From Elusimicrobiota bacterium (GTDB lineage Bacteria; Elusimicrobiota; UBA8919), in contig JAQUMH010000005.1 of the NCBI GenBank assembly GCA_028718185.1, forward strand, positions 62,001 through 126,000: a DNA stretch of 64,000 bases. The letters are read 5' to 3'. Positions 1-64,000 of this stretch are shown here, in pieces. Numbering within the stretch: the first letter of the stretch is position 1; the number at the start of each line of letters is the position of its first letter. Both the position numbers and the translations under genes were made by a program. The notes beneath the pieces were generated by a model. It searched no databases and was not told the DNA's origin. It worked only from the letters and a program-made list of their open reading frames with translations.

Positions 1-561
1 ATCCGAACCGTAGATGTATGTTTCAATGTTCCTATCCTTTTCATCATACTTGTATGTGATTTTCGTCATAAGACTTCCGTCTGGTTTCTGTGTGTTCTCT
101 TCAATATTATTGCCCTTTTTGTCATACTTGAAGATAGTTTTAAATTCAATACCTCCGTCTATATTACAAGTGTTTTTTTCAATCATATTACCTTTTTCGT
201 CATACTTATATATATATTTCAATATAATATTTCCATCTGATTCATAACCGTTATTTCCAATTATATTGCCCTTTTTATCATACTTGTAAGTCAATTTCAA
301 ATTAAGCCTTCCATAAATAGCGTTGTTTTCAATCATATTACCCTTATCATTAAAAACTATGTATTTATCCTTATCATAAGACCTTTGTCCCTTTTGAATT
401 TCGCCAAATTTACTAACTGCTTCATAGGAAATTTCTCGTATGGATTTAACTTTCCCTTTAAGATTAAGTTTTTTCCAGTCATTCTTTGGTGTCTTTAAGA
501 GTGAACAGGACAAGATTATTGTAGGTATAACTATGCAAAGTATTAAAATATTATTTTTCAT
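1..561 (-). CDS. Repeat lipoprotein, C-terminus beyond window
   Basis: The frame is open from ATG at 561 to the window edge, giving 187 residues with no stop. A GGGAGG ribosome binding site lies just upstream of the ATG. The first 18 residues form a lipoprotein signal ending in a lipobox (I-L-S-C, Cys19). From residue 93 the protein carries a 26-residue repeat starting K-Y-D-[KE]-K-G-N at residues 93, 119, 145 and 171. This resembles YD/RHS-like or other repetitive surface proteins, but I cannot name a family. It follows the glycosylase-like gene by 17 bases, so the two are probably co-transcribed. The function is unknown; an outer-membrane or periplasmic lipoprotein is inferred. Confidence 0.8.
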   Translation of the reverse strand, partial: MKNNILILCIVIPTIILSCSLLKTPKNDWKKLNLKGKVKSIREISYEAVSKFGEIQKGQRSYDKDKYIVFNDKGNMIENNAIYGRLNLKLTYKYDKKGNIIGNNGYESDGNIILKYIYKYDEKGNMIEKNTCNIDGGIEFKTIFKYDKKGNNIEENTQKPDGSLMTKITYKYDEKDRNIETYIYGSD

Positions 562-578
562 TATAAACCTCCCATCTC

Positions 579-1319
579 TTATTTCCCTGTTAATATCTTC
601 TGTACTTCTGTTTTCAAAGTCTCAATTCCTTTTTTATGTCTTTCTGGCCAAGAGTTAGTACTAATATTTTTTTTCATCAATATACCAGGATGCGCCATAT
701 GTATAATTTTATATGTTTTCCCATTTACATTTATTGTCCTAATTTTATAATCCAGCAATCCATTCCTTTTCGTATTTCCGCTAACACCTTCTAAAATGCC
801 TGCTACCTCATTACCTAATGTTATTATAATTTTAGGATTCGCCATTTCAATTTCTCTATATAACCATGATATACTTTTTATTGCATATTGTTCATAATTA
901 TCTCTTGTTACAATCACATGTATTTTTGATTTAAACATCTCAAATTGTAGTACATGTTCTTTTTTAAACAAAAACGTTTTGACTAAATTCGTAATCCAAC
1001 ATTGACTACGTTTTATTCCTAATGGTTTTAAAATATTTTCATCCAGCTCTTTAGCACTTTTATTGTCTACTTCTTTATTATCATCAAAAGGTTTACTAAG
1101 ATTATCTTTCGGCAATATCCTGCCATTTTTTCTTTCAAAAGCTGCGGATGGATATGCTCCGATAACAAACACTCCGTTTTCTCTTGTTTCAACAGGACAA
1201 AGAGGTTTTACCTGAATACCATTATAAAAACGATATTCCATAGGAAGCCCAATATTCTTACAGTATTTATTAATAACTTCTTTTTTGTAATCTTCAAGTT
1301 TTTCATTTCCTTCAACCAT
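579..1319 (-). CDS. Uracil-DNA glycosylase superfamily-like protein
   Basis: This 246-residue protein has the layout of the uracil-DNA glycosylase superfamily. A glycine/proline loop (V-F-V-I-G-A-Y-P-S, residues 50-58) is followed by a hydrophobic strand I-I-I-T-L-G-N (164-170) and a late H-P-G-I-L motif (210-214) at the position of the family's DNA-intercalating loop. The motif-1 loop is divergent, so catalytic activity is uncertain. The start at 1319 is chosen because a G-rich site (GGGGG) lies 7 bases upstream. The longer frame from 1382 would add a hydrophobic stretch with no ribosome binding site. A role in base excision repair is inferred from the fold only. Confidence 0.6.
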   Translation of the reverse strand: MVEGNEKLEDYKKEVINKYCKNIGLPMEYRFYNGIQVKPLCPVETRENGVFVIGAYPSAAFERKNGRILPKDNLSKPFDDNKEVDNKSAKELDENILKPLGIKRSQCWITNLVKTFLFKKEHVLQFEMFKSKIHVIVTRDNYEQYAIKSISWLYREIEMANPKIIITLGNEVAGILEGVSGNTKRNGLLDYKIRTINVNGKTYKIIHMAHPGILMKKNISTNSWPERHKKGIETLKTEVQKILTGK

Positions 1320-1493
1320 ACACAAGCCCCCAATAAAAAGTATATATAAATATAATAAACTACTGGTTTGCAAACATTTCATTTAATTCTGCTGCCTTGC
1401 TTTCCATACTTCCTTCCGGATTATTTCAGATTATTTTATCCGTTTTAGCGGCTCTTTTCATCACACACTTGCCATCTCTGTTTTCTTACTTCT

Positions 1494-1667
1494 TTATTTT
1501 AGAAACCTGTTTATTGCTCGACTAGCAGTGTCTTTATCCATTTCATGTCCCTTAGGTTTATTTCCCATCAGATGCCTTATCATTGCTCCTTTAGATTGAC
1601 CAGGATATTCGGGATTCCCAATTTTCTTCCCATGTTTCTTACATTCATACATTGGTTCCTTCGCCAT
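1494..1667 (-). CDS. Small basic protein, 57 residues
   Basis: A short frame runs from ATG (1667) to TAA (1494) behind a clear GGAG site and a plausible promoter. The product is rich in Lys, His and Gly and contains C-K-K-H-G near the N-terminus. I do not recognise a family. A promoter, a ribosome binding site and a complete frame together make it more likely to be real than chance. The composition suggests nucleic-acid binding, but this is inference. It is transcribed divergently from the FKBP lipoprotein gene. Confidence 0.55.
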   Translation of the reverse strand: MAKEPMYECKKHGKKIGNPEYPGQSKGAMIRHLMGNKPKGHEMDKDTASRAINRFLK

Positions 1668-1689
1668 TTGCTTCTCCTTGGAATCTAAC

Positions 1690-1717
1690 AGTGTACTAAA
1701 CTAGTCGGGTTTGTCAA
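1690..1717 (-). promoter_or_regulatory. Sigma70-type promoter for the 57-residue gene
   Basis: On the minus strand TTGACA (1712-1717) is separated by 16 bases from TACACT (1690-1695). The ATG at 1667 and its GGAG site follow at a normal leader length. Confidence 0.55.
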
Positions 1718-1788
1718 GACCAATTTACAGGTGTATATTTTATTTTTATTTTATATTGTAAAAAAAATAAACAAAAAAAATAAACTTC

Positions 1789-1817
1789 TTGACAACTTGA
1801 CTATATTTTTCTATAAT
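1789..1817 (+). promoter_or_regulatory. Consensus sigma70 promoter for the FKBP gene
   Basis: TTGACA (1789-1794), a 17-base spacer and TATAAT (1812-1817) form a perfect consensus promoter on the plus strand, about 80 bases upstream of the FKBP start codon. Confidence 0.8.
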
Positions 1818-1896
1818 TCTGCTTTAGCAACTGTCTAATGGCTAATGTGGATAAAATAGCCGTAGAAAAATAAGTCCCAATAAGGAGGAAACAATT

Positions 1897-2661
1897 ATGA
1901 AAAGACGTAGTTGGCAAATCGTAATGTTTTTTATTTGTTGTTTGGTGTCAAATGGATGTACTGCTTCTAAAGATACATTAACAACTCAAAAAGATAAAGT
2001 GAGTTATAGCATCGGGCAGAATATAGGAAGCAGTTTAAAAACCCAATCTATCGATGTTGATACTGATATGTTGTTTAAAGGAATTAAAGATGCCGTATCC
2101 GGAAATAAAGGATTGCTAACCGCCGATGAAATGCAGGAAGTAATGAAAACTTTTCAGCAGGAAATGGCGGCAAAACAAGCTGAATCAAGCAAAAAAATAG
2201 GTGACAAAAATAAAAAAGAAGGAGAAGAATTTTTTGCAAAAAATAAAACCAACAAAGACGTTAAAACACTACCGAGCGGATTACAATATAAGGTAATTGC
2301 TAATGGTACCGGAGCGAAACCGAAAGCAACAGATACCGTATCTGTTAATTACAAAGGAACACTTATTGATGGAACAGAATTTGACAGTTCTTATAAACGG
2401 GGACAACCGGCAACTTTTCCTATTAACGGTGTAATTAAAGGCTGGACAGAAGCGTTACAACTGATGAACGTTGGTTCAAAATGGGAATTATATATCCCTT
2501 ATCAACTCGCATATGGAGAACGCGGAGCAGGACAAAACATAGGTCCTTATTCTACGTTAATATTTACAGTTGAACTTCTTTCAATAGAAAAGGAAAGCAA
2601 TGAAGGAAAGCCAAGCATAAAACCAAGTATAAAACCAAGTATTAAGCCAAGTATTAAGTAA
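1897..2661 (+). CDS. FKBP-type peptidyl-prolyl isomerase, lipoprotein
   Basis: This 254-residue protein resembles Mip/FkpA. It has a lipoprotein signal with Cys21, an FKBP N-terminal dimerisation domain (about residues 25-125, with the typical Y-S-I-G-Q-N-I-G start) and a catalytic FKBP domain (about 137-232). It should catalyse proline cis-trans isomerisation during folding of exported proteins. An AAGGAGG site sits 8-9 bases before the ATG. The last 17 residues are a K-P-S-I tandem repeat encoded by a 12-bp DNA repeat (about 2609-2660), which lies outside the FKBP fold and may be a recent expansion. It is one of the few plus-strand genes and has its own strong promoter. Confidence 0.93.
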   Translation: MKRRSWQIVMFFICCLVSNGCTASKDTLTTQKDKVSYSIGQNIGSSLKTQSIDVDTDMLFKGIKDAVSGNKGLLTADEMQEVMKTFQQEMAAKQAESSKKIGDKNKKEGEEFFAKNKTNKDVKTLPSGLQYKVIANGTGAKPKATDTVSVNYKGTLIDGTEFDSSYKRGQPATFPINGVIKGWTEALQLMNVGSKWELYIPYQLAYGERGAGQNIGPYSTLIFTVELLSIEKESNEGKPSIKPSIKPSIKPSIK

Positions 2662-2698
2662 TACTTGCTAAAAACCTTAAGCTCTCAACAATATAATT

Positions 2699-2740
2699 TT
2701 TAACCGCTGTTAAATTTTTAAACAGGGTTATATTTTATTT
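2699..2740. terminator. Bidirectional intrinsic terminator
   Basis: An imperfect hairpin with arms at about 2701-2714 and 2717-2730 (TAACC..CTGTT against AACAGGGTTA) lies between the convergent FKBP and winged-helix genes. T-rich DNA flanks it on the plus-strand exit and A-rich DNA on the other side, so it could end transcription from both directions. Confidence 0.6.
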
Positions 2741-2941
2741 ACCGATTAAACTTATATATACTTTTTGCTGTTTCTGTTCAAATTTTACTTTACCTTCTCT
2801 GGCTAACCACCCTAATGCCATATATAAACTGCCATCATTTAAATTAGTAGCTTTTTTAATAGCATTTATCTCTACCTGACCTTTTTTATTCAAAACTTGC
2901 CAGACTTTACCGGCACTTTCACCAATTATTGGTGTCCACAT
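2735..2941 (-). CDS. Winged helix-turn-helix protein, DUF2582 type
   Basis: The 68-residue protein has the pattern of the DUF2582 winged-helix family: an N-terminal I-G-E-S-A-G-K-V-W helix, a recognition region and the conserved A-L-G-W-L-A-R-E-G-K motif (about residues 43-52) leading into the beta wing. Such proteins are small DNA-binding-like domains of unknown target. A GGGGGTG ribosome binding site precedes the ATG, and the gene has its own promoter. It ends at a terminator shared with the convergent FKBP gene and is therefore a single-gene unit. Confidence 0.8.
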   Translation of the reverse strand: MWTPIIGESAGKVWQVLNKKGQVEINAIKKATNLNDGSLYMALGWLAREGKVKFEQKQQKVYISLIGK

Positions 2942-3001
2942 ATTTTTTCACCCCCTTTATACAAAACTTCAAACTTCATAAGACATTTGTTTGCTGTCTA
3001 T

Positions 3002-3030
3002 ATTTTAACAAACTTTTCAAACTATGTCAA
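3002..3030 (-). promoter_or_regulatory. Sigma70-type promoter for the winged-helix gene
   Basis: On the minus strand TTGACA (3025-3030), a 17-base spacer and TAAAAT (3002-3007) lie about 60 bases upstream of the ATG at 2941. Confidence 0.65.
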
Positions 3031-3061
3031 TAATAACACTTAAATATGATTTCTTCTAATC

Positions 3062-4927
3062 TTAATTATATGGTAATTTCCTTAAATATGTATTCCTGTA
3101 ATATTTTTTCAATATTTCATCGTATTTATATACTTTTTCAGCCATACCTGCTGCACCTGACTGGCACAATCCGACAGCATGTCCCCAGCCCGCACCCCAA
3201 AAAACAAAATATTTAGGCAAATCTGAACTTTTACCATACCCCTCAACAATAAAATTAGTTGAGCGAAGACGACCTAATGCTACCGCACGAATAAGATTCT
3301 CTTTTTCTACTTCCACATCTCCTTCCGTGCCTTCAAAACGCAGATTACTTATATGTCCTGATGGTGCTCTTTTTACCGTGATTATTTTTTTTATTTTACC
3401 GATTTTATAAGTCCTGTTGAGCTGCTCACTGATTTCATCCTGAGTTATAACTCTAATCCACCTGCTTTCGGCATAATATGTATATTTTGAAGGCGCACAG
3501 AAAATATCCGGCGGATGTTTAATCCAGTTATCTAATTTTACAAGGTCATCGGGAAAATCTAAATTGCCGTCTACCACTCCATAAAGATACGGTTCATCAC
3601 CCCAACCTTTTAAATCCTTGGAAGATTGTGTGTGCCCGGAACAATTAGATGAATAAAGCGTATGTGCCATTTTTCCGTTATACTCTAAAATCTCACCTCG
3701 TGTTGAATCAACTGCTTTACGTGCTGAAGCGGTCTCCTGCTTTACTCCTTTATATACCTGGCAGTGCTGGTCATCACATAAATCGAACCCGCTTTTTATG
3801 TGCGGTTTTGAGATTTCCTTTTTATAAAACGCCTCTCCTCTTGCAATTACCGCTTGTGATTTAAGCGCTTCCTCCGGCCAGGAAGATATCATCTCTGAAG
3901 GTAAGACCGAATAGAGGTATTCTTCTACGTTGACTATATTTATTATCGAGAAATCCATTGTAGTTGTAGTAAAATTAACTTCAAAAAAACCGCGATACTC
4001 CCTGTCAGAAACATCAGCCCAGGCGAAACCACCCGCATATTTCACATCCTTAACGATAATTGTTGAATTTTTTAATTTCGGTTTGATAATAACCTTCCCG
4101 TATTTAAAAATATCAGAACTGTTATTCATTGAATATATTTCCTTTGGTCCGGTTTGAAACAGCATTTTGCCTTCCTTATAAACCCCGATTCCGCCATCTG
4201 ACCATAAATTTATCTCTTTAATATTACCTGAAATTCCTATCCGTAAAAGCGGGACCTTTTCCGCTTTCGGTACGGATGTAATTACTGAACTTTTTGAAAT
4301 CCTTTTCGGCGGAATAATTTCTTCCGGTTTTTTTGTAATTAATGCAAGCAAGTTTTCTTTTTGCTGCTGTGCCTCTTTAAGCTGCGGGTCTACATTTATG
4401 ATTGACGACCATTCCCTGAACGAATTATCGTATTGTTTTGTACTATAATATACCTGTGCCAATTTTAGCCGTGCTTCGATGAAATTATAGTCCAGTTTAA
4501 CGGTGTTTTTATAACTTTTTATCGCTTCGTCATAAAAACCCTGCAAATTTTTTATTTCTCCGCAAAAATATTCAGCCGCAGCACAATCTTTATTAATTTC
4601 CAGGCATATTGTAAAATAAATAAATGCTTCCTCATAATCTCCTTTCAAAAAATATGTAAATCCAAGACCAAACAAAACTTCATAATCGTTCTGGTCACAT
4701 AAAAGAAATTTCTTTAACGCTCTGCGGTAATTACCAGCTTTAAGGTGTGCCCATGCAAGGTGTTTAAGAACATCGGGGGTTTGCGGCAGTTTTTTTATAA
4801 TTTTCAGGGATTCTTCATAATTAAATTTCTGACTTTCAGAAATAGCATCGTTTAATGTTAAATTATTCTGGCTATATAGGCAGGAACTTAAAAATATAAT
4901 TAAAAAACTGAGTTTAACATATTTCAT
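3062..4927 (-). CDS. TPR-SpoIID/LytB domain lipoprotein
   Basis: This 621-residue protein starts with a lipoprotein-type signal (L-S-S-C, Cys16) and then carries tetratricopeptide repeats (about residues 30-195). The C-terminal half (about 330-615) is a SpoIID/LytB domain with the recognisable V-E-E-Y-L-Y-S-V-L-P-S-E-M region, an A-V-I-A-R segment and the final G-W-G-H-A-V-G-L-C-Q-S-G motif. SpoIID-family proteins are peptidoglycan lytic transglycosylases or amidase enhancers. In a non-sporulating Gram-negative cell a role in wall remodelling is inferred. The TPR part may scaffold partners. It lies downstream of the abiE pair with an 85-base gap. Confidence 0.88.
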   Translation of the reverse strand: MKYVKLSFLIIFLSSCLYSQNNLTLNDAISESQKFNYEESLKIIKKLPQTPDVLKHLAWAHLKAGNYRRALKKFLLCDQNDYEVLFGLGFTYFLKGDYEEAFIYFTICLEINKDCAAAEYFCGEIKNLQGFYDEAIKSYKNTVKLDYNFIEARLKLAQVYYSTKQYDNSFREWSSIINVDPQLKEAQQQKENLLALITKKPEEIIPPKRISKSSVITSVPKAEKVPLLRIGISGNIKEINLWSDGGIGVYKEGKMLFQTGPKEIYSMNNSSDIFKYGKVIIKPKLKNSTIIVKDVKYAGGFAWADVSDREYRGFFEVNFTTTTMDFSIINIVNVEEYLYSVLPSEMISSWPEEALKSQAVIARGEAFYKKEISKPHIKSGFDLCDDQHCQVYKGVKQETASARKAVDSTRGEILEYNGKMAHTLYSSNCSGHTQSSKDLKGWGDEPYLYGVVDGNLDFPDDLVKLDNWIKHPPDIFCAPSKYTYYAESRWIRVITQDEISEQLNRTYKIGKIKKIITVKRAPSGHISNLRFEGTEGDVEVEKENLIRAVALGRLRSTNFIVEGYGKSSDLPKYFVFWGAGWGHAVGLCQSGAAGMAEKVYKYDEILKKYYRNTYLRKLPYN

Positions 4928-4963
4928 ATTTTTTTGAATTTATCTGAAGCGTTCCCATTTACA

Positions 4964-5878
4964 TTATTTCCATTGCCCCGAAACACTCCACGTTTTCTTA
5001 AATTCTTTGTTACTTATACTTGCATTAATCGGCTCGACGAGAAATTTCTCTATCTCTATGGCTATAGTATGCAACTTATCCGGAGCATGTTCAATATCTC
5101 CTTTTTTCAAAAAAGCCTGCCATAATGTTTGGCGATCGGATTTTTCATTATATATTTCTTCGGCAAATAAAGGTTTACATTCTGGTAAAATAGTTTTACG
5201 ATGCTTAAATGTTTTTTTTAATGCTTCAATAATCTCCGATCCATTAAAATCAAACTGATGAATCATAACCCAAATATCATAAAAATCTTTCATACGACTG
5301 TTAAGAAGCCCAAGTTTAACCATAGCTTCAAACTTTTCACTAACTACACTTTCAATTGTGTAACCTTTAATATGAGGTTTCGGAAGATCCAAAATAGAGG
5401 GATACTCAATATTCTTAGGATTAGGATATATAATATCCCCAAACCCTACATCTATCTGCATAGAAATACGTGAACGTTCTAAAAATCCAAGAAATTTTAC
5501 TCGTACGCCCTCATAATCAGCATTTTCTTTTATCTTTTGTCCACTAACCGTTCCCGAATCAAACACAAGCCCATCCGGAACCACTGAAATATTACATACA
5601 TCTTTTACAACTTTTTCTATATGAGATACCTGATTATCAAAACGTGCTAAGAAATCTATATCAAGTGTAGTCCGTCTCTCTGGTATCTGCCAAACCGTAA
5701 ACATCAAAGCACCTTTTAAAATAAACTTATTGGTATATTTAGAGCAACTAAATCTATAAAGGAATCTTTCCATACCATAATATTGCAGAATTTCTGAAAA
5801 TGGACGATTAGTCTCTTTTGCTTTACTCTGGAGACGGGCTCGTATAGATGCTTCTATATTTTTAACATTTTCTTTCAT
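4964..5878 (-). CDS. abiEii: AbiEii-type nucleotidyltransferase toxin
   Basis: This 304-residue protein has the four nucleotidyltransferase motifs of the AbiEii toxin family: G-A-L-M-F followed by D73-x-D75 (motif I), D-V-G-F-G-D at 143-148 (motif II), E-K-F at 181-183 and R-x-K-D-F-Y-D-I at about 195-202 (motifs III-IV). Known members are GTP-binding NTP transferases that arrest growth and give abortive phage resistance. All expected catalytic acidic residues are visible, so it is probably active. The ATG overlaps the stop of the antitoxin gene by four bases (ATGA), which is typical of coupled translation. Confidence 0.9.
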   Translation of the reverse strand: MKENVKNIEASIRARLQSKAKETNRPFSEILQYYGMERFLYRFSCSKYTNKFILKGALMFTVWQIPERRTTLDIDFLARFDNQVSHIEKVVKDVCNISVVPDGLVFDSGTVSGQKIKENADYEGVRVKFLGFLERSRISMQIDVGFGDIIYPNPKNIEYPSILDLPKPHIKGYTIESVVSEKFEAMVKLGLLNSRMKDFYDIWVMIHQFDFNGSEIIEALKKTFKHRKTILPECKPLFAEEIYNEKSDRQTLWQAFLKKGDIEHAPDKLHTIAIEIEKFLVEPINASISNKEFKKTWSVSGQWK

Positions 5879-6477
5879 AGCATGGCTTCCAATATCGGCT
5901 TTATTATACTATCAACCCGGCAGATCTTTGCAAACTGCATAATCTCTTTCGGTTCTACCCCTTTTTCTTTAACAGCAATTCTCATTGCATCTCGGGCAAC
6001 GTCCATACCTATTTTGTTACGGAATTTAAAACAATCGGCGACTGTCTTTGCGAGATTATAAAATTTAATCTTATGTCCTTCTATTTCATGTTCTTCAATG
6101 CCTGATTCCCATGCTTTCTGTTTAAAACGATAAAATCTTACAGGAGGATATTTAATTATATTAGCATGCGCATATTCCGGAATGGCAATATCAACACGAT
6201 TAGGTATCTCGCTTGTTGCTTCATGAAAAGCAAGTGCTGAAATAAGACAAATAACTCCTTTCGGCGATTGAAGTGCTACAGAAACAATATCAGGATAAGA
6301 ACTAATTGTATAGTCAGTCAGTTGATAAAGACCCCGTGCAATTTTTTCAATCTTTTTTTCTTTTTCAAGTGCAATAATAGAATCGGAATGAAATCCATTC
6401 TTTAGAATAGTAGAAAATCTTACGATTCCACCATGGTTCTTAAAAAAACTTATAAGTTCATTTGTTCTTGTTTTCAT
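5875..6477 (-). CDS. abiEi: AbiEi-type antitoxin and autorepressor
   Basis: The 200-residue protein matches the AbiEi antitoxin layout: an N-terminal winged-helix domain (about residues 1-60, beginning with helices and the G-G-I-V-R-F-S-T turn), then the AbiEi antitoxin domain with the F-H-E-A-T-S-E-I-P and T-V-A-D-C-F-K-F-R-N-K segments. In known type IV systems AbiEi neutralises AbiEii and represses its own promoter through inverted repeats. Here an 11-bp inverted repeat covers the predicted -10 box, which fits this model. The gene is first in a two-gene operon. Confidence 0.88.
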   Translation of the reverse strand: MKTRTNELISFFKNHGGIVRFSTILKNGFHSDSIIALEKEKKIEKIARGLYQLTDYTISSYPDIVSVALQSPKGVICLISALAFHEATSEIPNRVDIAIPEYAHANIIKYPPVRFYRFKQKAWESGIEEHEIEGHKIKFYNLAKTVADCFKFRNKIGMDVARDAMRIAVKEKGVEPKEIMQFAKICRVDSIIKPILEAML

Positions 6478-6496
6478 ATTAAATACCAGTAGATAT

Positions 6497-6524
6497 TATA
6501 TATACTTATTGACAAGTATATATA
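6497..6524. promoter_or_regulatory. Inverted-repeat operator of abiE
   Basis: Perfect 11-bp arms (6497-6507 and 6514-6524, core TATATACTT / AAGTATATA) are separated by 6 bases. The right arm contains the -10 box of the abiE promoter, so a bound dimer would block RNA polymerase. This fits known AbiEi autoregulation. Confidence 0.65.
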
Positions 6525-6543
6525 TTTTATACGCCAATGTCAA
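6515..6543 (-). promoter_or_regulatory. abiE promoter
   Basis: On the minus strand TTGACA (6538-6543) and TATACT (6515-6520) are spaced by exactly 17 bases. The predicted start is near 6508, about 30 bases before the abiEi ATG. Confidence 0.7.
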
Positions 6544-6772
6544 TGGTTTTTTTAATCTGGATGTTTACTTGTTCTATAAAATCGGTTTTTGTATCGGCTT
6601 CTGTGTACTGGGATATTTTTTCGGCAGATTTTCTGATTTGTATTTTTCTACGAGCCACTACAAATTATGTGAGATAGCTCCTCCACTAATGCTTTGGCGG
6701 ACTAGAATCTCACCGCTACATTAAAGACATGGGTGGGCAAGCCCACCCCTACGCGGACAGGCATATGATTTT
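6544..6772. repeat. Non-coding spacer with CTAC-tailed palindrome
   Basis: The gap between abiE and uvrA holds no convincing gene. A plus-strand frame here lacks a ribosome binding site and any recognisable sequence. At 6731-6748 a perfect palindrome GGGTGGGC-AA-GCCCACCC is followed by CTAC. It resembles palindromes at 12362 and 17505-17655 and belongs to a small repeat family. Confidence 0.55.
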
Positions 6773-9598
6773 TTAAATGTTATTAATTTTGCTTTTTAAA
6801 TATTTGGCTGTATGGGAATTTTCAACTTTCAGTATTCCTTCCAGATGTCCCTGATAGACAACTTCGCCGCCACGGTCACCGCCTTCAGGACCCAAATCTA
6901 CTATCCAATCGGCTGTCTTGATTACATCAAGGTTGTGCTCGATAACGACAACGGTGTTGCCTGCATCTACAAGACGGTGCAGGACTTCCAGGAGTTTATG
7001 GATGTCTGCAAAATGGAGCCCTGTTGTCGGCTCGTCCAAAATATAAATCGTTTTGCCGGTCGCTCTTTTGGTCAGTTCAGTTGCAAGTTTCACTCTTTGC
7101 GCTTCGCCGCCGGATAGGGTTGTCGCTGATTGCCCTAATTTTATGTAGCCTAAACCGACATCGGATAGTGTTTGCAGGACTTTTTTAATTTGCGGAATAT
7201 TTTCAAAAAACTTTAACGCTTCATCAACCGACATAAGTAAAACTTCAGAAATATTTTTACCTTTATACTTTACCAAGAGTGTTTCTTCGTTAAATCTTGC
7301 GCCTTTACAGACCTCGCATTTAACATAAACATCGGACAGGAACTGCATTTCTATTCTTTTTGTGCCGTCACCTTCACATGCTTCGCATCTTCCGCCTTTT
7401 ACGTTAAACGAAAACCTGCCGGGATCGTAGCCCCTCATTTTTGAATGCGGCAGTTGGCTGAATATTTCTCTAATCGGTGTGAATAGTCCTGTGTAGGTAG
7501 CAGGATTGCTTCGCGGAGTTTTGCCTATAGGTGACTGGTCCACAAGAATTACTTTGTCAATAAAATCAGCGTCTAAAATTGTTTTGTGTTTTCCGGGCAT
7601 ATCTTTTGATTTATAAATCGTCCGGCATAGTGATTTATAAAGAATTTCATATATGAGCGTTGATTTCCCGCTGCCGGAAACACCTGTTATAATGGTAAAA
7701 AGCCCGATGGGAATTTTAACATTTATATTTTTAAGATTAAATTGTGAAGCGCCTTTAATTTCCAAAAAACGCTCTATTGTTCTTTTTGATTTTTCAGGAA
7801 CGGGTATTTTTAATTCGCCTTTAAGATATCTTCCGGTAAGTGACTTCTTTTCTTTCAAAATATCCGAAAGAGTACCCATAACAACAATATTCCCGCCATT
7901 TTCACCTGCACCGGGACCTAAATCAATAATATAATCGGCTAACCTGATTGTTTCTTCGTCATGTTCAACTACGATAAGAGTGTTACCCAGGTCCCGCAAA
8001 TTAAAAAGCGTATTAAGTAGCCGCTGGTTGTCCCGCTGGTGAAGCCCGATGGTAGGTTCATCTAAAACATATAAAACACCGACAAGCCCCGAGCCAATTT
8101 GTGTAGCAAGATGAATTCTCTGAGACTCGCCCCCGGCGAGTGTAGATGACTCCCTGTTAAGCGTTACATACTCCAAACCGACATTTTCCAAAAATGCTAA
8201 TCGTGACTTAATTTCTTTTATAATTTCTTTTGAAATAATTTTTTCTGATTCTGTCATATTCAGATTACCGAAAAATTCCTGGGCATTTTTAATTGACATC
8301 TTTGTAATTTCGGAAATATTTTTACTGCCAAAAGTTACAGCGAGCGCATTTGCGTTTAGTCGCTTGCCCTTACATTTTTCACAGACATTTGAACGCATAT
8401 ACTTTGTAAAAATCTCCTCGCGGACAAATTCTGATTCTGTTTCTTTGTACCTTCTTTCAAGATTTCCTATAACGCCTTCGAAATCTTCATCGCCATATAA
8501 CAAAAAATCCTGGTTTTCCTGCGATAGTTTTTTATAAGGTGTATCCAGAGAAAAACCGTGTCTTTTTGCCACAGCTTGGAGAAGTTCAAGATAATATCCA
8601 GACCATGCACCGGACCACCTGTGTCTTTTTGTCGTTATCGGTTTAGCCCACGGCAAAATTGCGCCGTCATAGACTGAAATATTTTTATCAGGTATTATCA
8701 GTTCTACATCTACTTCAAGTTTTGTACCAAGCCCGCCGCATTCCGGACAAGCGCCATAGGGTGAATTGAACGAAAAAAACCTTGGTGAAATTTCAGGTAT
8801 ACTTATTCCGCAGTTTGTACAAGCGTGGTGCTCGGAAAAAACAAGCGACTGGGTATTCCTGCCGCTTGCCACTTCTATTACAACGGTGCCGCTTGATAGT
8901 TTCAGTGCAGATTCAACTGACTCAAAAAGCCGTGACCTTATATCAGGTGAAATTGCAAGACGGTCAATAACAACCAAAATATCATGTTTTTTATTCTTTT
9001 CAAGTGAAGGCGAATTCTTCTGCCCGACCCCGTCCAGTTCATAAATCTTACCGTCAACTTTTACCCGTACAAAACCTTTCTGCAAAATATTCTTAAAAAG
9101 TTCCTTATACTCGCCTTTCCTGCCCTGAATAACCGGTGATAAAATAACAATTTTTGCTCCGGCAGGCAGTTCTAATAATTTTGAAATAATCTGCTGTGCT
9201 GTCTGCGGACTGATTTCGCGGCCGCATTTCGGGCAGTGAGGAATACCCACACGGGCAAAAAGTAACCGTAAATAATCATAAATTTCCGTAACAGTCCCGA
9301 CTGTTGAACGGGGATTCCTTGAAATTGCTTTCTGCTGGATAGCGATTGCAGGTGACAGTCCGGAAATAAATTCAACATCAGGTTTTTCCATCTGTTCCAG
9401 GAACTGGCGGGCATACGCAGAAAGCGACTCAACATACCGTCTCTGCCCTTCCGCATAAATAGTATCAAAAGCAAGCGACGATTTCCCGCTGCCTGAAAGC
9501 CCGGTTATTACAACCAGTTTATTCCGCGGTATCTCTAAATCTATATTCTTGAGATTATGCTCTTTCGCACCCTTTATAATAATTTTTTCATGGTTCAT
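6773..9598 (-). CDS. uvrA: Excinuclease ABC subunit A
   Basis: This 941-residue protein has full UvrA length. It has two ABC ATPase halves with P-loops G-L-S-G-S-G-K-S (about residue 34) and G-V-S-G-S-G-K-S-T (about 640), two ABC signature motifs (L-A-G-G-E-S-Q-R and L-S-G-G-E-A-Q-R), and CxxC zinc modules including C-P-K-C, C-E-K-C and C-E-A-C...C-E-V-C. UvrA dimers load UvrB at DNA lesions in nucleotide excision repair. uvrB and uvrC are not in the window. The gene sits 20 bases downstream of the TPR membrane gene start region, without an obvious promoter of its own. Confidence 0.98.
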
Positions 9599-9618
9599 AT
9601 ATTTTACGTGGTTAATTT

Positions 9619-11793
9619 TTACTCTTTTTTTATCATCTGTTTTAACAATTTTATGTTATTTTGAATATTCATATCATTCGGTGATAACCTTTGTGCAATT
9701 TCATATTCTTGAAGTGCACTGCTATATTTTTTCAAGTTACAATACAAACTACCAAGATTGTTGTAGGCATCTATATAATTTGGATTTATTCCTAGTACTT
9801 TTTTGTACTCTTTTTCTGCTTCCTCATATCTTTTTGAATAATATAATAAAAGACCGAGATTAAAGTATGCTTTCTCACTATCCGGATTTATAATTATAGC
9901 TTCTCTGAGTTCCTTCTCCGCTTCTTCTAATTTATTTGAATTATATAATAAAATACCGAGATTGGTACGGGCATCTACACAATTCGGATTTATCCTTATC
10001 GCATCCCTGAATTCTTTCTCCGCTTCTTTAAATCTTTTTGAATCATCCAATAAAACTCCGAGGCTATTGTGTGCCTCTGAACGATTCGGGTCTATCCTTA
10101 TTGCTTCCTTGTATTCTTTCTCCGCTTCTAAATATCTTTTAGAATTATACAATAAATTTCCAAGATTGTAGTGTGATTCAGCATAACTAAAACCTAACTT
10201 TGTTGCCTCCCTATATTCTCTCTCAGCTTCTTCAAATCTTTTCAAAACAAACAACACACTCCCGAGATTATTATACGCGCCATAATAATAAGGATTTATT
10301 CTTATTGCTTCTCGGAATTCTTTCTCTGCTTCTTCATATTTTTTTGAATCACAAAATAAATTCCCGAGATTGTAGTGCGCGTTTGAATTATCAGGATATT
10401 TTGAAATAACATCTTGCCACATTAAAATTGGCTGTTGATAAAGTTGATTTCTTTTATATGTGATTATACCAAGAATGAAAATATAACTACATATTAAAAA
10501 AATTGAAAAATTAGGAAGATTAAAAGATTTAAAAACTGAAAAATAAAGAAATATAAGAACGAAATAAAAACCAATACCGGAAAGATACATCCGATTTTCT
10601 TCTAAAGGAAGAGTAGTAGGAAAAAAACTGGATGTTGGCAATAATATTATAAAAAACCATAATATGCAAAATAATATTATCTTTGAACTATCTGTTTTCT
10701 TTCTATAAATCCTGTAAGTTAGCCAAAATATCATGGTAAGAAACAAAAAAGATATTATTGTCTTTAGTTCTAAGATCCCCAGAGGGTTAATTTTATGGTC
10801 TATGCAGAGTCCAACAGGTATAATTAACAGTTTTAAATACCTGAAAATTATATATGGTTGAATAATTAAATAGTCGTATATATTCCATGTAACTATTGCC
10901 TCTACATCTCCCATAGCACCAAAATAAAAATACCGGAATAATAGATAAACAATCAAGATAACCCAAAATGATATGTGATAATACTTTTTTTCGACAGTTT
11001 TTTTTATGCTGAAATCGTTCAATAAAATATAATCGGAAATCAGTACTATCGCTGGCAAAGTTACTGCTATTGGTTTTGAGGAAAGCGCAAATACAAAACA
11101 TATTAATGAAAGAATATATGAAAAATTAAACCTCGACTGTCGAGAATCAGGTAGGGATTGGAATCCGCATTCTGACCTTCGAGAAGAGAATGGAAGATTT
11201 CTTTTAGTCGCATCTATAAATAACACTAAAGATGAAATATAAAAAAACGTGGCTAAAACATCTGAACGACTAAAAATATATGTTACTGCAGATGTACTGA
11301 TAGGATGAACTGCAAAAAATAGGGCTACAAAAAAAGGAAAGATCGGGAAGTGAGTAAATGGATAAATGCGTAAATGTGAAGGGAAAACTAACGAAAGTAT
11401 TATTTTTGTTAAAAAAAATAGTAGAATTGCGTTAAATATGTGTAAAATAAGATTAACAAGATGGTATCCGAAAGTGTCTAATTTTCCAAAATAATAATTC
11501 AACGTAAATGTTAAATACACCAACGGTCTTGACGGATCATTTCTTTCAAATATTTTACTATCAGAATAAGGATAAATAAGTTTAGTTGTGATATTATTTA
11601 ATATTTTTATATCGGGATTTTTTACAATTTTAAACATATCATCAAAAATAAATGGTGCATTAAGAGATGGTATATATATAGTTGCAGTAACGATTACTAT
11701 CAACCCAATCGCAAACCATTGTTTCCAAATACTATTCTGAGGAGTATCCCTCAAAACATTATTCGGGACAAGTCTTTCAATTTGTTTTTCCAT
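9619..11793 (-). CDS. Polytopic membrane protein with C-terminal TPRs
   Basis: The first 450 or so residues contain about ten hydrophobic segments with luminal-type acidic loops (F-I-F-D-D near residue 48). This is the layout of GT-C glycosyltransferase-like, TMTC-like proteins. Residues about 455-720 are seven or so canonical TPRs (N-A-H-Y-N-L-G-N pattern). A function in protein or lipid glycosylation is possible but unproven. A hydrophilic insert of about 20 residues (11132-11190) between two membrane segments is encoded by GC-rich DNA that contains a CTCGAC-T-GTCGAG palindrome and looks like a recently inserted repeat. The gene starts 14 bases after the hydrogenase maturation protease ends. 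Confidence 0.8.
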
Positions 11794-11807
11794 ATATTAG
11801 TTTATGT

Positions 11808-12263
11808 TCAATCTCTTTCCTGTAAAATATTTGTCAGTTTCTCAATTGCTTTCTTTACCGGAGGCGATATTTTATCTCCGAATTTCATTGATTTTGGCTG
11901 GATACCTATAAATATTATTTTTGCTTTGGTCTGTTCTTTTATATAATCAAGAAATAAATTCAGCGGCATATTATGTGTTGTAAAAAAACCTGAACTGATT
12001 TCTTTTTCATCAATAATCTTTATAGTCCCCGGTTTTTCCTTCATTTCTACCGCATCTATAAAAATAATCGTATCAGGACAAAATTCTTTTATTTTCTTAG
12101 TGTAATTTTCAGGAGCACTGCCCACATCAAGTAACTTGTAGTTAGTTTTCCCTTCAAGCTGTTTAATCACTTCACAGCCGGCACCATCATCACCTTTTAA
12201 TGAATTACCAATACCAACGATTAAAACATTTCCTCTACCAACATCTTTTATATCAAATTTCAT
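11808..12263 (-). CDS. hycI: [NiFe]-hydrogenase maturation protease, HycI type
   Basis: The 151-residue protein shows the G-I-G-N-S-L-K-G-D-D-G-A-G motif (residues 17-29), D70 in F-I-D-A-V-E, and H97 in T-T-H-N-M-P-L. These correspond to the acidic, Asp and His Ni-sensing residues of HycI-family endopeptidases. Such enzymes clip the C-terminus of the hydrogenase large subunit after Ni insertion. It is the last gene of the hydrogenase operon and most likely processes the MbhL-like subunit, which extends beyond its second CxxC. Hyp assembly genes are not present in this window. Confidence 0.93.
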   Translation of the reverse strand: MKFDIKDVGRGNVLIVGIGNSLKGDDGAGCEVIKQLEGKTNYKLLDVGSAPENYTKKIKEFCPDTIIFIDAVEMKEKPGTIKIIDEKEISSGFFTTHNMPLNLFLDYIKEQTKAKIIFIGIQPKSMKFGDKISPPVKKAIEKLTNILQERD

Positions 12264-12302
12264 ATTCTTTTATCGAAGCAAAGTAAGTAAACAATGCATT
12301 AA

Positions 12303-12405
12303 AGCGTTCTCGTGTTCTAATGTTCTATAGTTCTTAGGTTAAATGAATATTTTAAGTAAATGCCGACCAAGGTCGGCAACTACACAAACATTAGAACATT
12401 AGAAT
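12303..12405. repeat. Octamer microsatellite hairpin with nested palindrome
   Basis: GTTCTxxx octamers (12303-12338) are followed about 55 bases later by the reverse-complement type ACATTAGAACATTAG (12389-12403). Between them lies the palindrome GCCGACC-AA-GGTCGGC (12362-12377) with a CTAC tail. The whole spacer could fold into one hairpin. No gene is seen here. Confidence 0.6.
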
Positions 12406-12427
12406 GATATTTCCACTTTTATCTAAA

Positions 12428-12533
12428 GCGAGGAAAAAATTTCTGAAGAACCTAAATTTGCGACTTATTTGTTCCAGGAGCAAATGATAGAGCGAGTTCT
12501 AACGAGCGTTTCAAAGAAATTTATTTCCGAGCG
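12428..12533 (-). repeat. 106-bp dispersed element, copy 1
   Basis: This segment is about 90% identical (10 mismatches, no gaps) to 23840-23945. Its ends are imperfect inverted repeats around GAAATTT. On the minus strand it begins one base after the TAG stop of the ferredoxin gene, exactly as copy 2 does after the HydG-like gene. No coding capacity is evident. A MITE-like or REP-like element is inferred. Confidence 0.75.
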
Positions 12534-12534
12534 T

Positions 12535-13194
12535 CTATTTACTATAGTCATCAAATACCCATACTTGATGCCGACATTTTGGACATAAAACTTTAAATGA
12601 AGATTGTCTTCTGATTGGTTGAGATGCGGTGGCGGATTCAATATCGGAGTTATCTAAAATTTCCTGCTGCATATTTACATATTCTATAATATTTATATTA
12701 CTGTAAGCCATTGTTCCAAGTTTTTTGGCAACATAAAGTATCTGGTCTTTCGGCGCTATAATCTCACCGCAAGACGAACAAAGGACTAATTCTTTTTTAA
12801 TTTCAGAAAACATTTTTTCCCTTGTAACATCAGCAAGGTCAAATTCGTTAGATAATTTTACCCCTTCTTTTGTTGTACAAATTCGTTCACATTGACCGCA
12901 GAAAATACAAAAATCGTGCCGCCAACGTAAAATGCGAAAAGAAGATTGCGGGATTGTGGGATTGTGCGATAGTGGGATTGTGCGATCGGATATGACATCC
13001 TTTATTTCAATTGATTTTGGGGGACAGACTTCGGCACAGGCGCCACAACCGATACAACCTTTTTCGTCAGGTACCGGTTTACCTCTAAACCTTGGGAATG
13101 GCACATGCGGTTCCTTTGGGAATTTTGATGTATAAGGTCCCTTGATTAATGCTTTAATTGCTTCTTTGAGTTCTCTTAATTTTGGATATCTCAT
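12535..13194 (-). CDS. mbhN: Hydrogenase 4Fe-4S subunit, NuoI/MbhN/EchF type
   Basis: From M-R-Y-P-K-L (13194) the protein is 219 residues. It carries two [4Fe-4S] motifs, C-I-G-C-G-A-C-A-E-V-C-P and C-I-F-C-G-Q-C-E-R-I-C, which bridge electron flow from a soluble donor to the small subunit. A C-terminal extension has C-S-S-C and C-P-K-C pairs, possibly a zinc or extra metal site. The frame extends upstream to 13266, but those 24 residues are encoded by a TTCCGTG-type repeat, so the internal Met is preferred. Between the two cluster motifs an insert (12944-12988) is encoded by degenerate octamers, which lengthens this normally tight domain. Both features mark repeat invasion of the gene. Confidence 0.88.
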   Translation of the reverse strand: MRYPKLRELKEAIKALIKGPYTSKFPKEPHVPFPRFRGKPVPDEKGCIGCGACAEVCPPKSIEIKDVISDRTIPLSHNPTIPQSSFRILRWRHDFCIFCGQCERICTTKEGVKLSNEFDLADVTREKMFSEIKKELVLCSSCGEIIAPKDQILYVAKKLGTMAYSNINIIEYVNMQQEILDNSDIESATASQPIRRQSSFKVLCPKCRHQVWVFDDYSK

Positions 13195-13197
13195 ATA

Positions 13198-13330
13198 AAA
13201 AACCACGGAACTACACTGAACTTTTAAAAACCCACAGAACTGACACTGAACTTTTAAAAATACCACGGAACTGACACTAAATTTTTATTCTGTGCTCGTT
13301 CCGTGTTTTAGTTCCGTACCTGTTCCGTGT
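13198..13330. repeat. TTCCGTG-family inverted repeat spacer
   Basis: CCACGGAACTGACAC-like units of about 30 bp are followed by reverse-complement units (GTTCCGTGTTTTAGTTCCG), giving a long imperfect hairpin. The same family fills 48800-48932. It overlaps the extended N-terminus of the ferredoxin frame and the C-terminus of the MnhG gene. Confidence 0.75.
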
Positions 13331-13652
13331 TTTTATCTTCCTCGTAATGGTCACAGACACTTTTGTTCCAGAGTTTTACTCCTGCTATGTGCGCTGCACG
13401 GGAAAGTGCATGTGCTGAAACAGGTGATGTTAAGAACAGGAAGATTGCACATAATAATGCTTTAACACCAACGGCAGTAAAACCGTTCATAACAAATATA
13501 CCTAACATTATAGAGCAGGTCCCTAATGTAACGCATTTTGCGGTTGCCATCAATCTTAAATACAGGTCAGGCAGACGTACAAGACCGATGCATCCTAAGA
13601 AGTCAAAGACAATACCGATTATTATCAAAATTATGCCTATTGTTTCACTCAT
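13308..13652 (-). CDS. mnhG: Mrp-type antiporter subunit G (MbhC-like)
   Basis: The 114-residue protein has three hydrophobic helices and the MnhG signature (G-I-V-F-D-F-L-G-C-I-G-L-V-R-L-P-D, about residues 17-33, and L-T-S-P-V-S-A-H-A-L about 73-82). In membrane-bound hydrogenases this subunit is part of the sodium/proton translocation module. It overlaps mnhF by 8 bases. Its C-terminal residues (D-K-N-T-E-Q-V-R-N) are encoded by the neighbouring TTCCGTG repeat, so the original stop may have been displaced. Confidence 0.9.
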   Translation of the reverse strand: MSETIGIILIIIGIVFDFLGCIGLVRLPDLYLRLMATAKCVTLGTCSIMLGIFVMNGFTAVGVKALLCAIFLFLTSPVSAHALSRAAHIAGVKLWNKSVCDHYEEDKNTEQVRN

Positions 13653-13980
13653 CGAATGACCTTCCTTCTAAAAATTTCGCCAATGCCAGGGTACCAATAA
13701 ACGCCTGTAACGCCCATGCTATTGCAATATCAATAAAAAAACTATATTTGGTAAAAACTGCCAATAAACCGCAAAAGGCAATTATAAGTACACCCAGCGT
13801 ATCTATTGCCACTGCACGGTCGGCAGGACTGGGACCGCGAACAATACGGTACAGGCACAGGAAACAACTTAAAATTAGCGGGTTAATCAGTCTTTGCAGC
13901 GTGTTTATTTTAAGTGTAAAATTCAGCCAAACAAAAATTATAATTAAAACTAATCCGATAATCCAACGTAATTTTTTCAT
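13645..13980 (-). CDS. mnhF: Mrp-type antiporter subunit F (MbhB-like)
   Basis: This 111-residue protein has three membrane helices and the conserved R-G-P-S-x-A-D-R-A-V-A-I-D motif (about residues 48-60) of the MnhF/PhaF family. It belongs to the small-subunit part of the ion-translocating module. It overlaps mnhG and follows mnhE after a 143-base repeat spacer. It is slightly longer than typical MnhF (about 90) because of an extra hydrophobic N-terminal stretch. Confidence 0.9.
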   Translation of the reverse strand: MKKLRWIIGLVLIIIFVWLNFTLKINTLQRLINPLILSCFLCLYRIVRGPSPADRAVAIDTLGVLIIAFCGLLAVFTKYSFFIDIAIAWALQAFIGTLALAKFLEGRSFDE

Positions 13981-13984
13981 ATAA

Positions 13985-14098
13985 GTTAGTCCTCACTAAC
14001 GTTCGGAACTTCGCAGAGACCGCAGAAACTTCGCAAAAGCCGCAGAGAAAGTCTCTTCTTTTTGCGTAATCTGCGAATATTTTGCGTTCTTTGCGAAA
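13985..14098. repeat. TTCGCAG/TTTGCG inverted microsatellite spacer
   Basis: Units of the type CTTCGCAGAGACCGCAGAAA (14008-14048) are followed by reverse-complement-type TTTGCGTAATCTGCGAA units (14060-14097), forming a long imperfect hairpin between mnhF and mnhE. A short TTAG-TCCTCA-CTAA repeat lies at 13985-14000. Confidence 0.7.
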
Positions 14099-14123
14099 AT
14101 CATTTAAATTTTTATACTATAAA

Positions 14124-14618
14124 TCACTCAAATATTTTTTCTAAAATATCTTCCAATTTTTTTACTATTATTTCTGTCGCTTTTCCCATATCTTCGCTTT
14201 TTACATTTATCCAGTGGATATAAATATACCCGTTCTCCTGGTCTATATCAACGCTTGTTGTGCCGGGTTTAAGTGTAATTGAATTAGCTAAAAATGTTAA
14301 CCCCGCTTCACTTTTTAGTTTTGTCTTAACTTTTACTATCCCCGGTTTTATAGGCATGTTCGGGTGTATTACTCTGTAAGCTAAATCGAGATTCGCCTTT
14401 ATCATCTCCCACAAAAACACGGGTATATATTTTAAAAACCACAGGTATCTTCCGGGCTGTCTGAACTTGTGCGGATTTTTGGTAAATAAATCGCCGGTAA
14501 GGTAAGATACCAGTAAACTTACCATAAAACCTATTAATAAATGCTGCCAGTCCACGCTCCAACTTAATGTTAGCCATACTAAAAATGCGATAATAAATAA
14601 TACTATTCTACTTTTCAT
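14124..14618 (-). CDS. mnhE: Mrp-type antiporter subunit E (MbhA-like)
   Basis: The 164-residue protein shows two or three N-terminal helices, then the MnhE core (R-Y-L-W-F-L-K-Y-I-P-V-F-L-W-E-M near residues 58-73) and the soluble tail with L-A-N-S-I-T-L-K-P-G-T (about 110-120). It is a structural subunit of Mrp-type complexes. Its ATG overlaps the stop of the mnhD-like gene by four bases. Confidence 0.92.
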   Translation of the reverse strand: MKSRIVLFIIAFLVWLTLSWSVDWQHLLIGFMVSLLVSYLTGDLFTKNPHKFRQPGRYLWFLKYIPVFLWEMIKANLDLAYRVIHPNMPIKPGIVKVKTKLKSEAGLTFLANSITLKPGTTSVDIDQENGYIYIHWINVKSEDMGKATEIIVKKLEDILEKIFE

Positions 14619-16105
14619 TTTATGTTTTGTAATATTATACTGCCGTATCCAACTCCGTTTTTTATAACTTCAACTGCCGGGTCAAGAAATATTGCTTTAA
14701 CCTCAGGTAATAACAATAAACCGAGAAAAACACAAAGTACCGCAGGAATTATCATAGAAAAAACCATAGCTAACGGTACTTCTTTTATATTCTGCCAGCG
14801 TTCAGGTAATTTACCAAAAAATACCTTTTTCTGTAATTTAAGATAATAAGACAATGTTACTATGCTTATTATAATGGCTATACCCGCGGCAGAAAATTTG
14901 CCTGCCTGAATAGCAGCAAATATAATTAATAATTTGCTCCAAAAACCGCCAAAGGGCGGCACGCCGGATATTGACATTGAACCTATAAGAGATGTCGCAG
15001 CTGTTACAGGCATCTTTTGCCTTAACCCTCCAAGGTTATCCATGTTTCGTTCTTCAGTAGCATAAACGACTGCGCCGGAATTCAGGAATAATAACAATTT
15101 TGCAAAGGCATGGTTAACTAAATGGAACAAGCCTGCAAGAATTCCTAACGGTGTTCCTAACCCAAATGCAAAAATAATATAACCAATCTGGCTAATTGTG
15201 GAATATGCAAGAAGCCGTTTCAAATCTTTCTGATAAATAGCAAGGAAACCGCCTGCAACCATAGATAACAAGCCGAGAACAACTAAAATATTACTGCTTG
15301 TAACACCAAGAACATTAAACAATAAACGTAAAAGTGAATATATACCCAGTGATTTTATCAGAACACTGGACAGCATCGCAGAAATAGGCGCCGGTGCTGC
15401 CGGATGAGCATCAGGTAACCACGCATGAAAAGGTACAATTGCCGATTTTATTCCAAACCCTGTAATAAAAAGTACCGTCAAAAAACCAATTACTATGGAA
15501 CTAGGTGAACCTTTACTGAGTGTAAGAGAAATATCAGCCATATTTAAACTTGAAGTATAGGAATATATTATGGCTACTGACAGTAGAATAAATGTAGATG
15601 CTACTGTGCTAAGTACCAGATATTTGAATGATGCTTCGAGTTCTTCCTTTTCTGTTCCGAACGCAATAAGAACACAGGATGAAATAGTCCCTACTTCCAG
15701 GAAAACATACATGTTGAAAATATCACCCGTAGTAATTAGTCCGTTCATACTCGCAAGCATAATCATGAAAAGTATGAAATACTTATTTTTATCTGTATAT
15801 TTTTCCATGTATGAAATAGAAAATATAATAGCAATCAGGGCGACAAAATTTACAACTATAAGCATAAGCACACTAAGACCGTCAAGAACCATAGTTATGC
15901 CTAACGGGAATTCCCAGCCGCCAAGCTTATAAACAAATGGCTTGTAGTTTGTGATGTGCAGCATGTATAATGCAACAAACGATAAAACCAATAGTAACAA
16001 GCACGCCAAAGTAGCAAGAATATCAGGAAGATTTTTGTGAAGTTTCCTTAAAACCGAAATAAGAAACGCTGATGCTATCGGAATTATTATAAATAATGGA
16101 ATCAT
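14615..16105 (-). CDS. mnhD: Proton/ion-pumping antiporter subunit, MnhD/MbhH type
   Basis: A 496-residue polytopic protein (about 14 helices) of the NuoL/M/N-MrpD family. It shows the conserved helix-5 glutamate region (M-Y-V-F-L-E-V-G), the H-A-W-L-P-D-A-H-P motif (about residues 227-235) and the lysine motif K-D-L-K-R-L-L-A-Y-S-T (about 289-299), all needed for proton translocation. In MBH-type complexes this subunit couples hydrogen evolution to ion pumping. A second, longer antiporter-like subunit is encoded at 17690-19600, giving the complex two such subunits. Confidence 0.93.
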   Translation of the reverse strand: MIPLFIIIPIASAFLISVLRKLHKNLPDILATLACLLLLVLSFVALYMLHITNYKPFVYKLGGWEFPLGITMVLDGLSVLMLIVVNFVALIAIIFSISYMEKYTDKNKYFILFMIMLASMNGLITTGDIFNMYVFLEVGTISSCVLIAFGTEKEELEASFKYLVLSTVASTFILLSVAIIYSYTSSLNMADISLTLSKGSPSSIVIGFLTVLFITGFGIKSAIVPFHAWLPDAHPAAPAPISAMLSSVLIKSLGIYSLLRLLFNVLGVTSSNILVVLGLLSMVAGGFLAIYQKDLKRLLAYSTISQIGYIIFAFGLGTPLGILAGLFHLVNHAFAKLLLFLNSGAVVYATEERNMDNLGGLRQKMPVTAATSLIGSMSISGVPPFGGFWSKLLIIFAAIQAGKFSAAGIAIIISIVTLSYYLKLQKKVFFGKLPERWQNIKEVPLAMVFSMIIPAVLCVFLGLLLLPEVKAIFLDPAVEVIKNGVGYGSIILQNIK

Positions 16106-16183
16106 AATTAGTTAATAGTTAATAGTTCGTAGTTCATAGTTTTAATTTCTAATCTCTAATCCCCATCCTCTAATCTCTATCTT
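16106..16183. repeat. AGTTAAT/TCTAATC heptamer microsatellite spacer
   Basis: A heptamer array (AGTTAAT, AGTTCGT, AGTTCAT) leads into CTAATCTCTAATCCCC-type units. The spacer separates the mnhC and mnhD genes. A related heptamer lies inside the NuoL-like gene at 18062-18090. Confidence 0.6.
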
Positions 16184-16543
16184 CTATCCTTTAAGTTTTC
16201 GGATTTCTGCTATGTCAAAGGTTTTATATTTTTCGTATAATCTTATTGCAATACCTACAAGTATTACTGTAACAGCTAAACCTATTATTATCGCCGTTAA
16301 AACCATCGCCTGTGGTAACGGGTCAACCATATTTAACGGTTGTTGAGTCGCTACATTCTGCCTGGAAAATATCGGGAATGTGGCATTATATTTATATCCT
16401 ATAAGTACTAAAAACAGGTTAACAGCATATTCCATTATAGTCAATCCTATAATAATTTTTATTAAATTTCTCTTTATTAATATTGCATATAATCCAACAC
16501 AAAAAAGTACTATGCAAAGAAAATAATCAATCATTTTTTTCAC
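16184..16543 (-). CDS. mnhC: Mrp-type antiporter subunit C (NuoK/MbhG-like)
   Basis: The 119-residue protein has three helices and the NuoK/MnhC signature: G-L-T-I-M-E-Y-A-V-N-L (about residues 33-43, with a buried Glu) and D-P-L-P-Q-A-M-V-L-T-A-I-I-I (about 73-86). It forms part of the ion channel between antiporter-like subunits. Its start overlaps the end of the mnhB gene by 17 bases. Confidence 0.93.
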   Translation of the reverse strand: MKKMIDYFLCIVLFCVGLYAILIKRNLIKIIIGLTIMEYAVNLFLVLIGYKYNATFPIFSRQNVATQQPLNMVDPLPQAMVLTAIIIGLAVTVILVGIAIRLYEKYKTFDIAEIRKLKG

Positions 16544-16976
16544 TCCTGAAAAATACTAGTGTAATAAATATACTAAAAAGCCCGGCACTGACAATTAAAC
16601 TAATTGCTATATTATATATTAACATTGTTCCCACGCTGAATAATTCGAATGGTTTGCCTTTTCCCAAAACATTTGAAAGAAAATACCCTCCGCTGAACAT
16701 AGCCAACACGGTACATATTATAAATATTATGGCACCAAGATTTTCTAATATTTCGCTTAATTTTTCATTCATTTTTTTAAGCGTGACTTCTTTACCATAC
16801 GCAAGCATTAAATGGATAAACGATAACGCAATTATTACCCCGCCCGCAAAACCGCCTTCTGATTCAATATGCCCGTTAAAAACTATATAAATACCAAAAA
16901 GCAATATCAATCCGGTAGTCAACCTGGTAACTGTTTTTACAATTAATGTCATTCCGGTTTGTGATTTTTTTATCAT
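16527..16976 (-). CDS. mnhB: Mrp-type antiporter subunit B (MbhF-like)
   Basis: The 149-residue protein carries the MnhB domain: four helices and the motif G-H-I-E-S-E-G-G-F-A-G-G-V-I-I-A (about residues 30-45). In P. furiosus MBH the equivalent subunit is MbhF. It overlaps the upstream MbhD/E gene by four bases and the downstream mnhC gene by 17, which indicates tight translational coupling. Confidence 0.92.
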   Translation of the reverse strand: MIKKSQTGMTLIVKTVTRLTTGLILLFGIYIVFNGHIESEGGFAGGVIIALSFIHLMLAYGKEVTLKKMNEKLSEILENLGAIIFIICTVLAMFSGGYFLSNVLGKGKPFELFSVGTMLIYNIAISLIVSAGLFSIFITLVFFRSEKND

Positions 16977-17488
16977 TTTTTCTTACCCACTTTTCGCATT
17001 ATGGTCAAAACGCCTATAACTGAAGTAAAGAAAATAGTTGCAGCTGCAAGGGTATCATATACGCGGTAATTCAATAAGATAGAAACAACCACATTTGGCG
17101 CTCCGATTTTCTGGAAACTTTCGCTGAGATATAATTTGGATATCTTCATTATCGGATATCCAATCCTTGGGAGCTCATTAACTAAATAATATGCACAAAT
17201 AAGAAAAACTATAATGAATATGCTGACTACTATATATGGTAAAACTTCCCGCCGTTCATAATGAACTCCATCCCGGTCAACTGTACCGCGAATCAGTATG
17301 ATTAAAACTAAAATTTCAACAACAAGCTGTACAATCGCTAAATCCGGCGCTTTAAGCAAAAGGAAACATACAGATAAACCTAACCCGGTAGCACCTATAG
17401 AAATAACAGCAGAAAGTAAATCTTTCATTTCTATAGCAGCGATTGAACTTATTATCATGAAAATAATCAGTATTTTTAATATCAACAT
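16973..17488 (-). CDS. MbhD/MbhE-like fused antiporter subunit
   Basis: This 171-residue protein has five hydrophobic helices. The first half has the DUF4040/MbhD pattern (L-L-K-A-P-D-L-A-I-V-Q-L-V-V-E, about residues 44-58), corresponding to the C-terminal part of MrpA. The second half (about 95-171) resembles MbhE with N-Y-R-V-Y-D-T-L-A-A-A-T-I-F (about 141-154). In archaeal MBH these are separate proteins; here they are one chain, as in some bacterial Mrp modules. Confidence 0.85.
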   Translation of the reverse strand: MLILKILIIFMIISSIAAIEMKDLLSAVISIGATGLGLSVCFLLLKAPDLAIVQLVVEILVLIILIRGTVDRDGVHYERREVLPYIVVSIFIIVFLICAYYLVNELPRIGYPIMKISKLYLSESFQKIGAPNVVVSILLNYRVYDTLAAATIFFTSVIGVLTIMRKVGKKK

Positions 17489-17494
17489 TTAATC

Positions 17495-17660
17495 CCCAAA
17501 TTATGCCGACCAAGGTCGGCAACTACAACTATATTGTAGTGGCAAAGCTTGCTCTGCCTAATCGTTGCACCCCTTGTTTATTGTAGTTGCACACCCTTGG
17601 TGTGTATAACGAAAATATATTTTCCAATCACGCTAAGGCTTGCCAAGGGCAAGCCGCTAC
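17495..17660. repeat. Cluster of CTAC-tailed palindromes
   Basis: This spacer holds the palindrome GCCGACC-AA-GGTCGGC (17505-17520), a degenerate middle with TTGTAGTTGC/GCAACTACAA-type arms, and GGCTTGCC-AAG-GGCAAGCC (17637-17655) followed by GCTAC. It separates the NuoL-like and MbhD/E genes and holds no gene that I can see. Confidence 0.65.
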
Positions 17661-17689
17661 AGTATTTTATACAGAATAACAAATATAAA

Positions 17690-19600
17690 TCAACGGATCA
17701 AAACTAAAAGCAAAATTATTACGCCTATCAAACTCCAGCTCAAATATGTATGTAAATTACCTGTATGCATGTATGATAAAATAGCTCCGATTGATATAAA
17801 TATTTTCCTGAACCAATCGTATATGTCAAATATTTTTTCTTCAGCAAGGTCATACATAGTTTTAAAAAATCCTATATCTTTTATTGTCTGATAAAAATCT
17901 ACTCCCTTAACACGGGCATCATCAGATAATATCTCGCCACCTATATATATGTCTGACTTACGATACTTAACTTTAGATATCAAATAAACAACAAGACCTA
18001 TTAAAAGTCCGACAAAAATAAGTAATGTTGCCAATCTTGGCTGCCAGAAACCAGGGAAACCAGTTAATAGTTCATAGTTCGTAGTTGAGAGAGAAGGAAA
18101 AATAAAATATTTTAATGGAAGCTGGAATGCAAATACACCAAAAATTATACATAATCCGGCAAGTACAACCTGAGGTAACCACATGGACAATGGGACTTCT
18201 GAAAGGCGTTCTGATGTTCTTGTGTTCTTGTGTTCTTGTGTTATAATGTTCTCATGTTCTGATGGTTGGCCAAGAAATACTCCATGTAGAAGTTTAATAA
18301 ATGATGCTAATGTAAGTGCAGAACCGAACATTGCTGCCACTATAAATATCCACCATAACTTCGTCAATAAAGTAGAACCGGTAGTACCAACCTGAATTAT
18401 TCCTTGATATATCATCCATTTTGATACAAACCCGTTAGTAAGCGGTATCCCTGATATTGATAATGCTGCTATTAAGCAAGTTATGAATGTTATCGGCATA
18501 TATTTTGCCAATCCGCCAAGATTAGCTAAATCACTTGTTTTTGTTTTGTACTCAATAGAACCACCACATAAAAACAAACATGATTTATAAATTGCATGAT
18601 TTAGCATATGAAAAAGTCCGCCCGCAATACCTATAGGGTTACCTGTACCTATTCCTAATACCATATACCCTACCTGTGAAACAGCATGGTACGAAAGTAA
18701 TTTCTTTATATCATGCTGTATCATTGCCATAAATACTGCCATTATTATAGTTATTGCACCAATTAACATCAGCACAAAATTTAGAGTTGAAAATTGAGAG
18801 TTGAAAGAAAAAAAGCCGGTACATATTCGGATTAATAAATAAATACCGAGCAACTTATCCAAAGAAGCCGGTAAATATGCCGTTACAGGAATGGGTGCCG
18901 ATACTGCCATATCCGGTACCCATGTATGCAATGGCATCACACCTGCTTTTGCAAAAGCAGCTATTATTAAACATAAAAAAGTAACTATTGCCAGTCGGGA
19001 TGATAAAATAATATGTATCTTATCCATCTGCAGTGTTCCTGTTAACAACAAGATTATCGCTATACCAAGAATCATAAAACAATCGGAACCACCTATTATT
19101 ATGAAAGTTTTTTTAGCTGCAGAAGCTGAAGAAGAATGTTCTATTGTTCTTGTGTTCTTATGTTCTGAAGAATTGTTTACTGGTTCAGGGTTAATTTGTA
19201 TTAATAAATATAACGTTAACCCCAGGAAGCCCCAGAAAACCAGTAACAATATTAAATTATTTGACAAAACTGCACCGATAGCTGCTCCTAACGTCAATAA
19301 AATATAGCAGTAATATTGTGACAAGGAAATTTTTTGTTCACTACTCAAGTCCTGCATAAATTTCAGTGAATATAAAACAATTAGAAACCCGAAAAGTGTC
19401 ACAAATAAAACGACAAATCCTCCGAGAACATTAAAAACAAAATATTCAGATGAAGGTGGTGGTATAATAAATGCTAAAATACTTACAATAAATGTTACAA
19501 TAGATACCGACACAGCGACAACTTCAGTCGCCTTAGGTATTAATAAACAAATAATTCCACCTAATATAGGTAATCCGATTAAATAATAAATTAGATTCAT
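17690..19600 (-). CDS. NuoL/MrpA-like antiporter subunit with repeat insertions
   Basis: A 636-residue membrane protein with the proton-pumping core: H-T-W-V-P-D-M-A (near residue 224) and H-D-I-K-K-L-L-S-Y-H-A-V (about 290-301). It is a second antiporter-like subunit of the hydrogenase complex. Four stretches are encoded by degenerate microsatellites that keep the frame: 19134-19168 (E-H-K-N-T-R-T-I-E-H), 18781-18810 (F-N-S-Q-F-S-T-L-N-F), 18209-18262 (E-H-E-N-I-I-T-Q-E-H) and 18062-18090 (T-T-N-Y-E-L-L-T). They fall in hydrophilic loops or linkers between helices and are absent from the family as I know it. The last 60 residues form a soluble segment and final helix. Confidence 0.9.
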   Translation of the reverse strand: MNLIYYLIGLPILGGIICLLIPKATEVVAVSVSIVTFIVSILAFIIPPPSSEYFVFNVLGGFVVLFVTLFGFLIVLYSLKFMQDLSSEQKISLSQYYCYILLTLGAAIGAVLSNNLILLLVFWGFLGLTLYLLIQINPEPVNNSSEHKNTRTIEHSSSASAAKKTFIIIGGSDCFMILGIAIILLLTGTLQMDKIHIILSSRLAIVTFLCLIIAAFAKAGVMPLHTWVPDMAVSAPIPVTAYLPASLDKLLGIYLLIRICTGFFSFNSQFSTLNFVLMLIGAITIIMAVFMAMIQHDIKKLLSYHAVSQVGYMVLGIGTGNPIGIAGGLFHMLNHAIYKSCLFLCGGSIEYKTKTSDLANLGGLAKYMPITFITCLIAALSISGIPLTNGFVSKWMIYQGIIQVGTTGSTLLTKLWWIFIVAAMFGSALTLASFIKLLHGVFLGQPSEHENIITQEHKNTRTSERLSEVPLSMWLPQVVLAGLCIIFGVFAFQLPLKYFIFPSLSTTNYELLTGFPGFWQPRLATLLIFVGLLIGLVVYLISKVKYRKSDIYIGGEILSDDARVKGVDFYQTIKDIGFFKTMYDLAEEKIFDIYDWFRKIFISIGAILSYMHTGNLHTYLSWSLIGVIILLLVLIR

Positions 19601-19608
19601 AAATGTTT

Positions 19609-19702
19609 TGGTTATTGGGTTTTAGAGTTATAGGGTTATAGGGTTTAAACTCTATGAACTCTATAACTCTACAAACTCTAAAACTCTCTATATTCTATAA
19701 CG
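19609..19702. repeat. GGTTATAG octamer hairpin spacer
   Basis: GGTTATAG-type octamers (19611-19647) are followed by the complementary AACTCTAT type (19648-19700), giving a long imperfect hairpin between the large-subunit and NuoL-like genes. The TAG stop of the large subunit lies inside the repeat. Confidence 0.8.
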
Positions 19703-20888
19703 CTTTTCTTATTTGCTCTGTTTTTTCTTGCGACAATTTTATTAAATCAAAACCGTTCATTAGTTTTTTGTTTTTTTCTTTATCAATGACAGCAACTCTT
19801 TCCGTACAACAATAACAAGGGTCAACTGCTGCTAAAATTAAGGCAGCATCTGAAATTGTCTGACCTTTTACCGCATATTGGTCTGAAGGGACATTAACGT
19901 AAGAAGGTGCACGTATTTTGTGACGGACAGGCCTGCTGCTTTTATCTGAACGGACATAATGAAATACTTCACCTCTCGGTGCTTCGTGCCTGCCTATACC
20001 TTCTCCAACAGGGATTTCTTTTACATTTAAATCAAAGTTGCCTTCCGGTTCTTTTTTAAGTCCCTCAAGACAACCACGAATAATTTTTACCGATTCGTAC
20101 ATTTCAAGGATACGGACTGCCGCTTTATCAAAAACATCACCATTCTGCGCCAAAATAACTTTCCAGTCAACCATACCATATGCCGCGTATGGATCATCCC
20201 TGCGAATATCCATATCTAAACCTGATGCTCTTGCAGTAGGACCCACTACACAATATTTTATCGCAACATCCTTTGGTAATATTCCTACACCTTTTGTTCT
20301 TGCATGAATAACAGGGTCATCCATTACAGCACCTTTGAACATATCCAAAACAGGAACCAATTCATTACACATTTTTTCAATCTGAGGAATGTCTTTTTTT
20401 TCTATGTCCCGTCGCGTACCGCCAATTTTCATCATTGCATAGTGCTGGCGATTGCCTGATATAAACTCTAATATGTCACAAACTAATTCCCTATATTTCC
20501 AACTCCACATCCATACAGTATTGTAACCTATAAAATGCCCTGCTAAACCAAGCCACAGAAGATGCGAGTGTAATCGTTCTAATTCACCTACAACCGAACG
20601 AATATATTTTGCACGAACAGAAATTTCAAAACCTGCCAAATCCTCAACGGCATTTACATATGCAAAAGGATGGCTCGAAGAACAAATTCCGCATATCCTT
20701 TCAACTAGAAACGCCGACTGGTCCCAGTGCAGTGATTCTGAAAGTTTTTCTATCCCCCTGTGGTTATATCCTATTTCAATATCCATATCAACCACTCTTT
20801 CACCTTCAACATAGAGTTTAAAAAATTCTCCTTCTTCCTGTAAAGGATGATACGGACCGATAGGAATGATTGTTCTTTTATCGTTCAT
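19695..20888 (-). CDS. mbhL: Group 4 [NiFe]-hydrogenase large subunit
   Basis: This 397-residue NuoD/MbhL homologue keeps both nickel-binding pairs: E-R-I-C66-G-I-C69 with H73 (L1 motif) and D-P-C358-Y-C-C361-T-E-R (L2 motif). Complex I NuoD and the sulfur-linked Mbx/Mbs paralogues lack one or both pairs, so this is expected to evolve or consume hydrogen. R-x-G-G-T-R-R-D-I (about residues 150) matches the family. The chain continues 36 residues past C361, which would be removed in part by the HycI-type protease encoded downstream. The gene lies between octamer repeat spacers on both sides. Confidence 0.97.
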   Translation of the reverse strand: MNDKRTIIPIGPYHPLQEEGEFFKLYVEGERVVDMDIEIGYNHRGIEKLSESLHWDQSAFLVERICGICSSSHPFAYVNAVEDLAGFEISVRAKYIRSVVGELERLHSHLLWLGLAGHFIGYNTVWMWSWKYRELVCDILEFISGNRQHYAMMKIGGTRRDIEKKDIPQIEKMCNELVPVLDMFKGAVMDDPVIHARTKGVGILPKDVAIKYCVVGPTARASGLDMDIRRDDPYAAYGMVDWKVILAQNGDVFDKAAVRILEMYESVKIIRGCLEGLKKEPEGNFDLNVKEIPVGEGIGRHEAPRGEVFHYVRSDKSSRPVRHKIRAPSYVNVPSDQYAVKGQTISDAALILAAVDPCYCCTERVAVIDKEKNKKLMNGFDLIKLSQEKTEQIRKAL

Positions 20889-20897
20889 AGTCGTCTT

Positions 20898-20980
20898 TGT
20901 GTTTTAGAGTTATAGGGTTATTGGGTTATAGGGTTTCAACCCTAAAACTCTACAAACTCTATAACGCTATAACCCTTTTA
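20898..20980. repeat. GGTTATAG octamer hairpin spacer
   Basis: Left half 20901-20937 (TTTTAGAGTTATAGGGTTA type) and right half 20938-20976 (AACCCTAAAACTCTAC type) are near reverse complements. It lies between the NuoC-like and NuoD-like genes. Confidence 0.8.
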
Positions 20981-21421
20981 CTTTCTTCCTTCTCCTTGTC
21001 CCTGCCTTAATGGATAATCGCCTTCGGGCCAGTCGTCTCTTAACAAAAGATGTTTCAAATTCGGGTGACCTTTGAAATTTATTCCTAACAACTCCCACAT
21101 TTCTCTTTCAATCCACTCGGCACCTTTTATAATATGTGAAATGGTTTCAATTTCCGGTTTCTCTTTATTAGTAATTAAAACACGAAACGAAATAACACTA
21201 CCGTCTTTATCATCACTAAAATGATAAAGAATTTCAATTCCGTCTCTTCTATCAGTACCTGTAGCAATAATGAATCTTAACTTTATATCATCAAACAAAT
21301 ATTTTGATATGCTGACAATATCTGACGGTGAAATATCGAAATAGAACCTTTTTTTATTTTTTTCTTCGTATTTTTTAATTTTATTTCCAAGTTTTTCTTT
21401 TATTTGTTCAATAACATTCAT
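20978..21421 (-). CDS. mbhK: Hydrogenase NuoC/MbhK-type subunit
   Basis: The 147-residue protein is a NuoC/30-kDa-subunit homologue. It ends with the typical W-I-E-R-E-M-W-E-L-L-G-I-N-F-K-G-H-P (about residues 103-120) and the L-L-R-D-D-W-P-E-G-D-Y-P-L-R segment. This subunit has no cofactor and supports contact between the small and large hydrogenase subunits. It overlaps the NuoB-like gene by four bases. Confidence 0.93.
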   Translation of the reverse strand: MNVIEQIKEKLGNKIKKYEEKNKKRFYFDISPSDIVSISKYLFDDIKLRFIIATGTDRRDGIEILYHFSDDKDGSVISFRVLITNKEKPEIETISHIIKGAEWIEREMWELLGINFKGHPNLKHLLLRDDWPEGDYPLRQGQGEGRK

Positions 21422-21852
21422 TTTTCGCCTCTTAATGCTTTTATCAGTTTAACAACACCCATTATCATAGCTTCCGGTTTTGGCGGGCAACCCGGAACAT
21501 ATGCATTTACCGGAATAATTTTATCTAAAGGACCGCAGGTATTATAAGAATCTCTGAACATTATCTCTGAACAGGCACAATTTCCTATTGCAATAACCAA
21601 AATAGGTTTCGGTGCCTGCTCATAAATCCGTTTTAAGCGGTCTACAATTTTTTTATTTACAGCACCTGTAACCAAAAGCGCATCGGCATGCCGGATTGAA
21701 CCCACAAGCTGAATACCAAACCTTTCCAAATCATGCCGTGGTGTTAAAGCGTCCAGTATTTCAATATCGCAGTTATTACAAGGACTGCAAGCCGTGTGAA
21801 ACACCCAGATTGACTTGGTAAGTACTTTAAGTTTTAGAGTTTTAGAGTTCAT
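21418..21852 (-). CDS. mbhJ: Hydrogenase small subunit, NuoB/MbhJ type
   Basis: The 144-residue protein carries the proximal [4Fe-4S] ligands of NuoB-type small subunits: C25-N-N-C28-D-I-E, C92/C94 in G-N-C-A-C, and C122 in P-G-C-P-P-K-P. It hands electrons to the Ni-Fe site of the large subunit. Its ATG and first seven codons (M-N-S-K-T-L-K) are encoded by the octamer repeat that flanks the four-helix-bundle gene, so the N-terminus may have been rebuilt by the repeat. No clear ribosome binding site is visible. Confidence 0.93.
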   Translation of the reverse strand: MNSKTLKLKVLTKSIWVFHTACSPCNNCDIEILDALTPRHDLERFGIQLVGSIRHADALLVTGAVNKKIVDRLKRIYEQAPKPILVIAIGNCACSEIMFRDSYNTCGPLDKIIPVNAYVPGCPPKPEAMIMGVVKLIKALRGEK

Positions 21853-21869
21853 AGAGTTATAGGGTTTTT
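21831..21869. repeat. Octamer repeat, left bracket of IVP gene
   Basis: TTTTAGAG / TTATAGGG octamers run from the N-terminal codons of the NuoB-like gene through the stop codon of the four-helix-bundle gene. They are the reverse complement of the array at 22226-22270. Confidence 0.8.
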
Positions 21870-22225
21870 GATAAATATTTTATCAAATTTGAATCCATTT
21901 TTGCCACTTTATCTGCTTGATTGTATATGGAATAAAAAGTATTATCGTTTATATATTCCAAATCTTTCATAACATAAAGAATACTTTGAGTTTCAGAAAC
22001 AGATGCTTTTGAGATATATAAAAATTGTATAAATTCTTTATTTGAATGCCGTGAAAATCCTTCGGCAATATTACTCATTATTGATACAGAAGCACTCGTT
22101 AACTGGTTTACTAATCTATAATCTTTTTTAAATTTATCACAGCAATTAATTGTTTCATAAACCATTTTTACCAATTTTCTTGCCTCTTGCCAAACTTCCA
22201 AATCTTCAAACCTTTCTATTTTCAT
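21857..22225 (-). CDS. Four-helix-bundle (23S rRNA IVP-type) protein
   Basis: The 122-residue protein matches the four-helix-bundle family first found as the open frame in 23S rRNA intervening sequences: F-E-D-L-E-V-W-Q-E-A-R-K-L near the start, then Q-L-T-S-A-S-V-S-I-M-S-N-I-A-E-G-F-S-R (about residues 41-59). Its molecular role is not established. Here it interrupts the hydrogenase operon between the NuoB and NuoH homologues. It is bracketed by octamer arrays that are reverse complements of each other, which would place the gene in the loop of a long hairpin. Its TAA stop lies inside the left array, and its ATG directly abuts the right array. Confidence 0.92.
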   Translation of the reverse strand: MKIERFEDLEVWQEARKLVKMVYETINCCDKFKKDYRLVNQLTSASVSIMSNIAEGFSRHSNKEFIQFLYISKASVSETQSILYVMKDLEYINDNTFYSIYNQADKVAKMDSNLIKYLSKTL

Positions 22226-22270
22226 TATAACTCTATAACTCTATAACTCTATAACCCTATAACCCTAATA
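22226..22270. repeat. Octamer repeat, right bracket of IVP gene
   Basis: Five AACTCTAT / AACCCTAT octamers start at the base next to the ATG of the four-helix-bundle gene and end in the C-terminal codons of the NuoH-like gene. They can pair with 21831-21869. Confidence 0.8.
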
Positions 22271-23188
22271 TCCTATCGATGCTAAAACTATTGCAAAAAT
22301 TGAAAAAATTAGACAACTTCGCCAGAAAAATCGCATTGCCTGGTCAATCCTTACTCGTGGATTAGTATTTCTTATTAAAACAATTAAAACCAGAACCAAA
22401 ACATATTTTAAAATTCCCCAAATAATTGACATGCCTTCAAATTTTATACCGCCAAAAAATAAAATCACTGCAAAAAAGGGAATCACAAACAAAAGCATCA
22501 TACGATTTAATTTATGAATTGCAAGCAAGATACCGGAATATTCTATAAAAACACCGCCTGCTATTTCTGTTTCTGCTTCAGCCATATCAAATGGAACAAG
22601 CCCTAACTTTGCCTGGATTGATAGAAGAAAAACAATAAAAGCAATTATACCGGAAAATGAATTTAAAACAATTCCTTGTGTCTGCTGATATGAAACAATT
22701 TCACCTAACTTTATAGTCTGTAATTTTATAATTAATACTATTATCGATAAAATAAACGGAAGCTCGTAAGAAACATATAGCTTCATTTCACGTGAAGCAG
22801 CAAGTGAGGCAATCGGATTACCTGATGCGCTCGCACCCAAAATAACAGAAATTGGAGTAATTGCTAAAAGATAAATTACTACAATTAAATCACCGACAAA
22901 GAGCATCTGTGGATTTAACACAGATTTCCACAGAATCAAAGATACAAGTGTAGTGGAAGCTACCGCAAAAAAAGGTGCAAGAATAAAAATAGGGCTATTC
23001 GCATTATTTGGTATAATGGTCTCTCTATTTAAAAGTTTCACAAAATCATAAAACGGCTGAAAAAAAGGAGGACCTTGCCGCCATTGAACACGGGCAGTAA
23101 CCTTTCTGTCAATCCAGGAAACAACCATCCCGATAATAGCAGTAAACACAAACCCCGGAAAAACAACAAATTCAAATAATAATTTCAT
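22265..23188 (-). CDS. mbhM: Hydrogenase membrane anchor, NuoH/MbhM type
   Basis: This 307-residue protein has about eight helices and the NuoH signatures: S-W-I-D-R-K-V-T-A-R-V-Q-W-R-Q-G-P (about residues 24-40) and F-D-M-A-E-A-E-T-E-I-A-G-G (about 199-211), whose acidic residues are linked to the quinone/ion pathway in complex I. In membrane-bound hydrogenases it connects the hydrogenase arm to the ion-pumping arm. It is the first core subunit encoded after the ferredoxin gene and is separated from it by an octamer spacer. Confidence 0.95.
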   Translation of the reverse strand: MKLLFEFVVFPGFVFTAIIGMVVSWIDRKVTARVQWRQGPPFFQPFYDFVKLLNRETIIPNNANSPIFILAPFFAVASTTLVSLILWKSVLNPQMLFVGDLIVVIYLLAITPISVILGASASGNPIASLAASREMKLYVSYELPFILSIIVLIIKLQTIKLGEIVSYQQTQGIVLNSFSGIIAFIVFLLSIQAKLGLVPFDMAEAETEIAGGVFIEYSGILLAIHKLNRMMLLFVIPFFAVILFFGGIKFEGMSIIWGILKYVLVLVLIVLIRNTNPRVRIDQAMRFFWRSCLIFSIFAIVLASIGY

Positions 23189-23195
23189 AATAGTT

Positions 23196-23291
23196 ACGTT
23201 ATAGAGTTATAGGGTTATAGGGTTTTAGGGTTTTAGGGTTTTAGGGTTTTTAACTCTACAAACGCTACGAACTCTATAACTCTATAACTTT
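23196..23291. repeat. GGTTTTAG octamer hairpin spacer
   Basis: This is the longest clean array: TTATAGAG-TTATAGGG followed by four GGTTTTAG units (23198-23250), then AACTCTAC / AACTCTAT units (23252-23290). It forms a long hairpin between the polyferredoxin and NuoH-like genes. Confidence 0.85.
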
Positions 23292-23786
23292 TTACTTCTT
23301 CCATTTTAAACTATACACCAAAAGTTTATCGGATATTTTATAAATATTCTTCGACTCATCTTCTTCTATATCTACCCACTGTAAAATATTATCTTTGCAT
23401 GTACTGACACACATCGGCGGCTTACCGTTACTTCTATCAATACAATAGTCACATTGTGATGTCTTGTAAGGTAATATATCTAAATATATAGTACCAAAAG
23501 GACAGGCAACCGAACAAGTCTTACAGGAAGTACACCTCATAGAATATCTTTGTAAAATTCCTTCATTGTTTTTTTCAAGTGCTTCGTTAGGACATGAAAT
23601 AATGCAATCGGCACGTTTACATTGCCGGCATATAACATACTGTGCCGCTTTTGCAAGAAGTTTTTCAACACCATCATTTTTAGGTGCATCATAAGCAGTC
23701 CCTTGATGATAAAAATAGCTGCATTCGGAAGAAAAATCTTCCATTTTATAATACTTTTCCAAATCAATAAGAATTTTTTTATTCAT
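23292..23786 (-). CDS. Polyferredoxin, HycB/CooF type
   Basis: The 164-residue protein has cysteine clusters C-R-Q-C-K-R-A-D-C-I-I-S-C-P (about residues 53-66), C-T-S-C-K-T-C-S-V-A-C-P (81-92) and C-D-Y-C with a later C-V-S-T-C, typical of multi-cluster electron-transfer subunits such as HycB, CooF or HydN. It would carry electrons between the HydB/HydG-like flavin module and the hydrogenase core. It precedes mbhM and follows the HydG-like gene in the operon. Confidence 0.85.
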   Translation of the reverse strand: MNKKILIDLEKYYKMEDFSSECSYFYHQGTAYDAPKNDGVEKLLAKAAQYVICRQCKRADCIISCPNEALEKNNEGILQRYSMRCTSCKTCSVACPFGTIYLDILPYKTSQCDYCIDRSNGKPPMCVSTCKDNILQWVDIEEDESKNIYKISDKLLVYSLKWKK

Positions 23787-23839
23787 AAACCTTACCTAAT
23801 CACAAAGCGAGCAAGAAATTTATCCTACATTAATCGCGA

Positions 23840-23945
23840 GCGAGGGAGAAATTTCTGAAGAGCCTAAATTTGCGACTTATTATTTCCAGGAGCAAATGAT
23901 AGAGCGAGTTCTAACGAGCGTCTCGAAGAAATTTACTCCCGAACG
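23840..23945 (-). repeat. 106-bp dispersed element, copy 2
   Basis: This copy is about 90% identical to 12428-12533 over the full length without gaps. It has terminal inverted repeats around GGGAGAAATTT / AAATTTACTCCC. On the minus strand it starts one base after the TAG stop codon of the HydG-like gene. Confidence 0.75.
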
Positions 23946-23946
23946 G

Positions 23947-24765
23947 CTAGTCCCAAAGTTCCTCTAAATCCTTTATTTTATCGTATAAAAAAACCGGACC
24001 GTCTTTACATACAAAATAGGGACCTAACTGACAATGTCCGCATTTACCAAGACCGCAAGACATGTTTTTTTCCATTGAAAGATAAATATTTTTAGGTGAA
24101 AACCCTACTTCCAATAGTTTTTTCGTACCGAATTTCATCATTATCGGAGGCCCGCAGACAATAGCAACCGAATTTTTTAAATCAACTTTTACTTTATCCA
24201 AAAGACATGTCACGACCCCGACACTTTCTTTCCATACGCCTTCCGGACATTTATCTACACTTCTTAAAATATCCAACTTTTTTATTTTCTTCCAATCTTC
24301 AAATTCTGATTTATAAATTATATCTTCGGGACTCTTTGAACCGTAACATAAAGTAACCTTTTTAAATTTATCAATTTGTTTAACTAATGTTAAAAGAAAT
24401 GACCGTAACGGCGCCATCCCAACACCGCCACCCAATATCAAAACCTCTTTATCTACCATTTCTTCTATAGGATACCCTTTGCCATACGGACCGCGGATAC
24501 CGACAATATCGCCTTTTTTCAATTGATGTATTTTTTCAGTAACATATCCGGCTCTCATTATGGTAACATCTATTGTCTCAGTTTTATATGGTGAAGAAGA
24601 AGGAGTAAAAGGCGATTCTCCAATCCCGTTAAGTGAAAATTCAATAAATTGCCCGGTTACAAATGAAAATTTTTCAGACGGTTTTAGAGTAAATGTTTTT
24701 ATGTTGGAGCTCTCGTCTGTTATATTTACAACTTCCGCCTTAATTGGTTGATAAATGTTCTTCAT
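23947..24765 (-). CDS. HydG/AsrB-type FAD/NAD(P)-binding oxidoreductase
   Basis: The 272-residue protein has a ferredoxin-reductase FAD domain (about residues 1-98), an NAD(P)-binding domain with L-G-G-G-V-G-M-A-P-L-R (about 112-122) and a C-terminal [2Fe-2S] motif C-x4-C-x2-C-x7-C (about 237-253). This is the layout of sulfhydrogenase gamma (HydG) and AsrB. It likely exchanges electrons between NAD(P)H and the iron-sulfur chain. Its pairing with the HydB-like gene upstream in a group 4 hydrogenase operon is unusual. Such pairs usually accompany group 3b enzymes or sulfite reductase. Confidence 0.9.
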   Translation of the reverse strand: MKNIYQPIKAEVVNITDESSNIKTFTLKPSEKFSFVTGQFIEFSLNGIGESPFTPSSSPYKTETIDVTIMRAGYVTEKIHQLKKGDIVGIRGPYGKGYPIEEMVDKEVLILGGGVGMAPLRSFLLTLVKQIDKFKKVTLCYGSKSPEDIIYKSEFEDWKKIKKLDILRSVDKCPEGVWKESVGVVTCLLDKVKVDLKNSVAIVCGPPIMMKFGTKKLLEVGFSPKNIYLSMEKNMSCGLGKCGHCQLGPYFVCKDGPVFLYDKIKDLEELWD

Positions 24766-24770
24766 AAAGT

Positions 24771-24835
24771 TTGGAGAGTTATAGAGTTCATAGAGTTTAA
24801 ACCCTAAAACCCAATAACCCTAAAACGCTATAACA
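24771..24835. repeat. GGTTATAG octamer hairpin spacer
   Basis: GAGTTATAGAGTTCATAGAG (24775-24795) is followed by AACCCTAAAACCCAATAACC-type units (24800-24832). It lies between the HydB-like and HydG-like genes. Confidence 0.75.
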
Positions 24836-24846
24836 GTTTTTTATTC

Positions 24847-25848
24847 CTACTCGCTTAATCTCGTCAGTACTTTTCTTATATCAATTTCTGCAGGACAAAC
24901 TTCTATGCATCTACCACAACCGGTACAGGCATAGGAGCCGAAATTCTCCTTCCTGTAATTCATTTTACAGGAATAGAAATTTCTATAACGTTTTTCTTTT
25001 GTCGACCTGGGATTAGAACCGCCTGCTACTCTTGCATATCCTTTGAACTGGCAAGCATCCCAGAAACGGTATTTTTCAAAATTTTTTGTTTCTCCGATTA
25101 AAAAACAATAGCAAGTTGAACAAGCAAACCTGCACCCGCCGCACTCAACACATTCTTTAGCAACTTCTTTCCACAAATCTGCTTTTGGCGGCTTGACAAC
25201 TTCATTAAGTAATTTTGCAAACTTAAAATCCTTATTTACCTTTAAGACAAGTTCATTAACTTCCGTTCTATTTCTCTCAGATTCATCTAAATGATTTTGA
25301 ATAGTGTCCTGAAAAAGCCACTTATTGTTATCAATTAATTTTCTACCTTTCTCACTTAAAATTTCAACTACAAAACCGTTTTGAATAGGTCTAAGATTTA
25401 TATCAAACCCGGAGGTCGGGTATGGCAGTCCTTCAATAATAGAACAAAAACAGCTGTTCTTGCAGGATGTACAGTCAGCAGATATTATCAATGTGTTTTT
25501 TCTTGCCTCTTCATAAACAGGATCTCTATACTCGCCACCCAAAAACATATTGTCCAGTAACTGAAGATGCGCCAATTCGCAGGCTTTTACACCTATAATT
25601 ATTCTTTGCTTTTTTGAGCTTAGCGGAACGATTTTTTCAATTGATGAAAAGAAAAATGATTTTAACGGTATTGTTGAACGGTATTTACCTATAAGTGAAG
25701 TATTTAAATTTTGCGTAGTCAATCTAGAATAATTATAGTCAGCATCATCCTGGCTAAAAAGCGAAAAAACGTCATATTTACCAATTTGACTAAGTAAAAA
25801 GTTCTGCCAATTTTGATTGTTGATATACCTATTTTCCATATATTGCAC
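24847..25848 (-). CDS. HydB/AsrA-type iron-sulfur protein
   Basis: The 333-residue protein matches the hydrogenase/sulfur reductase beta-subunit family: an N-terminal domain with D-C-T-S-C-K-N-S-C-F-C (about residues 99-109), and a C-terminal ferredoxin domain with E-C-V-E-C-G-G-C-R-F-A-C and C-T-G-C-G-R-C-I-E-V-C-P (about 307-318). It pairs with the HydG-like flavoprotein to link NAD(P)H with iron-sulfur carriers. It is the first gene of the hydrogenase operon. M1 at 25848 and M4 at 25839 are both possible starts, and neither has a clear ribosome binding site. Confidence 0.88.
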   Translation of the reverse strand: MQYMENRYINNQNWQNFLLSQIGKYDVFSLFSQDDADYNYSRLTTQNLNTSLIGKYRSTIPLKSFFFSSIEKIVPLSSKKQRIIIGVKACELAHLQLLDNMFLGGEYRDPVYEEARKNTLIISADCTSCKNSCFCSIIEGLPYPTSGFDINLRPIQNGFVVEILSEKGRKLIDNNKWLFQDTIQNHLDESERNRTEVNELVLKVNKDFKFAKLLNEVVKPPKADLWKEVAKECVECGGCRFACSTCYCFLIGETKNFEKYRFWDACQFKGYARVAGGSNPRSTKEKRYRNFYSCKMNYRKENFGSYACTGCGRCIEVCPAEIDIRKVLTRLSE

Positions 25849-25851
25849 TCA

Positions 25852-25879
25852 ATTATATATATATTATCTTTTTAGTCAA
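25852..25879 (-). promoter_or_regulatory. Possible hydrogenase operon promoter
   Basis: TTGACT (25874-25879) and TATAAT (25852-25857) are spaced by 16 bases on the minus strand. The predicted start falls at the first codons of the HydB-like gene, so the mRNA would be nearly leaderless, or the match may be chance in AT-rich DNA. Confidence 0.35.
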
Positions 25880-25882
25880 GCT

Positions 25883-27088
25883 CTATTCAAAAACATTTTT
25901 AACTATTTTTTTAGCATCAAATAGTGCGTCTGCAAGAGATGAACGCACAACTGATTGTATGGATGCACCTGCTCTTTTACAAGATTCCTGAGTAAATTGA
26001 GTTATAATTTTGCCAAGAACTATTTTAAGCGGAATTTTTTCTTTTATATCAGGTAAATACGCGATTTTATCCGTATTGGGTTGTAGTTTCCTTGGGAGAC
26101 CCGAAATTCTTTCAACATAATGAGCATTATCCGGGTGATTTTTACCCAAAATATTTTCAACATAATAGTTCGCCTTATCGTTTTCAATGTATTCAATTTC
26201 AGACAGATATGCAGCATTGCCGGATTTTATTTCAGTGTCAATTGAGTCAATATCCTTGTAATGTACCGGAACTATATTTTTTAACCGGAACTCACATTTA
26301 TCTACAATTTCCTGAGTGTTGTCCAAATATTCCTGTTGTATTCCTGTTGCTAACATTTCTTCTTCGGATTTTAGCCAATAATGATGCGATTCCATTTTAA
26401 AAGATGATATTTTATCAAAGCGCGTTCTTATAACTAAATCGTGTGCTAACCAATCATCGATTTCCAGATAGTGAACATCATTTGTTGCAATTAATTTTAC
26501 ATTATTCTTTTTGGCAAGTTCTATAAGCCCTTTATTGGAGATTTCCTCATCACTAATTTCATGCCTGCCAAGTTCAGCGTAAAAATCACCGCCAAAAATA
26601 CTTTTATATCTTAAAAATATTTTTTCCGCTCCTGCCAAATCCTCTTTTATATATGCCTGTGACACTTGATTAAAAAAACAAGCAGATGAAGCGATAACAC
26701 CTTCGTGATATTTTTCTAAAAGTTCCCAATCAACCAATCCCCTTCTTTCATAATAATTATTTTTAATCCAGCTATCTGATACAAGCGAAACAAGATTTCT
26801 ATAACCGGTTTCATTTTTTGCGAAAAGCAGAAGATGAAATCTGTTTTTATCTTTTTTTTCAATAGATTGCTGGGCATTATCAACAAAATATATTTCAACA
26901 CCAAATATCGGTTTTATATCATATTTTTTACAGACATCTGAAAATTCATATACAAACGGCATTTCACCATGTTCTGTTATTGCAACAGCATTTTGACCAA
27001 GTGATTTTAATTTTTTTACTGCTTCTTCTATGCGCAGTGTACTATCGGAAAATGACCCGGTAAAATGGTTGTGAAGGTTTGTAAACAT
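25883..27088 (-). CDS. PHP-domain protein, DnaE N-terminal type
   Basis: This 401-residue protein begins like DNA polymerase III alpha: N-L-H-N-H-F-T-G-S-F-S-D-S (residues 4-16), an A-I-T-E-H-G motif (about 36-41) and T-N-D-V-H-Y (about 211-216), the metal-binding PHP residues. It stops after the PHP region and lacks the polymerase palm. It could be a stand-alone phosphoesterase or exonuclease-like domain. The C-terminal 100 residues are helical and unassigned. It starts one base from the upstream TPR gene stop and probably belongs to that unit rather than to the hydrogenase operon. Confidence 0.85.
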   Translation of the reverse strand: MFTNLHNHFTGSFSDSTLRIEEAVKKLKSLGQNAVAITEHGEMPFVYEFSDVCKKYDIKPIFGVEIYFVDNAQQSIEKKDKNRFHLLLFAKNETGYRNLVSLVSDSWIKNNYYERRGLVDWELLEKYHEGVIASSACFFNQVSQAYIKEDLAGAEKIFLRYKSIFGGDFYAELGRHEISDEEISNKGLIELAKKNNVKLIATNDVHYLEIDDWLAHDLVIRTRFDKISSFKMESHHYWLKSEEEMLATGIQQEYLDNTQEIVDKCEFRLKNIVPVHYKDIDSIDTEIKSGNAAYLSEIEYIENDKANYYVENILGKNHPDNAHYVERISGLPRKLQPNTDKIAYLPDIKEKIPLKIVLGKIITQFTQESCKRAGASIQSVVRSSLADALFDAKKIVKNVFE

Positions 27089-29268
27089 TATTCCTCCGGA
27101 ACATTAAACAAATCAATCTTAATATTTTTATTTAAATTCAGTTTTTTAAGTATTACAGTAGCCTTCATATCAAAAGAAGTGTTTATAAAATCCAACTTGT
27201 GCGGAAAAATTACTTTTCCTGCCAGCTTGAAATCCGAAAACTTTACTATTGAACCGTTTAAAAATATTATTTCAGAAATTGTTTGTAATTTTTTATTTAT
27301 TTTTAATTCAACAAAATTGTTTTTAAAAATACAGGTATCTTTTTCTTCACTAACAAAATTTAATCCGTCAAAATATTCTGATTCAAAAATATTGAAGATA
27401 TCTTTAACCCAGAAATATTCATCTGTAAGATTATAAACCTTCTTTTCAGGTGTTATATAAACAATTGTTCCTTGCCTCATAAGAATAATCCCTTGAGGCA
27501 CTGAAAAGAACCCTAATATTTCCAACCTGAATTGTTTTGGTTTTTTGAAAAAAAATGGACCATTTAATCCAAAAACTTCATTTTTATGAACTGTATTAAT
27601 ACTCATAAAACCTAAAATATCATGCATGTCTTTGAAACATTTTATAGCACGCATTTTTATCATATCGTTAGACCACTTTATATTCTTTCCATACTTTTTT
27701 ATTTTATCTTTTACGCTTTTATTCTTCTCAAGTAAAAGCGAAGTCTCCCAGCTATCAACCGCCATTTGAACATTATCCAGCGCAAGATAACAATCTCCGA
27801 GGTGTTCATAAATCAGAGGATCGTCAATTATTTTAGATGCTTTTTCCAACAACAATTGTGATTCATCATATTTTTTCTGGCGATAATAAACCCATCCAAG
27901 CGAATCTAAATATGCAGGGTTTTCACTTTCCGTTGCTAATGCAATTTTTATATATTTTTCTGCTTCTTCCAGCCTTATATTTCTATCAGCCCACGTATAA
28001 CCCAGATAATTATAGGCAAGCGCAGAAGTTGAGTCAATTTCTATAAGTTTAAAAAGCTCCTGTTCTACTTGTGCCGATTTTTTTAATTTGTCTAAAACAA
28101 TAACAAGTTCAAAATGGAACTTTAAATTGTCCGGCTCAAGATTTATTGCTTTTTTAAGATATGTCTCCGCTTTCTTAAAATTATTTAATGTTTCGTAATT
28201 CAAAGCCAGCAAAAAATATACTCCCGCCACATCACTCCCCAGTTCAATTGCTTTTTCATAAGATTTAATTGATTGCTTTTCATTTTCCTGTAAAGCAAAA
28301 AGATAACCTTTCTGTATATGAGGTTCTGGAAACTTTTTATTAAGCTTAATAGATTCATTAAAATAATCCATAGCTCCCTGATAATCTTTTTCATCAATAG
28401 CAATAAGACCATAATAGTAATCTATTAAATAGTTTTTCGGAAAAACTTTTTTTGCCTCTTCTAAGTATTTTTTTGCCGATATTAAATCACCTTCCAAAAT
28501 ATATATAACGACTGTTTTAAGCATAAGCTCCAAATCATCAGGAAAAACCTTCAGCAATTTGTCATATAATTCAAGCGCTTTCTTATAATCTTTTTTTTCT
28601 TCATACATATTTGCAAGAGCGACTAAAGGAACAATGGAATTAGCATCCATTTCCTGTGCTTTTTTAAGATATAATTCTGATTCAACAGGACTATTGAGTT
28701 TTTGGTATAGAATTCCGATATTTACATAAATTTCAGGCGATTCAGGTACAATTTGAAGATATTTTTCAAAATATAAAATTGCTTTTTCGTATTTCTTTAA
28801 ATCAGAATATAAAACTCCTAAATTATATAACGCATTTTTATTAGCCGGTTCTGTGGATAATATTCTTTCGTAAAAAGAAACTGCTTCCTCAGGTTTCTTC
28901 TGATAAACTGATATTTCAGCCATAAGTTCTATAATTGATTTATCGTCAGGCTGTGTTTTTAATATTTTTGAAACTATATCATAAGCAGATTTTATATCGC
29001 CGGTTAGAATATAAAGGTTTGCCAGTTGTTTTTTTACATACAGCGAATCTGCATCATATGAAGTGGAATATTTGTATTCTTTTATCGCATTTTTCAAATC
29101 TCCCTTTATTTCAGCAATATTTCCCAATAGATAGTAGTAATATGCACTTGCCTCGTTGCCTGCCTCAATATTAGGCTGACGAAGCGGGTCGGGTTGGGAA
29201 GCGAAAGAAGAAATAGAAATAAGAAATAGGAAATTGGAAATTAGAAATAAAACATAAAACCTCTTCAT
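27088..29268 (-). CDS. TPR protein with LolB/DUF4292-like C-terminus
   Basis: The 726-residue exported protein (signal peptide about 1-23) consists of some thirteen TPRs (residues about 45-510). The C-terminal domain of about 190 residues is beta-rich (F-F-K-K-P-K-Q-F-R-L-E pattern) and resembles LolB/DUF4292 lipoprotein-sorting domains, which suggests envelope assembly. The start overlaps the rimI stop by four bases, so it is translated with the rimI-tsaB block. Confidence 0.75.
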   Translation of the reverse strand: MKRFYVLFLISNFLFLISISSFASQPDPLRQPNIEAGNEASAYYYYLLGNIAEIKGDLKNAIKEYKYSTSYDADSLYVKKQLANLYILTGDIKSAYDIVSKILKTQPDDKSIIELMAEISVYQKKPEEAVSFYERILSTEPANKNALYNLGVLYSDLKKYEKAILYFEKYLQIVPESPEIYVNIGILYQKLNSPVESELYLKKAQEMDANSIVPLVALANMYEEKKDYKKALELYDKLLKVFPDDLELMLKTVVIYILEGDLISAKKYLEEAKKVFPKNYLIDYYYGLIAIDEKDYQGAMDYFNESIKLNKKFPEPHIQKGYLFALQENEKQSIKSYEKAIELGSDVAGVYFLLALNYETLNNFKKAETYLKKAINLEPDNLKFHFELVIVLDKLKKSAQVEQELFKLIEIDSTSALAYNYLGYTWADRNIRLEEAEKYIKIALATESENPAYLDSLGWVYYRQKKYDESQLLLEKASKIIDDPLIYEHLGDCYLALDNVQMAVDSWETSLLLEKNKSVKDKIKKYGKNIKWSNDMIKMRAIKCFKDMHDILGFMSINTVHKNEVFGLNGPFFFKKPKQFRLEILGFFSVPQGIILMRQGTIVYITPEKKVYNLTDEYFWVKDIFNIFESEYFDGLNFVSEEKDTCIFKNNFVELKINKKLQTISEIIFLNGSIVKFSDFKLAGKVIFPHKLDFINTSFDMKATVILKKLNLNKNIKIDLFNVPEE

Positions 29269-29729
29269 AATATTTTCTCCATAATTACTGCATCATCTTT
29301 ATTTGAATAGTATTTTTTTCTTATACCAATATTTTTAAATCCGTAATTTTCATAAAGAACTTTTGCGCCGATATTATTGGCACGGACTTCCAAAAACATT
29401 TTTTTTATCTGTAAGGATTTTGCCAAATCAATAATGTATTTCAGCATTTTGCTACCAACGCCTTTTTTTCTATATTTTTCTGAAACAGCAATATTTGTAA
29501 CATGAGCTTCATCTGCAACATGCCAAAAACACACATATGCGACAATCTCTGACAAAATTGTAGCAACGAAGAAGTGTGAAAAATCCAGATTTAACTCACG
29601 TTCAAACATTTTTCTTGACCACGGGTCCGGATATGACTCCTGTTCAATTTTTAATATCCCGTTAATGTCCTCAAAACACAAATTGTGTATTATGATATTA
29701 TCTTTTTGTCCCGATGTGTTCTTCTGCAA
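29265..29729 (-). CDS. rimI: Ribosomal protein alanine N-acetyltransferase
   Basis: The 154-residue GNAT protein shows the RimI pattern: E-Q-E-S-Y-P-D-P-W-S near residue 27-36, the acetyl-CoA loop V-S-E-K-Y-R-K-K-G-V-G-S-K (about 84-96) and E-V-R-A-N-N-I-G-A-K-V-L-Y-E-N-Y-G-F (about 116-133). It acetylates N-terminal residues, classically of ribosomal protein S18. It overlaps tsaB by 32 bases, a common pairing. Confidence 0.92.
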   Translation of the reverse strand: MQKNTSGQKDNIIIHNLCFEDINGILKIEQESYPDPWSRKMFERELNLDFSHFFVATILSEIVAYVCFWHVADEAHVTNIAVSEKYRKKGVGSKMLKYIIDLAKSLQIKKMFLEVRANNIGAKVLYENYGFKNIGIRKKYYSNKDDAVIMEKIL

Positions 29730-30342
29730 AACTTCTCCTTACATATAAAGGTAAAATCTTCCTGTAATCTCCCTTAAAATTATTTTTGAACTTTTTTATC
29801 GCTAAAAATCCGACTGCCGAAGCAGTCATACGAGTACAAATACATTTCCCGTTCAATCCTATTTTTCCACATATTTCGTCACTACCGGCAGCAACAGAAC
29901 CTTTACTTAACATATTTCTAAATTTATCAATTTTTATTATCTGATATCCGGTTTTTCTTTTTAATCCTTGATATTCTGCCGTAAATACTTCATCACGAAG
30001 CGCATCTATTATTGGAAAAATATGCCCTATCACTTTTTCTTTAATTAAAGCACTGTACACAAGGCAATCTAAACTTGAAATCCCGATAACAGGAACCTTT
30101 AAGAACTGCCCATATGCCCTGGCTAAAGAAACACCTATTCTAATGCCGGTAAACGAACCTGGACCTATATCAACTGCTAAACAATCAAAATCCAGCTTTT
30201 TCGAAATTTCTTTTACTACTTCAAATATTTTAGAAGAGGAATTTTTAGCCACCAAAAGATTCCGTTCAGATATTATTTTATTATTATCAATCAATGCTGC
30301 CCCGCAAATTTCTCCTGTCGTTTCAATAGCAAGTATTTTCAT
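29698..30342 (-). CDS. tsaB: tRNA t6A modification protein TsaB
   Basis: The 214-residue protein has the ASKHA-type start I-L-A-I-E-T-T-G-E-I-C-G-A-A-L and the D-I-G-P-G-S-F-T-G-I-R-I-G motif (about residues 58-70). TsaB partners TsaD and TsaE in making threonylcarbamoyladenosine at tRNA position 37. tsaE is encoded nearby at 32294; tsaD is outside the window. Confidence 0.95.
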   Translation of the reverse strand: MKILAIETTGEICGAALIDNNKIISERNLLVAKNSSSKIFEVVKEISKKLDFDCLAVDIGPGSFTGIRIGVSLARAYGQFLKVPVIGISSLDCLVYSALIKEKVIGHIFPIIDALRDEVFTAEYQGLKRKTGYQIIKIDKFRNMLSKGSVAAGSDEICGKIGLNGKCICTRMTASAVGFLAIKKFKNNFKGDYRKILPLYVRRSFAEEHIGTKR

Positions 30343-30365
30343 AAGTAACCTTCACTTCGTTCAGA

Positions 30366-30437
30366 AACGCGAATTATCGCGAATTATTCGCGTATATTCG
30401 CGTTGCCTTTCTAATTCGCATTGATTCGCGTGTGTCG
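30366..30437. repeat. GCGAAT-family repeat spacer
   Basis: Degenerate CGCGAATTATCG units (30368-30390) face CGTATATTCGCG and ATTCGCATTGATTCGCG units. The last eight codons of the YfhO-like gene (R-H-T-R-I-N-A-N) come from this repeat. The same family occurs at 52570-52638 and 53388-53490. Confidence 0.7.
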
Positions 30438-32312
30438 TAATGAAACTACGGCAAAACAAACTGCAAATAATGACACTAAAAGACCCAGAAGAAAACTCAC
30501 CGGACTATAAACAAAAACTATTTTCCGGTCATCTTGAAAGACTTTAATTTTTCTTATTGATTCAAAAGAAATAATTTCTTTTTTTACACCATCAATAAAT
30601 ACTTCCCAGCCGGGATAATAAAAATCACATAAGTATAAATAACCATCGATATTTTTATCTTTTTCGATTACTACTTTTTTTGCTTCGTATCTTGTAATTC
30701 TTACAGGGGTAACTTTATCATAATTTTCTTGCTTTTTTATAAACGCTCTCGGGTAAAAATTATTATCTCTATATAACATTAAAGCCGGTAATAAATTATT
30801 AAAGTCTAATTTTCTCTCAAGTGATAAATTATTTCCATTTCCCAAATCTGAAGATGAAATTATATATTTGACATTAGTAAACTTTGTTTTAATTTCTGGA
30901 ACAAGCGGTGAATATGCATTTAGTGAAGGGACATTGTAAATCATATTAAAATTCTCAGGCAAATAATTACGGTACATAAATTGGACTCTCTCTCTTAAGC
31001 CCGGAATACTGGAATAACAATAGGCGTAAATCCATGCTTTTAGATTTTGGTCATTAACGGATATTCTGAATAAATCGGAATCTTTTTTTAAATACTTTAC
31101 GACTTCTGGCTTTTCAATCAAATAATCTTTTTTAATAATATTATTATAACCATAAGAAAAATTCACAAGTTCTAATAAAACAACAATAAAAACTAAAAAC
31201 CTGAATCTTTTAAGTTCTTGAAAACCCCAAGCAGCCATAAAAGCTAACGACATAACTACAAAAACAAGAGCTCTTTGCGGTAACCGAAAATATTGCATAC
31301 CCGGTAATTGCAATAAATATTTATATAAATACGGGAATAATAAAATAATTGAAATAATTGAAACTGACATAGTAATAAAAAATTTCATATTTTTATTTTT
31401 GAAACATTTAATTAAACCAAATATGCACAATAAAAGAACCATTACTCCCACAAAAGCGCAATTTTCACCAAAAATACTGTCTTTCCTGATGTAACTTCCT
31501 TCTGCCGGATTACCGAATATATAAGGATAAATAAAAAGTAAAAGGTCCTTAAAAAAATATCCCCAACTAACAACCTGAGATTTAGCAATACCGCCTGAAC
31601 GGGCAGAAAAGGGAATTAACTCAATAGTTGGTATTATTTGGCATGCAGCCAAAAATAAACCCAAAACTAATGCAAGAAAATAATTTATAATTACCCGAAT
31701 TCTTCTTGTGTTAAAAATCAACCATATAAATCCGATAATTACTGAATAATAAGGGATTTGCGGAAAACCCGACAGGAATTGTATTGCAAAAACCCCTCCT
31801 AAAATTATCCATACTCCTTTATTTTTAATTTTATAAATAAACAAAAAAACCAATGGTATCCAAACTGCCGAATTAAAAAGGTTCATATGCTCATTATGCA
31901 CAGCAAAAAATCCGGAAAATGAAAAAACTACTGAAAATAATAATGAAGATGTTTTTTTAAGACCAATTGTTCTTATGAAAATATATGCGAAAAATCCGGA
32001 AAGAAAAATATGCAGAATAAATACGTAATTATAGGCAACCCAGGAAGGAAATATTGCAAAAGGAATATTTAATGGATATAAAAAACCTCCTTGCCCTTCA
32101 GCATGCAGCGGAAAACCCAAAAACATATCCGTTGTCCATAACGGGAACTGTCCATTTCTCAACGATATTGCAAAAAAATTACGGAAAGGAAAATACATTT
32201 TTATAATATCGCTCGCACCTGCAAAATTCGCTGCGAACAAACCAAAAAGAAAAAGTGTTTTATAATAAACAATAATTGTAACTATTAATAAGATTATAGA
32301 TATTGCTGCCAT
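30411..32312 (-). CDS. YfhO-like membrane glycosyltransferase
   Basis: This 633-residue protein has about 12 helices and an extracytoplasmic C-terminal domain. The early loop G-A-S-D-I-I-K-M-Y-F-P-F-R-N and the P-L-W-T-T-D-M-F-L-G-F-P motif (about residues 57-68) are those of the YfhO/GT-C family, which transfers sugars from lipid carriers at the outer face of the membrane. It overlaps tsaE by 19 bases. Substrate unknown. Confidence 0.8.
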   Translation of the reverse strand: MAAISIILLIVTIIVYYKTLFLFGLFAANFAGASDIIKMYFPFRNFFAISLRNGQFPLWTTDMFLGFPLHAEGQGGFLYPLNIPFAIFPSWVAYNYVFILHIFLSGFFAYIFIRTIGLKKTSSLLFSVVFSFSGFFAVHNEHMNLFNSAVWIPLVFLFIYKIKNKGVWIILGGVFAIQFLSGFPQIPYYSVIIGFIWLIFNTRRIRVIINYFLALVLGLFLAACQIIPTIELIPFSARSGGIAKSQVVSWGYFFKDLLLFIYPYIFGNPAEGSYIRKDSIFGENCAFVGVMVLLLCIFGLIKCFKNKNMKFFITMSVSIISIILLFPYLYKYLLQLPGMQYFRLPQRALVFVVMSLAFMAAWGFQELKRFRFLVFIVVLLELVNFSYGYNNIIKKDYLIEKPEVVKYLKKDSDLFRISVNDQNLKAWIYAYCYSSIPGLRERVQFMYRNYLPENFNMIYNVPSLNAYSPLVPEIKTKFTNVKYIISSSDLGNGNNLSLERKLDFNNLLPALMLYRDNNFYPRAFIKKQENYDKVTPVRITRYEAKKVVIEKDKNIDGYLYLCDFYYPGWEVFIDGVKKEIISFESIRKIKVFQDDRKIVFVYSPVSFLLGLLVSLFAVCFAVVSLRHTRINAN

Positions 32313-32734
32313 TTTATTGTCCGGTTATTTTCGTTCTTGCTATTAGCGGGTATTTTTATATAAATTTCAATTCTTTTTTTTGGAAGATTCTTTTTCCCCA
32401 ACTTTTCAGACCACTCGATGATCGCAACACCGTCTCCATAAATATATTCATCAAGCCCTAAATCCTCTATTTCTAAAATATCGTTTAACCTGTATAAATC
32501 AACATGATAAACCGGAAATTTGCCTTTATATTCATTTACAATTTTAAAAGACGGGCTATTAACAAAATCTTTAACCTGAAGTCCTTTACATATTCCCTTA
32601 ACAAGAACTGTTTTACCTGCACCAAGCGGACCATAGAGACAAACAACATCTTTTTTTTTTAATAATGCTGCTATGGTTGAGCCCACTTTAGATGTTTGAC
32701 TTGGTTTTTTTGAAATATAATATTTTTTAATCAT
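32294..32734 (-). CDS. tsaE: tRNA t6A modification ATPase TsaE
   Basis: The 146-residue protein has the TsaE P-loop G-P-L-G-A-G-K-T (about residues 35-42), S-P-S-F-K-I-V-N-E-Y (about 60-69) and the H-V-D-L-Y-R-L motif (about 76-82). It is the ATPase of the t6A complex. It sits between two membrane glycosyltransferase-like genes and overlaps one of them, so they are likely co-transcribed. Confidence 0.95.
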   Translation of the reverse strand: MIKKYYISKKPSQTSKVGSTIAALLKKKDVVCLYGPLGAGKTVLVKGICKGLQVKDFVNSPSFKIVNEYKGKFPVYHVDLYRLNDILEIEDLGLDEYIYGDGVAIIEWSEKLGKKNLPKKRIEIYIKIPANSKNENNRTIKWQQYL

Positions 32735-34312
32735 TTATTTAAAAATATCTTTCGGTCTTTTATTTTTCGATAAAGCATGTATTACAGTGATATCCCCTGA
32801 ATCGAATATTTTATACTTCACATTCACTTTGCTAAAACGACTTAGCAATAAATCTTTGAACGGGTCTTGTGTATTTACAACATATGCATATTTTTTGGCT
32901 TTATCTACAGCGTTTTCATATTTTGGAAATGGATAAACCATCGGCAGAAGATTATCGGAAGAGGCGATAATGTCACTCTTAGATTCAAATATTATACGCC
33001 ATTGGAGGAAATAATTTGCATAAACATATTTATAATCATTTGCTTTGAGAAAATCTATGGCTTTTATTAAATCTTTGCCGTTACTTATTATTCTCAAATC
33101 ATGAACAGTGCGCTCCTCCTGAAATAATACCGTATATTCTGCAAAGGATAAACAAACAAATAAAAAAAAGAATGATACAACCACTATGTAACTCTTAACT
33201 TTTTTTAAATTAATTAATCTTGTTATTTCGAAAGATACAAGTGCTATCAAATAAAATCCGACAGGCAGCAAATAACGCGGGCTTGTACCTCCAATAGTAG
33301 TTAAAGAATATAGAATTATATGAATTAAGAAAGCAGTAAAAAATAAAAAAATTACAACATCTTTAGATGTTAAAAAACCTTCTTTTAAATAAGATTTACT
33401 TTTGTAAATTTTAGAATACCTGATAATCATGGAAATAACCGTTATTACTATAATTACATACCATAAGTAAGAGGTTACCGGAATAGACTCTACGAAATTA
33501 TCAACATTCTCTGAACTGAAAAATGCAGGCAAGTCAAAATGGAAAACTCTAATAATATTTAGAATAAAATGCCTGAAATCTATAGAAGTTATATATTGTT
33601 GCATAAAACCAGAAGAACTTCTGTAAAACTCAACAATTGCCCTTAGCAAGATCGGAATTGAAATATAAATCATCATTTTAAGGAATCCTTTATTATTATC
33701 TAAAAATAACAATAAACCAAAAGCAATCAAAAGCGGTAAAATTATAGGTTGGTTCCAAAAAGCAATCGCTGATATGATTCCCAAAATAACAATATTCTTA
33801 AATTTCTTCTTTTCATAGATTTTAACTAGAAATAATGTAAGAAAAGGAATAAAAATAAGTGTTTCAATATATCCTGCTCTTACAACTAAATTCCATTCTG
33901 CAAAAATCGAGCAAAAACCATAAATAATTCCCCATATAATTCCCCCGACATTTCCTAACACTTCAAATCCAAGTAATACAACTAAAAAGAGTGAAATGAG
34001 CGATAAAAAAATAACGGGTGATTTTAATGATATATCAGATACGCCAAAATATTTAAACACTACTGCTATAAGATATTCTTCAATATGAGGTGCGGCCGCA
34101 TAATAAAAATTATGAGTTTTAATAGATACTTTATCTTCTCCTGATAACTGCGCCGCTACACCGGCGAGGGACTCATCCCCCGATGGATATTGGTGAGCAG
34201 TAAAAAGCAAACTAAACCTCAATAACCCTGCGAATGATAATATCAGTATAGTAAATAAAAGTTTTATATTATTTTTATTTATATTTCCACTTAAAATCTT
34301 TGATTGAGACAA
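32735..34312 (-). CDS. GT39/ArnT-like membrane glycosyltransferase
   Basis: A 525-residue protein with about 11 helices. The first periplasmic loop contains Y-P-S-G-D-E-S-L-A (about residues 37-45), the acidic motif typical of GT39/GT83-type lipid-linked sugar transferases. It belongs to an overlapping block of membrane glycosylation genes (32.7-37.8 kb). No substrate can be assigned. Confidence 0.75.
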   Translation of the reverse strand: MSQSKILSGNINKNNIKLLFTILILSFAGLLRFSLLFTAHQYPSGDESLAGVAAQLSGEDKVSIKTHNFYYAAAPHIEEYLIAVVFKYFGVSDISLKSPVIFLSLISLFLVVLLGFEVLGNVGGIIWGIIYGFCSIFAEWNLVVRAGYIETLIFIPFLTLFLVKIYEKKKFKNIVILGIISAIAFWNQPIILPLLIAFGLLLFLDNNKGFLKMMIYISIPILLRAIVEFYRSSSGFMQQYITSIDFRHFILNIIRVFHFDLPAFFSSENVDNFVESIPVTSYLWYVIIVITVISMIIRYSKIYKSKSYLKEGFLTSKDVVIFLFFTAFLIHIILYSLTTIGGTSPRYLLPVGFYLIALVSFEITRLINLKKVKSYIVVVSFFFLFVCLSFAEYTVLFQEERTVHDLRIISNGKDLIKAIDFLKANDYKYVYANYFLQWRIIFESKSDIIASSDNLLPMVYPFPKYENAVDKAKKYAYVVNTQDPFKDLLLSRFSKVNVKYKIFDSGDITVIHALSKNKRPKDIFK

Positions 34313-36257
34313 GATATACCCCCAGCAAGAGAAACATTAAAGAACCGTAACCGTATTTCAGGGAAATGTATTCAATACAGCCGCCGAACATAGAACCAAT
34401 TAGATTTGAACCCAAAGCTGATGGCATGTTTTCTGATTTAGAAAATGATGTAGAAAATATTACTCCTGAAAAATATACCGGTAAAAACAAAAGAAGCGAA
34501 GATAAAATAATTTTCAAGTAATAAGGAAAAATTAAAAACGTTTTCAAAGGTACCAGAATATTTATTATAATAATCAGAAAAAGATAAATATAATATTTTT
34601 TATTGTTATCCGGCGTAAAAATATTAGTAAAACTTGCAGCAAAAAATGACATAACAAGTATTGCAATAATAACAATTGAATTAACAATCCATGTTGAACC
34701 AAAAAGCATTGCCATTCTTATAATCGCCGATGTTTCCAAAATCATAAATCCCGCTCCTAAGAAAAAGAAGCGGTTACTTATGTTACCGTTAGAAATAACT
34801 GACGATATAAAAACAAGCAATCCTGCAAAAAACAATATCATAATAATAGCTAAAACATAATGTATAGGAATAGCCGGCTCTTTAAGATATAAAAATGGCC
34901 AATTATCAGTGGTAGATTTAATCTGATAATTTGAATTTAAAAACAGCGGGGCTTTTTGCTTTGGAAATAATTCTGCTTTTTGAGGAAAATTTATTTTCTC
35001 AATTCCCGGACCATTAAACAACACTGCGAAATGTTCTTTTTCCTGTTCGTTGTATGTAATTGTTTTTTTGCCGAAAGTTTCTTCGAGCATTTTTGACAGG
35101 CGTTCAACTATCCATATTTTTCTGAATTGATTATATATAACAACAACACCGTCATCGGTTAAGTGCTTTTTTACATCTTTAAAAGCATCCTTTGTAAAAA
35201 TGAAATTTTCAAGACGTACTGACGAAAATTGTGAAAAAGCAGTCAGCGAATCAATCAGGGCAAAAACTATCAAATCGTATTTTTCATCCGATTTCTTAAG
35301 GAAAGCCCGGGCATCATCATTAAAAACTTTTACTTTATTATCCTGATAAGGTTTGTTGGGGTGCCTCTTTCCTATTTCAATAATCACAGGGTCTATTTCA
35401 ACAGCATCTATTTTTTCAGCACCGTTTTTTAATGCAACCGCCGCATCATTACCGGTCCCTGCACCAAGTATCAAAACTTTTTTAGGTTTCTTTATAAGTT
35501 TATACGGGAACTCATAGCCATTTATAAAGTCTTTGTTTATATTAAGCATTGTCTGATGGGGAACCCCGTTGACTATTACACAGTTAGCTTTGTCAATTAC
35601 ATCAATCCTATAATATGGAGAAAAAATCGCGCCATAACTTATCATCCAAATGAAAAAAAATGATAATATAAACGCGAGAACATTAATATAAAAAAGCCGT
35701 TTCCCATATAAATAAGGCAAAAGACATAAAAAGGCAATCAAAAACCATATTAGCGGCGAACTGTTAAAAAATGAAATTACTGTAAATAATCCAACACCAA
35801 GAATTGAACCGCAGATATTTATTATGTAAGCAACAAGCGGCTTGATACCTAAAAATGCCCTACCGACTTCCTGCCCGATAGAAATAAACATTACCGTTGC
35901 AAGTATAAATATTATAGGTAAAAACCACCATGCACTTGCATTATACAATGGCACACCCTTGGCAAAACCGAAAGCAGTAAAATATACACTTATATCAGAA
36001 TTAACTGTCAATCTAATTATAACTTTCCAGAATATAACACATAAAATTAAAAAAATTGAAGGAAATAATATTATGAAATCCATTTTTTTGGAAACAAGAA
36101 GCATTCCGATACCTAATCCTAAAAAACAAGCAAGCAGGACAAAGTTGGAAAAATAAGAAAGCATAACAACATTGGAGTTGAACCACCTGATGCATGCTAT
36201 TTCCAGAAAAAGCGCGGCAAAACTTATAAAAAACAGTTTAAAATATTTTTTTATCAT
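34275..36257 (-). CDS. Membrane-embedded spermidine-synthase-like protein
   Basis: The 660-residue protein combines about seven N-terminal helices, a spermidine-synthase-type Rossmann domain (about residues 215-410) with L-I-L-G-A-G-T-G-N-D (about 265-274), V-E-I-D-P (about 289-293) and D-D-A-R-A-F-L (about 315-321), and then about seven more helices. Such fused proteins occur in many bacteria, but their product is mostly unknown. The gene overlaps both neighbouring GT39-like genes, suggesting a linked role in envelope glycan or lipid modification. Confidence 0.82.
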   Translation of the reverse strand: MIKKYFKLFFISFAALFLEIACIRWFNSNVVMLSYFSNFVLLACFLGLGIGMLLVSKKMDFIILFPSIFLILCVIFWKVIIRLTVNSDISVYFTAFGFAKGVPLYNASAWWFLPIIFILATVMFISIGQEVGRAFLGIKPLVAYIINICGSILGVGLFTVISFFNSSPLIWFLIAFLCLLPYLYGKRLFYINVLAFILSFFFIWMISYGAIFSPYYRIDVIDKANCVIVNGVPHQTMLNINKDFINGYEFPYKLIKKPKKVLILGAGTGNDAAVALKNGAEKIDAVEIDPVIIEIGKRHPNKPYQDNKVKVFNDDARAFLKKSDEKYDLIVFALIDSLTAFSQFSSVRLENFIFTKDAFKDVKKHLTDDGVVVIYNQFRKIWIVERLSKMLEETFGKKTITYNEQEKEHFAVLFNGPGIEKINFPQKAELFPKQKAPLFLNSNYQIKSTTDNWPFLYLKEPAIPIHYVLAIIMILFFAGLLVFISSVISNGNISNRFFFLGAGFMILETSAIIRMAMLFGSTWIVNSIVIIAILVMSFFAASFTNIFTPDNNKKYYIYLFLIIIINILVPLKTFLIFPYYLKIILSSLLLFLPVYFSGVIFSTSFSKSENMPSALGSNLIGSMFGGCIEYISLKYGYGSLMFLLLGVYLVSIKDFKWKYK

Positions 36258-37831
36258 TTTATTTTGTAAATTGCATATTTTTCCAGTGGCATTTTTGAAA
36301 ATGAATAAGGTAAAAGTCCATACATATTAAGGTGAAAACCTGCTTGTGCTTGCGGGCTTATTGTCCTGGATGGATTTTTAGTAAACACATATTTGTCTTC
36401 TATAAACTTCAGTTTTTCAATAACATCCTGATTAATATTTTGTGGAACAGGCAAAACCGGACTTACCAAAATTGAGTTATCGCGGTAATTCCTATTATTT
36501 GAATCAACTGCAATAAAACCATTTTTCTCCATGTAGTATTGAAACCCAAGATGTCCGGTAAAATAAACATTTTTACCGGTGTAATTAGTTTTCACATATT
36601 CCGAAATGTCCCTGTATGAATTTGCCAGCATGTAATCTGAATGCGCCAGTAAAACTGACAAAACAATCCCCGCAAAAGCTGTTAAACTTAAAAATATTTT
36701 TTTAACCGGAAGACCCTCTGATATTTTTACAAACAATATTATCGCCGGAGGTAAAATCGGTATGAGATATCTAACAGCAATTATTGCAGAGACAGAAGTA
36801 AAAAAAACCAAGTACAATAAAAACCAAAATGTAAGAAAAATTATCTCTGTCTGATAATATGTTTTTTTTAAGAAATACATAAACGCGAATATTAAGAGAA
36901 TGGTTGATGAAATAAAAATGCTAAAAAGAACATTTTGTAATATTTTATATCCAAGAAGATTAAAAAATAAATTTATTAAAGTGGATATTACCACGAATAT
37001 CCACATGGCACTTTTTTTTACCTGAAACACTAACCATAAAATGCTTAACGGAAAAATAAAGGAACCGCCGATGTATGTTAGAACCGGTATTTCTTTATTT
37101 AGGTTAAAAAACAAACCAACATCAAGCGATTTTCTGAAAATTTGAACTTCATTATAAATAATCTTATTATGCAATGACCACAGAACTAAGAAAAGTATTG
37201 GAATCAGAAAATAAAAAATATTATTTTTAAGTTTTTTATTCAATAACAACCACACAAAAACTATTGGAAGATTAAGGACTGCAACAAACTTAATCAATAC
37301 TGCTAAACCAAGCAAAATCCAGCCAATGGAATTTACCCCGCACTGCGATGCGGGGTTGCGAATAACAAAATAAATACCCCATAATGAAAATGCTAAAAGC
37401 GGAACATCAAACATTATATCGGTGGCATTGACAAAAAATGCCGGGCTGGCTATTAAAAGAAGCGCTGAATAAAACGGATCTATTTTTAATTCATTTGCTA
37501 ATAAATATATGCCGATAACAGCAAGTAAGGTGAAACTGAGAAATATAAGATGAAGTACTTTTTCTCCCTCACCGAATATTTTTATTACACCTGCTAAAAA
37601 ATAGGATATTAAAGGAGGGTTATTTGCGACATCCCAACCCGTATAATTTTTATCAGCACAATTTATCTGAAAACTAAACGGTTTCAATGGCTCTTTCAGG
37701 ATCTGTCTTGCTGTATAAATATAAAATATTGAATCGGAAGATATAGCTTTATTGGAAAATGGTATGAAAAGAAGTAACGACAAAACAAACAATAATATTA
37801 TTTTCGAAAAATCACTTTTTAAAATGGTCAT
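36254..37831 (-). CDS. GT39-family membrane glycosyltransferase
   Basis: The 525-residue protein has about 11 helices. Its first loop carries S-D-S-I-F-Y-I-Y-T-A-R (about residues 32-42), the GT39-like acidic site, and an N-P-P-L-I-S-Y segment follows. A palindrome CCCCGCA-CTGCGA-TGCGGGG (37336-37355) lies in frame within a loop codon stretch (N-P-A-S-Q-C-G-V-N-S), so a small mobile palindrome seems to have been captured without frameshift. The gene overlaps thiL by 20 bases and the downstream gene by four. Confidence 0.8.
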   Translation of the reverse strand: MTILKSDFSKIILLFVLSLLLFIPFSNKAISSDSIFYIYTARQILKEPLKPFSFQINCADKNYTGWDVANNPPLISYFLAGVIKIFGEGEKVLHLIFLSFTLLAVIGIYLLANELKIDPFYSALLLIASPAFFVNATDIMFDVPLLAFSLWGIYFVIRNPASQCGVNSIGWILLGLAVLIKFVAVLNLPIVFVWLLLNKKLKNNIFYFLIPILFLVLWSLHNKIIYNEVQIFRKSLDVGLFFNLNKEIPVLTYIGGSFIFPLSILWLVFQVKKSAMWIFVVISTLINLFFNLLGYKILQNVLFSIFISSTILLIFAFMYFLKKTYYQTEIIFLTFWFLLYLVFFTSVSAIIAVRYLIPILPPAIILFVKISEGLPVKKIFLSLTAFAGIVLSVLLAHSDYMLANSYRDISEYVKTNYTGKNVYFTGHLGFQYYMEKNGFIAVDSNNRNYRDNSILVSPVLPVPQNINQDVIEKLKFIEDKYVFTKNPSRTISPQAQAGFHLNMYGLLPYSFSKMPLEKYAIYKIK

Positions 37832-38789
37832 ATCCTGCCTTACTAAAATTTATGTCCTGATTATTTGAGGTAACATATCTAATATTTTTGTTTTTTGTTA
37901 TTTTGCCGACATAAGAAAAATATTTATTAAAAAACTTTCTTTTATCAGATGAAACAGTAAAGATTAATTCATACTCTTCACCACCAAAAAGTGTATAATC
38001 GGTAAGCGGTAAATGATAATGGTCAACAAATTTTCTAAGAGCAGATGAAACCGGGATTTTATCAAGATAGATTTCACAACCGACATCTGATTCCTTGCAA
38101 ATTAACTGTACAGACTTATTAAAACCATCAGAAGAATCAATCATTGAGGTGGCTAATTTAGACCCTGCAATTAATAATCCTTCTTTAATTTTGGGATAAG
38201 GCTGTAAATGTTTTTGTTTAAGTTCTTTCCACCCGGGAATACCCTTTTGGAGCAGAAAAAGACCTGCAGATGAATCCCCAAAAGTACCGGTTGTGAAAAT
38301 CATATCGTCGACATTAGCACCGCTGCGCAAAATACTTTTTTTATTAACAGTCTTACCTATAACAGTAATTGAGATTATTACACAAGAAGGTGATTTGACC
38401 GTATCACCGCCAATAATACGGACATTAAACTTTGAGGCAATAGAACTAATACCCCGATAAAGATTGTCAATATCTTTTATACTTGTTGTGACAGGAAATC
38501 CGACCGTAACAAGGCAATAAAGCGGCACTCCGCCCATCGCAGCAATATCGGAAAGATTAACGGCAAGCGATTTATAACCAATATCAAAAAAACCAAAATA
38601 TTTTTTTGAAAAATGGATATTTTCTACAAGGGTATCGGTTGAAAAAAGAAAATTTTCTTTACTTGTAGCTTTTACAACAGCACAATCATCGCCTATTCCA
38701 ACTATTACATCAGCGTAACTGCTTAATTTTTTATTCTTTTCTCTTATTCTCTCAATTAATCCAAATTCACCAAGATGAGATAAATTCAA
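37812..38789 (-). CDS. thiL: Thiamine-monophosphate kinase
   Basis: The 325-residue protein has the ThiL/PurM-like layout: a G-E-F-G-L-I-E-R-I start, V-G-I-G-D-D-C-A-V-V (about residues 30-39), G-G-D-T-V (about 126-130), and S-M-I-D-S-S-D-G-F-N (about 216-225). It phosphorylates thiamine monophosphate to the diphosphate cofactor. It sits between a small membrane protein and GT39-like genes. Confidence 0.93.
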   Translation of the reverse strand: MNLSHLGEFGLIERIREKNKKLSSYADVIVGIGDDCAVVKATSKENFLFSTDTLVENIHFSKKYFGFFDIGYKSLAVNLSDIAAMGGVPLYCLVTVGFPVTTSIKDIDNLYRGISSIASKFNVRIIGGDTVKSPSCVIISITVIGKTVNKKSILRSGANVDDMIFTTGTFGDSSAGLFLLQKGIPGWKELKQKHLQPYPKIKEGLLIAGSKLATSMIDSSDGFNKSVQLICKESDVGCEIYLDKIPVSSALRKFVDHYHLPLTDYTLFGGEEYELIFTVSSDKRKFFNKYFSYVGKITKNKNIRYVTSNNQDINFSKAGYDHFKK

Positions 38790-39008
38790 TTATTTCTTTT
38801 CCTCTGTTTTCACTTTATCTTTAATTGCTGAAATACCTGCTATAATAGCAAGAAGCCCGCCGAGAACAAAGCCCGATGAAACTATCCCTTTCAGACAAAT
38901 AAGAAAATCGTCCCACATATAAACCGGAAGCCCCGGAATAATTTTCCCGCCAAACAGTAAAATAACTCCTATTGCAAACGCAATAATACCACCTATCACT
39001 GCTAACAT
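38790..39008 (-). CDS. Small two-helix membrane protein
   Basis: From ATG at 39008 the protein is 72 residues with two predicted helices separated by a short loop (G-G-K-I-I-P-G-L-P-V-Y-M-W-D-D-F), and a basic tail. The ATG is 8 bases from a strong GGGAGG site. A GTG nine bases earlier would overlap that site and is disfavoured. I do not recognise the family. It is immediately followed by thiL. Confidence 0.72.
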   Translation of the reverse strand: MLAVIGGIIAFAIGVILLFGGKIIPGLPVYMWDDFLICLKGIVSSGFVLGGLLAIIAGISAIKDKVKTEEKK

Positions 39009-39137
39009 ATTATTCACCTCCCTTTTAAAAATCGTGTAATGTGCTATGTGTTATGAAAAATAAATCACAAGTTAGACACGCCAAGGATCTACGACAACTA
39101 CAAACATTGAAATTCCTATACATAAATTTAGTTACGA

Positions 39138-39950
39138 CTAATTTTTACTTACCTGGAAATTTTCCAAATTACCTTTAATGGTCAGATTTATATTTTCTTT
39201 TTCAAAAATGGTAATCTTCTTTTTATACAAATTTGACAAAAATATTTTATTAAATAAAACTCCATTCCCATTTACGTTTCCGGTAAAATTAATACTCTTG
39301 AAATTCATAAAATCTTTAATTTCACCGCTTAATAAAACTGACTTCCCGTTATTTTTTATTACAGCTTCTTCAATTGTTATCTGTGCTTTATCAATATTGC
39401 ATTCCGATTTTATATTAACGTCTGCATCATTAACACTAAAATACGCTTCTACCGGGAAAGAAGCTTTTAAAGAAACATTCCTGACATTTAGATCCAGTTT
39501 ATTAATCTTAACCCCGGGAAGATAAACTGCGCCGTTTTTAATGATTAAACTGCTCATTACCAGCACATGATGAGCATGAAAAGTTCTTTTTAACTTTATA
39601 TTATTTTCAAAATTATTTCTGAGCTTTATCTCAGGATTTATTATTCTTACTTCATTTAATGCTATTTGCTTTCTTGGAAACGGGAACAGGTTTGGTGCGA
39701 CTATCAGTTTCTCAATAATTATTTCAGAATTATCTATAAAAATTACTTTTATACCGGATAGAACTACCCCGCTAAAACCTACTGAAACGTTCTTTATTTC
39801 CGCTTGACCGCCTGTAAATGAACAAATCTGCCATTGAATATAATTTTTTAGCCTGTTTGACGGAATAATAGTCTTCAATAAGATTACAGTTGTGGCAAAT
39901 AAAAAGAATACTACGACAATAAATGCTAAAATAATCTTTTTAATACCCAT
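39138..39950 (-). CDS. AsmA-like membrane-anchored protein
   Basis: The 270-residue protein has one N-terminal helix (about residues 5-27) followed by a long beta-rich periplasmic domain with amphipathic repeats (I-K-N-V-S-V-G-F-S-G-V-V-L-S-G-I). It resembles the start of AsmA/DUF748-type proteins implicated in phospholipid transport to the outer membrane. The family assignment is only moderate. It lies two bases downstream of the OmpA-family gene. Confidence 0.55.
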   Translation of the reverse strand: MGIKKIILAFIVVVFFLFATTVILLKTIIPSNRLKNYIQWQICSFTGGQAEIKNVSVGFSGVVLSGIKVIFIDNSEIIIEKLIVAPNLFPFPRKQIALNEVRIINPEIKLRNNFENNIKLKRTFHAHHVLVMSSLIIKNGAVYLPGVKINKLDLNVRNVSLKASFPVEAYFSVNDADVNIKSECNIDKAQITIEEAVIKNNGKSVLLSGEIKDFMNFKSINFTGNVNGNGVLFNKIFLSNLYKKKITIFEKENINLTIKGNLENFQVSKN

Positions 39951-39952
39951 TA

Positions 39953-41080
39953 TTATTTTTTCAATATTATAACTTCAACCCGCCTGTTTTGCTCGCGACC
40001 TACCGGTGTTTTGTTATCTCCAATAGGTTTATCTTCACCATAACCAACTGCTTTTAACCGTTTGGCGTCAACTCCATATTTAGAAACCAAAACATCAAAA
40101 ACTGCTTGTGCCCTTTTTTCAGAAAGTCTTTGGTTATAGGCGTTACTCCCGAAGCTGTCAGTATGTCCTTCTATTAAAATATTGTTATCCGCATAATCTT
40201 GCATAAGTTTTACGACTTCATTCATCATATTATATGCGCCGGGTTTTAGTTCTGATTTCCCGGAGTCAAAAAGTACCGATGATGCAAGATTTACCACCAA
40301 TCCCCTTTTTTCCTCTTTGACAGTAATATTCTTTTGTTCCAAAACAACTTTTTCAACTACTTTTTCAACTACTTTTTCAGGTACATTAACATTAATTTCA
40401 ACAGGTTCTGCTTCAGTTTTATTACCGACTGCATCAAATACTGTTAATTTAATCTTATATTTACCGTTAGGAACAACATTTTTATAATAATCATCTTTAC
40501 CATCCCATCTAAAATTGCTTGGTTTTGATGAGGTACCTTTCATTGAAATAACATCTATTCCTTTTGAATTCTCAATAGACATCTGCCAAACAGAAAAACC
40601 TATCGGATCTTCTACAACAAAAGAAATATCACAATAATCGTCAATTCCGTCACCATCCGGAGAAATACCATATGTCGATACAGAAATCCCTACAAACGGC
40701 GGCAGCGTGTCAACATCTATCCATAACTCATTTGACCTGGCAGGATATTTACCGTCAATATTCATAACACAAACATATTTACCGTCCGGTACAACAGTAT
40801 TTTTTTCATCAGTACCATCCCATTCAAGAACAGCGGGAATCGTTTCAGTCCCGGACAATGTCTTTACAGGAACTCCTATATCATTTTTTACTTCAAGCGT
40901 CCATTTTCTTACTTTACCAACATCATACGAAATAATAAACCTTACTTTTTCATAAAGACCATCGCGATTAGGTGAAAATGCTTTCGGTAGCGAATCCAAT
41001 TTAACCGTACCTTCCTTTTTAGCATAACAAAAACTAAAAACCTGCAAGAAAAATACTAAAAATATTAAACATTTTTTCAT
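39953..41080 (-). CDS. FlgD-like-Ig and OmpA-domain envelope protein
   Basis: Starting at ATG 41080, behind an AGGGGG site, the protein has 375 residues: a signal peptide, two FlgD/gliding-type immunoglobulin-like domains with N-R-D-G and D-G-D-G calcium-type turns (F-S-P-N-R-D-G-L and I-S-P-D-G-D-G-I), and a C-terminal OmpA domain (about 265-375) with I-E-G-H-T-D and R-R-V-E-V-I. The OmpA domain binds peptidoglycan. A K-V-V-E-K-V-V linker repeat precedes it. The earlier in-frame ATG at 41098 lacks a ribosome binding site. Confidence 0.9.
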   Translation of the reverse strand: MKKCLIFLVFFLQVFSFCYAKKEGTVKLDSLPKAFSPNRDGLYEKVRFIISYDVGKVRKWTLEVKNDIGVPVKTLSGTETIPAVLEWDGTDEKNTVVPDGKYVCVMNIDGKYPARSNELWIDVDTLPPFVGISVSTYGISPDGDGIDDYCDISFVVEDPIGFSVWQMSIENSKGIDVISMKGTSSKPSNFRWDGKDDYYKNVVPNGKYKIKLTVFDAVGNKTEAEPVEINVNVPEKVVEKVVEKVVLEQKNITVKEEKRGLVVNLASSVLFDSGKSELKPGAYNMMNEVVKLMQDYADNNILIEGHTDSFGSNAYNQRLSEKRAQAVFDVLVSKYGVDAKRLKAVGYGEDKPIGDNKTPVGREQNRRVEVIILKK

Positions 41081-41137
41081 AAAACCCCCTAAACACAAAA
41101 TATTAATTACTCAAATTTTTATGATACTAAAAACTTA

Positions 41138-41227
41138 TGGAGGAGAGGGAGAGATTCGAACTCTCGTACCGATAAATCGGTAACGGGTTTTCGAGACCCG
41201 CGCCTTCAACCACTCGGCCACCTCTCC
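41138..41227 (-). tRNA. tRNA-Ser (anticodon CGA)
   Basis: The minus strand reads as a class II tRNA: acceptor GGAGAGG/CCTCTCC, a D arm with G-T-G-G-C-C-G-A-G, anticodon loop T-C-T-C-G-A-A-A-A, a long variable arm (TTACCGATTTATCGGTACGA region), and the T arm G-T-T-C-G-A-A-T. The 3' CCA is encoded. The residue before CCA reads as T, whereas bacterial tRNA-Ser usually carries G there. Confidence 0.95.
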
Positions 41228-41320
41228 CCGCTCATTTCATGAGCGAGGCCTCGCCCTTAAGGGCGGGCACCAGCCTCATTAGTTAATTAGAGAATTAGTA
41301 ATTAGTTTAAGTCTATAACA
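41228..41320. repeat. Short palindromes upstream of tRNA-Ser
   Basis: GCTCAT-TTC-ATGAGC (41231-41245) and CGCCC-TTAA-GGGCG are followed by an AATTAG-type microsatellite (41278-41310). No clear promoter is visible. Confidence 0.5.
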
Positions 41321-41341
41321 ACTTAAACAGAATAGTTTATT

Positions 41342-42247
41342 CTAATACATATTTTCTGTATTGTCAATAACGGTTTTCCACCTCTTGTGAAACCAAAACC
41401 AATGGTCCGGATACTTCTTTATAAAACCTTCTAAAATCTGAGTATATTTTAATGTTAATAACTCAATATCTTTTTCATTATCCCCTGTTTTTTTAAAATC
41501 AACAGGAACAAATTTTATTTTATGTTTTATACAAGACTCCTGCCTGATACAAAAACCCATAGCTACGGGGATGTCGGAGTGTAATGCGAAAACAGCAGGA
41601 CCTTTTGGAGTAGAAGCAGGCTTGCCAAAAAAATTAACAAAAACCCCGTCTCTTTTTCCGGCATCCTGGTCAGCAATCATTGCAACAAATCTACCATTAT
41701 TTAACGCTTTTACAACATTTTTTAATGCCATTTTAAGCGGTATAATCCCAATGTTTTTTAGTCTTCTATAAAAATTTAGAAGATTATCTACATAAATATT
41801 ATGTTGCTTACCAACAAGGAAATCAAGAGGATACCCCTTATTACAAGTCGCAGCACCCATAAGTTCCCAAGAACCAAAATGACCGGCAATAAGCACCATC
41901 CCCTGCTTTTTCATTAAAAAATTATCAAGACACTCCAGTCCTTCAAATTCTATATTTTTATTTAAATCCGTTATAACTAATTTTGGAAAAAACAACAACT
42001 CAATCATTGACATTCCGAAATTTCTATATGTCCTATGGGCAATTCCATAAATTTCATCGTATGTCTTGTTAGGAAAAGCAAAAGACAGATTTTTTATAAC
42101 TACATCTCTCCTGATTTTTAATACATAAAATGCAATATCGCCAAGCCATCTTCCAATTCTCAAAGCTAATTTTAACGGCAAAAGCAAAACAAAAAAATTA
42201 AAAATAATTAAAACTGTAATTTCTATAACATGACTGATTTTTTTCAT
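41342..42247 (-). CDS. Lipid A biosynthesis acyltransferase (LpxL/HtrB family)
   Basis: The 301-residue protein has an N-terminal membrane helix and the acyltransferase motif A-G-H-F-G-S-W-E (about residues 121-128, HX4E), F-V-A-M-I-A-D-Q-D and the F-F-G-K-P-A segment (about 208-213) of the LpxL/LpxM family. It adds a secondary acyl chain to lipid A at the inner membrane. This supports a Gram-negative outer membrane with lipopolysaccharide. Confidence 0.92.
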   Translation of the reverse strand: MKKISHVIEITVLIIFNFFVLLLPLKLALRIGRWLGDIAFYVLKIRRDVVIKNLSFAFPNKTYDEIYGIAHRTYRNFGMSMIELLFFPKLVITDLNKNIEFEGLECLDNFLMKKQGMVLIAGHFGSWELMGAATCNKGYPLDFLVGKQHNIYVDNLLNFYRRLKNIGIIPLKMALKNVVKALNNGRFVAMIADQDAGKRDGVFVNFFGKPASTPKGPAVFALHSDIPVAMGFCIRQESCIKHKIKFVPVDFKKTGDNEKDIELLTLKYTQILEGFIKKYPDHWFWFHKRWKTVIDNTENMY

Positions 42248-42267
42248 TGTCTTACCAGAACAGAAAA

Positions 42268-42336
42268 CAATTGGGTTATTGAGTTATAGAGTTATAGGGT
42301 TTTAGGGTTTAAATCCTACGAACTCTAAAACTCTTA
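42268..42336. repeat. GGTTATAG octamer hairpin spacer
   Basis: GGTTATTGAG-TTATAGAG-TTATAGGG units (42272-42310) face CCTACGAACTCTAAAACTCT (42315-42334). It lies between the lpxL-like and O-antigen ligase-like genes. Confidence 0.75.
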
Positions 42337-42340
42337 CTTA

Positions 42341-44119
42341 CTACTCCCTCATCTTCTTCAACATGAAAATTGCTGATGAATTTTTAGAGTCGATTGCCAA
42401 CACATTTTCAAATTCTATCGTACTCTCTTTTAATCTGCCTTCATAATAATAGACTATACCAAGATTAATATGAGCATCAATCAATTTAGGATTGACATTT
42501 ATCGCTTTAATATAATTTTCTTTCGCCTTACTTCTATCACCTAATGTAAAATAAATATTTCCTAAATTATTAAATGCACCGCCATTTTCAACATAAGGAT
42601 CAATCTGGGTTGCTCTTAAAAAACTTTCTATTGCTTTTGGAATAGCGCTCTTATTTACCTTGATTTCATTTGCCCAAATATAACCCAACTTAAAATAAAG
42701 ACGAGCATCAGCTGGATTTGAAGCAATCAACTTTAAAATTTCCCCTTTCTGTGTTTCTGAATTAACAATCCTTTTATCCAAAAAATCTTCGCTTTTAAAA
42801 ACTATTTTCCAGCTGCGATACTGCTTTATAACCATCTGATATTCTAAAAAAAATACTACTATGGCCGCTAAAATAATTAAAAAATATCTTTGATTTTTTC
42901 CTACATTAACATCTTTATAAGCCGAAAATGATGATAATATCCCAAAAATGGAGAAAAGATAAAACGATGTTATTGTAAACCGCATATCTACAGAAAACAT
43001 ATTCTGAATTAAAATCCCGCAGACAGCAGCCAATCCTGCCGCCTGCAGCATAAAATCATTTCTATTCTTACTTTGCTTAATGAATTTTTGTGTCTGGCTG
43101 AAAAATGTAAAAATAACCCACAAGAAAATCCCAAATCCAACGAGCCCTGTCTCAGCCAATATTTGGACAAACTCTGAATGTGCATCATTAATAATATTCT
43201 GGTTTTGCGGCCATATAGCTTTTAATTCATCAGAAGCGTAACTCGGAAAATTTATATGAAAAGAACCTATACCCACGCCAAAAACCGGATTTGCCGACAA
43301 CATTTTTAATGAATCACGCCATATTAAAAGATGGGCCTGTTGGCGCATCCAAATATTTTTTGTTTTATATACAAAAGCATTACCTACAATAATAAAAAAT
43401 AAAATTAAAAATATCTTTTGTCTTTTTGACTTAAGGATAAAAAATATTAAAGCTAAAATAGTAATCCCAAAGGCAATCCACGCAGCACGGCTTTTTGTAA
43501 AATACAAGGCAATCGAAAAAGCAATCAAACAACTTAACCAAATGATTTTATTTTTCCAATGATTCGCTAAAACCATTTTGTAAATTAAAAACGGCATTGT
43601 CGCAACTAAAAATGCAGCAAAAAATATCGGATTACCAAAAGTTGAAAAGATTCTATCTGCCTGGGGCGTTCTAATTATCCAGAACCCGCCATAATGTGTC
43701 ATTATTCCATAAATTACCGATAAAATACCGCCGTATAGCCAGAAATTAATTAGTCGTTCACGATAAGTTGAGTTTGATATAATATTAGAAAAAAGGAAAA
43801 AACTTAAAAAACAGACAATGATTCTGAATAGTTCAAGTTCTGCAACATGTGAATTTTTAGAAGTAAAATATAAAATAGATATGAAAAACAACCAGGAAAA
43901 AACTGATTTATTTAAAGGTGAGATTTTAAGATGAATGTTGCCCGAATGCACCTCTGAAATTAACCATATTAAGATAACTGATAAAACTCCGCTTTCTAAA
44001 ACCCAAAGTTTCCATCTGGTAATTTTTTCATCCGGTATAACAGGAATTAGAAAAAGTAAAATCCCTGCTAAAATAATATTAATTTGAGAAAATTTAGTTG
44101 GTTTAAATGTCTCACTCAT
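42341..44119 (-). CDS. O-antigen ligase-like membrane protein with TPRs
   Basis: The 592-residue protein has about 12 helices and the WaaL/Wzy region: G-V-G-I-G-S-F-H-I-N-F-P (about residues 280-291) followed by D-A-H-S-E-F-V-Q-I-L-A-E-T-G (about 313-326), whose His is typical of O-antigen ligases. TPRs fill about 465-590. It likely polymerises or ligates surface glycan. It follows the response-regulator gene by 22 bases. Confidence 0.87.
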   Translation of the reverse strand: MSETFKPTKFSQINIILAGILLFLIPVIPDEKITRWKLWVLESGVLSVILIWLISEVHSGNIHLKISPLNKSVFSWLFFISILYFTSKNSHVAELELFRIIVCFLSFFLFSNIISNSTYRERLINFWLYGGILSVIYGIMTHYGGFWIIRTPQADRIFSTFGNPIFFAAFLVATMPFLIYKMVLANHWKNKIIWLSCLIAFSIALYFTKSRAAWIAFGITILALIFFILKSKRQKIFLILFFIIVGNAFVYKTKNIWMRQQAHLLIWRDSLKMLSANPVFGVGIGSFHINFPSYASDELKAIWPQNQNIINDAHSEFVQILAETGLVGFGIFLWVIFTFFSQTQKFIKQSKNRNDFMLQAAGLAAVCGILIQNMFSVDMRFTITSFYLFSIFGILSSFSAYKDVNVGKNQRYFLIILAAIVVFFLEYQMVIKQYRSWKIVFKSEDFLDKRIVNSETQKGEILKLIASNPADARLYFKLGYIWANEIKVNKSAIPKAIESFLRATQIDPYVENGGAFNNLGNIYFTLGDRSKAKENYIKAINVNPKLIDAHINLGIVYYYEGRLKESTIEFENVLAIDSKNSSAIFMLKKMRE

Positions 44120-44141
44120 TTATTAATTTTCAACTTTTTCA

Positions 44142-45056
44142 TTAATTCTTAAAATATGATGACCTGGCAATCTTTTTAGCAACCGCTCTTACTTCTGTAG
44201 CAAATTCGATAAGTTGAGCATAACGATTAAAACTGTGGACTGCACTTGATACTATACCTATGGAAATAGACATCAAGGAAAATGCCTGAACCTTTTCCTG
44301 CCGGTCTTTAGAAATAATATATCCCCGGTTCTTATCTTCATCAGAATAATACATAGGAATATTCCCATCAAATCGCCTTATTATCTCCCTACAGATATCT
44401 TCAGCGTTTTCGGGTATCGTTACAACAATAAAATTATCTCCGCCAAAATGTCCTATCATATCTTTTAAAGTTCCTTTATTGTGTACTGCTTCAACGATAA
44501 AATTTGCCACCTGTTTTATAACAATATCGCCTTTTTCAAAACCATAGCTTTCATTATATGCCTTAAAATTATTTAAATCAATCCAAAGTATGGCAAATTT
44601 CTCTTTTGCAGAAATTCTATTTGTAATCTCTTTTTCAATTGAAACATTGCCCGGAAGATTGGACAAAATGTTAATGTCCCTGGTTTCATGGTATTTTTTA
44701 ATAATCCCCTCTACACGGGTAGCAAGTTCATAAGGATCAAATGGTTTAACAAGATATTCATCGGCACCTAACTTCAAACCGGTAAGCTTATCTTTTGTCT
44801 GTGACATGGATGTTAACATTATAACCGGTATCATCCGTGTTGCTGGTATATCTTTTAGTTTTTCACAGACCTCATATCCATTCAATTTCGGCATCATAAC
44901 ATCAAGTATCACCAAATCCGGTATTTCTTTCAATGCTGTCTCATAAGCATCAAGCCCATTGTTACACACAATAACATTATGACCTTCATTTTTTAAAGTA
45001 ATTTCTATTAGTTCAGAAATCGCAGAATCATCATCAGCAACAATAATTTTCGCCAT
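44142..45056 (-). CDS. Response regulator with degenerate GGDEF domain
   Basis: The 304-residue protein has a complete receiver domain (D8-D10 acidic pocket, phospho-acceptor D52, T82, K104) and a GGDEF-family domain (about residues 135-300). The signature reads G-G-D-N-F (205-209): the catalytic Glu is replaced by Asn, so diguanylate cyclase activity is doubtful. It may instead sense GTP or c-di-GMP or act as a scaffold. It is encoded downstream of the sensor kinase (46704-48800) and could be its partner. Confidence 0.88.
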   Translation of the reverse strand: MAKIIVADDDSAISELIEITLKNEGHNVIVCNNGLDAYETALKEIPDLVILDVMMPKLNGYEVCEKLKDIPATRMIPVIMLTSMSQTKDKLTGLKLGADEYLVKPFDPYELATRVEGIIKKYHETRDINILSNLPGNVSIEKEITNRISAKEKFAILWIDLNNFKAYNESYGFEKGDIVIKQVANFIVEAVHNKGTLKDMIGHFGGDNFIVVTIPENAEDICREIIRRFDGNIPMYYSDEDKNRGYIISKDRQEKVQAFSLMSISIGIVSSAVHSFNRYAQLIEFATEVRAVAKKIARSSYFKN

Positions 45057-45067
45057 ATTATAGCAAC

Positions 45068-45146
45068 AATTAAAAGATTAGAAATATTAAAAAGACTGGA
45101 AAGATTTTAATCTTTGAATTTTCTATATTTTTGTAATCTTTTTAAC
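45068..45146. repeat. AAAGATT inverted microsatellite spacer
   Basis: Units such as AAAAGATTAGAAATATTAAA (45071-45105) are followed by AATCTTTGAATTTTCTATAT-type units, their rough reverse complement. Confidence 0.6.
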
Positions 45147-45154
45147 CGGCTTTA

Positions 45155-46729
45155 TTATCCTCCTCCTATTGTAACTATAGAAATCGCCATAAGAGCAGTA
45201 ATAGTAATAATAGATAGAATAACTCCTACAGGAGTAGAGAAAAATTTTCTTCTTCTCTGTTTGGTTCCTTCTTCTGTCCTATAAACCTTTAGTGAAACAG
45301 TAGAAATGTTTCCATAATCATCTTTTGAATTAATTTTTATTGTATTTTCACCGTTTAAAAGAGATACATCTCCTGAAAATTTTCCATCCTTTGTAATAGA
45401 AACATAAAAACCATTAATATCAACCAAAGCACCAAGTTCCGTAGAACCCTTTACTGTTATAGAATCATCACTAAATTTTATATTATCTTTTGGCTCATCA
45501 ACAGTTAAAACAGGCGGTGTTTTATCTACATATATTTCCTTGGCAAATGATAAAATACCTTCTGCGCCCGACGAATCCAGGTAAGCAACACGCCAAAAAT
45601 ATTTACCATCAGGTACATCGGTTTTTTTTATATCAAATTTATCATATATAGGTCGAACACTGTCATAAATTACACTATTGAACTCTTTATCTTTTGCAAT
45701 CTGGATATGATATTGAGCTATGTCTAATAAACTTGAATATGCAGCAGCTTTTGAAAGTTCGCCACCAACGTTAATTTCATTTACTATTTTATCTTTTTTA
45801 ATGTCTGCCGGTTTATCCTTAATATCTATTGGATTTATATCATTGCTTTTGATTTGCTGGTTATTCTCCTTACTGGCAGGCATACCTGACAAGTCAAGTG
45901 TTGGCGGAAGCCGCTTGGGTTCCATAGGAGGCAAATTTATTTTTACTTCTGTTGAAAAACCTTCCATGACTGTTACAGTTTTATTCTTTGCGCTGACATC
46001 AACAGCTCCTTTATACACCGCAACAACAGTTGACTGGTCTTCTTTAACTTTTGTTTTATAATCCGCAACCGGTGTTTTAGCAGTAATTTTTGGCATAACA
46101 AAAGCCGTTGGGGTTCTAATAGGAATATTTGTTGTACGAATTTCGCCGGATAAAAGACGTGTTTCGTCGGATTTATCTTCCGGCTGAACTATAACAAGCG
46201 AGGATGGCCCTATTGTCATAAGGTTACCTAACGGCGACCGTACATCTGCAGAGGAATTTTCAAAAGTTCGTATTCCGTCTTTATTATAAAGTTTCATATT
46301 GGCTTTTGCATCCAGCCAATCGACCTCTATTTGTCGTCTTATTTTTACCTCACGGACAACTGACACTATTGACGAAGAGCGTAGTTGTTCTTTTATAAGC
46401 ATAACCGGAATTTTCAGTTTTATTCCGGGAAGAACATTATTCGGGTCAGTAGATATATTGTTAAATTTCAAAATCTCAGGCCATTTTGACGGCTCTTTTA
46501 AATAGTAATTTGCTACACCCCAAAGCGTATCTCCTGCTTTCACTTCTATTTCCTGAAATTGCTGGCAGGAAAGACTGCCCACTGTCCAATGTCCAATGTT
46601 CAATGTCAATAAAATAAATATTAATAATTTTATATTTTTGACTTTTGACTTTTGACCTTTGACTCTTGACCTCGGACCTCGGACCCCGGACCTCGGACAT
46701 CTTCTAAACATATATTTCGTCTTTTTCAT
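45155..46729 (-). CDS. LysM-FecR domain envelope protein
   Basis: The 524-residue protein has an N-terminal secretion signal, a LysM domain (about residues 58-112: V-K-A-G-D-T-L-W-G-V-A-N), a FecR-like domain (about 125-265), a fibronectin/Ig-like region and a C-terminal hydrophobic helix. It likely binds peptidoglycan and presents a periplasmic FecR domain. The signal region is encoded by two heptamer arrays (46636-46700, GGTCCGA/AGTCAAA; 46575-46611, CATTGGA), giving basic R-G-P-R-S-R-V-K-G-Q-K-S-K-V-K residues ahead of the hydrophobic core. Its start overlaps the kinase stop by 26 bases. Confidence 0.82.
   Translation of the reverse strand: MKKTKYMFRRCPRSGVRGPRSRVKGQKSKVKNIKLLIFILLTLNIGHWTVGSLSCQQFQEIEVKAGDTLWGVANYYLKEPSKWPEILKFNNISTDPNNVLPGIKLKIPVMLIKEQLRSSSIVSVVREVKIRRQIEVDWLDAKANMKLYNKDGIRTFENSSADVRSPLGNLMTIGPSSLVIVQPEDKSDETRLLSGEIRTTNIPIRTPTAFVMPKITAKTPVADYKTKVKEDQSTVVAVYKGAVDVSAKNKTVTVMEGFSTEVKINLPPMEPKRLPPTLDLSGMPASKENNQQIKSNDINPIDIKDKPADIKKDKIVNEINVGGELSKAAAYSSLLDIAQYHIQIAKDKEFNSVIYDSVRPIYDKFDIKKTDVPDGKYFWRVAYLDSSGAEGILSFAKEIYVDKTPPVLTVDEPKDNIKFSDDSITVKGSTELGALVDINGFYVSITKDGKFSGDVSLLNGENTIKINSKDDYGNISTVSLKVYRTEEGTKQRRRKFFSTPVGVILSIITITALMAISIVTIGGG
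46575..46700. repeat. Two heptamer arrays in the LysM-FecR signal region
   Basis: Arrays of period 7 (GACTTTT / GACCTCG at 46636-46700 and CCAATGT at 46575-46611) lie in frame over the N-terminal codons of the LysM-FecR gene. Confidence 0.75.
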
Positions 46730-48800
46730 TTTTTTTCAGATTTTTGGGTATTGCAATCATAAATTTTGAGCCTTTATTCAATTCGGATTCAACCCATATT
46801 TTACCCAGATGTGATTCTACAATATATTTCGTAATGGTAAGTCCTATTCCTGTTCCTCCATGACTACGACCCTTCACCTGTTGAAATTTATCAAATATTT
46901 TATTCAAATATTCTGCCGGAATTCCTTCACCGGTATCATTAACAGAAATCTCTACGTTTTCATTTTTTTCCACCGCAGTTATGGTAACTTTACCGGAAGA
47001 AGGAGTATATTTCAAAGCATTACCGACAAGATTTATTAAAGCCCGTTCTATCAGCCCCTCATCTGCCGAAATAGTCATCGATGTAACACTGTTTACAAGC
47101 TCAATATTGCCTTCAACTGCTTTAGATATCATGCTGCTACAAACCCGTTCTGCCGTATTCTTTAAATCAAACTGTGTAAGACTTAACTCCATTTTTCCAA
47201 CTTCTAATTTTGCTATATCGAGTATATTATTTATCATAGCCAGCAACCTGTTTGAGGACGTGCTGATAATTTCAAGAAAATATTTCTGCTTTTCATTAAT
47301 AGGTCCTACACTTTCGTTTAGCAGAAATCTTAAAAATCCGAGTACTGATGTAAGCGGATTCCTCAAATCATGAGTAACACCATGGAAAAAGTCATCTTTC
47401 ATTTTATCAACTTCTTTTTTACCTGTTATATCCCGTAAAATAAAGATTATACCTTCAATCTTTTTCCTTTCAGAATCGGTAATCAGCTGGGTTGAAACAC
47501 TTATTATAAACGGTTTATCGGTTGATAAATCGACTTCTCTTGAAATTTCAGGTCTTTCATAGACCTCTTTAAGTGCTGTAAGCAATTTATCGTTTTTAAC
47601 AGTTTCAAAAAGTGAATTCGTCAAATCTTTAGAAACTCCGAGTATTTTTGCCGCCATATTGTTCATAATAACAATATTATTATTTTCATCCGTTAATATA
47701 AGCCCGTCATTAATTGAATATACAATAGCAGAAAGTTTATCTGCCTGCATTTTCGTGTAATGAGAGAGTTCCTCAATCATATTGTTGAAATTATTAGCCA
47801 ATTCATACATTTCATCCCGTGTTTTAATATTAACTTTTTGTGTAAAATCACGGCGGGCAACATTTTTTGAAACATCAATAACTTTAAGTATTGGTTTAGA
47901 GAGTGAATTTGCTAAAACATAAGCAATAAAAATAGCGAGTAAAAAAACAACCATTATAGATATTATTGCATTCCTTCTCATTTTTATCATCGGCGAATAT
48001 GCTTCTGCTTTCGTCTGCTGGAATATTACATTCCATCTAAGTTTCTTAACAGGTGCAAACGTTCCAATCATTTCCAGACCGTCTTTTGAAATGAATTCCT
48101 GACTTCCAACTCCCTGCCTTTTAATCGCCTCTTTTGCAATAGGTTCATTATAAATATTTTCAGAATCAATAGCGTATTTTTTATCACTGTGAAACAAAAT
48201 CCTACCGGTTTCGTCGATAATAAGAATATAACCCGTGGCACCTATCCGGCTTTCTTCAATGACATCAGAAATGCTGTCAAATGAAACACATATTTTCAAA
48301 ACATACTTGTTAGCAAGCGGAAAATAAAAATCCATCAGAGGTCTTTCGTTTTCGTAATAAAGCGGCGCAATTTGATATTTTTCACTTTTTCTTACTTGTA
48401 TATAATAAATATTATTTGAATAATTCTTAGGTTGAGGCGGGGATTTTTCAAATTTAGGATTTGATGCAACGATTTCATCGCCTGTTTTATCAATTATAGA
48501 CGCTCTTACAAAGTTATCGGATGCTATTAATATATTCCTTAAAATCCCTATCTGTTCAAAAACAGATGAATACTCCTGTCTTTGAGTGGCAATGATAAAA
48601 CTCATTTTGCTGTCAATGTCAGTAATTTTATCATCAATTTTTTCAGAAAGTGCAGTTGTAATTTTTATATGATATTCGAGCATCAATGTCTGCAACATCT
48701 TTTTGTTTATATCAATGGTTAAAAAACCTATAACAATAAGAGGCAATACTGAAATTAAAATAATAAAAATCAGAAATTTTGGAAAAAGTTTTATCTTCAT
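46704..48800 (-). CDS. Membrane sensor histidine kinase (Cache-HAMP-PAS-HK)
   Basis: Starting at M-K-I-K-L-F-P-K-F (48800) the protein has 698 residues: helix 1, a periplasmic Cache-like sensor (about 35-265), helix 2, HAMP (about 300-350), PAS (about 355-460), and a HisKA-HATPase core with H-D-L-R-N-P-L (about residue 476), N-L-V-G-N-A-L-K-Y, D-T-G-E-G-I-P and G-G-T-G-I-G-L. The frame extends to 48842, but those codons derive from a TTCCGTG repeat. It probably phosphorylates the downstream receiver protein. Confidence 0.9.
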   Translation of the reverse strand: MKIKLFPKFLIFIILISVLPLIVIGFLTIDINKKMLQTLMLEYHIKITTALSEKIDDKITDIDSKMSFIIATQRQEYSSVFEQIGILRNILIASDNFVRASIIDKTGDEIVASNPKFEKSPPQPKNYSNNIYYIQVRKSEKYQIAPLYYENERPLMDFYFPLANKYVLKICVSFDSISDVIEESRIGATGYILIIDETGRILFHSDKKYAIDSENIYNEPIAKEAIKRQGVGSQEFISKDGLEMIGTFAPVKKLRWNVIFQQTKAEAYSPMIKMRRNAIISIMVVFLLAIFIAYVLANSLSKPILKVIDVSKNVARRDFTQKVNIKTRDEMYELANNFNNMIEELSHYTKMQADKLSAIVYSINDGLILTDENNNIVIMNNMAAKILGVSKDLTNSLFETVKNDKLLTALKEVYERPEISREVDLSTDKPFIISVSTQLITDSERKKIEGIIFILRDITGKKEVDKMKDDFFHGVTHDLRNPLTSVLGFLRFLLNESVGPINEKQKYFLEIISTSSNRLLAMINNILDIAKLEVGKMELSLTQFDLKNTAERVCSSMISKAVEGNIELVNSVTSMTISADEGLIERALINLVGNALKYTPSSGKVTITAVEKNENVEISVNDTGEGIPAEYLNKIFDKFQQVKGRSHGGTGIGLTITKYIVESHLGKIWVESELNKGSKFMIAIPKNLKKNEKDEIYV

Positions 48801-48936
48801 ATAAAAATCACGGAACCTGCACAGAACTCTAAAAGACCACAAAACTGGAACGAAACTCTAAAAGACCGCGGAATTGGCACAGAACTTTTATTCCGTGTCA
48901 GTTCTGTGTTTAGTTCCGTGACTGTTCCGTGTTATT
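48800..48936. repeat. TTCCGTG-family inverted repeat spacer
   Basis: CACGGAACCTGCACAGAACT-type units (48808-48880) face GTGTTTAGTTCCGTGACTG-type units (48895-48932), forming a long hairpin between the HtrA and kinase genes. It belongs to the same family as 13198-13330. Confidence 0.75.
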
Positions 48937-50440
48937 TTTCTACGAACGTCCTGTAAATTAAATTTCCACCCCTGTTTATATCAAATAAAATACCGTCGGA
49001 AAGCGATAGTTTTTTAGTTACTGATTCAAATTCTGCAACAGTTGATGTTTTCTTTCTATTGATTGCCCTTATAATATCTCCCGGATAAAGCTCCATTTCT
49101 TCTGCTTTAGAACCGCTTTCAATCTTTACAATTACTACTCCCTGTTCATCAGAGGAAACGTTTAATTCTTCTGCCATATCTTTTGTAAATTGTTTAACTT
49201 CTATACCCAGCCATTTTGCGGTTTTCTCATTATCACCCGACTTTGATTGTGCAGTAGTTATTTCTTCTGTCCACTCATCAAGCACAATAGAAACCGCTTT
49301 TCTATTGTTATCCCGCCAAATAACAGCATTTACTTTTTTATTGGGTGAAGTGGCAGCAACCATATCCTGAAGTTTTTCTACAGTACCAACTTCCTGGCCG
49401 TTAAATTCAAGAATAATATCGCCTCTTTTAATCCCGGCCTTAAAAGCAGCAGAACCGCTCATAACACTTTCCACTAAAACACCTGTTTGCTCTTTGAGTC
49501 CTGATTGTTTAGCAATAACTTCGTCAACTTTTTTTATACCAATCCCTAAAAAACCTCTCTCAACCTTACCATTTGTTATAAGCGGATTAAGTATTTCTTT
49601 TGCACGATTTATCGGAATCGCAAATCCAACTCCCACTGAACCGCCGGATTGACTATAAATTAATGTATTAATTCCTATAACTTCACCATGAATATTCACA
49701 AGTGGTCCGCCAGAATTGCCTCTATTGATTGATGCATCTGTTTGAATAGCATCCCTGTAAACATTATTTTGAGCTTCTATATTTTGTCTTTTTGCAGATA
49801 TTATTCCAACAGTAACCGTTTGCTCTAATCCGAAAGGAGAACCTATGGCAATCGCCCAGTCACCGACACGTATTTTATCAGAATCACCTAATCTTGCAAC
49901 CGGAAGAGTTCCATGCGGTTTTATTTTTACGACTGCTAAATCTGTCTTTGCATCTTTACCGATAACCTTTCCGGAATATTCTTTGTCATCAGCAAGTTTT
50001 ACGGTAATTTTCTCTGCATCTTTTACAACATGGTAATTTGTAAGGATATAACCGTCTTTGTCAATAATAACACCGCTGCCGGCACCTTCAACCCTTCTTT
50101 GATTTTCATATTTTCTTTGAGGAGTTTTTTTATCAGGAGCGGGCTGACCGAAAAAATCATCAAAAAAATCATTAAACGGGTCCGAAAAGAAAAAACTAAA
50201 CGGGGCAACTTCTCCGACTATTTGTTCGGTATAAATTGAAACAACCGCAGGTTTCGTTTCTTCTGCAACACCTACAAATGCATCTTGTAAATTTAAAACT
50301 TCCGGTGAAACTGATGTTTTAATTCCTAAAGGGACTTCTGATTTTCTTTGTGACTTGCCGATAACAAACGCTAATGTAATTACGCCAAAAAAAATCATAA
50401 TCCGAAATACATTTTTTATTGCAGAACCCGAACCAGACAT
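48932..50440 (-). CDS. degP: Do/HtrA-family periplasmic serine protease
   Basis: The 502-residue protein has an N-terminal membrane or signal helix, a trypsin-like domain with triad H137 (N-Y-H-V-V), D167 (T-D-L-A-V-V) and S243 (G-N-S-G-G-P), and two PDZ domains (about 295-385 and 410-500). It degrades or refolds misfolded envelope proteins. A good AAGGAG site precedes the ATG. The symbol denotes the family; orthology to DegP rather than DegQ is not resolved. Confidence 0.92.
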   Translation of the reverse strand: MSGSGSAIKNVFRIMIFFGVITLAFVIGKSQRKSEVPLGIKTSVSPEVLNLQDAFVGVAEETKPAVVSIYTEQIVGEVAPFSFFFSDPFNDFFDDFFGQPAPDKKTPQRKYENQRRVEGAGSGVIIDKDGYILTNYHVVKDAEKITVKLADDKEYSGKVIGKDAKTDLAVVKIKPHGTLPVARLGDSDKIRVGDWAIAIGSPFGLEQTVTVGIISAKRQNIEAQNNVYRDAIQTDASINRGNSGGPLVNIHGEVIGINTLIYSQSGGSVGVGFAIPINRAKEILNPLITNGKVERGFLGIGIKKVDEVIAKQSGLKEQTGVLVESVMSGSAAFKAGIKRGDIILEFNGQEVGTVEKLQDMVAATSPNKKVNAVIWRDNNRKAVSIVLDEWTEEITTAQSKSGDNEKTAKWLGIEVKQFTKDMAEELNVSSDEQGVVIVKIESGSKAEEMELYPGDIIRAINRKKTSTVAEFESVTKKLSLSDGILFDINRGGNLIYRTFVEK

Positions 50441-50465
50441 AAAATTCTCCTTTTTTTATTTTTCT

Positions 50466-51782
50466 TTATTTCATTCTTAATGCAGGGATTTGAATAACCG
50501 TATCTGATGTCGGAACATCACTTCCGATAATATCAAAAATATCACCTGACGGTAAAAAACCGACAATTATATATCCCCAGTTTTCCGGATTACCCCTTAT
50601 ATATTTTTCCGGTATTTTTATCTCAACCAAATTTCTATCACGGATATTTTCAACATGAAATTCTTTAACTATTAAAGGTGGACCGGTTATATTATATCTA
50701 TAAAGGTAAGCTGAAATGCTGGAAAAAGAAATTGCATATTCCCATGCAGACAGAGAATCAGTGAAACCGTTATGCCCCGGAATAAACGCCGTGCTGCCTG
50801 CATTATTTCTTTTATTCATATCAATGTAAATATCCACTATTTCAGATTCTTGTGAAGATATAAAAACATCAAAGATAATATTACCAGACGATTCCTTTAC
50901 ACCAAACGACATAATATTACAGGAACTTAAAATCACATTGTCTGTTTCATCATTAAAACAGACAAGATACTCACTTGTTGTTAAATTAATCAGTGGTGAC
51001 GCCGCTACTGAGGTAAAAAGCGACGTTGAGATATCGTCCGGCGGTTCATATCCCATAACACGGTACATATTCGAAAGCCCTGCCCGAAACCATAAATCAT
51101 TTTCGTTTTTATTAGCATCATCCGAAACATAATTTTTAAACCATACCGGTTTCTCTAAAAAATACAATTCTTCTAACGCCGCGTTAAATTTTTCACTATT
51201 ATACGCTTCTGAAGATGTATACTCATTTATTTTTATTCTGGCATGCTTCAGATAATCCCAGGCAAGATTTTGGATTGGAGTACCTATCCAACCGGACAAA
51301 TCCGGTTCCGGTACTACTGTTATCTTATCCAAATCCATTTGTTCGCCTGAAGAAGTAATAATAATCTTAAAATCCGATTTTTTTACAACTCCCAAAACTT
51401 CTTTTGATATAATTCCTAAATCTGGATAAAATATTCGCGGTTTTTCACCAAAAATGTCTGAATAAACTTTTTTGCCTTTCTCTATCTGTTCTTTAACATC
51501 ATCTACAAGTTGCGCTCTGAAAAGCAGAGGCAGAATAACTTCCGTGTAAGTGGTCGCGGCAAACTCAGAATTATTACTACTATGTAACTTTTTTATTATA
51601 CCTATATTTTCATCGGAAAGATTCCTTAACAAATCTGAAGGAATAATAAAAACATCTTTAGACACTGTAGATGTCGTAATTGTAAAAATATTTTTTACTT
51701 CTTCTTCACTACTAATATAGATTGACCTGCTAAAAGATAGCGTAGGTAGTAATAAAAGTATAAATAGGAGTATCTTTTTCAA
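50466..51782 (-). CDS. Partial GH57-like and glucodextranase-C-like protein
   Basis: The 438-residue secreted protein uses a TTG start behind a GGAG site. Its middle part (about residues 85-230) recalls the GH57 amylase/pullulanase fold (A-A-T-T-Y-T-E-V-I-L-P-L and F-Y-P-D-L-G-I-I-S motifs), while the C-terminal 190 residues look like the glucodextranase C-terminal module (Y-I-I-V-G-F-L-P-S-G-D-I-F-D-I-I-G). A complete GH57 catalytic barrel is not evident, so it may bind rather than cleave alpha-glucan. It directly follows the CBM48 gene. Confidence 0.7.
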   Translation of the reverse strand: MKKILLFILLLLPTLSFSRSIYISSEEEVKNIFTITTSTVSKDVFIIPSDLLRNLSDENIGIIKKLHSSNNSEFAATTYTEVILPLLFRAQLVDDVKEQIEKGKKVYSDIFGEKPRIFYPDLGIISKEVLGVVKKSDFKIIITSSGEQMDLDKITVVPEPDLSGWIGTPIQNLAWDYLKHARIKINEYTSSEAYNSEKFNAALEELYFLEKPVWFKNYVSDDANKNENDLWFRAGLSNMYRVMGYEPPDDISTSLFTSVAASPLINLTTSEYLVCFNDETDNVILSSCNIMSFGVKESSGNIIFDVFISSQESEIVDIYIDMNKRNNAGSTAFIPGHNGFTDSLSAWEYAISFSSISAYLYRYNITGPPLIVKEFHVENIRDRNLVEIKIPEKYIRGNPENWGYIIVGFLPSGDIFDIIGSDVPTSDTVIQIPALRMK

Positions 51783-51783
51783 T

Positions 51784-52248
51784 TTATTTCTCCACTATTA
51801 GCACGGAAACCCGGCCGCCTTTACCGTCATCTGCAGAAACGGGATTTTTCGGGTCCAAATACCAGATACCGTCTACTTTGAATTTATAAAAATATTTTCC
51901 GGGTTTAATTTGCACAGTTGTACTCCAAATACCGGCATTTTTTATCATAGTACCTTTTTTACCGTCCCAATTATTAAAAGTTCCGGCTACAAAAACTTTT
52001 TGCGCGTTATCTGATTTATATTGAAATATAACACTGTCGCCGGTTATTTTTGGATAAGTTAACTCTTCCGAGATTTTGACATTTTCTTCTTTAACCGGAA
52101 CAACATTTTGAGCTATTTCTTGTTTGGGTGTTTCTTCTGTTTTACTATTTATAAATCCCCTGATGCGTTCAACTAACATTAAAGACGGGAAAGCAACAAT
52201 TACAATACCTATAATGAACCCAACCCATAAAAGTATTTTTTTCAGCAT
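51784..52248 (-). CDS. Membrane-anchored CBM48 glycogen-binding protein
   Basis: From ATG 52248 behind GGAGGAAGG the protein is 154 residues: one N-terminal helix, a linker and a CBM48/AMPK-beta-like domain (about residues 68-152) with V-F-V-A-G-T-F-N-N-W-D and K-Y-F-Y-K-F-K-V-D-G-I-W. It should bind alpha-glucan at the cell surface or in the periplasm and pairs with the GH57-like gene. The upstream GTG in the same frame overlaps the ribosome binding site. Confidence 0.85.
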   Translation of the reverse strand: MLKKILLWVGFIIGIVIVAFPSLMLVERIRGFINSKTEETPKQEIAQNVVPVKEENVKISEELTYPKITGDSVIFQYKSDNAQKVFVAGTFNNWDGKKGTMIKNAGIWSTTVQIKPGKYFYKFKVDGIWYLDPKNPVSADDGKGGRVSVLIVEK

Positions 52249-52354
52249 TCCTTCCTCCAACACACATATTGATACATTTTTGTAAATATATTGCCTGTTG
52301 AAAAAATCATCAAAATACGCTCAAAAAAAAATATTTAATCTTCTTAAAAAGTGC

Positions 52355-52383
52355 TTGACAAAACTCACTTTCTACGTTATACT
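52355..52383 (+). promoter_or_regulatory. Consensus promoter of a small RNA
   Basis: TTGACA (52355-52360), 17 bases, TATACT (52378-52383). The predicted start (about 52390) coincides with the first base of a closing stem. Confidence 0.75.
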
Positions 52384-52389
52384 TTTACC

Positions 52390-52485
52390 AGAGCGACAAC
52401 CATGGCGGGTTAATACTAAACATTCCTAATATATATATTTCGGAACTGTTTAGTGCCTTAAACCCATCTGGATCGCTCTTTTTTT
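52390..52485 (+). ncRNA. Candidate structured small RNA, about 96 nt
   Basis: The transcript would begin at the 5' arm AGAGCGA (52390-52396) and end at its partner TCGCTCT (52473-52479) followed by a run of T, an intrinsic terminator. Inside, GGGTTAA pairs with TTAAACCC, ACTAAACA with TGTTTAGT and TTCC with GGAA, giving an almost continuous rod with internal loops. It does not show the SRP RNA loop and is too short for typical 6S RNA. No frame of note lies inside. I cannot assign a known family. Confidence 0.65.
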
Positions 52486-52518
52486 ATGTATTTTCGCATT
52501 CATATGCGAAAATACATA
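52485..52518. repeat. Perfect 15-bp hairpin
   Basis: TATGTATTTTCGCAT (52485-52499) is an exact reverse complement of 52504-52518 with a 4-base loop. It lies directly behind the small RNA. On the minus strand it would be near the end of any transcript entering from tatD, but it lacks a T tail there. Confidence 0.7.
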
Positions 52519-52569
52519 ACCCCCCTTCCAATTTCGTTATAGATAATCCAGGGGGCATTCAATAATATA

Positions 52570-52640
52570 CACGAATCAAATACGAATATTCGAGACAAAT
52601 TAGTGAGGTGTTAGAAAATTCGTGATTATTCGTGTGTGCT
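52570..52640. repeat. GCGAAT-family repeat downstream of tatD
   Basis: ACGAATCAAATACGAATATTCG (first 20 bases at 52571) and TTCGTGATTATTCGTGTGTG are inverted-type units. The tatD C-terminal codons (S-T-H-E-stop) derive from this repeat. The rest of the 52264-52625 gap holds only the small RNA, its promoter and the hairpin. Confidence 0.65.
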
Positions 52641-53378
52641 TATTTTAAAAAGCCTCTCCGCGTTCTCATCCGTAATTTTTGAAACAGTTTCAACTGTTAA
52701 TCCTTTAATTTGCGCTATTTTTTCTGCAATATATTTTAAGTATCCTGATTCGTTCCTCTTTCCCCTGAACTGCTGTGGCGGTAAATATGGCGAATCTGTT
52801 TCCAGCAATATTCTCTCTATTGGCGTTTTATTAACAACTTCTCTTAAAACATTTGCATTGGGATATGTTACAGGTCCATCAATACCAAGATAAAATCCAA
52901 GTTGTAAAAATTTTTCAGCATATTCAATTGATGATGAAAAACAGTGAATTACCCCGCAGATGTCTTTATGCTGACTTATTATTTTATAAACATCTTCTTC
53001 TGCCTGCCGGGAGTGAATTATTACAGGTTTTTTTAATTTCTGAACAATTTCCAGCTGCTTTTCAAAAACGTCAACCTGAATTTTTTTATCAACATAATTT
53101 CTATAATAATCTAACCCGCATTCACCAACCGCAACAACCTTCTTATTAACCAGCAAATCTGAAAAATCAATATATTTATCAGAATTATTGGGATGAACAC
53201 CAATCGCACAAAAAATATTTTTATACTTTTGACTTAAATCTAAAGAATCTTCCCATTCTTGAGGTTCTACGCCCACCTCTATTAACTTTGAAACACCATT
53301 TGAAAAAGCTTGTTCAATAACACTATCTCTATCTTTGTCAAAAGAACTGTCTAAAAGATGACAATGGGTATCAATCAT
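52626..53378 (-). CDS. TatD-family metal-dependent deoxyribonuclease
   Basis: From M-I-D-T-H-C-H-L (53378) the protein has 250 residues. The metal-binding motifs are D-T-H-C-H-L (residues 3-8), A-V-G-E-C-G-L-D-Y (about 84-92), V-I-H-S-R (about 116-120), G-V-I-H-C-F-S (about 140-146) and L-L-E-T-D-S-P-Y (about 191-198). The frame opens earlier (53414), but those residues derive from a GCGAAT repeat. The family acts as 3' exonucleases or tRNA/DNA hydrolases. The gene lies between two repeats of the same family. Confidence 0.93.
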   Translation of the reverse strand: MIDTHCHLLDSSFDKDRDSVIEQAFSNGVSKLIEVGVEPQEWEDSLDLSQKYKNIFCAIGVHPNNSDKYIDFSDLLVNKKVVAVGECGLDYYRNYVDKKIQVDVFEKQLEIVQKLKKPVIIHSRQAEEDVYKIISQHKDICGVIHCFSSSIEYAEKFLQLGFYLGIDGPVTYPNANVLREVVNKTPIERILLETDSPYLPPQQFRGKRNESGYLKYIAEKIAQIKGLTVETVSKITDENAERLFKISTHE

Positions 53379-53387
53379 AGATAGGGC

Positions 53388-53490
53388 ACGCGAATCGTCG
53401 CAAATCACACGCAAATCATCGCGAATTATTCGTATATTAGCGTATATTCGCGTTTCTTTATTTTATTTGCGAATATTCGCGTGTATCGGT
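53388..53490. repeat. GCGAAT-family hairpin spacer upstream of tatD
   Basis: CACGCGAATCGTCGCAAATC-type units (53388-53427) face TATATTCGCG and GCGAATATTCGCGTGTATCG units (53430-53488). Confidence 0.75.
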
Positions 53491-53501
53491 TTCCGATACA
53501 A

Positions 53502-54923
53502 CTATTCTTTCCGGGGGAAAAGCGGGTCTTTGACCTTTTTTTCCAGCATTATTTGTTTTATTTTTCCCGAAGTATCCGGCATAAAGCATTCTATTGCATT
53601 TGATATCTTCCCGACTGCTGATAACAAATTTTCAAAAACAATTTTGAGTTTTTCCTTGTCTGTTTTATAAAGAACCCATGGTTTTTCAAAATCAATCGTT
53701 TTATTTGCCGCATCAATAAGTCCCCAGGTTAGAGAAAGCGCACTATTAAATTCAATTTTTTCCATCGCTTGTGAATAATTCTTGTCGAAATCAACCTGCA
53801 ACTTCCCGAGCGAGGTTTCACTGTTTATTTTAGGTTTAATTTCTCCAAGTGAATATTTTTCAACCATAGAAAATGTACGGGAAACAAGATTACCGAGATT
53901 GTTCGCTAAGTCATTGTTATATCTTTCCAAAAAACTTTGTTCGGAGAAATCGCCATCCTGCCCAAACGGTATTTGTCTCATTACAAAATACCTGTATGCG
54001 TCACAACCATACTTGTCGATAAAAGTATGCGGGTTTACAAAATTACCTTTGGATTTTGACATTTTATCACCATTAACCGTCCACCAACCATGCGCAAAAA
54101 CTGTTTTCGGTAGTGCTACCCCGTAAGCCATAAGCATTGCAGGCCAGATAACAGTGTGAAACTTGAAAATCTCTTTGCCGACAAAATGGACATCGCAAGG
54201 CCAGATATCTTTTCCTTCAGCAGCAGAAATATAATTTATCAAAGCATCAAACCATACATAAATTGTATGCGCACTGTCCCCCGGAACAGAAACACCCCAT
54301 TTAACCTGTGTTCTTGAGACAGAAAGGTCTCTCAGTCCTGATTTAACAAAATTTATCATCTCTGAAGAACGCCACGCAGGTTGTATAAATTCAGGATGCT
54401 CTTCATAATATTTGAGAAGTATCTCCTGGTATTTTGATAACTTAAAAAAATATGACTCTTCTTCCAACCGCTGTACTTCTTTTGAACAATCAGGACACCT
54501 GTTATCAACAAGCTGGGTATCAGTATAATACGATTCGCAGGCAACACAATACAACCCGCTATATTTCCCTTTGTAAATATCCCCGTCTTTCAGCAATTTC
54601 GAAAACACATCCTGAACTTTTTTTACATGTCTTTCTTCAGTGGTCCTTATAAAATCATCATAGGAAATATTCAGGCGCTCCCACAACGCTTTAAATTCTT
54701 TAATAATATTATCAGCCCATGCCTGCGGGGTAAAACCTTTTTTAGCTGCAGCTTCTTCGATTTTAGAACCATGTTCATCAGTCCCGGTCAGGAAAAACAC
54801 ATCAATACCTTTTGAGCGGTAATACCGGCTAAGAATATCCGCAGCTATTGTAGTATACGAATGTCCAAGATGCGGGCTGTCATTTATATAATATATCGGC
54901 GTTGTAATATAAAACTTTTTCAC
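53502..54923 (-). CDS. metG: Methionyl-tRNA synthetase
   Basis: The 473-residue class I synthetase shows the HIGH-type motif H-L-G-H-S-Y (residues 19-24), a CxxC...CxxC zinc knuckle (C-V-A-C and C-P-D-C, about 125-148) and K-M-S-K-S-K-G-N (about 293-300). It lacks the C-terminal tRNA-binding EMAP domain present in longer MetG types. The gene is followed by tatD, a frequent arrangement in bacteria. Confidence 0.97.
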   Translation of the reverse strand: MKKFYITTPIYYINDSPHLGHSYTTIAADILSRYYRSKGIDVFFLTGTDEHGSKIEEAAAKKGFTPQAWADNIIKEFKALWERLNISYDDFIRTTEERHVKKVQDVFSKLLKDGDIYKGKYSGLYCVACESYYTDTQLVDNRCPDCSKEVQRLEEESYFFKLSKYQEILLKYYEEHPEFIQPAWRSSEMINFVKSGLRDLSVSRTQVKWGVSVPGDSAHTIYVWFDALINYISAAEGKDIWPCDVHFVGKEIFKFHTVIWPAMLMAYGVALPKTVFAHGWWTVNGDKMSKSKGNFVNPHTFIDKYGCDAYRYFVMRQIPFGQDGDFSEQSFLERYNNDLANNLGNLVSRTFSMVEKYSLGEIKPKINSETSLGKLQVDFDKNYSQAMEKIEFNSALSLTWGLIDAANKTIDFEKPWVLYKTDKEKLKIVFENLLSAVGKISNAIECFMPDTSGKIKQIMLEKKVKDPLFPRKE

Positions 54924-54961
54924 GTAATCGTTTCCCTTTTAAAATTGTGTAGTTTGTAATT

Positions 54962-55018
54962 CATGTTATAGAGTTATAGGGTCTCCGACTCTACAAACTC
55001 TATGAACTTTATATCTCT
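54962..55018. repeat. GGTTATAG octamer hairpin spacer
   Basis: GTTATAGAGTTATAGGG (54965-54981) faces ACTCTACAAACTCTATGAAC (54989-55008). It lies between the PSP1 and metG genes. Confidence 0.7.
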
Positions 55019-55053
55019 TTCTTCTTGATTTCGGACACCTTTGTCTTATCGTT

Positions 55054-55839
55054 TTATTTAATAATATCCTTTATACCAATTTTTTTTATACGGTCGTCTT
55101 CTAATTTTACCGTAACCTGTGACTTAAAAATATCTACACCAATAACCCTACCTTTACCTTCAGCAATTTTAACACTGCTATCAACTTTAGGAAACTTTTT
55201 ACATTCTGAAACGTAAAAACCATGTTCATATGCAATGCAACAAATTAACCGTCCGCAAACGCCTGAAATTTTTGCAGGATTAATAGTTAAATTTTGTTCC
55301 TTCGCCATATCAGTGGTCACTGATGTAAAATCTTTAAGAAATCTCTGACAACAACATATCTCCCCACAATGACCCAAAGAACCTAAAATTTTAACTTCAT
55401 CACGAACACCTATCTGCACCATCTGGATTCTTGTTTTAAGAACTGCCCCTAACTCTTTTATCAACTCACGGAAATCAACCCGTTCCTCCGCAGTGTAATA
55501 AATAAAGAGTTTAATCCTCTCAAAAGTATATTCTATCATTGAGAGGCTCATCTTTAATTTTAATGCCTGCATTTTGTCAAGTATTACGGGTAAAACCTTT
55601 TTCGTATGTATTTTGTTCTCTTCTACCTGTTTAGCATCCTCTTCCGTAAAAAGTCGGACAAGCTTTTTTAACGGTTCTTTTGTATTAATCATCTGCTCCG
55701 CAATAACAACGACCCCGGCTTCTAAACCGTTTTCCGTTTCAACTAAAAGCCGGTCATTCATAGACACATCTATAGAACCTGCATCACAGTAAATTATATC
55801 TTTTGTCTTTCTCACTTGAACACCTACAGCTAATGGCAT
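55054..55839 (-). CDS. PSP1-domain protein, RicT/YaaT type
   Basis: The 261-residue protein has the PSP1 pattern: A-E-E-R-V-D-F-R-E-L-I-K-E-L (about residues 116-129), H-C-G-E-I-C-C-C-Q-R-F-L (about 157-168) and S-G-V-C-G-R-L-I-C-C-I-A-Y-E (about 191-204). In Bacillus the homologue RicT is an iron-sulfur component of the Y-complex affecting RNA processing. In other phyla the function is unsettled. It lies beside holB and tmk, a common neighbourhood for this family. Confidence 0.9.
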   Translation of the reverse strand: MPLAVGVQVRKTKDIIYCDAGSIDVSMNDRLLVETENGLEAGVVVIAEQMINTKEPLKKLVRLFTEEDAKQVEENKIHTKKVLPVILDKMQALKLKMSLSMIEYTFERIKLFIYYTAEERVDFRELIKELGAVLKTRIQMVQIGVRDEVKILGSLGHCGEICCCQRFLKDFTSVTTDMAKEQNLTINPAKISGVCGRLICCIAYEHGFYVSECKKFPKVDSSVKIAEGKGRVIGVDIFKSQVTVKLEDDRIKKIGIKDIIK

Positions 55840-55874
55840 ATATTTTCTCCTTAACGAACGCGAGTATTCGCACC

Positions 55875-56726
55875 CTATAACAAATTTTGTCTCAATACTT
55901 CCAACGTTAAATTTATATTTGTATTTCTCCTGATATAATTCCTCATTTTTAATATAATTTCCAGTTTTTCAGGTTGACTAAACCTCGTCTGACTTGCAAG
56001 CATATTTAAAAGTTCAACTACTTCATTTCTTTCATATCTCTTATTTATAAATTTGCCAATCTTAAAATTATCTATTAAATCTTTATACTCGGCAATTGAT
56101 TCCTTATCACTTGCTAATTTAATCGCCTTCCCTAAAGAACCCATGGCTATTGATATAACAAAATCCAGTTCGCTTTTATCAAGATTAAACTTTTGTAACT
56201 CGCTTTTGATTTCTGCATCACTAAATATACCAAAATGGACAGTCACACATCTTGAACTTATTGTCCGCGGAAGTGACCGCGGCACCGGAGTAATGAGAAT
56301 TATCACAGTATTTTGCGGTGGCTCTTCAAGTATTTTTAAGAGCGAGTTTGCTGCCTGTTCTTGTATCAGGTGCGCATCGTCAATTATCCTGACATTATAC
56401 CCACCCTGGACTGCACTAAATTGCAAACCTTTAATTATTTCTTTTACCTGGTCAATTGAAATCCACGATTTTTCTTCTAAAACAGATATAGTCATAACAT
56501 CCGGGTGAGTACCTGATTCTATTTTCTGGCACGACAGGCACTCGCCGCACGGTCTTTTGAGTATATCCGAACTCTGACAATTTAACATCCGGGCTAATTG
56601 CAACGCAAACAACTTTTTACCTATACCCGATTGCCCGACAAACATATATGACGAATGAACACGCCCATTTTTAATTGCTGTCCGGAACATATCCAACTGC
56701 TTTTCATGACCAACAACTCTCATCAT
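55875..56726 (-). CDS. holB: DNA polymerase III delta' subunit
   Basis: The 283-residue protein has the clamp-loader layout: V-G-H-E-K-Q-L start, a P-loop-like G-Q-S-G-I-G-K-K (about residues 32-39, with Lys in place of the usual Ser/Thr), a zinc module with C-G-E-C-L-S-C (about 60-66), D-D-A-H (about 112-115), and N-S-L-L-K-I-L-E-E-P-P (about 123-133). The degenerate P-loop fits a non-hydrolysing delta' subunit. It neighbours tmk and PSP1 as in many bacteria. Confidence 0.92.
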   Translation of the reverse strand: MMRVVGHEKQLDMFRTAIKNGRVHSSYMFVGQSGIGKKLFALQLARMLNCQSSDILKRPCGECLSCQKIESGTHPDVMTISVLEEKSWISIDQVKEIIKGLQFSAVQGGYNVRIIDDAHLIQEQAANSLLKILEEPPQNTVIILITPVPRSLPRTISSRCVTVHFGIFSDAEIKSELQKFNLDKSELDFVISIAMGSLGKAIKLASDKESIAEYKDLIDNFKIGKFINKRYERNEVVELLNMLASQTRFSQPEKLEIILKMRNYIRRNTNINLTLEVLRQNLL

Positions 56727-56929
56727 AATAATCCAATATTAAAAAAATATATTTTCCGCTTCTATTCCCTAAACAAATGGAGAAATCTAGTTTTGAACGA
56801 TTTAGAGACATTTAGGTGAATAAACCGTTAAAAAATTTCAATGTCTGAGCGAACGAAGTGAGTGAGTTTTGAAATTTTAGGTTTATGAGCCGTTAAAAAT
56901 GTCTCGTCTAGTGAAAAACTATGATTTTT
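56727..56929. repeat. Large imperfect palindrome spacer
   Basis: The spacer has nested inverted segments: AGAGACATTT (about 56803) with AAATGTCTC (about 56896), and ATAAACC..AATTTCAA (about 56820-56842) with TTGAAATT..GGTTTAT (about 56867-56886). Between them is GAGCGAACGAAGTGAGTGAG. It resembles a REP/BIME-type element. No gene is seen. Confidence 0.65.
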
Positions 56930-57550
56930 TCATTTCACCTTTGTCATCACGATATCCATGACTTTTTCTGATATATTTTCAATGGTATCGTTGGCTTTTA
57001 CAACCTTGATTCTCTTCGGGAACTTTTTAACGAGCCACATGTACCCGTCCCTGACTTTTTTATGGAACACCAAATCTTCATTTTCAAGACGGTCTTTACC
57101 GCGGGATGCAGCGCGAGAAAGCCCTTTTTTAACATCTACATCAAAAAAAATTGTTAAATCCGGCTTCAAGTCCAAAGTTGCTATTTTATTAAGCTGAAAA
57201 ATAATTTTTTTATCAATATTCCTTCCAAAACCCTGGTATGCAACAGTCGCGTCAGTGTATCTTTCACAAATTACAATTTTACCGGAATTAAGTGCAGGAA
57301 TAATCAGCTCTTCAGTATGTTGAGCGCGACACGCTTCATAGAGCAAAAGTTCTGTAAGCGGAAAAATCTTGTTTTTTGGGTCAAGTAAAATTTTTCTTAA
57401 CGCCTCTGCTATAGTTGTCCCGCCTGGTTCCCTTGTATGAAGAACATCAAATCCGAGTTCTTTTAGTTTTTTAGTAACCAAAACTGATTGCGTTGATTTA
57501 CCACACCCATCAGAACCTTCAAATGTTATAAAAAACCCTCTTTTTTTCAT
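56930..57550 (-). CDS. tmk: Thymidylate kinase
   Basis: The 206-residue protein has the P-loop G-S-D-G-C-G-K-S-T-Q (about residues 11-20), the T-R-E-P-G-G-T (about 40-46) and C-E-R-Y-T-D-A-T-V-A-Y-Q-G (about 94-106) motifs of Tmk. It phosphorylates dTMP to dTDP. It has its own promoter and no overlap with the NHL gene. Confidence 0.97.
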   Translation of the reverse strand: MKKRGFFITFEGSDGCGKSTQSVLVTKKLKELGFDVLHTREPGGTTIAEALRKILLDPKNKIFPLTELLLYEACRAQHTEELIIPALNSGKIVICERYTDATVAYQGFGRNIDKKIIFQLNKIATLDLKPDLTIFFDVDVKKGLSRAASRGKDRLENEDLVFHKKVRDGYMWLVKKFPKRIKVVKANDTIENISEKVMDIVMTKVK

Positions 57551-57567
57551 AAAAATCCTAATTTATG

Positions 57568-57596
57568 ATATTAACAAAAAATGTGTTAAAAGTCAA
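57568..57596 (-). promoter_or_regulatory. Promoter of tmk
   Basis: On the minus strand TTGACT (57591-57596), 17 bases, TAATAT (57568-57573), about 18 bases before the ATG. Confidence 0.6.
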
Positions 57597-57668
57597 GGTA
57601 TTTTTGACAGTAAAAACAGGTTTTTTAAGGTTAGCTAAATAGGTTAGACTAGTTTAGGAAGATATGAC

Positions 57669-59111
57669 TTAATCAATTATTTTATAAGCTATTATTTTGC
57701 ATATATCACGTACTTCTGCCACTGACATTAATTTTTCATCAACTGATTTTAAAATCTTTCCTGTTTCTACATCTACTAAACTCACATTGATATAATATTT
57801 ATTATCAAACCTTGAAAATGAACCGACAACAATTTGATTTACATTAAGAATTTTCCCCATTTGTACAGCACATGCTGTTGTAGTACAACCTGTTTTTTGG
57901 AATGCTGCTTCTGCAAGAAGTTTATCCATATTATTTTTTTCAATTACATTGAAATCTCCGATATTAACAAGTTCTGTTCTCAAAAAATCTGAAATAATTG
58001 ATGCATCAACAATTGATATATTTTTCCCGGAAAAATCTGCTATTGCCAAGTTTGTTATTTTCACAATATTTCTCATGCGTGCTACTTCAACTTTTGGAGC
58101 AATGCCTTTGAACTTCTGAATCCGGTGATTTTCTGTATCACTAACGTAAATATTGCCGTTAATATCTATTGCTATATCCTGCGGATATTGAAATTCACTA
58201 TTCTCCGAACCTTTCTTGCCCCAACTTAATAAATAATCTCCGTCAGCTGTAAAAACAGATATCCTATGGTTCCCCGCATCAACCACATAAACTCTGCCAT
58301 CACCGTCAACGACTAATCCCTTCGGAGTTATAAACTGTTCTCTACCTCTTCCCATAGAACCCCATTCACATAAAAAATTACCTTTTGTTGTGAATCTTTG
58401 TATACGATGATTAAACGTATCTGCTACATATACTCTTGTCCGTTTTCCGACCGTAATACCCTGAGGATGTTCAAATTCACCTTCATCAGAACCTTTCTCT
58501 TCCCATTTTCCCCAACCGCCAGTTAATTTGCCGTCATTTGAAAATTTTTGTACATAATTATTATAGAAATCTGCAATATAAATATTATTCATCCCGTCAA
58601 TAGATATGCTCATCGGTGCCCACTTCTCATTAGATAATGAACCTCTATTTCCCCACTTTTTAATAAAATTAAAATCGTAATCAAGTTTGTATACTGCTGA
58701 TGCACCAACATCCGTAATGTATATGTTATTCAAAGTATCTATTGCAATATCTATTGGGTCAACAAATTTATATATTTTTCCCGGTCCTATTATACCCGAA
58801 TATTTTGCAATAAATATTCCTTCGGATGAAAATTTTTTTATACAGTGATTACCCGTATCGACAACATACACATTCCCGGTTAAATCAGTAGTTATCCCCC
58901 GGGGAAACATAAAATCATTATCACCCGCTCCTTTTTTACCCCACGACTTGACAAAAGAAATATTTTCGTCAGATTTAAACGGTATCCATAATTTCAGTGG
59001 TTCTGAATAAACTGAATATATAAAGGAAAATATACAATAAAAAATAGCTAAATATCTCATTAATTTAAAATATCTTTCATTAAAAATAACTTTTTTTGTC
59101 ACCCTTACCAT
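57669..59111 (-). CDS. NHL-repeat and CsgG-like lipoprotein-type protein
   Basis: The 480-residue exported protein has a long-n-region signal sequence, then about six NHL beta-propeller blades (residues about 45-325; repeated P-x-G-I-x-x-x-x-x-x-x-V-Y-V-A-D-T-x-N-H-R). The C-terminal 140 residues (I-A-D-F-S-G-K-N..V-I-E-K-N-N-M-D-K-L-L) match the CsgG/FlgO-type domain. The long start at 59111 is preferred because of a GGGAG site 7 bases upstream. A surface or secretion-associated role is inferred. Confidence 0.82.
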   Translation of the reverse strand: MVRVTKKVIFNERYFKLMRYLAIFYCIFSFIYSVYSEPLKLWIPFKSDENISFVKSWGKKGAGDNDFMFPRGITTDLTGNVYVVDTGNHCIKKFSSEGIFIAKYSGIIGPGKIYKFVDPIDIAIDTLNNIYITDVGASAVYKLDYDFNFIKKWGNRGSLSNEKWAPMSISIDGMNNIYIADFYNNYVQKFSNDGKLTGGWGKWEEKGSDEGEFEHPQGITVGKRTRVYVADTFNHRIQRFTTKGNFLCEWGSMGRGREQFITPKGLVVDGDGRVYVVDAGNHRISVFTADGDYLLSWGKKGSENSEFQYPQDIAIDINGNIYVSDTENHRIQKFKGIAPKVEVARMRNIVKITNLAIADFSGKNISIVDASIISDFLRTELVNIGDFNVIEKNNMDKLLAEAAFQKTGCTTTACAVQMGKILNVNQIVVGSFSRFDNKYYINVSLVDVETGKILKSVDEKLMSVAEVRDICKIIAYKIID

Positions 59112-59235
59112 AAATTCACTCCCATGTGAATAATTGTTAGAACCTAAAAAGAATAATAAAAAATGAAGCTATTAGTTTGCAACTGAATTGTTTGTCTTTC
59201 TGTGATTTTATTTTACAGAATTTCAAAAAAACACT

Positions 59236-59742
59236 TCACCAGGATGTTATACAACTGCCTTTGGTATCTGTATCTGTAACACCTATATGCATTTCACCGG
59301 TTCCCGAACCACAATACCACCACTTTCCCCTGTGCCCGCCACCTGAGCTAAACGATGCGAATGCTCCAGCAGTTAAACCGTTAAAATAAACTATATCTGC
59401 GGTATCACCGATATTGCTAATACCAAGCTTCACTGAAGGCATACTATCCAGGTACTTTGTCAGAAATGGACCACCAATGTTACTGAAAGTAGCAACCGGT
59501 GCTCCCGAAACCCCTTCGCTGTTTGCTAAACCATCTACACTTGCAATAGGATAAGCCCCTTCCATCTCCCCGTAATAAATTGTGAGTGCCGAACGAAGTG
59601 CACCAAGCGAACCTTTTGTTGACCCCTCTTTTGACTTTCTAATCAGGTCGGCAAATTTAGGAATTGCGATAGCCGCTAATATACCGATAATTGCAACTAC
59701 TATCATAAGCTCAATAAGGGTAAAACCTTTTTTCGTTTCCAT
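59236..59742 (-). CDS. Type IV pilin/GspG-like pseudopilin
   Basis: The 168-residue protein has the prepilin site K-K-G-F-T-L-I-E-L-M-I-V-V-A-I-I-G-I (residues 4-21), a long N-terminal helix and a globular tail with K-G-S-L-G-A-L-R-S-A (about 42-51). Cleavage would occur after Gly6. A strong AAGGAG site precedes the ATG. No assembly genes lie nearby, so the machinery is encoded elsewhere. The C-terminal two cysteines could form a disulfide. Confidence 0.93.
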   Translation of the reverse strand: METKKGFTLIELMIVVAIIGILAAIAIPKFADLIRKSKEGSTKGSLGALRSALTIYYGEMEGAYPIASVDGLANSEGVSGAPVATFSNIGGPFLTKYLDSMPSVKLGISNIGDTADIVYFNGLTAGAFASFSSGGGHRGKWWYCGSGTGEMHIGVTDTDTKGSCITSW

Positions 59743-59790
59743 TTATTTTCTCCTTATTTTTTATTCCCATAGTAAGGTGAAATAGAATAA

Positions 59791-59819
59791 ATAATATCAA
59801 ATCGGCTATTCTATTTCAA
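59791..59819 (-). promoter_or_regulatory. Candidate promoter of the pilin gene
   Basis: TTGAAA (59814-59819), 17 bases, TATTAT (59791-59796) on the minus strand, about 50 bases before the ATG. The -35 box overlaps the end of the pentapeptide gene. Confidence 0.5.
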
Positions 59820-60378
59820 TATCGTATTTATCCAAAAGTCCGGCAATTCCTGCCAGCGAGAATTTTGCTTTTTTTATCCAATTTATTTCTGGGTTGATTG
59901 AATAATTAAATGATGTCAGAAAATCTGCTTTTTCTAATACTGTTCTTTCAAATATCGCACCGATCAAGTCACAATTGTCAAAAACTGAACCGCTTAAATT
60001 GCATTCAGCAAAATCCACCGTTCTAAGACTGCAGTTTTTGAATGTTGTTTTTTTTAGTTCCAGCTTGTGAAATGAGGAAAGGTTTAAAATACAATTTTCG
60101 AAACTGACGGCAAACAGGAAATCATTGCAATTTTCGAAATGTAATCCTAATAGTTTACATTCCTTGAATTTAACGTCTTTGAGAGACATTTTAGTCATTT
60201 TTGCCATGCTCAAATCACAACTATTGAATTCACATTCCGAAAAATTAATATCAGATAAATCGGCATTTGAAAAAGAACAATTTACGAATTTACAGTTTTC
60301 GTAATCGCCCTTATCCGGCTGTTTTTTCGAAAAATCAATTTTTTCAAAAATCTTTTCTTCAGTAATTGGTTTGCTCAT
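59806..60378 (-). CDS. Pentapeptide-repeat protein
   Basis: The 190-residue protein is built from A[DN]LSx-like pentapeptides (F-S-N-A-D-L-S-D-I-N-F; C-N-L-S-G-S-V-F-D-N-C-D-L; roughly residues 20-165), which fold as a right-handed quadrilateral beta-helix. Known members mimic DNA or form scaffolds, and no activity can be assigned. It is separated from the next gene (60403) by 24 bases. Confidence 0.85.
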   Translation of the reverse strand: MSKPITEEKIFEKIDFSKKQPDKGDYENCKFVNCSFSNADLSDINFSECEFNSCDLSMAKMTKMSLKDVKFKECKLLGLHFENCNDFLFAVSFENCILNLSSFHKLELKKTTFKNCSLRTVDFAECNLSGSVFDNCDLIGAIFERTVLEKADFLTSFNYSINPEINWIKKAKFSLAGIAGLLDKYDIEIE

Positions 60379-60402
60379 TTTATTGTCAATTGTAGCTAAA
60401 AA

Positions 60403-60693
60403 TTATTTCCGGGATTTAGTAACAATTGTTTTTAATATTTTGTCTTTTTGTTTTTCAACTTTTTTTATTTGTTCTTTAGTTTTGATGCTTTCTGTTTTGT
60501 ATATCTTTTCTAATCCGAGCTTAAACGGTATTCTGCCTATGCGGGGCAATAAAATATAATTTATCAGAATAACGATGATTACAACGATTGCAACCCATAT
60601 TGCCGATTTTAGCAGGATTCCGATTATTTTTATTGCCGCAAAAACAAGAACCACAAGTAAAGCTATAATCAAAATGGTAAAAATAATTTTCAT
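60403..60693 (-). CDS. Small membrane protein
   Basis: The 96-residue protein has two hydrophobic segments (about residues 3-50) followed by a lysine-rich coiled-coil-like tail (E-Q-I-K-K-V-E-K-Q-K). A GGGAG site precedes the ATG. No family is recognised. Upstream, TAACCGG/CCGGTTA inverted arms (60709-60734) lie in the leader. Confidence 0.65.
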   Translation of the reverse strand: MKIIFTILIIALLVVLVFAAIKIIGILLKSAIWVAIVVIIVILINYILLPRIGRIPFKLGLEKIYKTESIKTKEQIKKVEKQKDKILKTIVTKSRK

Positions 60694-60708
60694 TTGTCTC
60701 CCTTAACA

Positions 60709-60734
60709 TAACCGGTAATATTTATATCCGGTTA
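60709..60734. promoter_or_regulatory. Inverted repeat in leader
   Basis: TAACCGG (60709-60715) and CCGGTTA (60728-60734) flank 12 bases just upstream of the small membrane gene. It may be an operator or a leader hairpin. No promoter core is obvious. Confidence 0.35.
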
Positions 60735-60851
60735 CTCTAGTTTCTAAAAGATAATCTGGTAAAATCACTTTAAAATGATTAATATTAAATTCGTTCAAAA
60801 CCGGAGAAATCGAAAAATGTTAAAATATAAGACCTTGCCCTTTTACTAACA

Positions 60852-61604
60852 CTAATCTTTTGTCAATTTTTCTATTTCGTATGACTGACCCTTAACCTTT
60901 ATTAAAGCTTTAAAATAACCATGAATTCCTTGTTTTTTTTCATTGTTTTTAGGATACGCTGACATCGGAGAGTCGAGAGATGATATAGAATTTTCTTGTG
61001 TTTTTTCATCATTATAAAATATCGGTGCTAAAATTTTTGTTCCATCACTAGTATTCAATATTTTAAATTCACTCCATACATAATTTCTTTTATTTTCGCC
61101 AGTAATTTTCCAATAACTATCGTCGTTCGGATTTAATATTTTATTGTTTAAGAAAACAATATCTCTATCACGCTTTAATCCTTCCTTTTCCCAAATTAGT
61201 AAATTAAATATACTTGGGCGTACATCTGACTGTATTTCTTCAATAATAACATAATTAACACCATTATTTAAAATATCTCCTATCCCTACCAAAACGGGTG
61301 GAGATTGCATACCATTATCCCAAAAACCCAATTTTTCTTTGTCTGTCCAGACAAACGTTATGCTAGATTTATACTCTTTAAAAACTGATACAGTATAATT
61401 AAATCCATCTTCAGTATTTATTGTTCTTAAATGACTAAATGTTACTTGTTCAACAATACCATCTTTATCAATATCTCCAAATAGCATGTCATCAATAACA
61501 TGACCACCTAATATTGACTCTTTTGAAAGTCCATTTGAAGGCTGTGTCCATAATAATCCAGTACAAATTAATAATGTAATAATAAGCACCCATATTCTTT
61601 TCAT
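60852..61604 (-). CDS. Secreted protein with D-x-D-x-D-G type turn
   Basis: The 250-residue protein has a signal peptide (about residues 1-22) and a beta-rich body. The segment D-I-D-K-D-G-I-V-E-Q-V-T (about 44-55) resembles FG-GAP/calcium-type repeats. I do not recognise a family. There is no clear ribosome binding site. It is divergent from the plus-strand protease. Confidence 0.55.
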   Translation of the reverse strand: MKRIWVLIITLLICTGLLWTQPSNGLSKESILGGHVIDDMLFGDIDKDGIVEQVTFSHLRTINTEDGFNYTVSVFKEYKSSITFVWTDKEKLGFWDNGMQSPPVLVGIGDILNNGVNYVIIEEIQSDVRPSIFNLLIWEKEGLKRDRDIVFLNNKILNPNDDSYWKITGENKRNYVWSEFKILNTSDGTKILAPIFYNDEKTQENSISSLDSPMSAYPKNNEKKQGIHGYFKALIKVKGQSYEIEKLTKD

Positions 61605-61745
61605 ATATTTAAAGTACTGATTCCTATTAGAATCTTGAGTAATAAGGTGAAATTCAAAAGTATTGTTTTATTGTAAGATTTTATATTTTTTTCATTTAAA
61701 AGTCAAATCAAGCTGTATGCTGATATTTACGGCTCAATTTTTTAT

Positions 61746-61774
61746 TTGACAATGTTTACATTTTGTGTTAGAAT
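61746..61774 (+). promoter_or_regulatory. Promoter of the secreted protease
   Basis: TTGACA (61746-61751), 17 bases, TAGAAT (61769-61774), about 25 bases before the ATG at 61798. Confidence 0.75.
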
Positions 61775-61797
61775 CTCAAAAAATACGGAGGTATAAA

Positions 61798-63309
61798 ATG
61801 GTCAGTAATGGCAGGCTTGATTGTGCTTTGTTTAAACGGTTTATTTGGATTGGGTTTTTAATTTGTTTTGTTAATTTACCGCTCCAGGCGGAACAAAATG
61901 TCAGGGAAGCTGTGGTAAAAATATATACTACATTTAACAGGTATAATTACCAGGAACCATGGCAAATGAAAGGACAAGAACAGGGTGTAGGTTCCGGATG
62001 TATTATTAGCGGAAAAAGAATTTTAACATGTGCACATGTCGTGAGTGATTATACATATATTGAAGTAAAACGGGCAGAAGAAACTAAAAAATATCCTGCA
62101 AAAGTAGAAATAATTGCCAATGATTGCGACCTTGCTATTTTACGGGTTGATGACAACCAGTTTTTTTCTGATAAAAAACCGCTTGAATTCGGTACTCTGC
62201 CTATAAGCGGAGACAGGGTAAAAGCATATGGTTTTCCTACGGGAGGGGACGAAATATGTACTACCGAAGGAGTTGTTTCAAGAATAGAACATATCTTTTA
62301 TACCTTTAACCAATCCTGGTTATTGGGCTGTCAATTTGATGCTGCAATTAACCCGGGAAATAGCGGCGGTCCGGTGGTTAACAAGGATGGAAAAATGATA
62401 GGGGTTGCATTCCAGGCAGGCGGCGGTGAAAACATCAGTTATATGGTCTCAATGCCTGTAATTAACCACTTCCTTAAAGATATTGAAGACGGGAAATATG
62501 ACGGGATACCCGGAGATTATATAATTGTTCAGACAATGGAAAATCCTGCAATGCGAGAAAAATATAAAATGAGCAAAGACCAAAGCGGCGTATTAGTAAT
62601 GAAGGTTACGCCCAATAGTCCGGCAAGTGATATATTAAAAACCGAAGATGTAATACTTTCATACGATAATAATAAAATCAGCAATGACGGAAAAGTAGAA
62701 TTTAGAAAAGGTGAAAAAACAGCATATGATTATATATATCAAAACAAATTTATTAATGATAAGGTTAAAATTGAACTATTAAGGGACAGCAAAGTTATGG
62801 ATGTTGAAATGAAATTATGGGCGTCTATGAACGCTCTTCGTTTAGTTCCGCCTCCCCAATATGATGTGGCACCGACATATTATATCTATGGCGGTCTGGT
62901 ATTTGAACCCTTGACTTCAAATCTGTTCCGGGATTTGGGTTCAATATCAATATCAATTATACCTTTAGCAAATTATTTCTTTTCCGGTGAGTTATTAACG
63001 GAAGGGAGAAAACAGATAATAGTTCTGACTAAAATTCTTTCTGATGAAGTTAATACCGGGTATGCAACAGGATATAATCCTTTACCTCTGTTCGAAGTAA
63101 TTTCATCTGTAAACGGAATAAAAATTTCAACAATGAACGACTTAATAAATGCTTTTGAAAACTTTAACGGGAAATATGTTACTATAATAGATGAAAGGGG
63201 TTTTAAGATAGTTTTAGATAAAGACGAAGTTGATAAAAATAAACAAAATATACTTAAAAAATACAAAATTATTTCTGACAGGTCAGCAGATTTGATTGGT
63301 AAAAAGTGA
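61798..63309 (+). CDS. Secreted HtrA/Deg-like trypsin-family protease
   Basis: From the ATG at 61798, behind GGAGG, the protein has 503 residues: a signal peptide (about 1-31), a trypsin-like domain with H80 (C-A-H-V-V), D111 (C-D-L-A-I-L) and S189 (N-S-G-G), and PDZ-like regions (about 265-350 and later). The D-A-A-I-N-P-G-N-S-G-G motif is that of plant Deg-type and bacterial HtrA-like proteases. The frame opens at 61765, but the internal ATG has the ribosome binding site. It is a single plus-strand gene with its own promoter. Confidence 0.88.
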   Translation: MVSNGRLDCALFKRFIWIGFLICFVNLPLQAEQNVREAVVKIYTTFNRYNYQEPWQMKGQEQGVGSGCIISGKRILTCAHVVSDYTYIEVKRAEETKKYPAKVEIIANDCDLAILRVDDNQFFSDKKPLEFGTLPISGDRVKAYGFPTGGDEICTTEGVVSRIEHIFYTFNQSWLLGCQFDAAINPGNSGGPVVNKDGKMIGVAFQAGGGENISYMVSMPVINHFLKDIEDGKYDGIPGDYIIVQTMENPAMREKYKMSKDQSGVLVMKVTPNSPASDILKTEDVILSYDNNKISNDGKVEFRKGEKTAYDYIYQNKFINDKVKIELLRDSKVMDVEMKLWASMNALRLVPPPQYDVAPTYYIYGGLVFEPLTSNLFRDLGSISISIIPLANYFFSGELLTEGRKQIIVLTKILSDEVNTGYATGYNPLPLFEVISSVNGIKISTMNDLINAFENFNGKYVTIIDERGFKIVLDKDEVDKNKQNILKKYKIISDRSADLIGKK

Positions 63310-63375
63310 AACCCCACCGTTTGAATTTGTGGTCATTTCATGTAACTCGCAGCTAAATAAGTGCAGGCTAATAAT

Positions 63376-64000
63376 TTAAAATTTCAGTTTTTTAAGGTTG
63401 GCAAGACAGGATAAATCAGTTTGGTTAACTTTAAGCGGTGTAACTGAGACATAATTTCTGTCTATGGCAAAAATATCGGTGCCTTCTACAGAATAACCCG
63501 TAACACATTTGCCTGTTAACCAGTAATAATTATGTCCTTTAGAATTGGTTTTTTTTTCAACTTCTTCATTATAAATTCTTTTCCCCATTTTTGTCAGTTT
63601 TATTCCTTTTATATCTTTACTGTCGGGAACATTTATATTAAGGAAGGTATCTTTAGGTATTTTATATTTTAACGCTTTTTTTATGATTTTTTCGGCGAAA
63701 CCAGCAGCAATTTTAAAATTATTTTTGCCATCAGGGACAAGTGAAACAGCAAAAGACGGCAAACCCAGCATCGCACCTTCCCTGGCAGCAGCAACAGTAC
63801 CGGAATATATACAATCATCGCCAAGATTGGGACCGTCGTTAATGCCCGAAACTACCATATCAATCTGATGTTTTAGTATACCTATTATCCCGAACCTGAC
63901 ACAGTCAGCCGGCGTACCGGTAAGAGTATAGATATCTTTTCCCTTTGGAATAAGACGAAGCGGTTTGTTTATGGTAATTGAATGACTCGAAGCGCTCATT
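63376..64000 (-). CDS. surE: 5'/3'-nucleotidase SurE, 5' end beyond window
   Basis: The visible 208 or so residues match SurE after its N-terminal D-D-G-I region: S-A-S-S-H-S-I-T at the start, D-C-V-R-F-G (about 33), V-S-G-I-N-D-G-P-N-L-G-D-D (about 49-61), Y-S-G-T-V-A-A-A-R-E-G (about 65-75). The true start lies past 64000, since the metal-binding N-terminus is missing. It dephosphorylates nucleotides. It is convergent with the secreted protease gene. Confidence 0.93.
   Translation of the reverse strand, partial: MSASSHSITINKPLRLIPKGKDIYTLTGTPADCVRFGIIGILKHQIDMVVSGINDGPNLGDDCIYSGTVAAAREGAMLGLPSFAVSLVPDGKNNFKIAAGFAEKIIKKALKYKIPKDTFLNINVPDSKDIKGIKLTKMGKRIYNEEVEKKTNSKGHNYYWLTGKCVTGYSVEGTDIFAIDRNYVSVTPLKVNQTDLSCLANLKKLKF

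Follow-up and report, generated by a model that had tools for sequence, protein, structure and literature searches.

Putatively mobile, IVS-like elements carrying an IVP gene in protein-coding operons, with apparent gene-less derivatives of REPIN/RAYT-like organisation

Closest described systems and the hydrogenase-operon locus

IVP proteins are a very common family of small proteins, known mostly from insertions in rRNA and with no assigned function. In the intervening sequences (IVSs) of the 23S rRNA of Coxiella, Leptospira and Brucella, a gene of this family occupies the loop between the two halves of a terminal inverted repeat, the whole measuring about 430-470 nt. The Coxiella IVS has tandem heptamers (GACAGAT) directly ahead of the S23p start codon and is cut by RNase III in its stem (PMC4990558). 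The protein has been described as a toroidal homopentamer (Lin et al., 2006, as cited in passages of PMC4990558 and PMC10053308), and PDB 2gsc came out as a match in our analysis. The structures of Avd and PF05635 (4DWL and 2GSC, respectively) are reported to be alignable (PMC10053308). Avd is a component of diversity-generating retroelements whose fold is homologous to that of IVP, but these retroelements include a template/variable repeat and a reverse transcriptase, neither of which is known as part of an IVP element.

The closest organisational parallel to the element described here, built around a different protein, is the REPIN/RAYT system. In both cases each repeat family has a single, distinct gene that the repeat flanks, and many gene-less inverted pairs occur in intergenic space (PMC3116915). 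However, the RAYT gene encodes a tyrosine (Y1-type) transposase and not a four-helix-bundle IVP, REPIN repeats are single palindromes and not tandem arrays, and the IVP gene seems to travel with its arms. Short dispersed arrays have also been reported on their own. The Geobacter metallireducens sites consist of four octamers or five heptamers each, mostly in opposite-strand pairs, and are read as binding sites of a global regulator, the sections available of that paper (PMC2700814) containing no link to IVP. The cyanobacterial STRR heptamers and the TAACTGA repeats of Beggiatoaceae resemble the IVP arrays in being dispersed intergenic heptamer arrays, but are described as mainly direct repeats of unexplained origin, with no link to IVP in the portions available of the published accounts; for the TAACTGA repeats a tie to a mobile binding protein has been discussed as a possibility (in the part available of PMC4679880). 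In the open-licence literature we came across no publication that connects IVP genes with tandem arrays. The paired heptamer or octamer sites and the heptamers of the Coxiella IVS are already published, and what appears to be new is their link to IVP genes.

The window (the whole stretch of 64,000 nt analysed here, contig JAQUMH010000005.1 of an Elusimicrobiota bacterium, positions 62,001 to 126,000) contains an IVP gene within a hydrogenase operon. The relevant features are the following:

19614-19689, no strand assigned: gene-less inverted octamer array, hydrogenase operon
20896-20978, no strand assigned: gene-less inverted octamer array, hydrogenase operon, in the spacer of the NuoC-like and NuoD-like genes
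21418-21852, minus strand: NuoB-like hydrogenase subunit, the next gene after IVP, its first codons supplied by the 3' arm
21826-21866, minus strand: 3' arm of the element, made up of AACYCTAW units, one step being a nonamer
21857-22225, minus strand: IVP coding sequence (23S_rRNA_IVP, S23p, four helix bundle), 122 aa, PF05635 profile
22229-22276, minus strand: 5' arm, preceding the IVP gene, about five to six ATAGRGTT octamers
22265-23188, minus strand: NuoH-like hydrogenase subunit, upstream of the element
23193-23293, no strand assigned: gene-less inverted octamer array, hydrogenase operon
24773-24831, no strand assigned: gene-less inverted octamer array, hydrogenase operon
42270-42336, no strand assigned: gene-less inverted octamer array, outside the hydrogenase operon

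PF05635 was the sole Pfam match of the IVP protein in the profile search (E=5.7e-35; 120.2 bits, with a curated cut-off of 33.8). The initial annotation had described a gene that adjoins one octamer array and ends in its reverse complement, and this is what the arms at 22229-22276 and 21826-21866 show. Read along the minus strand, the 5' arm (22276-22229) stops 3 nt short of the IVP ATG, and the 3' arm (21866-21826) includes the stop codon of the gene, TAA. This 3' arm also furnishes the ATG of the NuoB-like ORF (21418-21852), whose product starts with MNSKTLKLKVLTKSIW here versus MSAPIKIKALTKSIW in relatives; the gene upstream of the element has the same end, ATAGGATATTA, here and in relatives. 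As in an IVS, complementary ends are predicted to form a stem around the ORF: in the folded RNA both arms are paired and the gene is looped out, in the minimum free energy structure and in the centroid (z=-2.8), as had been suggested for the mRNA. The neighbouring spacers had been taken for the same hairpin without a gene, and indeed five such hairpins are found in the window, four of them in the hydrogenase operon, with folding z values from -3.7 to -7.7.

The setting of the element, between the NuoH-like and NuoB-like genes, is not a 23S rRNA helix. Since this is the location that defines IVSs, we regard the element as IVS-like and have not filed it as an IVS. In addition to being part of a protein-coding operon, it differs from the 23S rRNA IVSs in its tandem 7-9-mer arms and in having dispersed gene-less copies. 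On the other hand, the proposed kinship to these IVSs gains strength from the heptamers beside the Coxiella S23p start codon (PMC4990558).

Five octamer elements (four empty, one occupied) are crowded within one 5-kb operon (19614-24831), the density in an 800-kb sample being about one site per 28 kb. This crowding suggests local clustering or a favoured target.

Occupied and empty spacers, and IVP loci of other genomes

We have compared the hydrogenase operon of eight genomes from one family. Most relatives have a short, native NuoH-NuoB spacer, and only here does it contain an IVP gene and octamers. The NuoC-NuoD spacer, short and native in several of these genomes, has an empty octamer pair here and an IVP gene with another unit in a relative (L076/L114), the unit in G006 being AGTTCAT; IVP genes with other units also occupy this spacer at L093 and L135. 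The operon thus occurs in relatives both with and without an IVP gene, and the arrays that this genome has in it are missing from most of them. At L115 (G004), the NuoC-NuoD spacer contains an unrelated small coiled-coil-like gene and no arrays.

The spacer between recO and glyQ can be called native, empty and occupied, because all three states were found among relatives. Three genomes have GATAGTGS arrays and an IVP gene, another three have inverted arrays of other units and no gene (z from -3.5 to -5.2 against shuffles) and four have neither gene nor arrays (two of these spacers were folded, with z near 0). Together with the hydrogenase spacers, these cases sustain the original idea of an IVS-like unit that has empty and occupied forms in mRNA spacers. 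The presence of different units at one orthologous spacer could be due to repeated insertion or to turnover of the unit in place.

The window octamer was not found near the three other IVP genes of this genome. The gene at C2:107832 has its own inverted unit, GCGGATAA, arrays of which are also found without a gene at several genome sites away from this copy. The one at C1:471967, upstream of glyQ, has the inverted unit GTGSGATA, and the disrupted gene at C2:106829-107146 (L001) has a GGAAGTG heptamer pair that is clear by eye. The initial annotation had counted against itself the finding of IVP genes that are not bracketed by these arrays. Taken literally this applies to three of the four genes, the cause being that their units differ; what the loci have in common is not the octamer, as the 7-9-mer changes from one IVP lineage to the next. 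The gene of L001 (G000:C2:106829-107146, G000 being this genome) contains an internal stop codon and is apparently decaying.

For a wider comparison we have used 133 IVP loci, 53 from the same phylum and 80 named loci from many phyla (the named genomes were searched with a single-protein query). A locus was considered bracketed when its best inverted match between the two flanks exceeded the cross-locus 95th percentile. By this measure 97 of the 133 loci (73%) were bracketed, against 10 of 328 mock positions (3%) within the same loci, and so were 15 of 17 held-out loci that had no part in setting the threshold (from Nostoc, Planktothrix, WOR-3 and other genomes). About a quarter of the IVP loci had no significant inverted match under this inter-flank test. 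Tandem repeat detection found a 6-10-nt array in at least one flank of 129 of the 133 loci (upstream in 118, downstream in 111), with a permissive background of 24% in control windows. When both flanks had an array, the period was the same in 83 of 100 loci (7/7 in 42, 8/8 in 22 and 9/9 in 17). The arms have most often 4-5 copies (median 5), and the G-rich arm is the upstream one in 100 of the 106 loci that show a difference. The Nostoc IVP genes, for example, have inverted heptamers on both sides. Bracketing by inverted, locus-specific 7-9-mer arrays is the general architecture of IVP loci.

The 3' array often extends into the start of the next gene and may encode part of its N terminus (L065, L064, L090, L097, L105). 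Prepilin leaders, such as MKKPNFHFPNLPISGFTIVELM in L065, and stretches resembling signal peptides (L097) are among the N-termini touched in this way.

The gene, its arms and the dispersed arrays

A way to approach the relationship between arrays and gene is to compare arms across loci whose neighbours are not homologous. An arm matched the opposite arm of the other locus in 48% of the pairs with IVP identity of at least 60% and in 1% of those below 50%, a correlation that was reached by none of 200 permutations. The sequence of the unit is thus tied to the IVP lineage, as shown for close relatives. Furthermore, four IVP pairs are homologous over arm, ORF and arm, their flanks being mostly unrelated: a pair of copies located 2 kb apart within one genome (G002; 81% over 478 nt), L074/L068 (80%, both directly upstream of a prepilin-like coding sequence), L253/L072 (79%) and L070/L075 (75%). 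The pN/pS of the ORF is 0.15-0.43 in these pairs and 0.09-0.34 in vertically inherited ones, and the IVP protein is under purifying selection. These alignments show the gene and its arrays as one unit that has moved between genomic sites over evolutionary time. Neither recent near-identical copies nor target-site duplications were seen, the best within-genome pair being only 81% identical, and the 21 matching plasmid records, all below 60% identity, included no close occupied/empty pairs. Of the mobility that had been proposed, movement on the evolutionary scale is therefore upheld by the homology of arm, ORF and arm at unrelated sites, and present-day movement is not.

Apparent tRNA duplications at L087 and L089 were discarded, both loci being cut at the contig end. 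One plasmid-labelled record (L254, Riemerella anatipestifer NZ_CP081938.1) carries lepA and an IVP gene and may be a piece of chromosome.

The arrays are by no means restricted to the surroundings of IVP genes. The 16-mer TATAACYCTATAACYC occurs 71 times in this genome (reversed control 0) and at most 4 times in the 59 relatives. Counting gene-less octamer sites over 800 kb plus selected loci gave 61, of which 40 have both arms and only one is within an ORF. Gene-less hairpins share the tip RGTTTWAACY and can stand in either orientation. A de novo scan of 800 kb (G000:C1 1-800000) found 80 arrays of period 7 and 93 of period 8, belonging to many unit families, compared to 12 of each in Markov sequence. 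Among the further families in this region are GTTCAYGTG-type octamers and GGACATC/GGACTTC heptamers, for which no cognate IVP was found in the genome. The hairpins were also compared with Rfam families, but all matches fell under the gathering score and look like chance.

We have examined how far the dispersed arrays follow the presence of a cognate IVP gene. Arrays of GATARYGS are found only in the three family genomes that have an IVP gene with that unit (6, 48 and 9 matches), the five other genomes of the family and the reversed control giving 0. GTTCTTRA is commonest in G001 (67 matches), which has a gltX IVP with that unit, and is found 29 times in G004, which also has one, but there are 35 matches in this genome, which has no such IVP (for this unit, the reversed pattern does not serve as a clean control). 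The Planktothrix genome (G342, source of loci L325-L336 with the exception of L326, from Nostoc G341) has 88 matches of ATTCGTAATTCGTAATTC and two IVP genes, neither of them with this unit. Since the Planktothrix and GTTCTTRA arrays occur without a cognate IVP, the link between unit and protein is real but not strict. Arrays of the same unit away from the gene, found for several units and mostly paired and gene-less, would be empty forms or non-autonomous derivatives of the element.

Alternative explanations and a possible mechanism

Taking these observations together, we conclude from comparative evidence that this is an IVS-like IVP element of protein-coding operons, mobile on the evolutionary scale, whose gene-less derivatives would be REPIN/RAYT-like. 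In our view, the segment 21826-22276 is likely to be a copy of an element from a widespread class, in which the IVP gene and the inverted arrays act as a mobile unit; in such a class the start and stop of the IVP gene would abut inverted arrays with a unit of 7, 8 or 9 nt, mostly in 4-5 copies per arm. It is probably a widespread and little-noticed mobile cassette that leaves empty copies behind.

The alternative that survives best, although we find it rather unlikely, is a stable intervening sequence acting at the RNA level, RNase III cutting the mRNA stem and thereby removing or separating the IVP segment. The predicted pairing of the arms and the RNase III cut within the stem of the Coxiella IVS (PMC4990558) point in this direction, and so does the excess of G-U over A-C among arm mismatches in the larger set (128 vs 91, p=0.015). 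However, this bias is weak and disappears in the smaller, stricter set (49 vs 48, no asymmetry), and the gene-less hairpins have no folding advantage on the sense strand (7 vs 15 for sense and antisense, against the expected direction). Moreover, the core AACYC is spaced by 8 nt in 288 cases and by 9 nt in 76 within the gene-less pairs, and the two arms of a pair often differ in this respect (8 against 9), which results in bulges, so that the spacing fits repeated protein binding sites at least as well as a helix. Nor does this reading alone explain the gene-less copies elsewhere.

We think it improbable that IVP is a regulator, with the dispersed arrays as the binding sites of its regulon and the arms as autoregulatory sites. 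It would agree with the link between unit and IVP lineage, with the annotation of the Geobacter metallireducens paired sites as targets of a global regulator and with the binding protein proposed for the TAACTGA repeats (in the parts available of PMC2700814 and PMC4679880, respectively). On the other hand, the arrays of the hydrogenase operon are not conserved in position and are missing from most relatives, orthologous spacers bear different units, and the IVP gene travels with both arms. Even less probable is that the arrays are REPIN/MITE-like, moved by an unrelated transposase, and that the IVP genes are passengers caught in the tip of the hairpin. The common tip of the gene-less hairpins in either orientation and the similar layout of REPIN/RAYT (PMC3116915) would be expected under this explanation, but across many phyla dozens of unrelated units are found around this single gene family, and the unit follows the IVP phylogeny. 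Finally, short tandem repeats arise easily, as the permissive background in control windows indicates, but the excess of inverted pairing over mock positions, the equal period on both sides and the empty reversed-pattern controls leave hardly any room for chance or replication slippage beside small genes.

Returning to the mobile unit, its position suggests that the element would be transcribed along with the host operon, and in the predicted RNA fold the gene is looped out. In the mechanism that we favour, the toroidal homopentamer might recognise the array of roughly five units, either as RNA or in the form of single-stranded DNA; because the arms hold 4-5 units and IVP is homopentameric, we envisage one ring per array. 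To our knowledge, IVP itself is not an enzyme, and for this reason we propose that it may recruit enzymes, of the host or of other origin, that carry out the copying and insertion. The 23S rRNA IVS would be the special case of an element located in an rRNA helix.

More tentatively, and with rather less confidence than for the segment itself, IVP genes with inverted, lineage-specific 7-9-mer arrays could make up an unrecognised class of mobile elements over bacterial phyla (plus one archaeal contig), in which a pentameric ring reads an array of about five units. Many dispersed heptamer and octamer repeats of bacterial genomes (the cyanobacterial STRRs and the Geobacter paired sites among them) could stem from this class, and the 23S rRNA IVSs would be one specialised insertion. 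If this is true, the IVP family gains a testable function, the recognition of its cognate array, and the repeat bound by each IVP becomes predictable gene by gene from sequence. It would also explain the origin of many dispersed heptamers and octamers, and would bring together the intervening sequences of rRNA, short tandem repeats and proteins of the Avd type.

The initial annotation had also proposed that the unit targets mRNA spacers, an idea that we have dropped. The neighbours of IVP loci are codirectional in 119 of 131 and 111 of 133 cases, but these figures tell little because this genome has the same orientation in 91% of its adjacent ORF pairs, so that the operon setting is the genome background.

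Certain genes are preceded by an IVP element in more than one genome (gene names as read from the sequence), the cases being glyQ (L004/L067/L082), gltX (L080/L081), serS (L108), carB (L140/L141/L145) and glmS (L152/L156). Aminoacyl-tRNA synthetases, prepilins and the hydrogenase operon stand out among the recurrent hosts.
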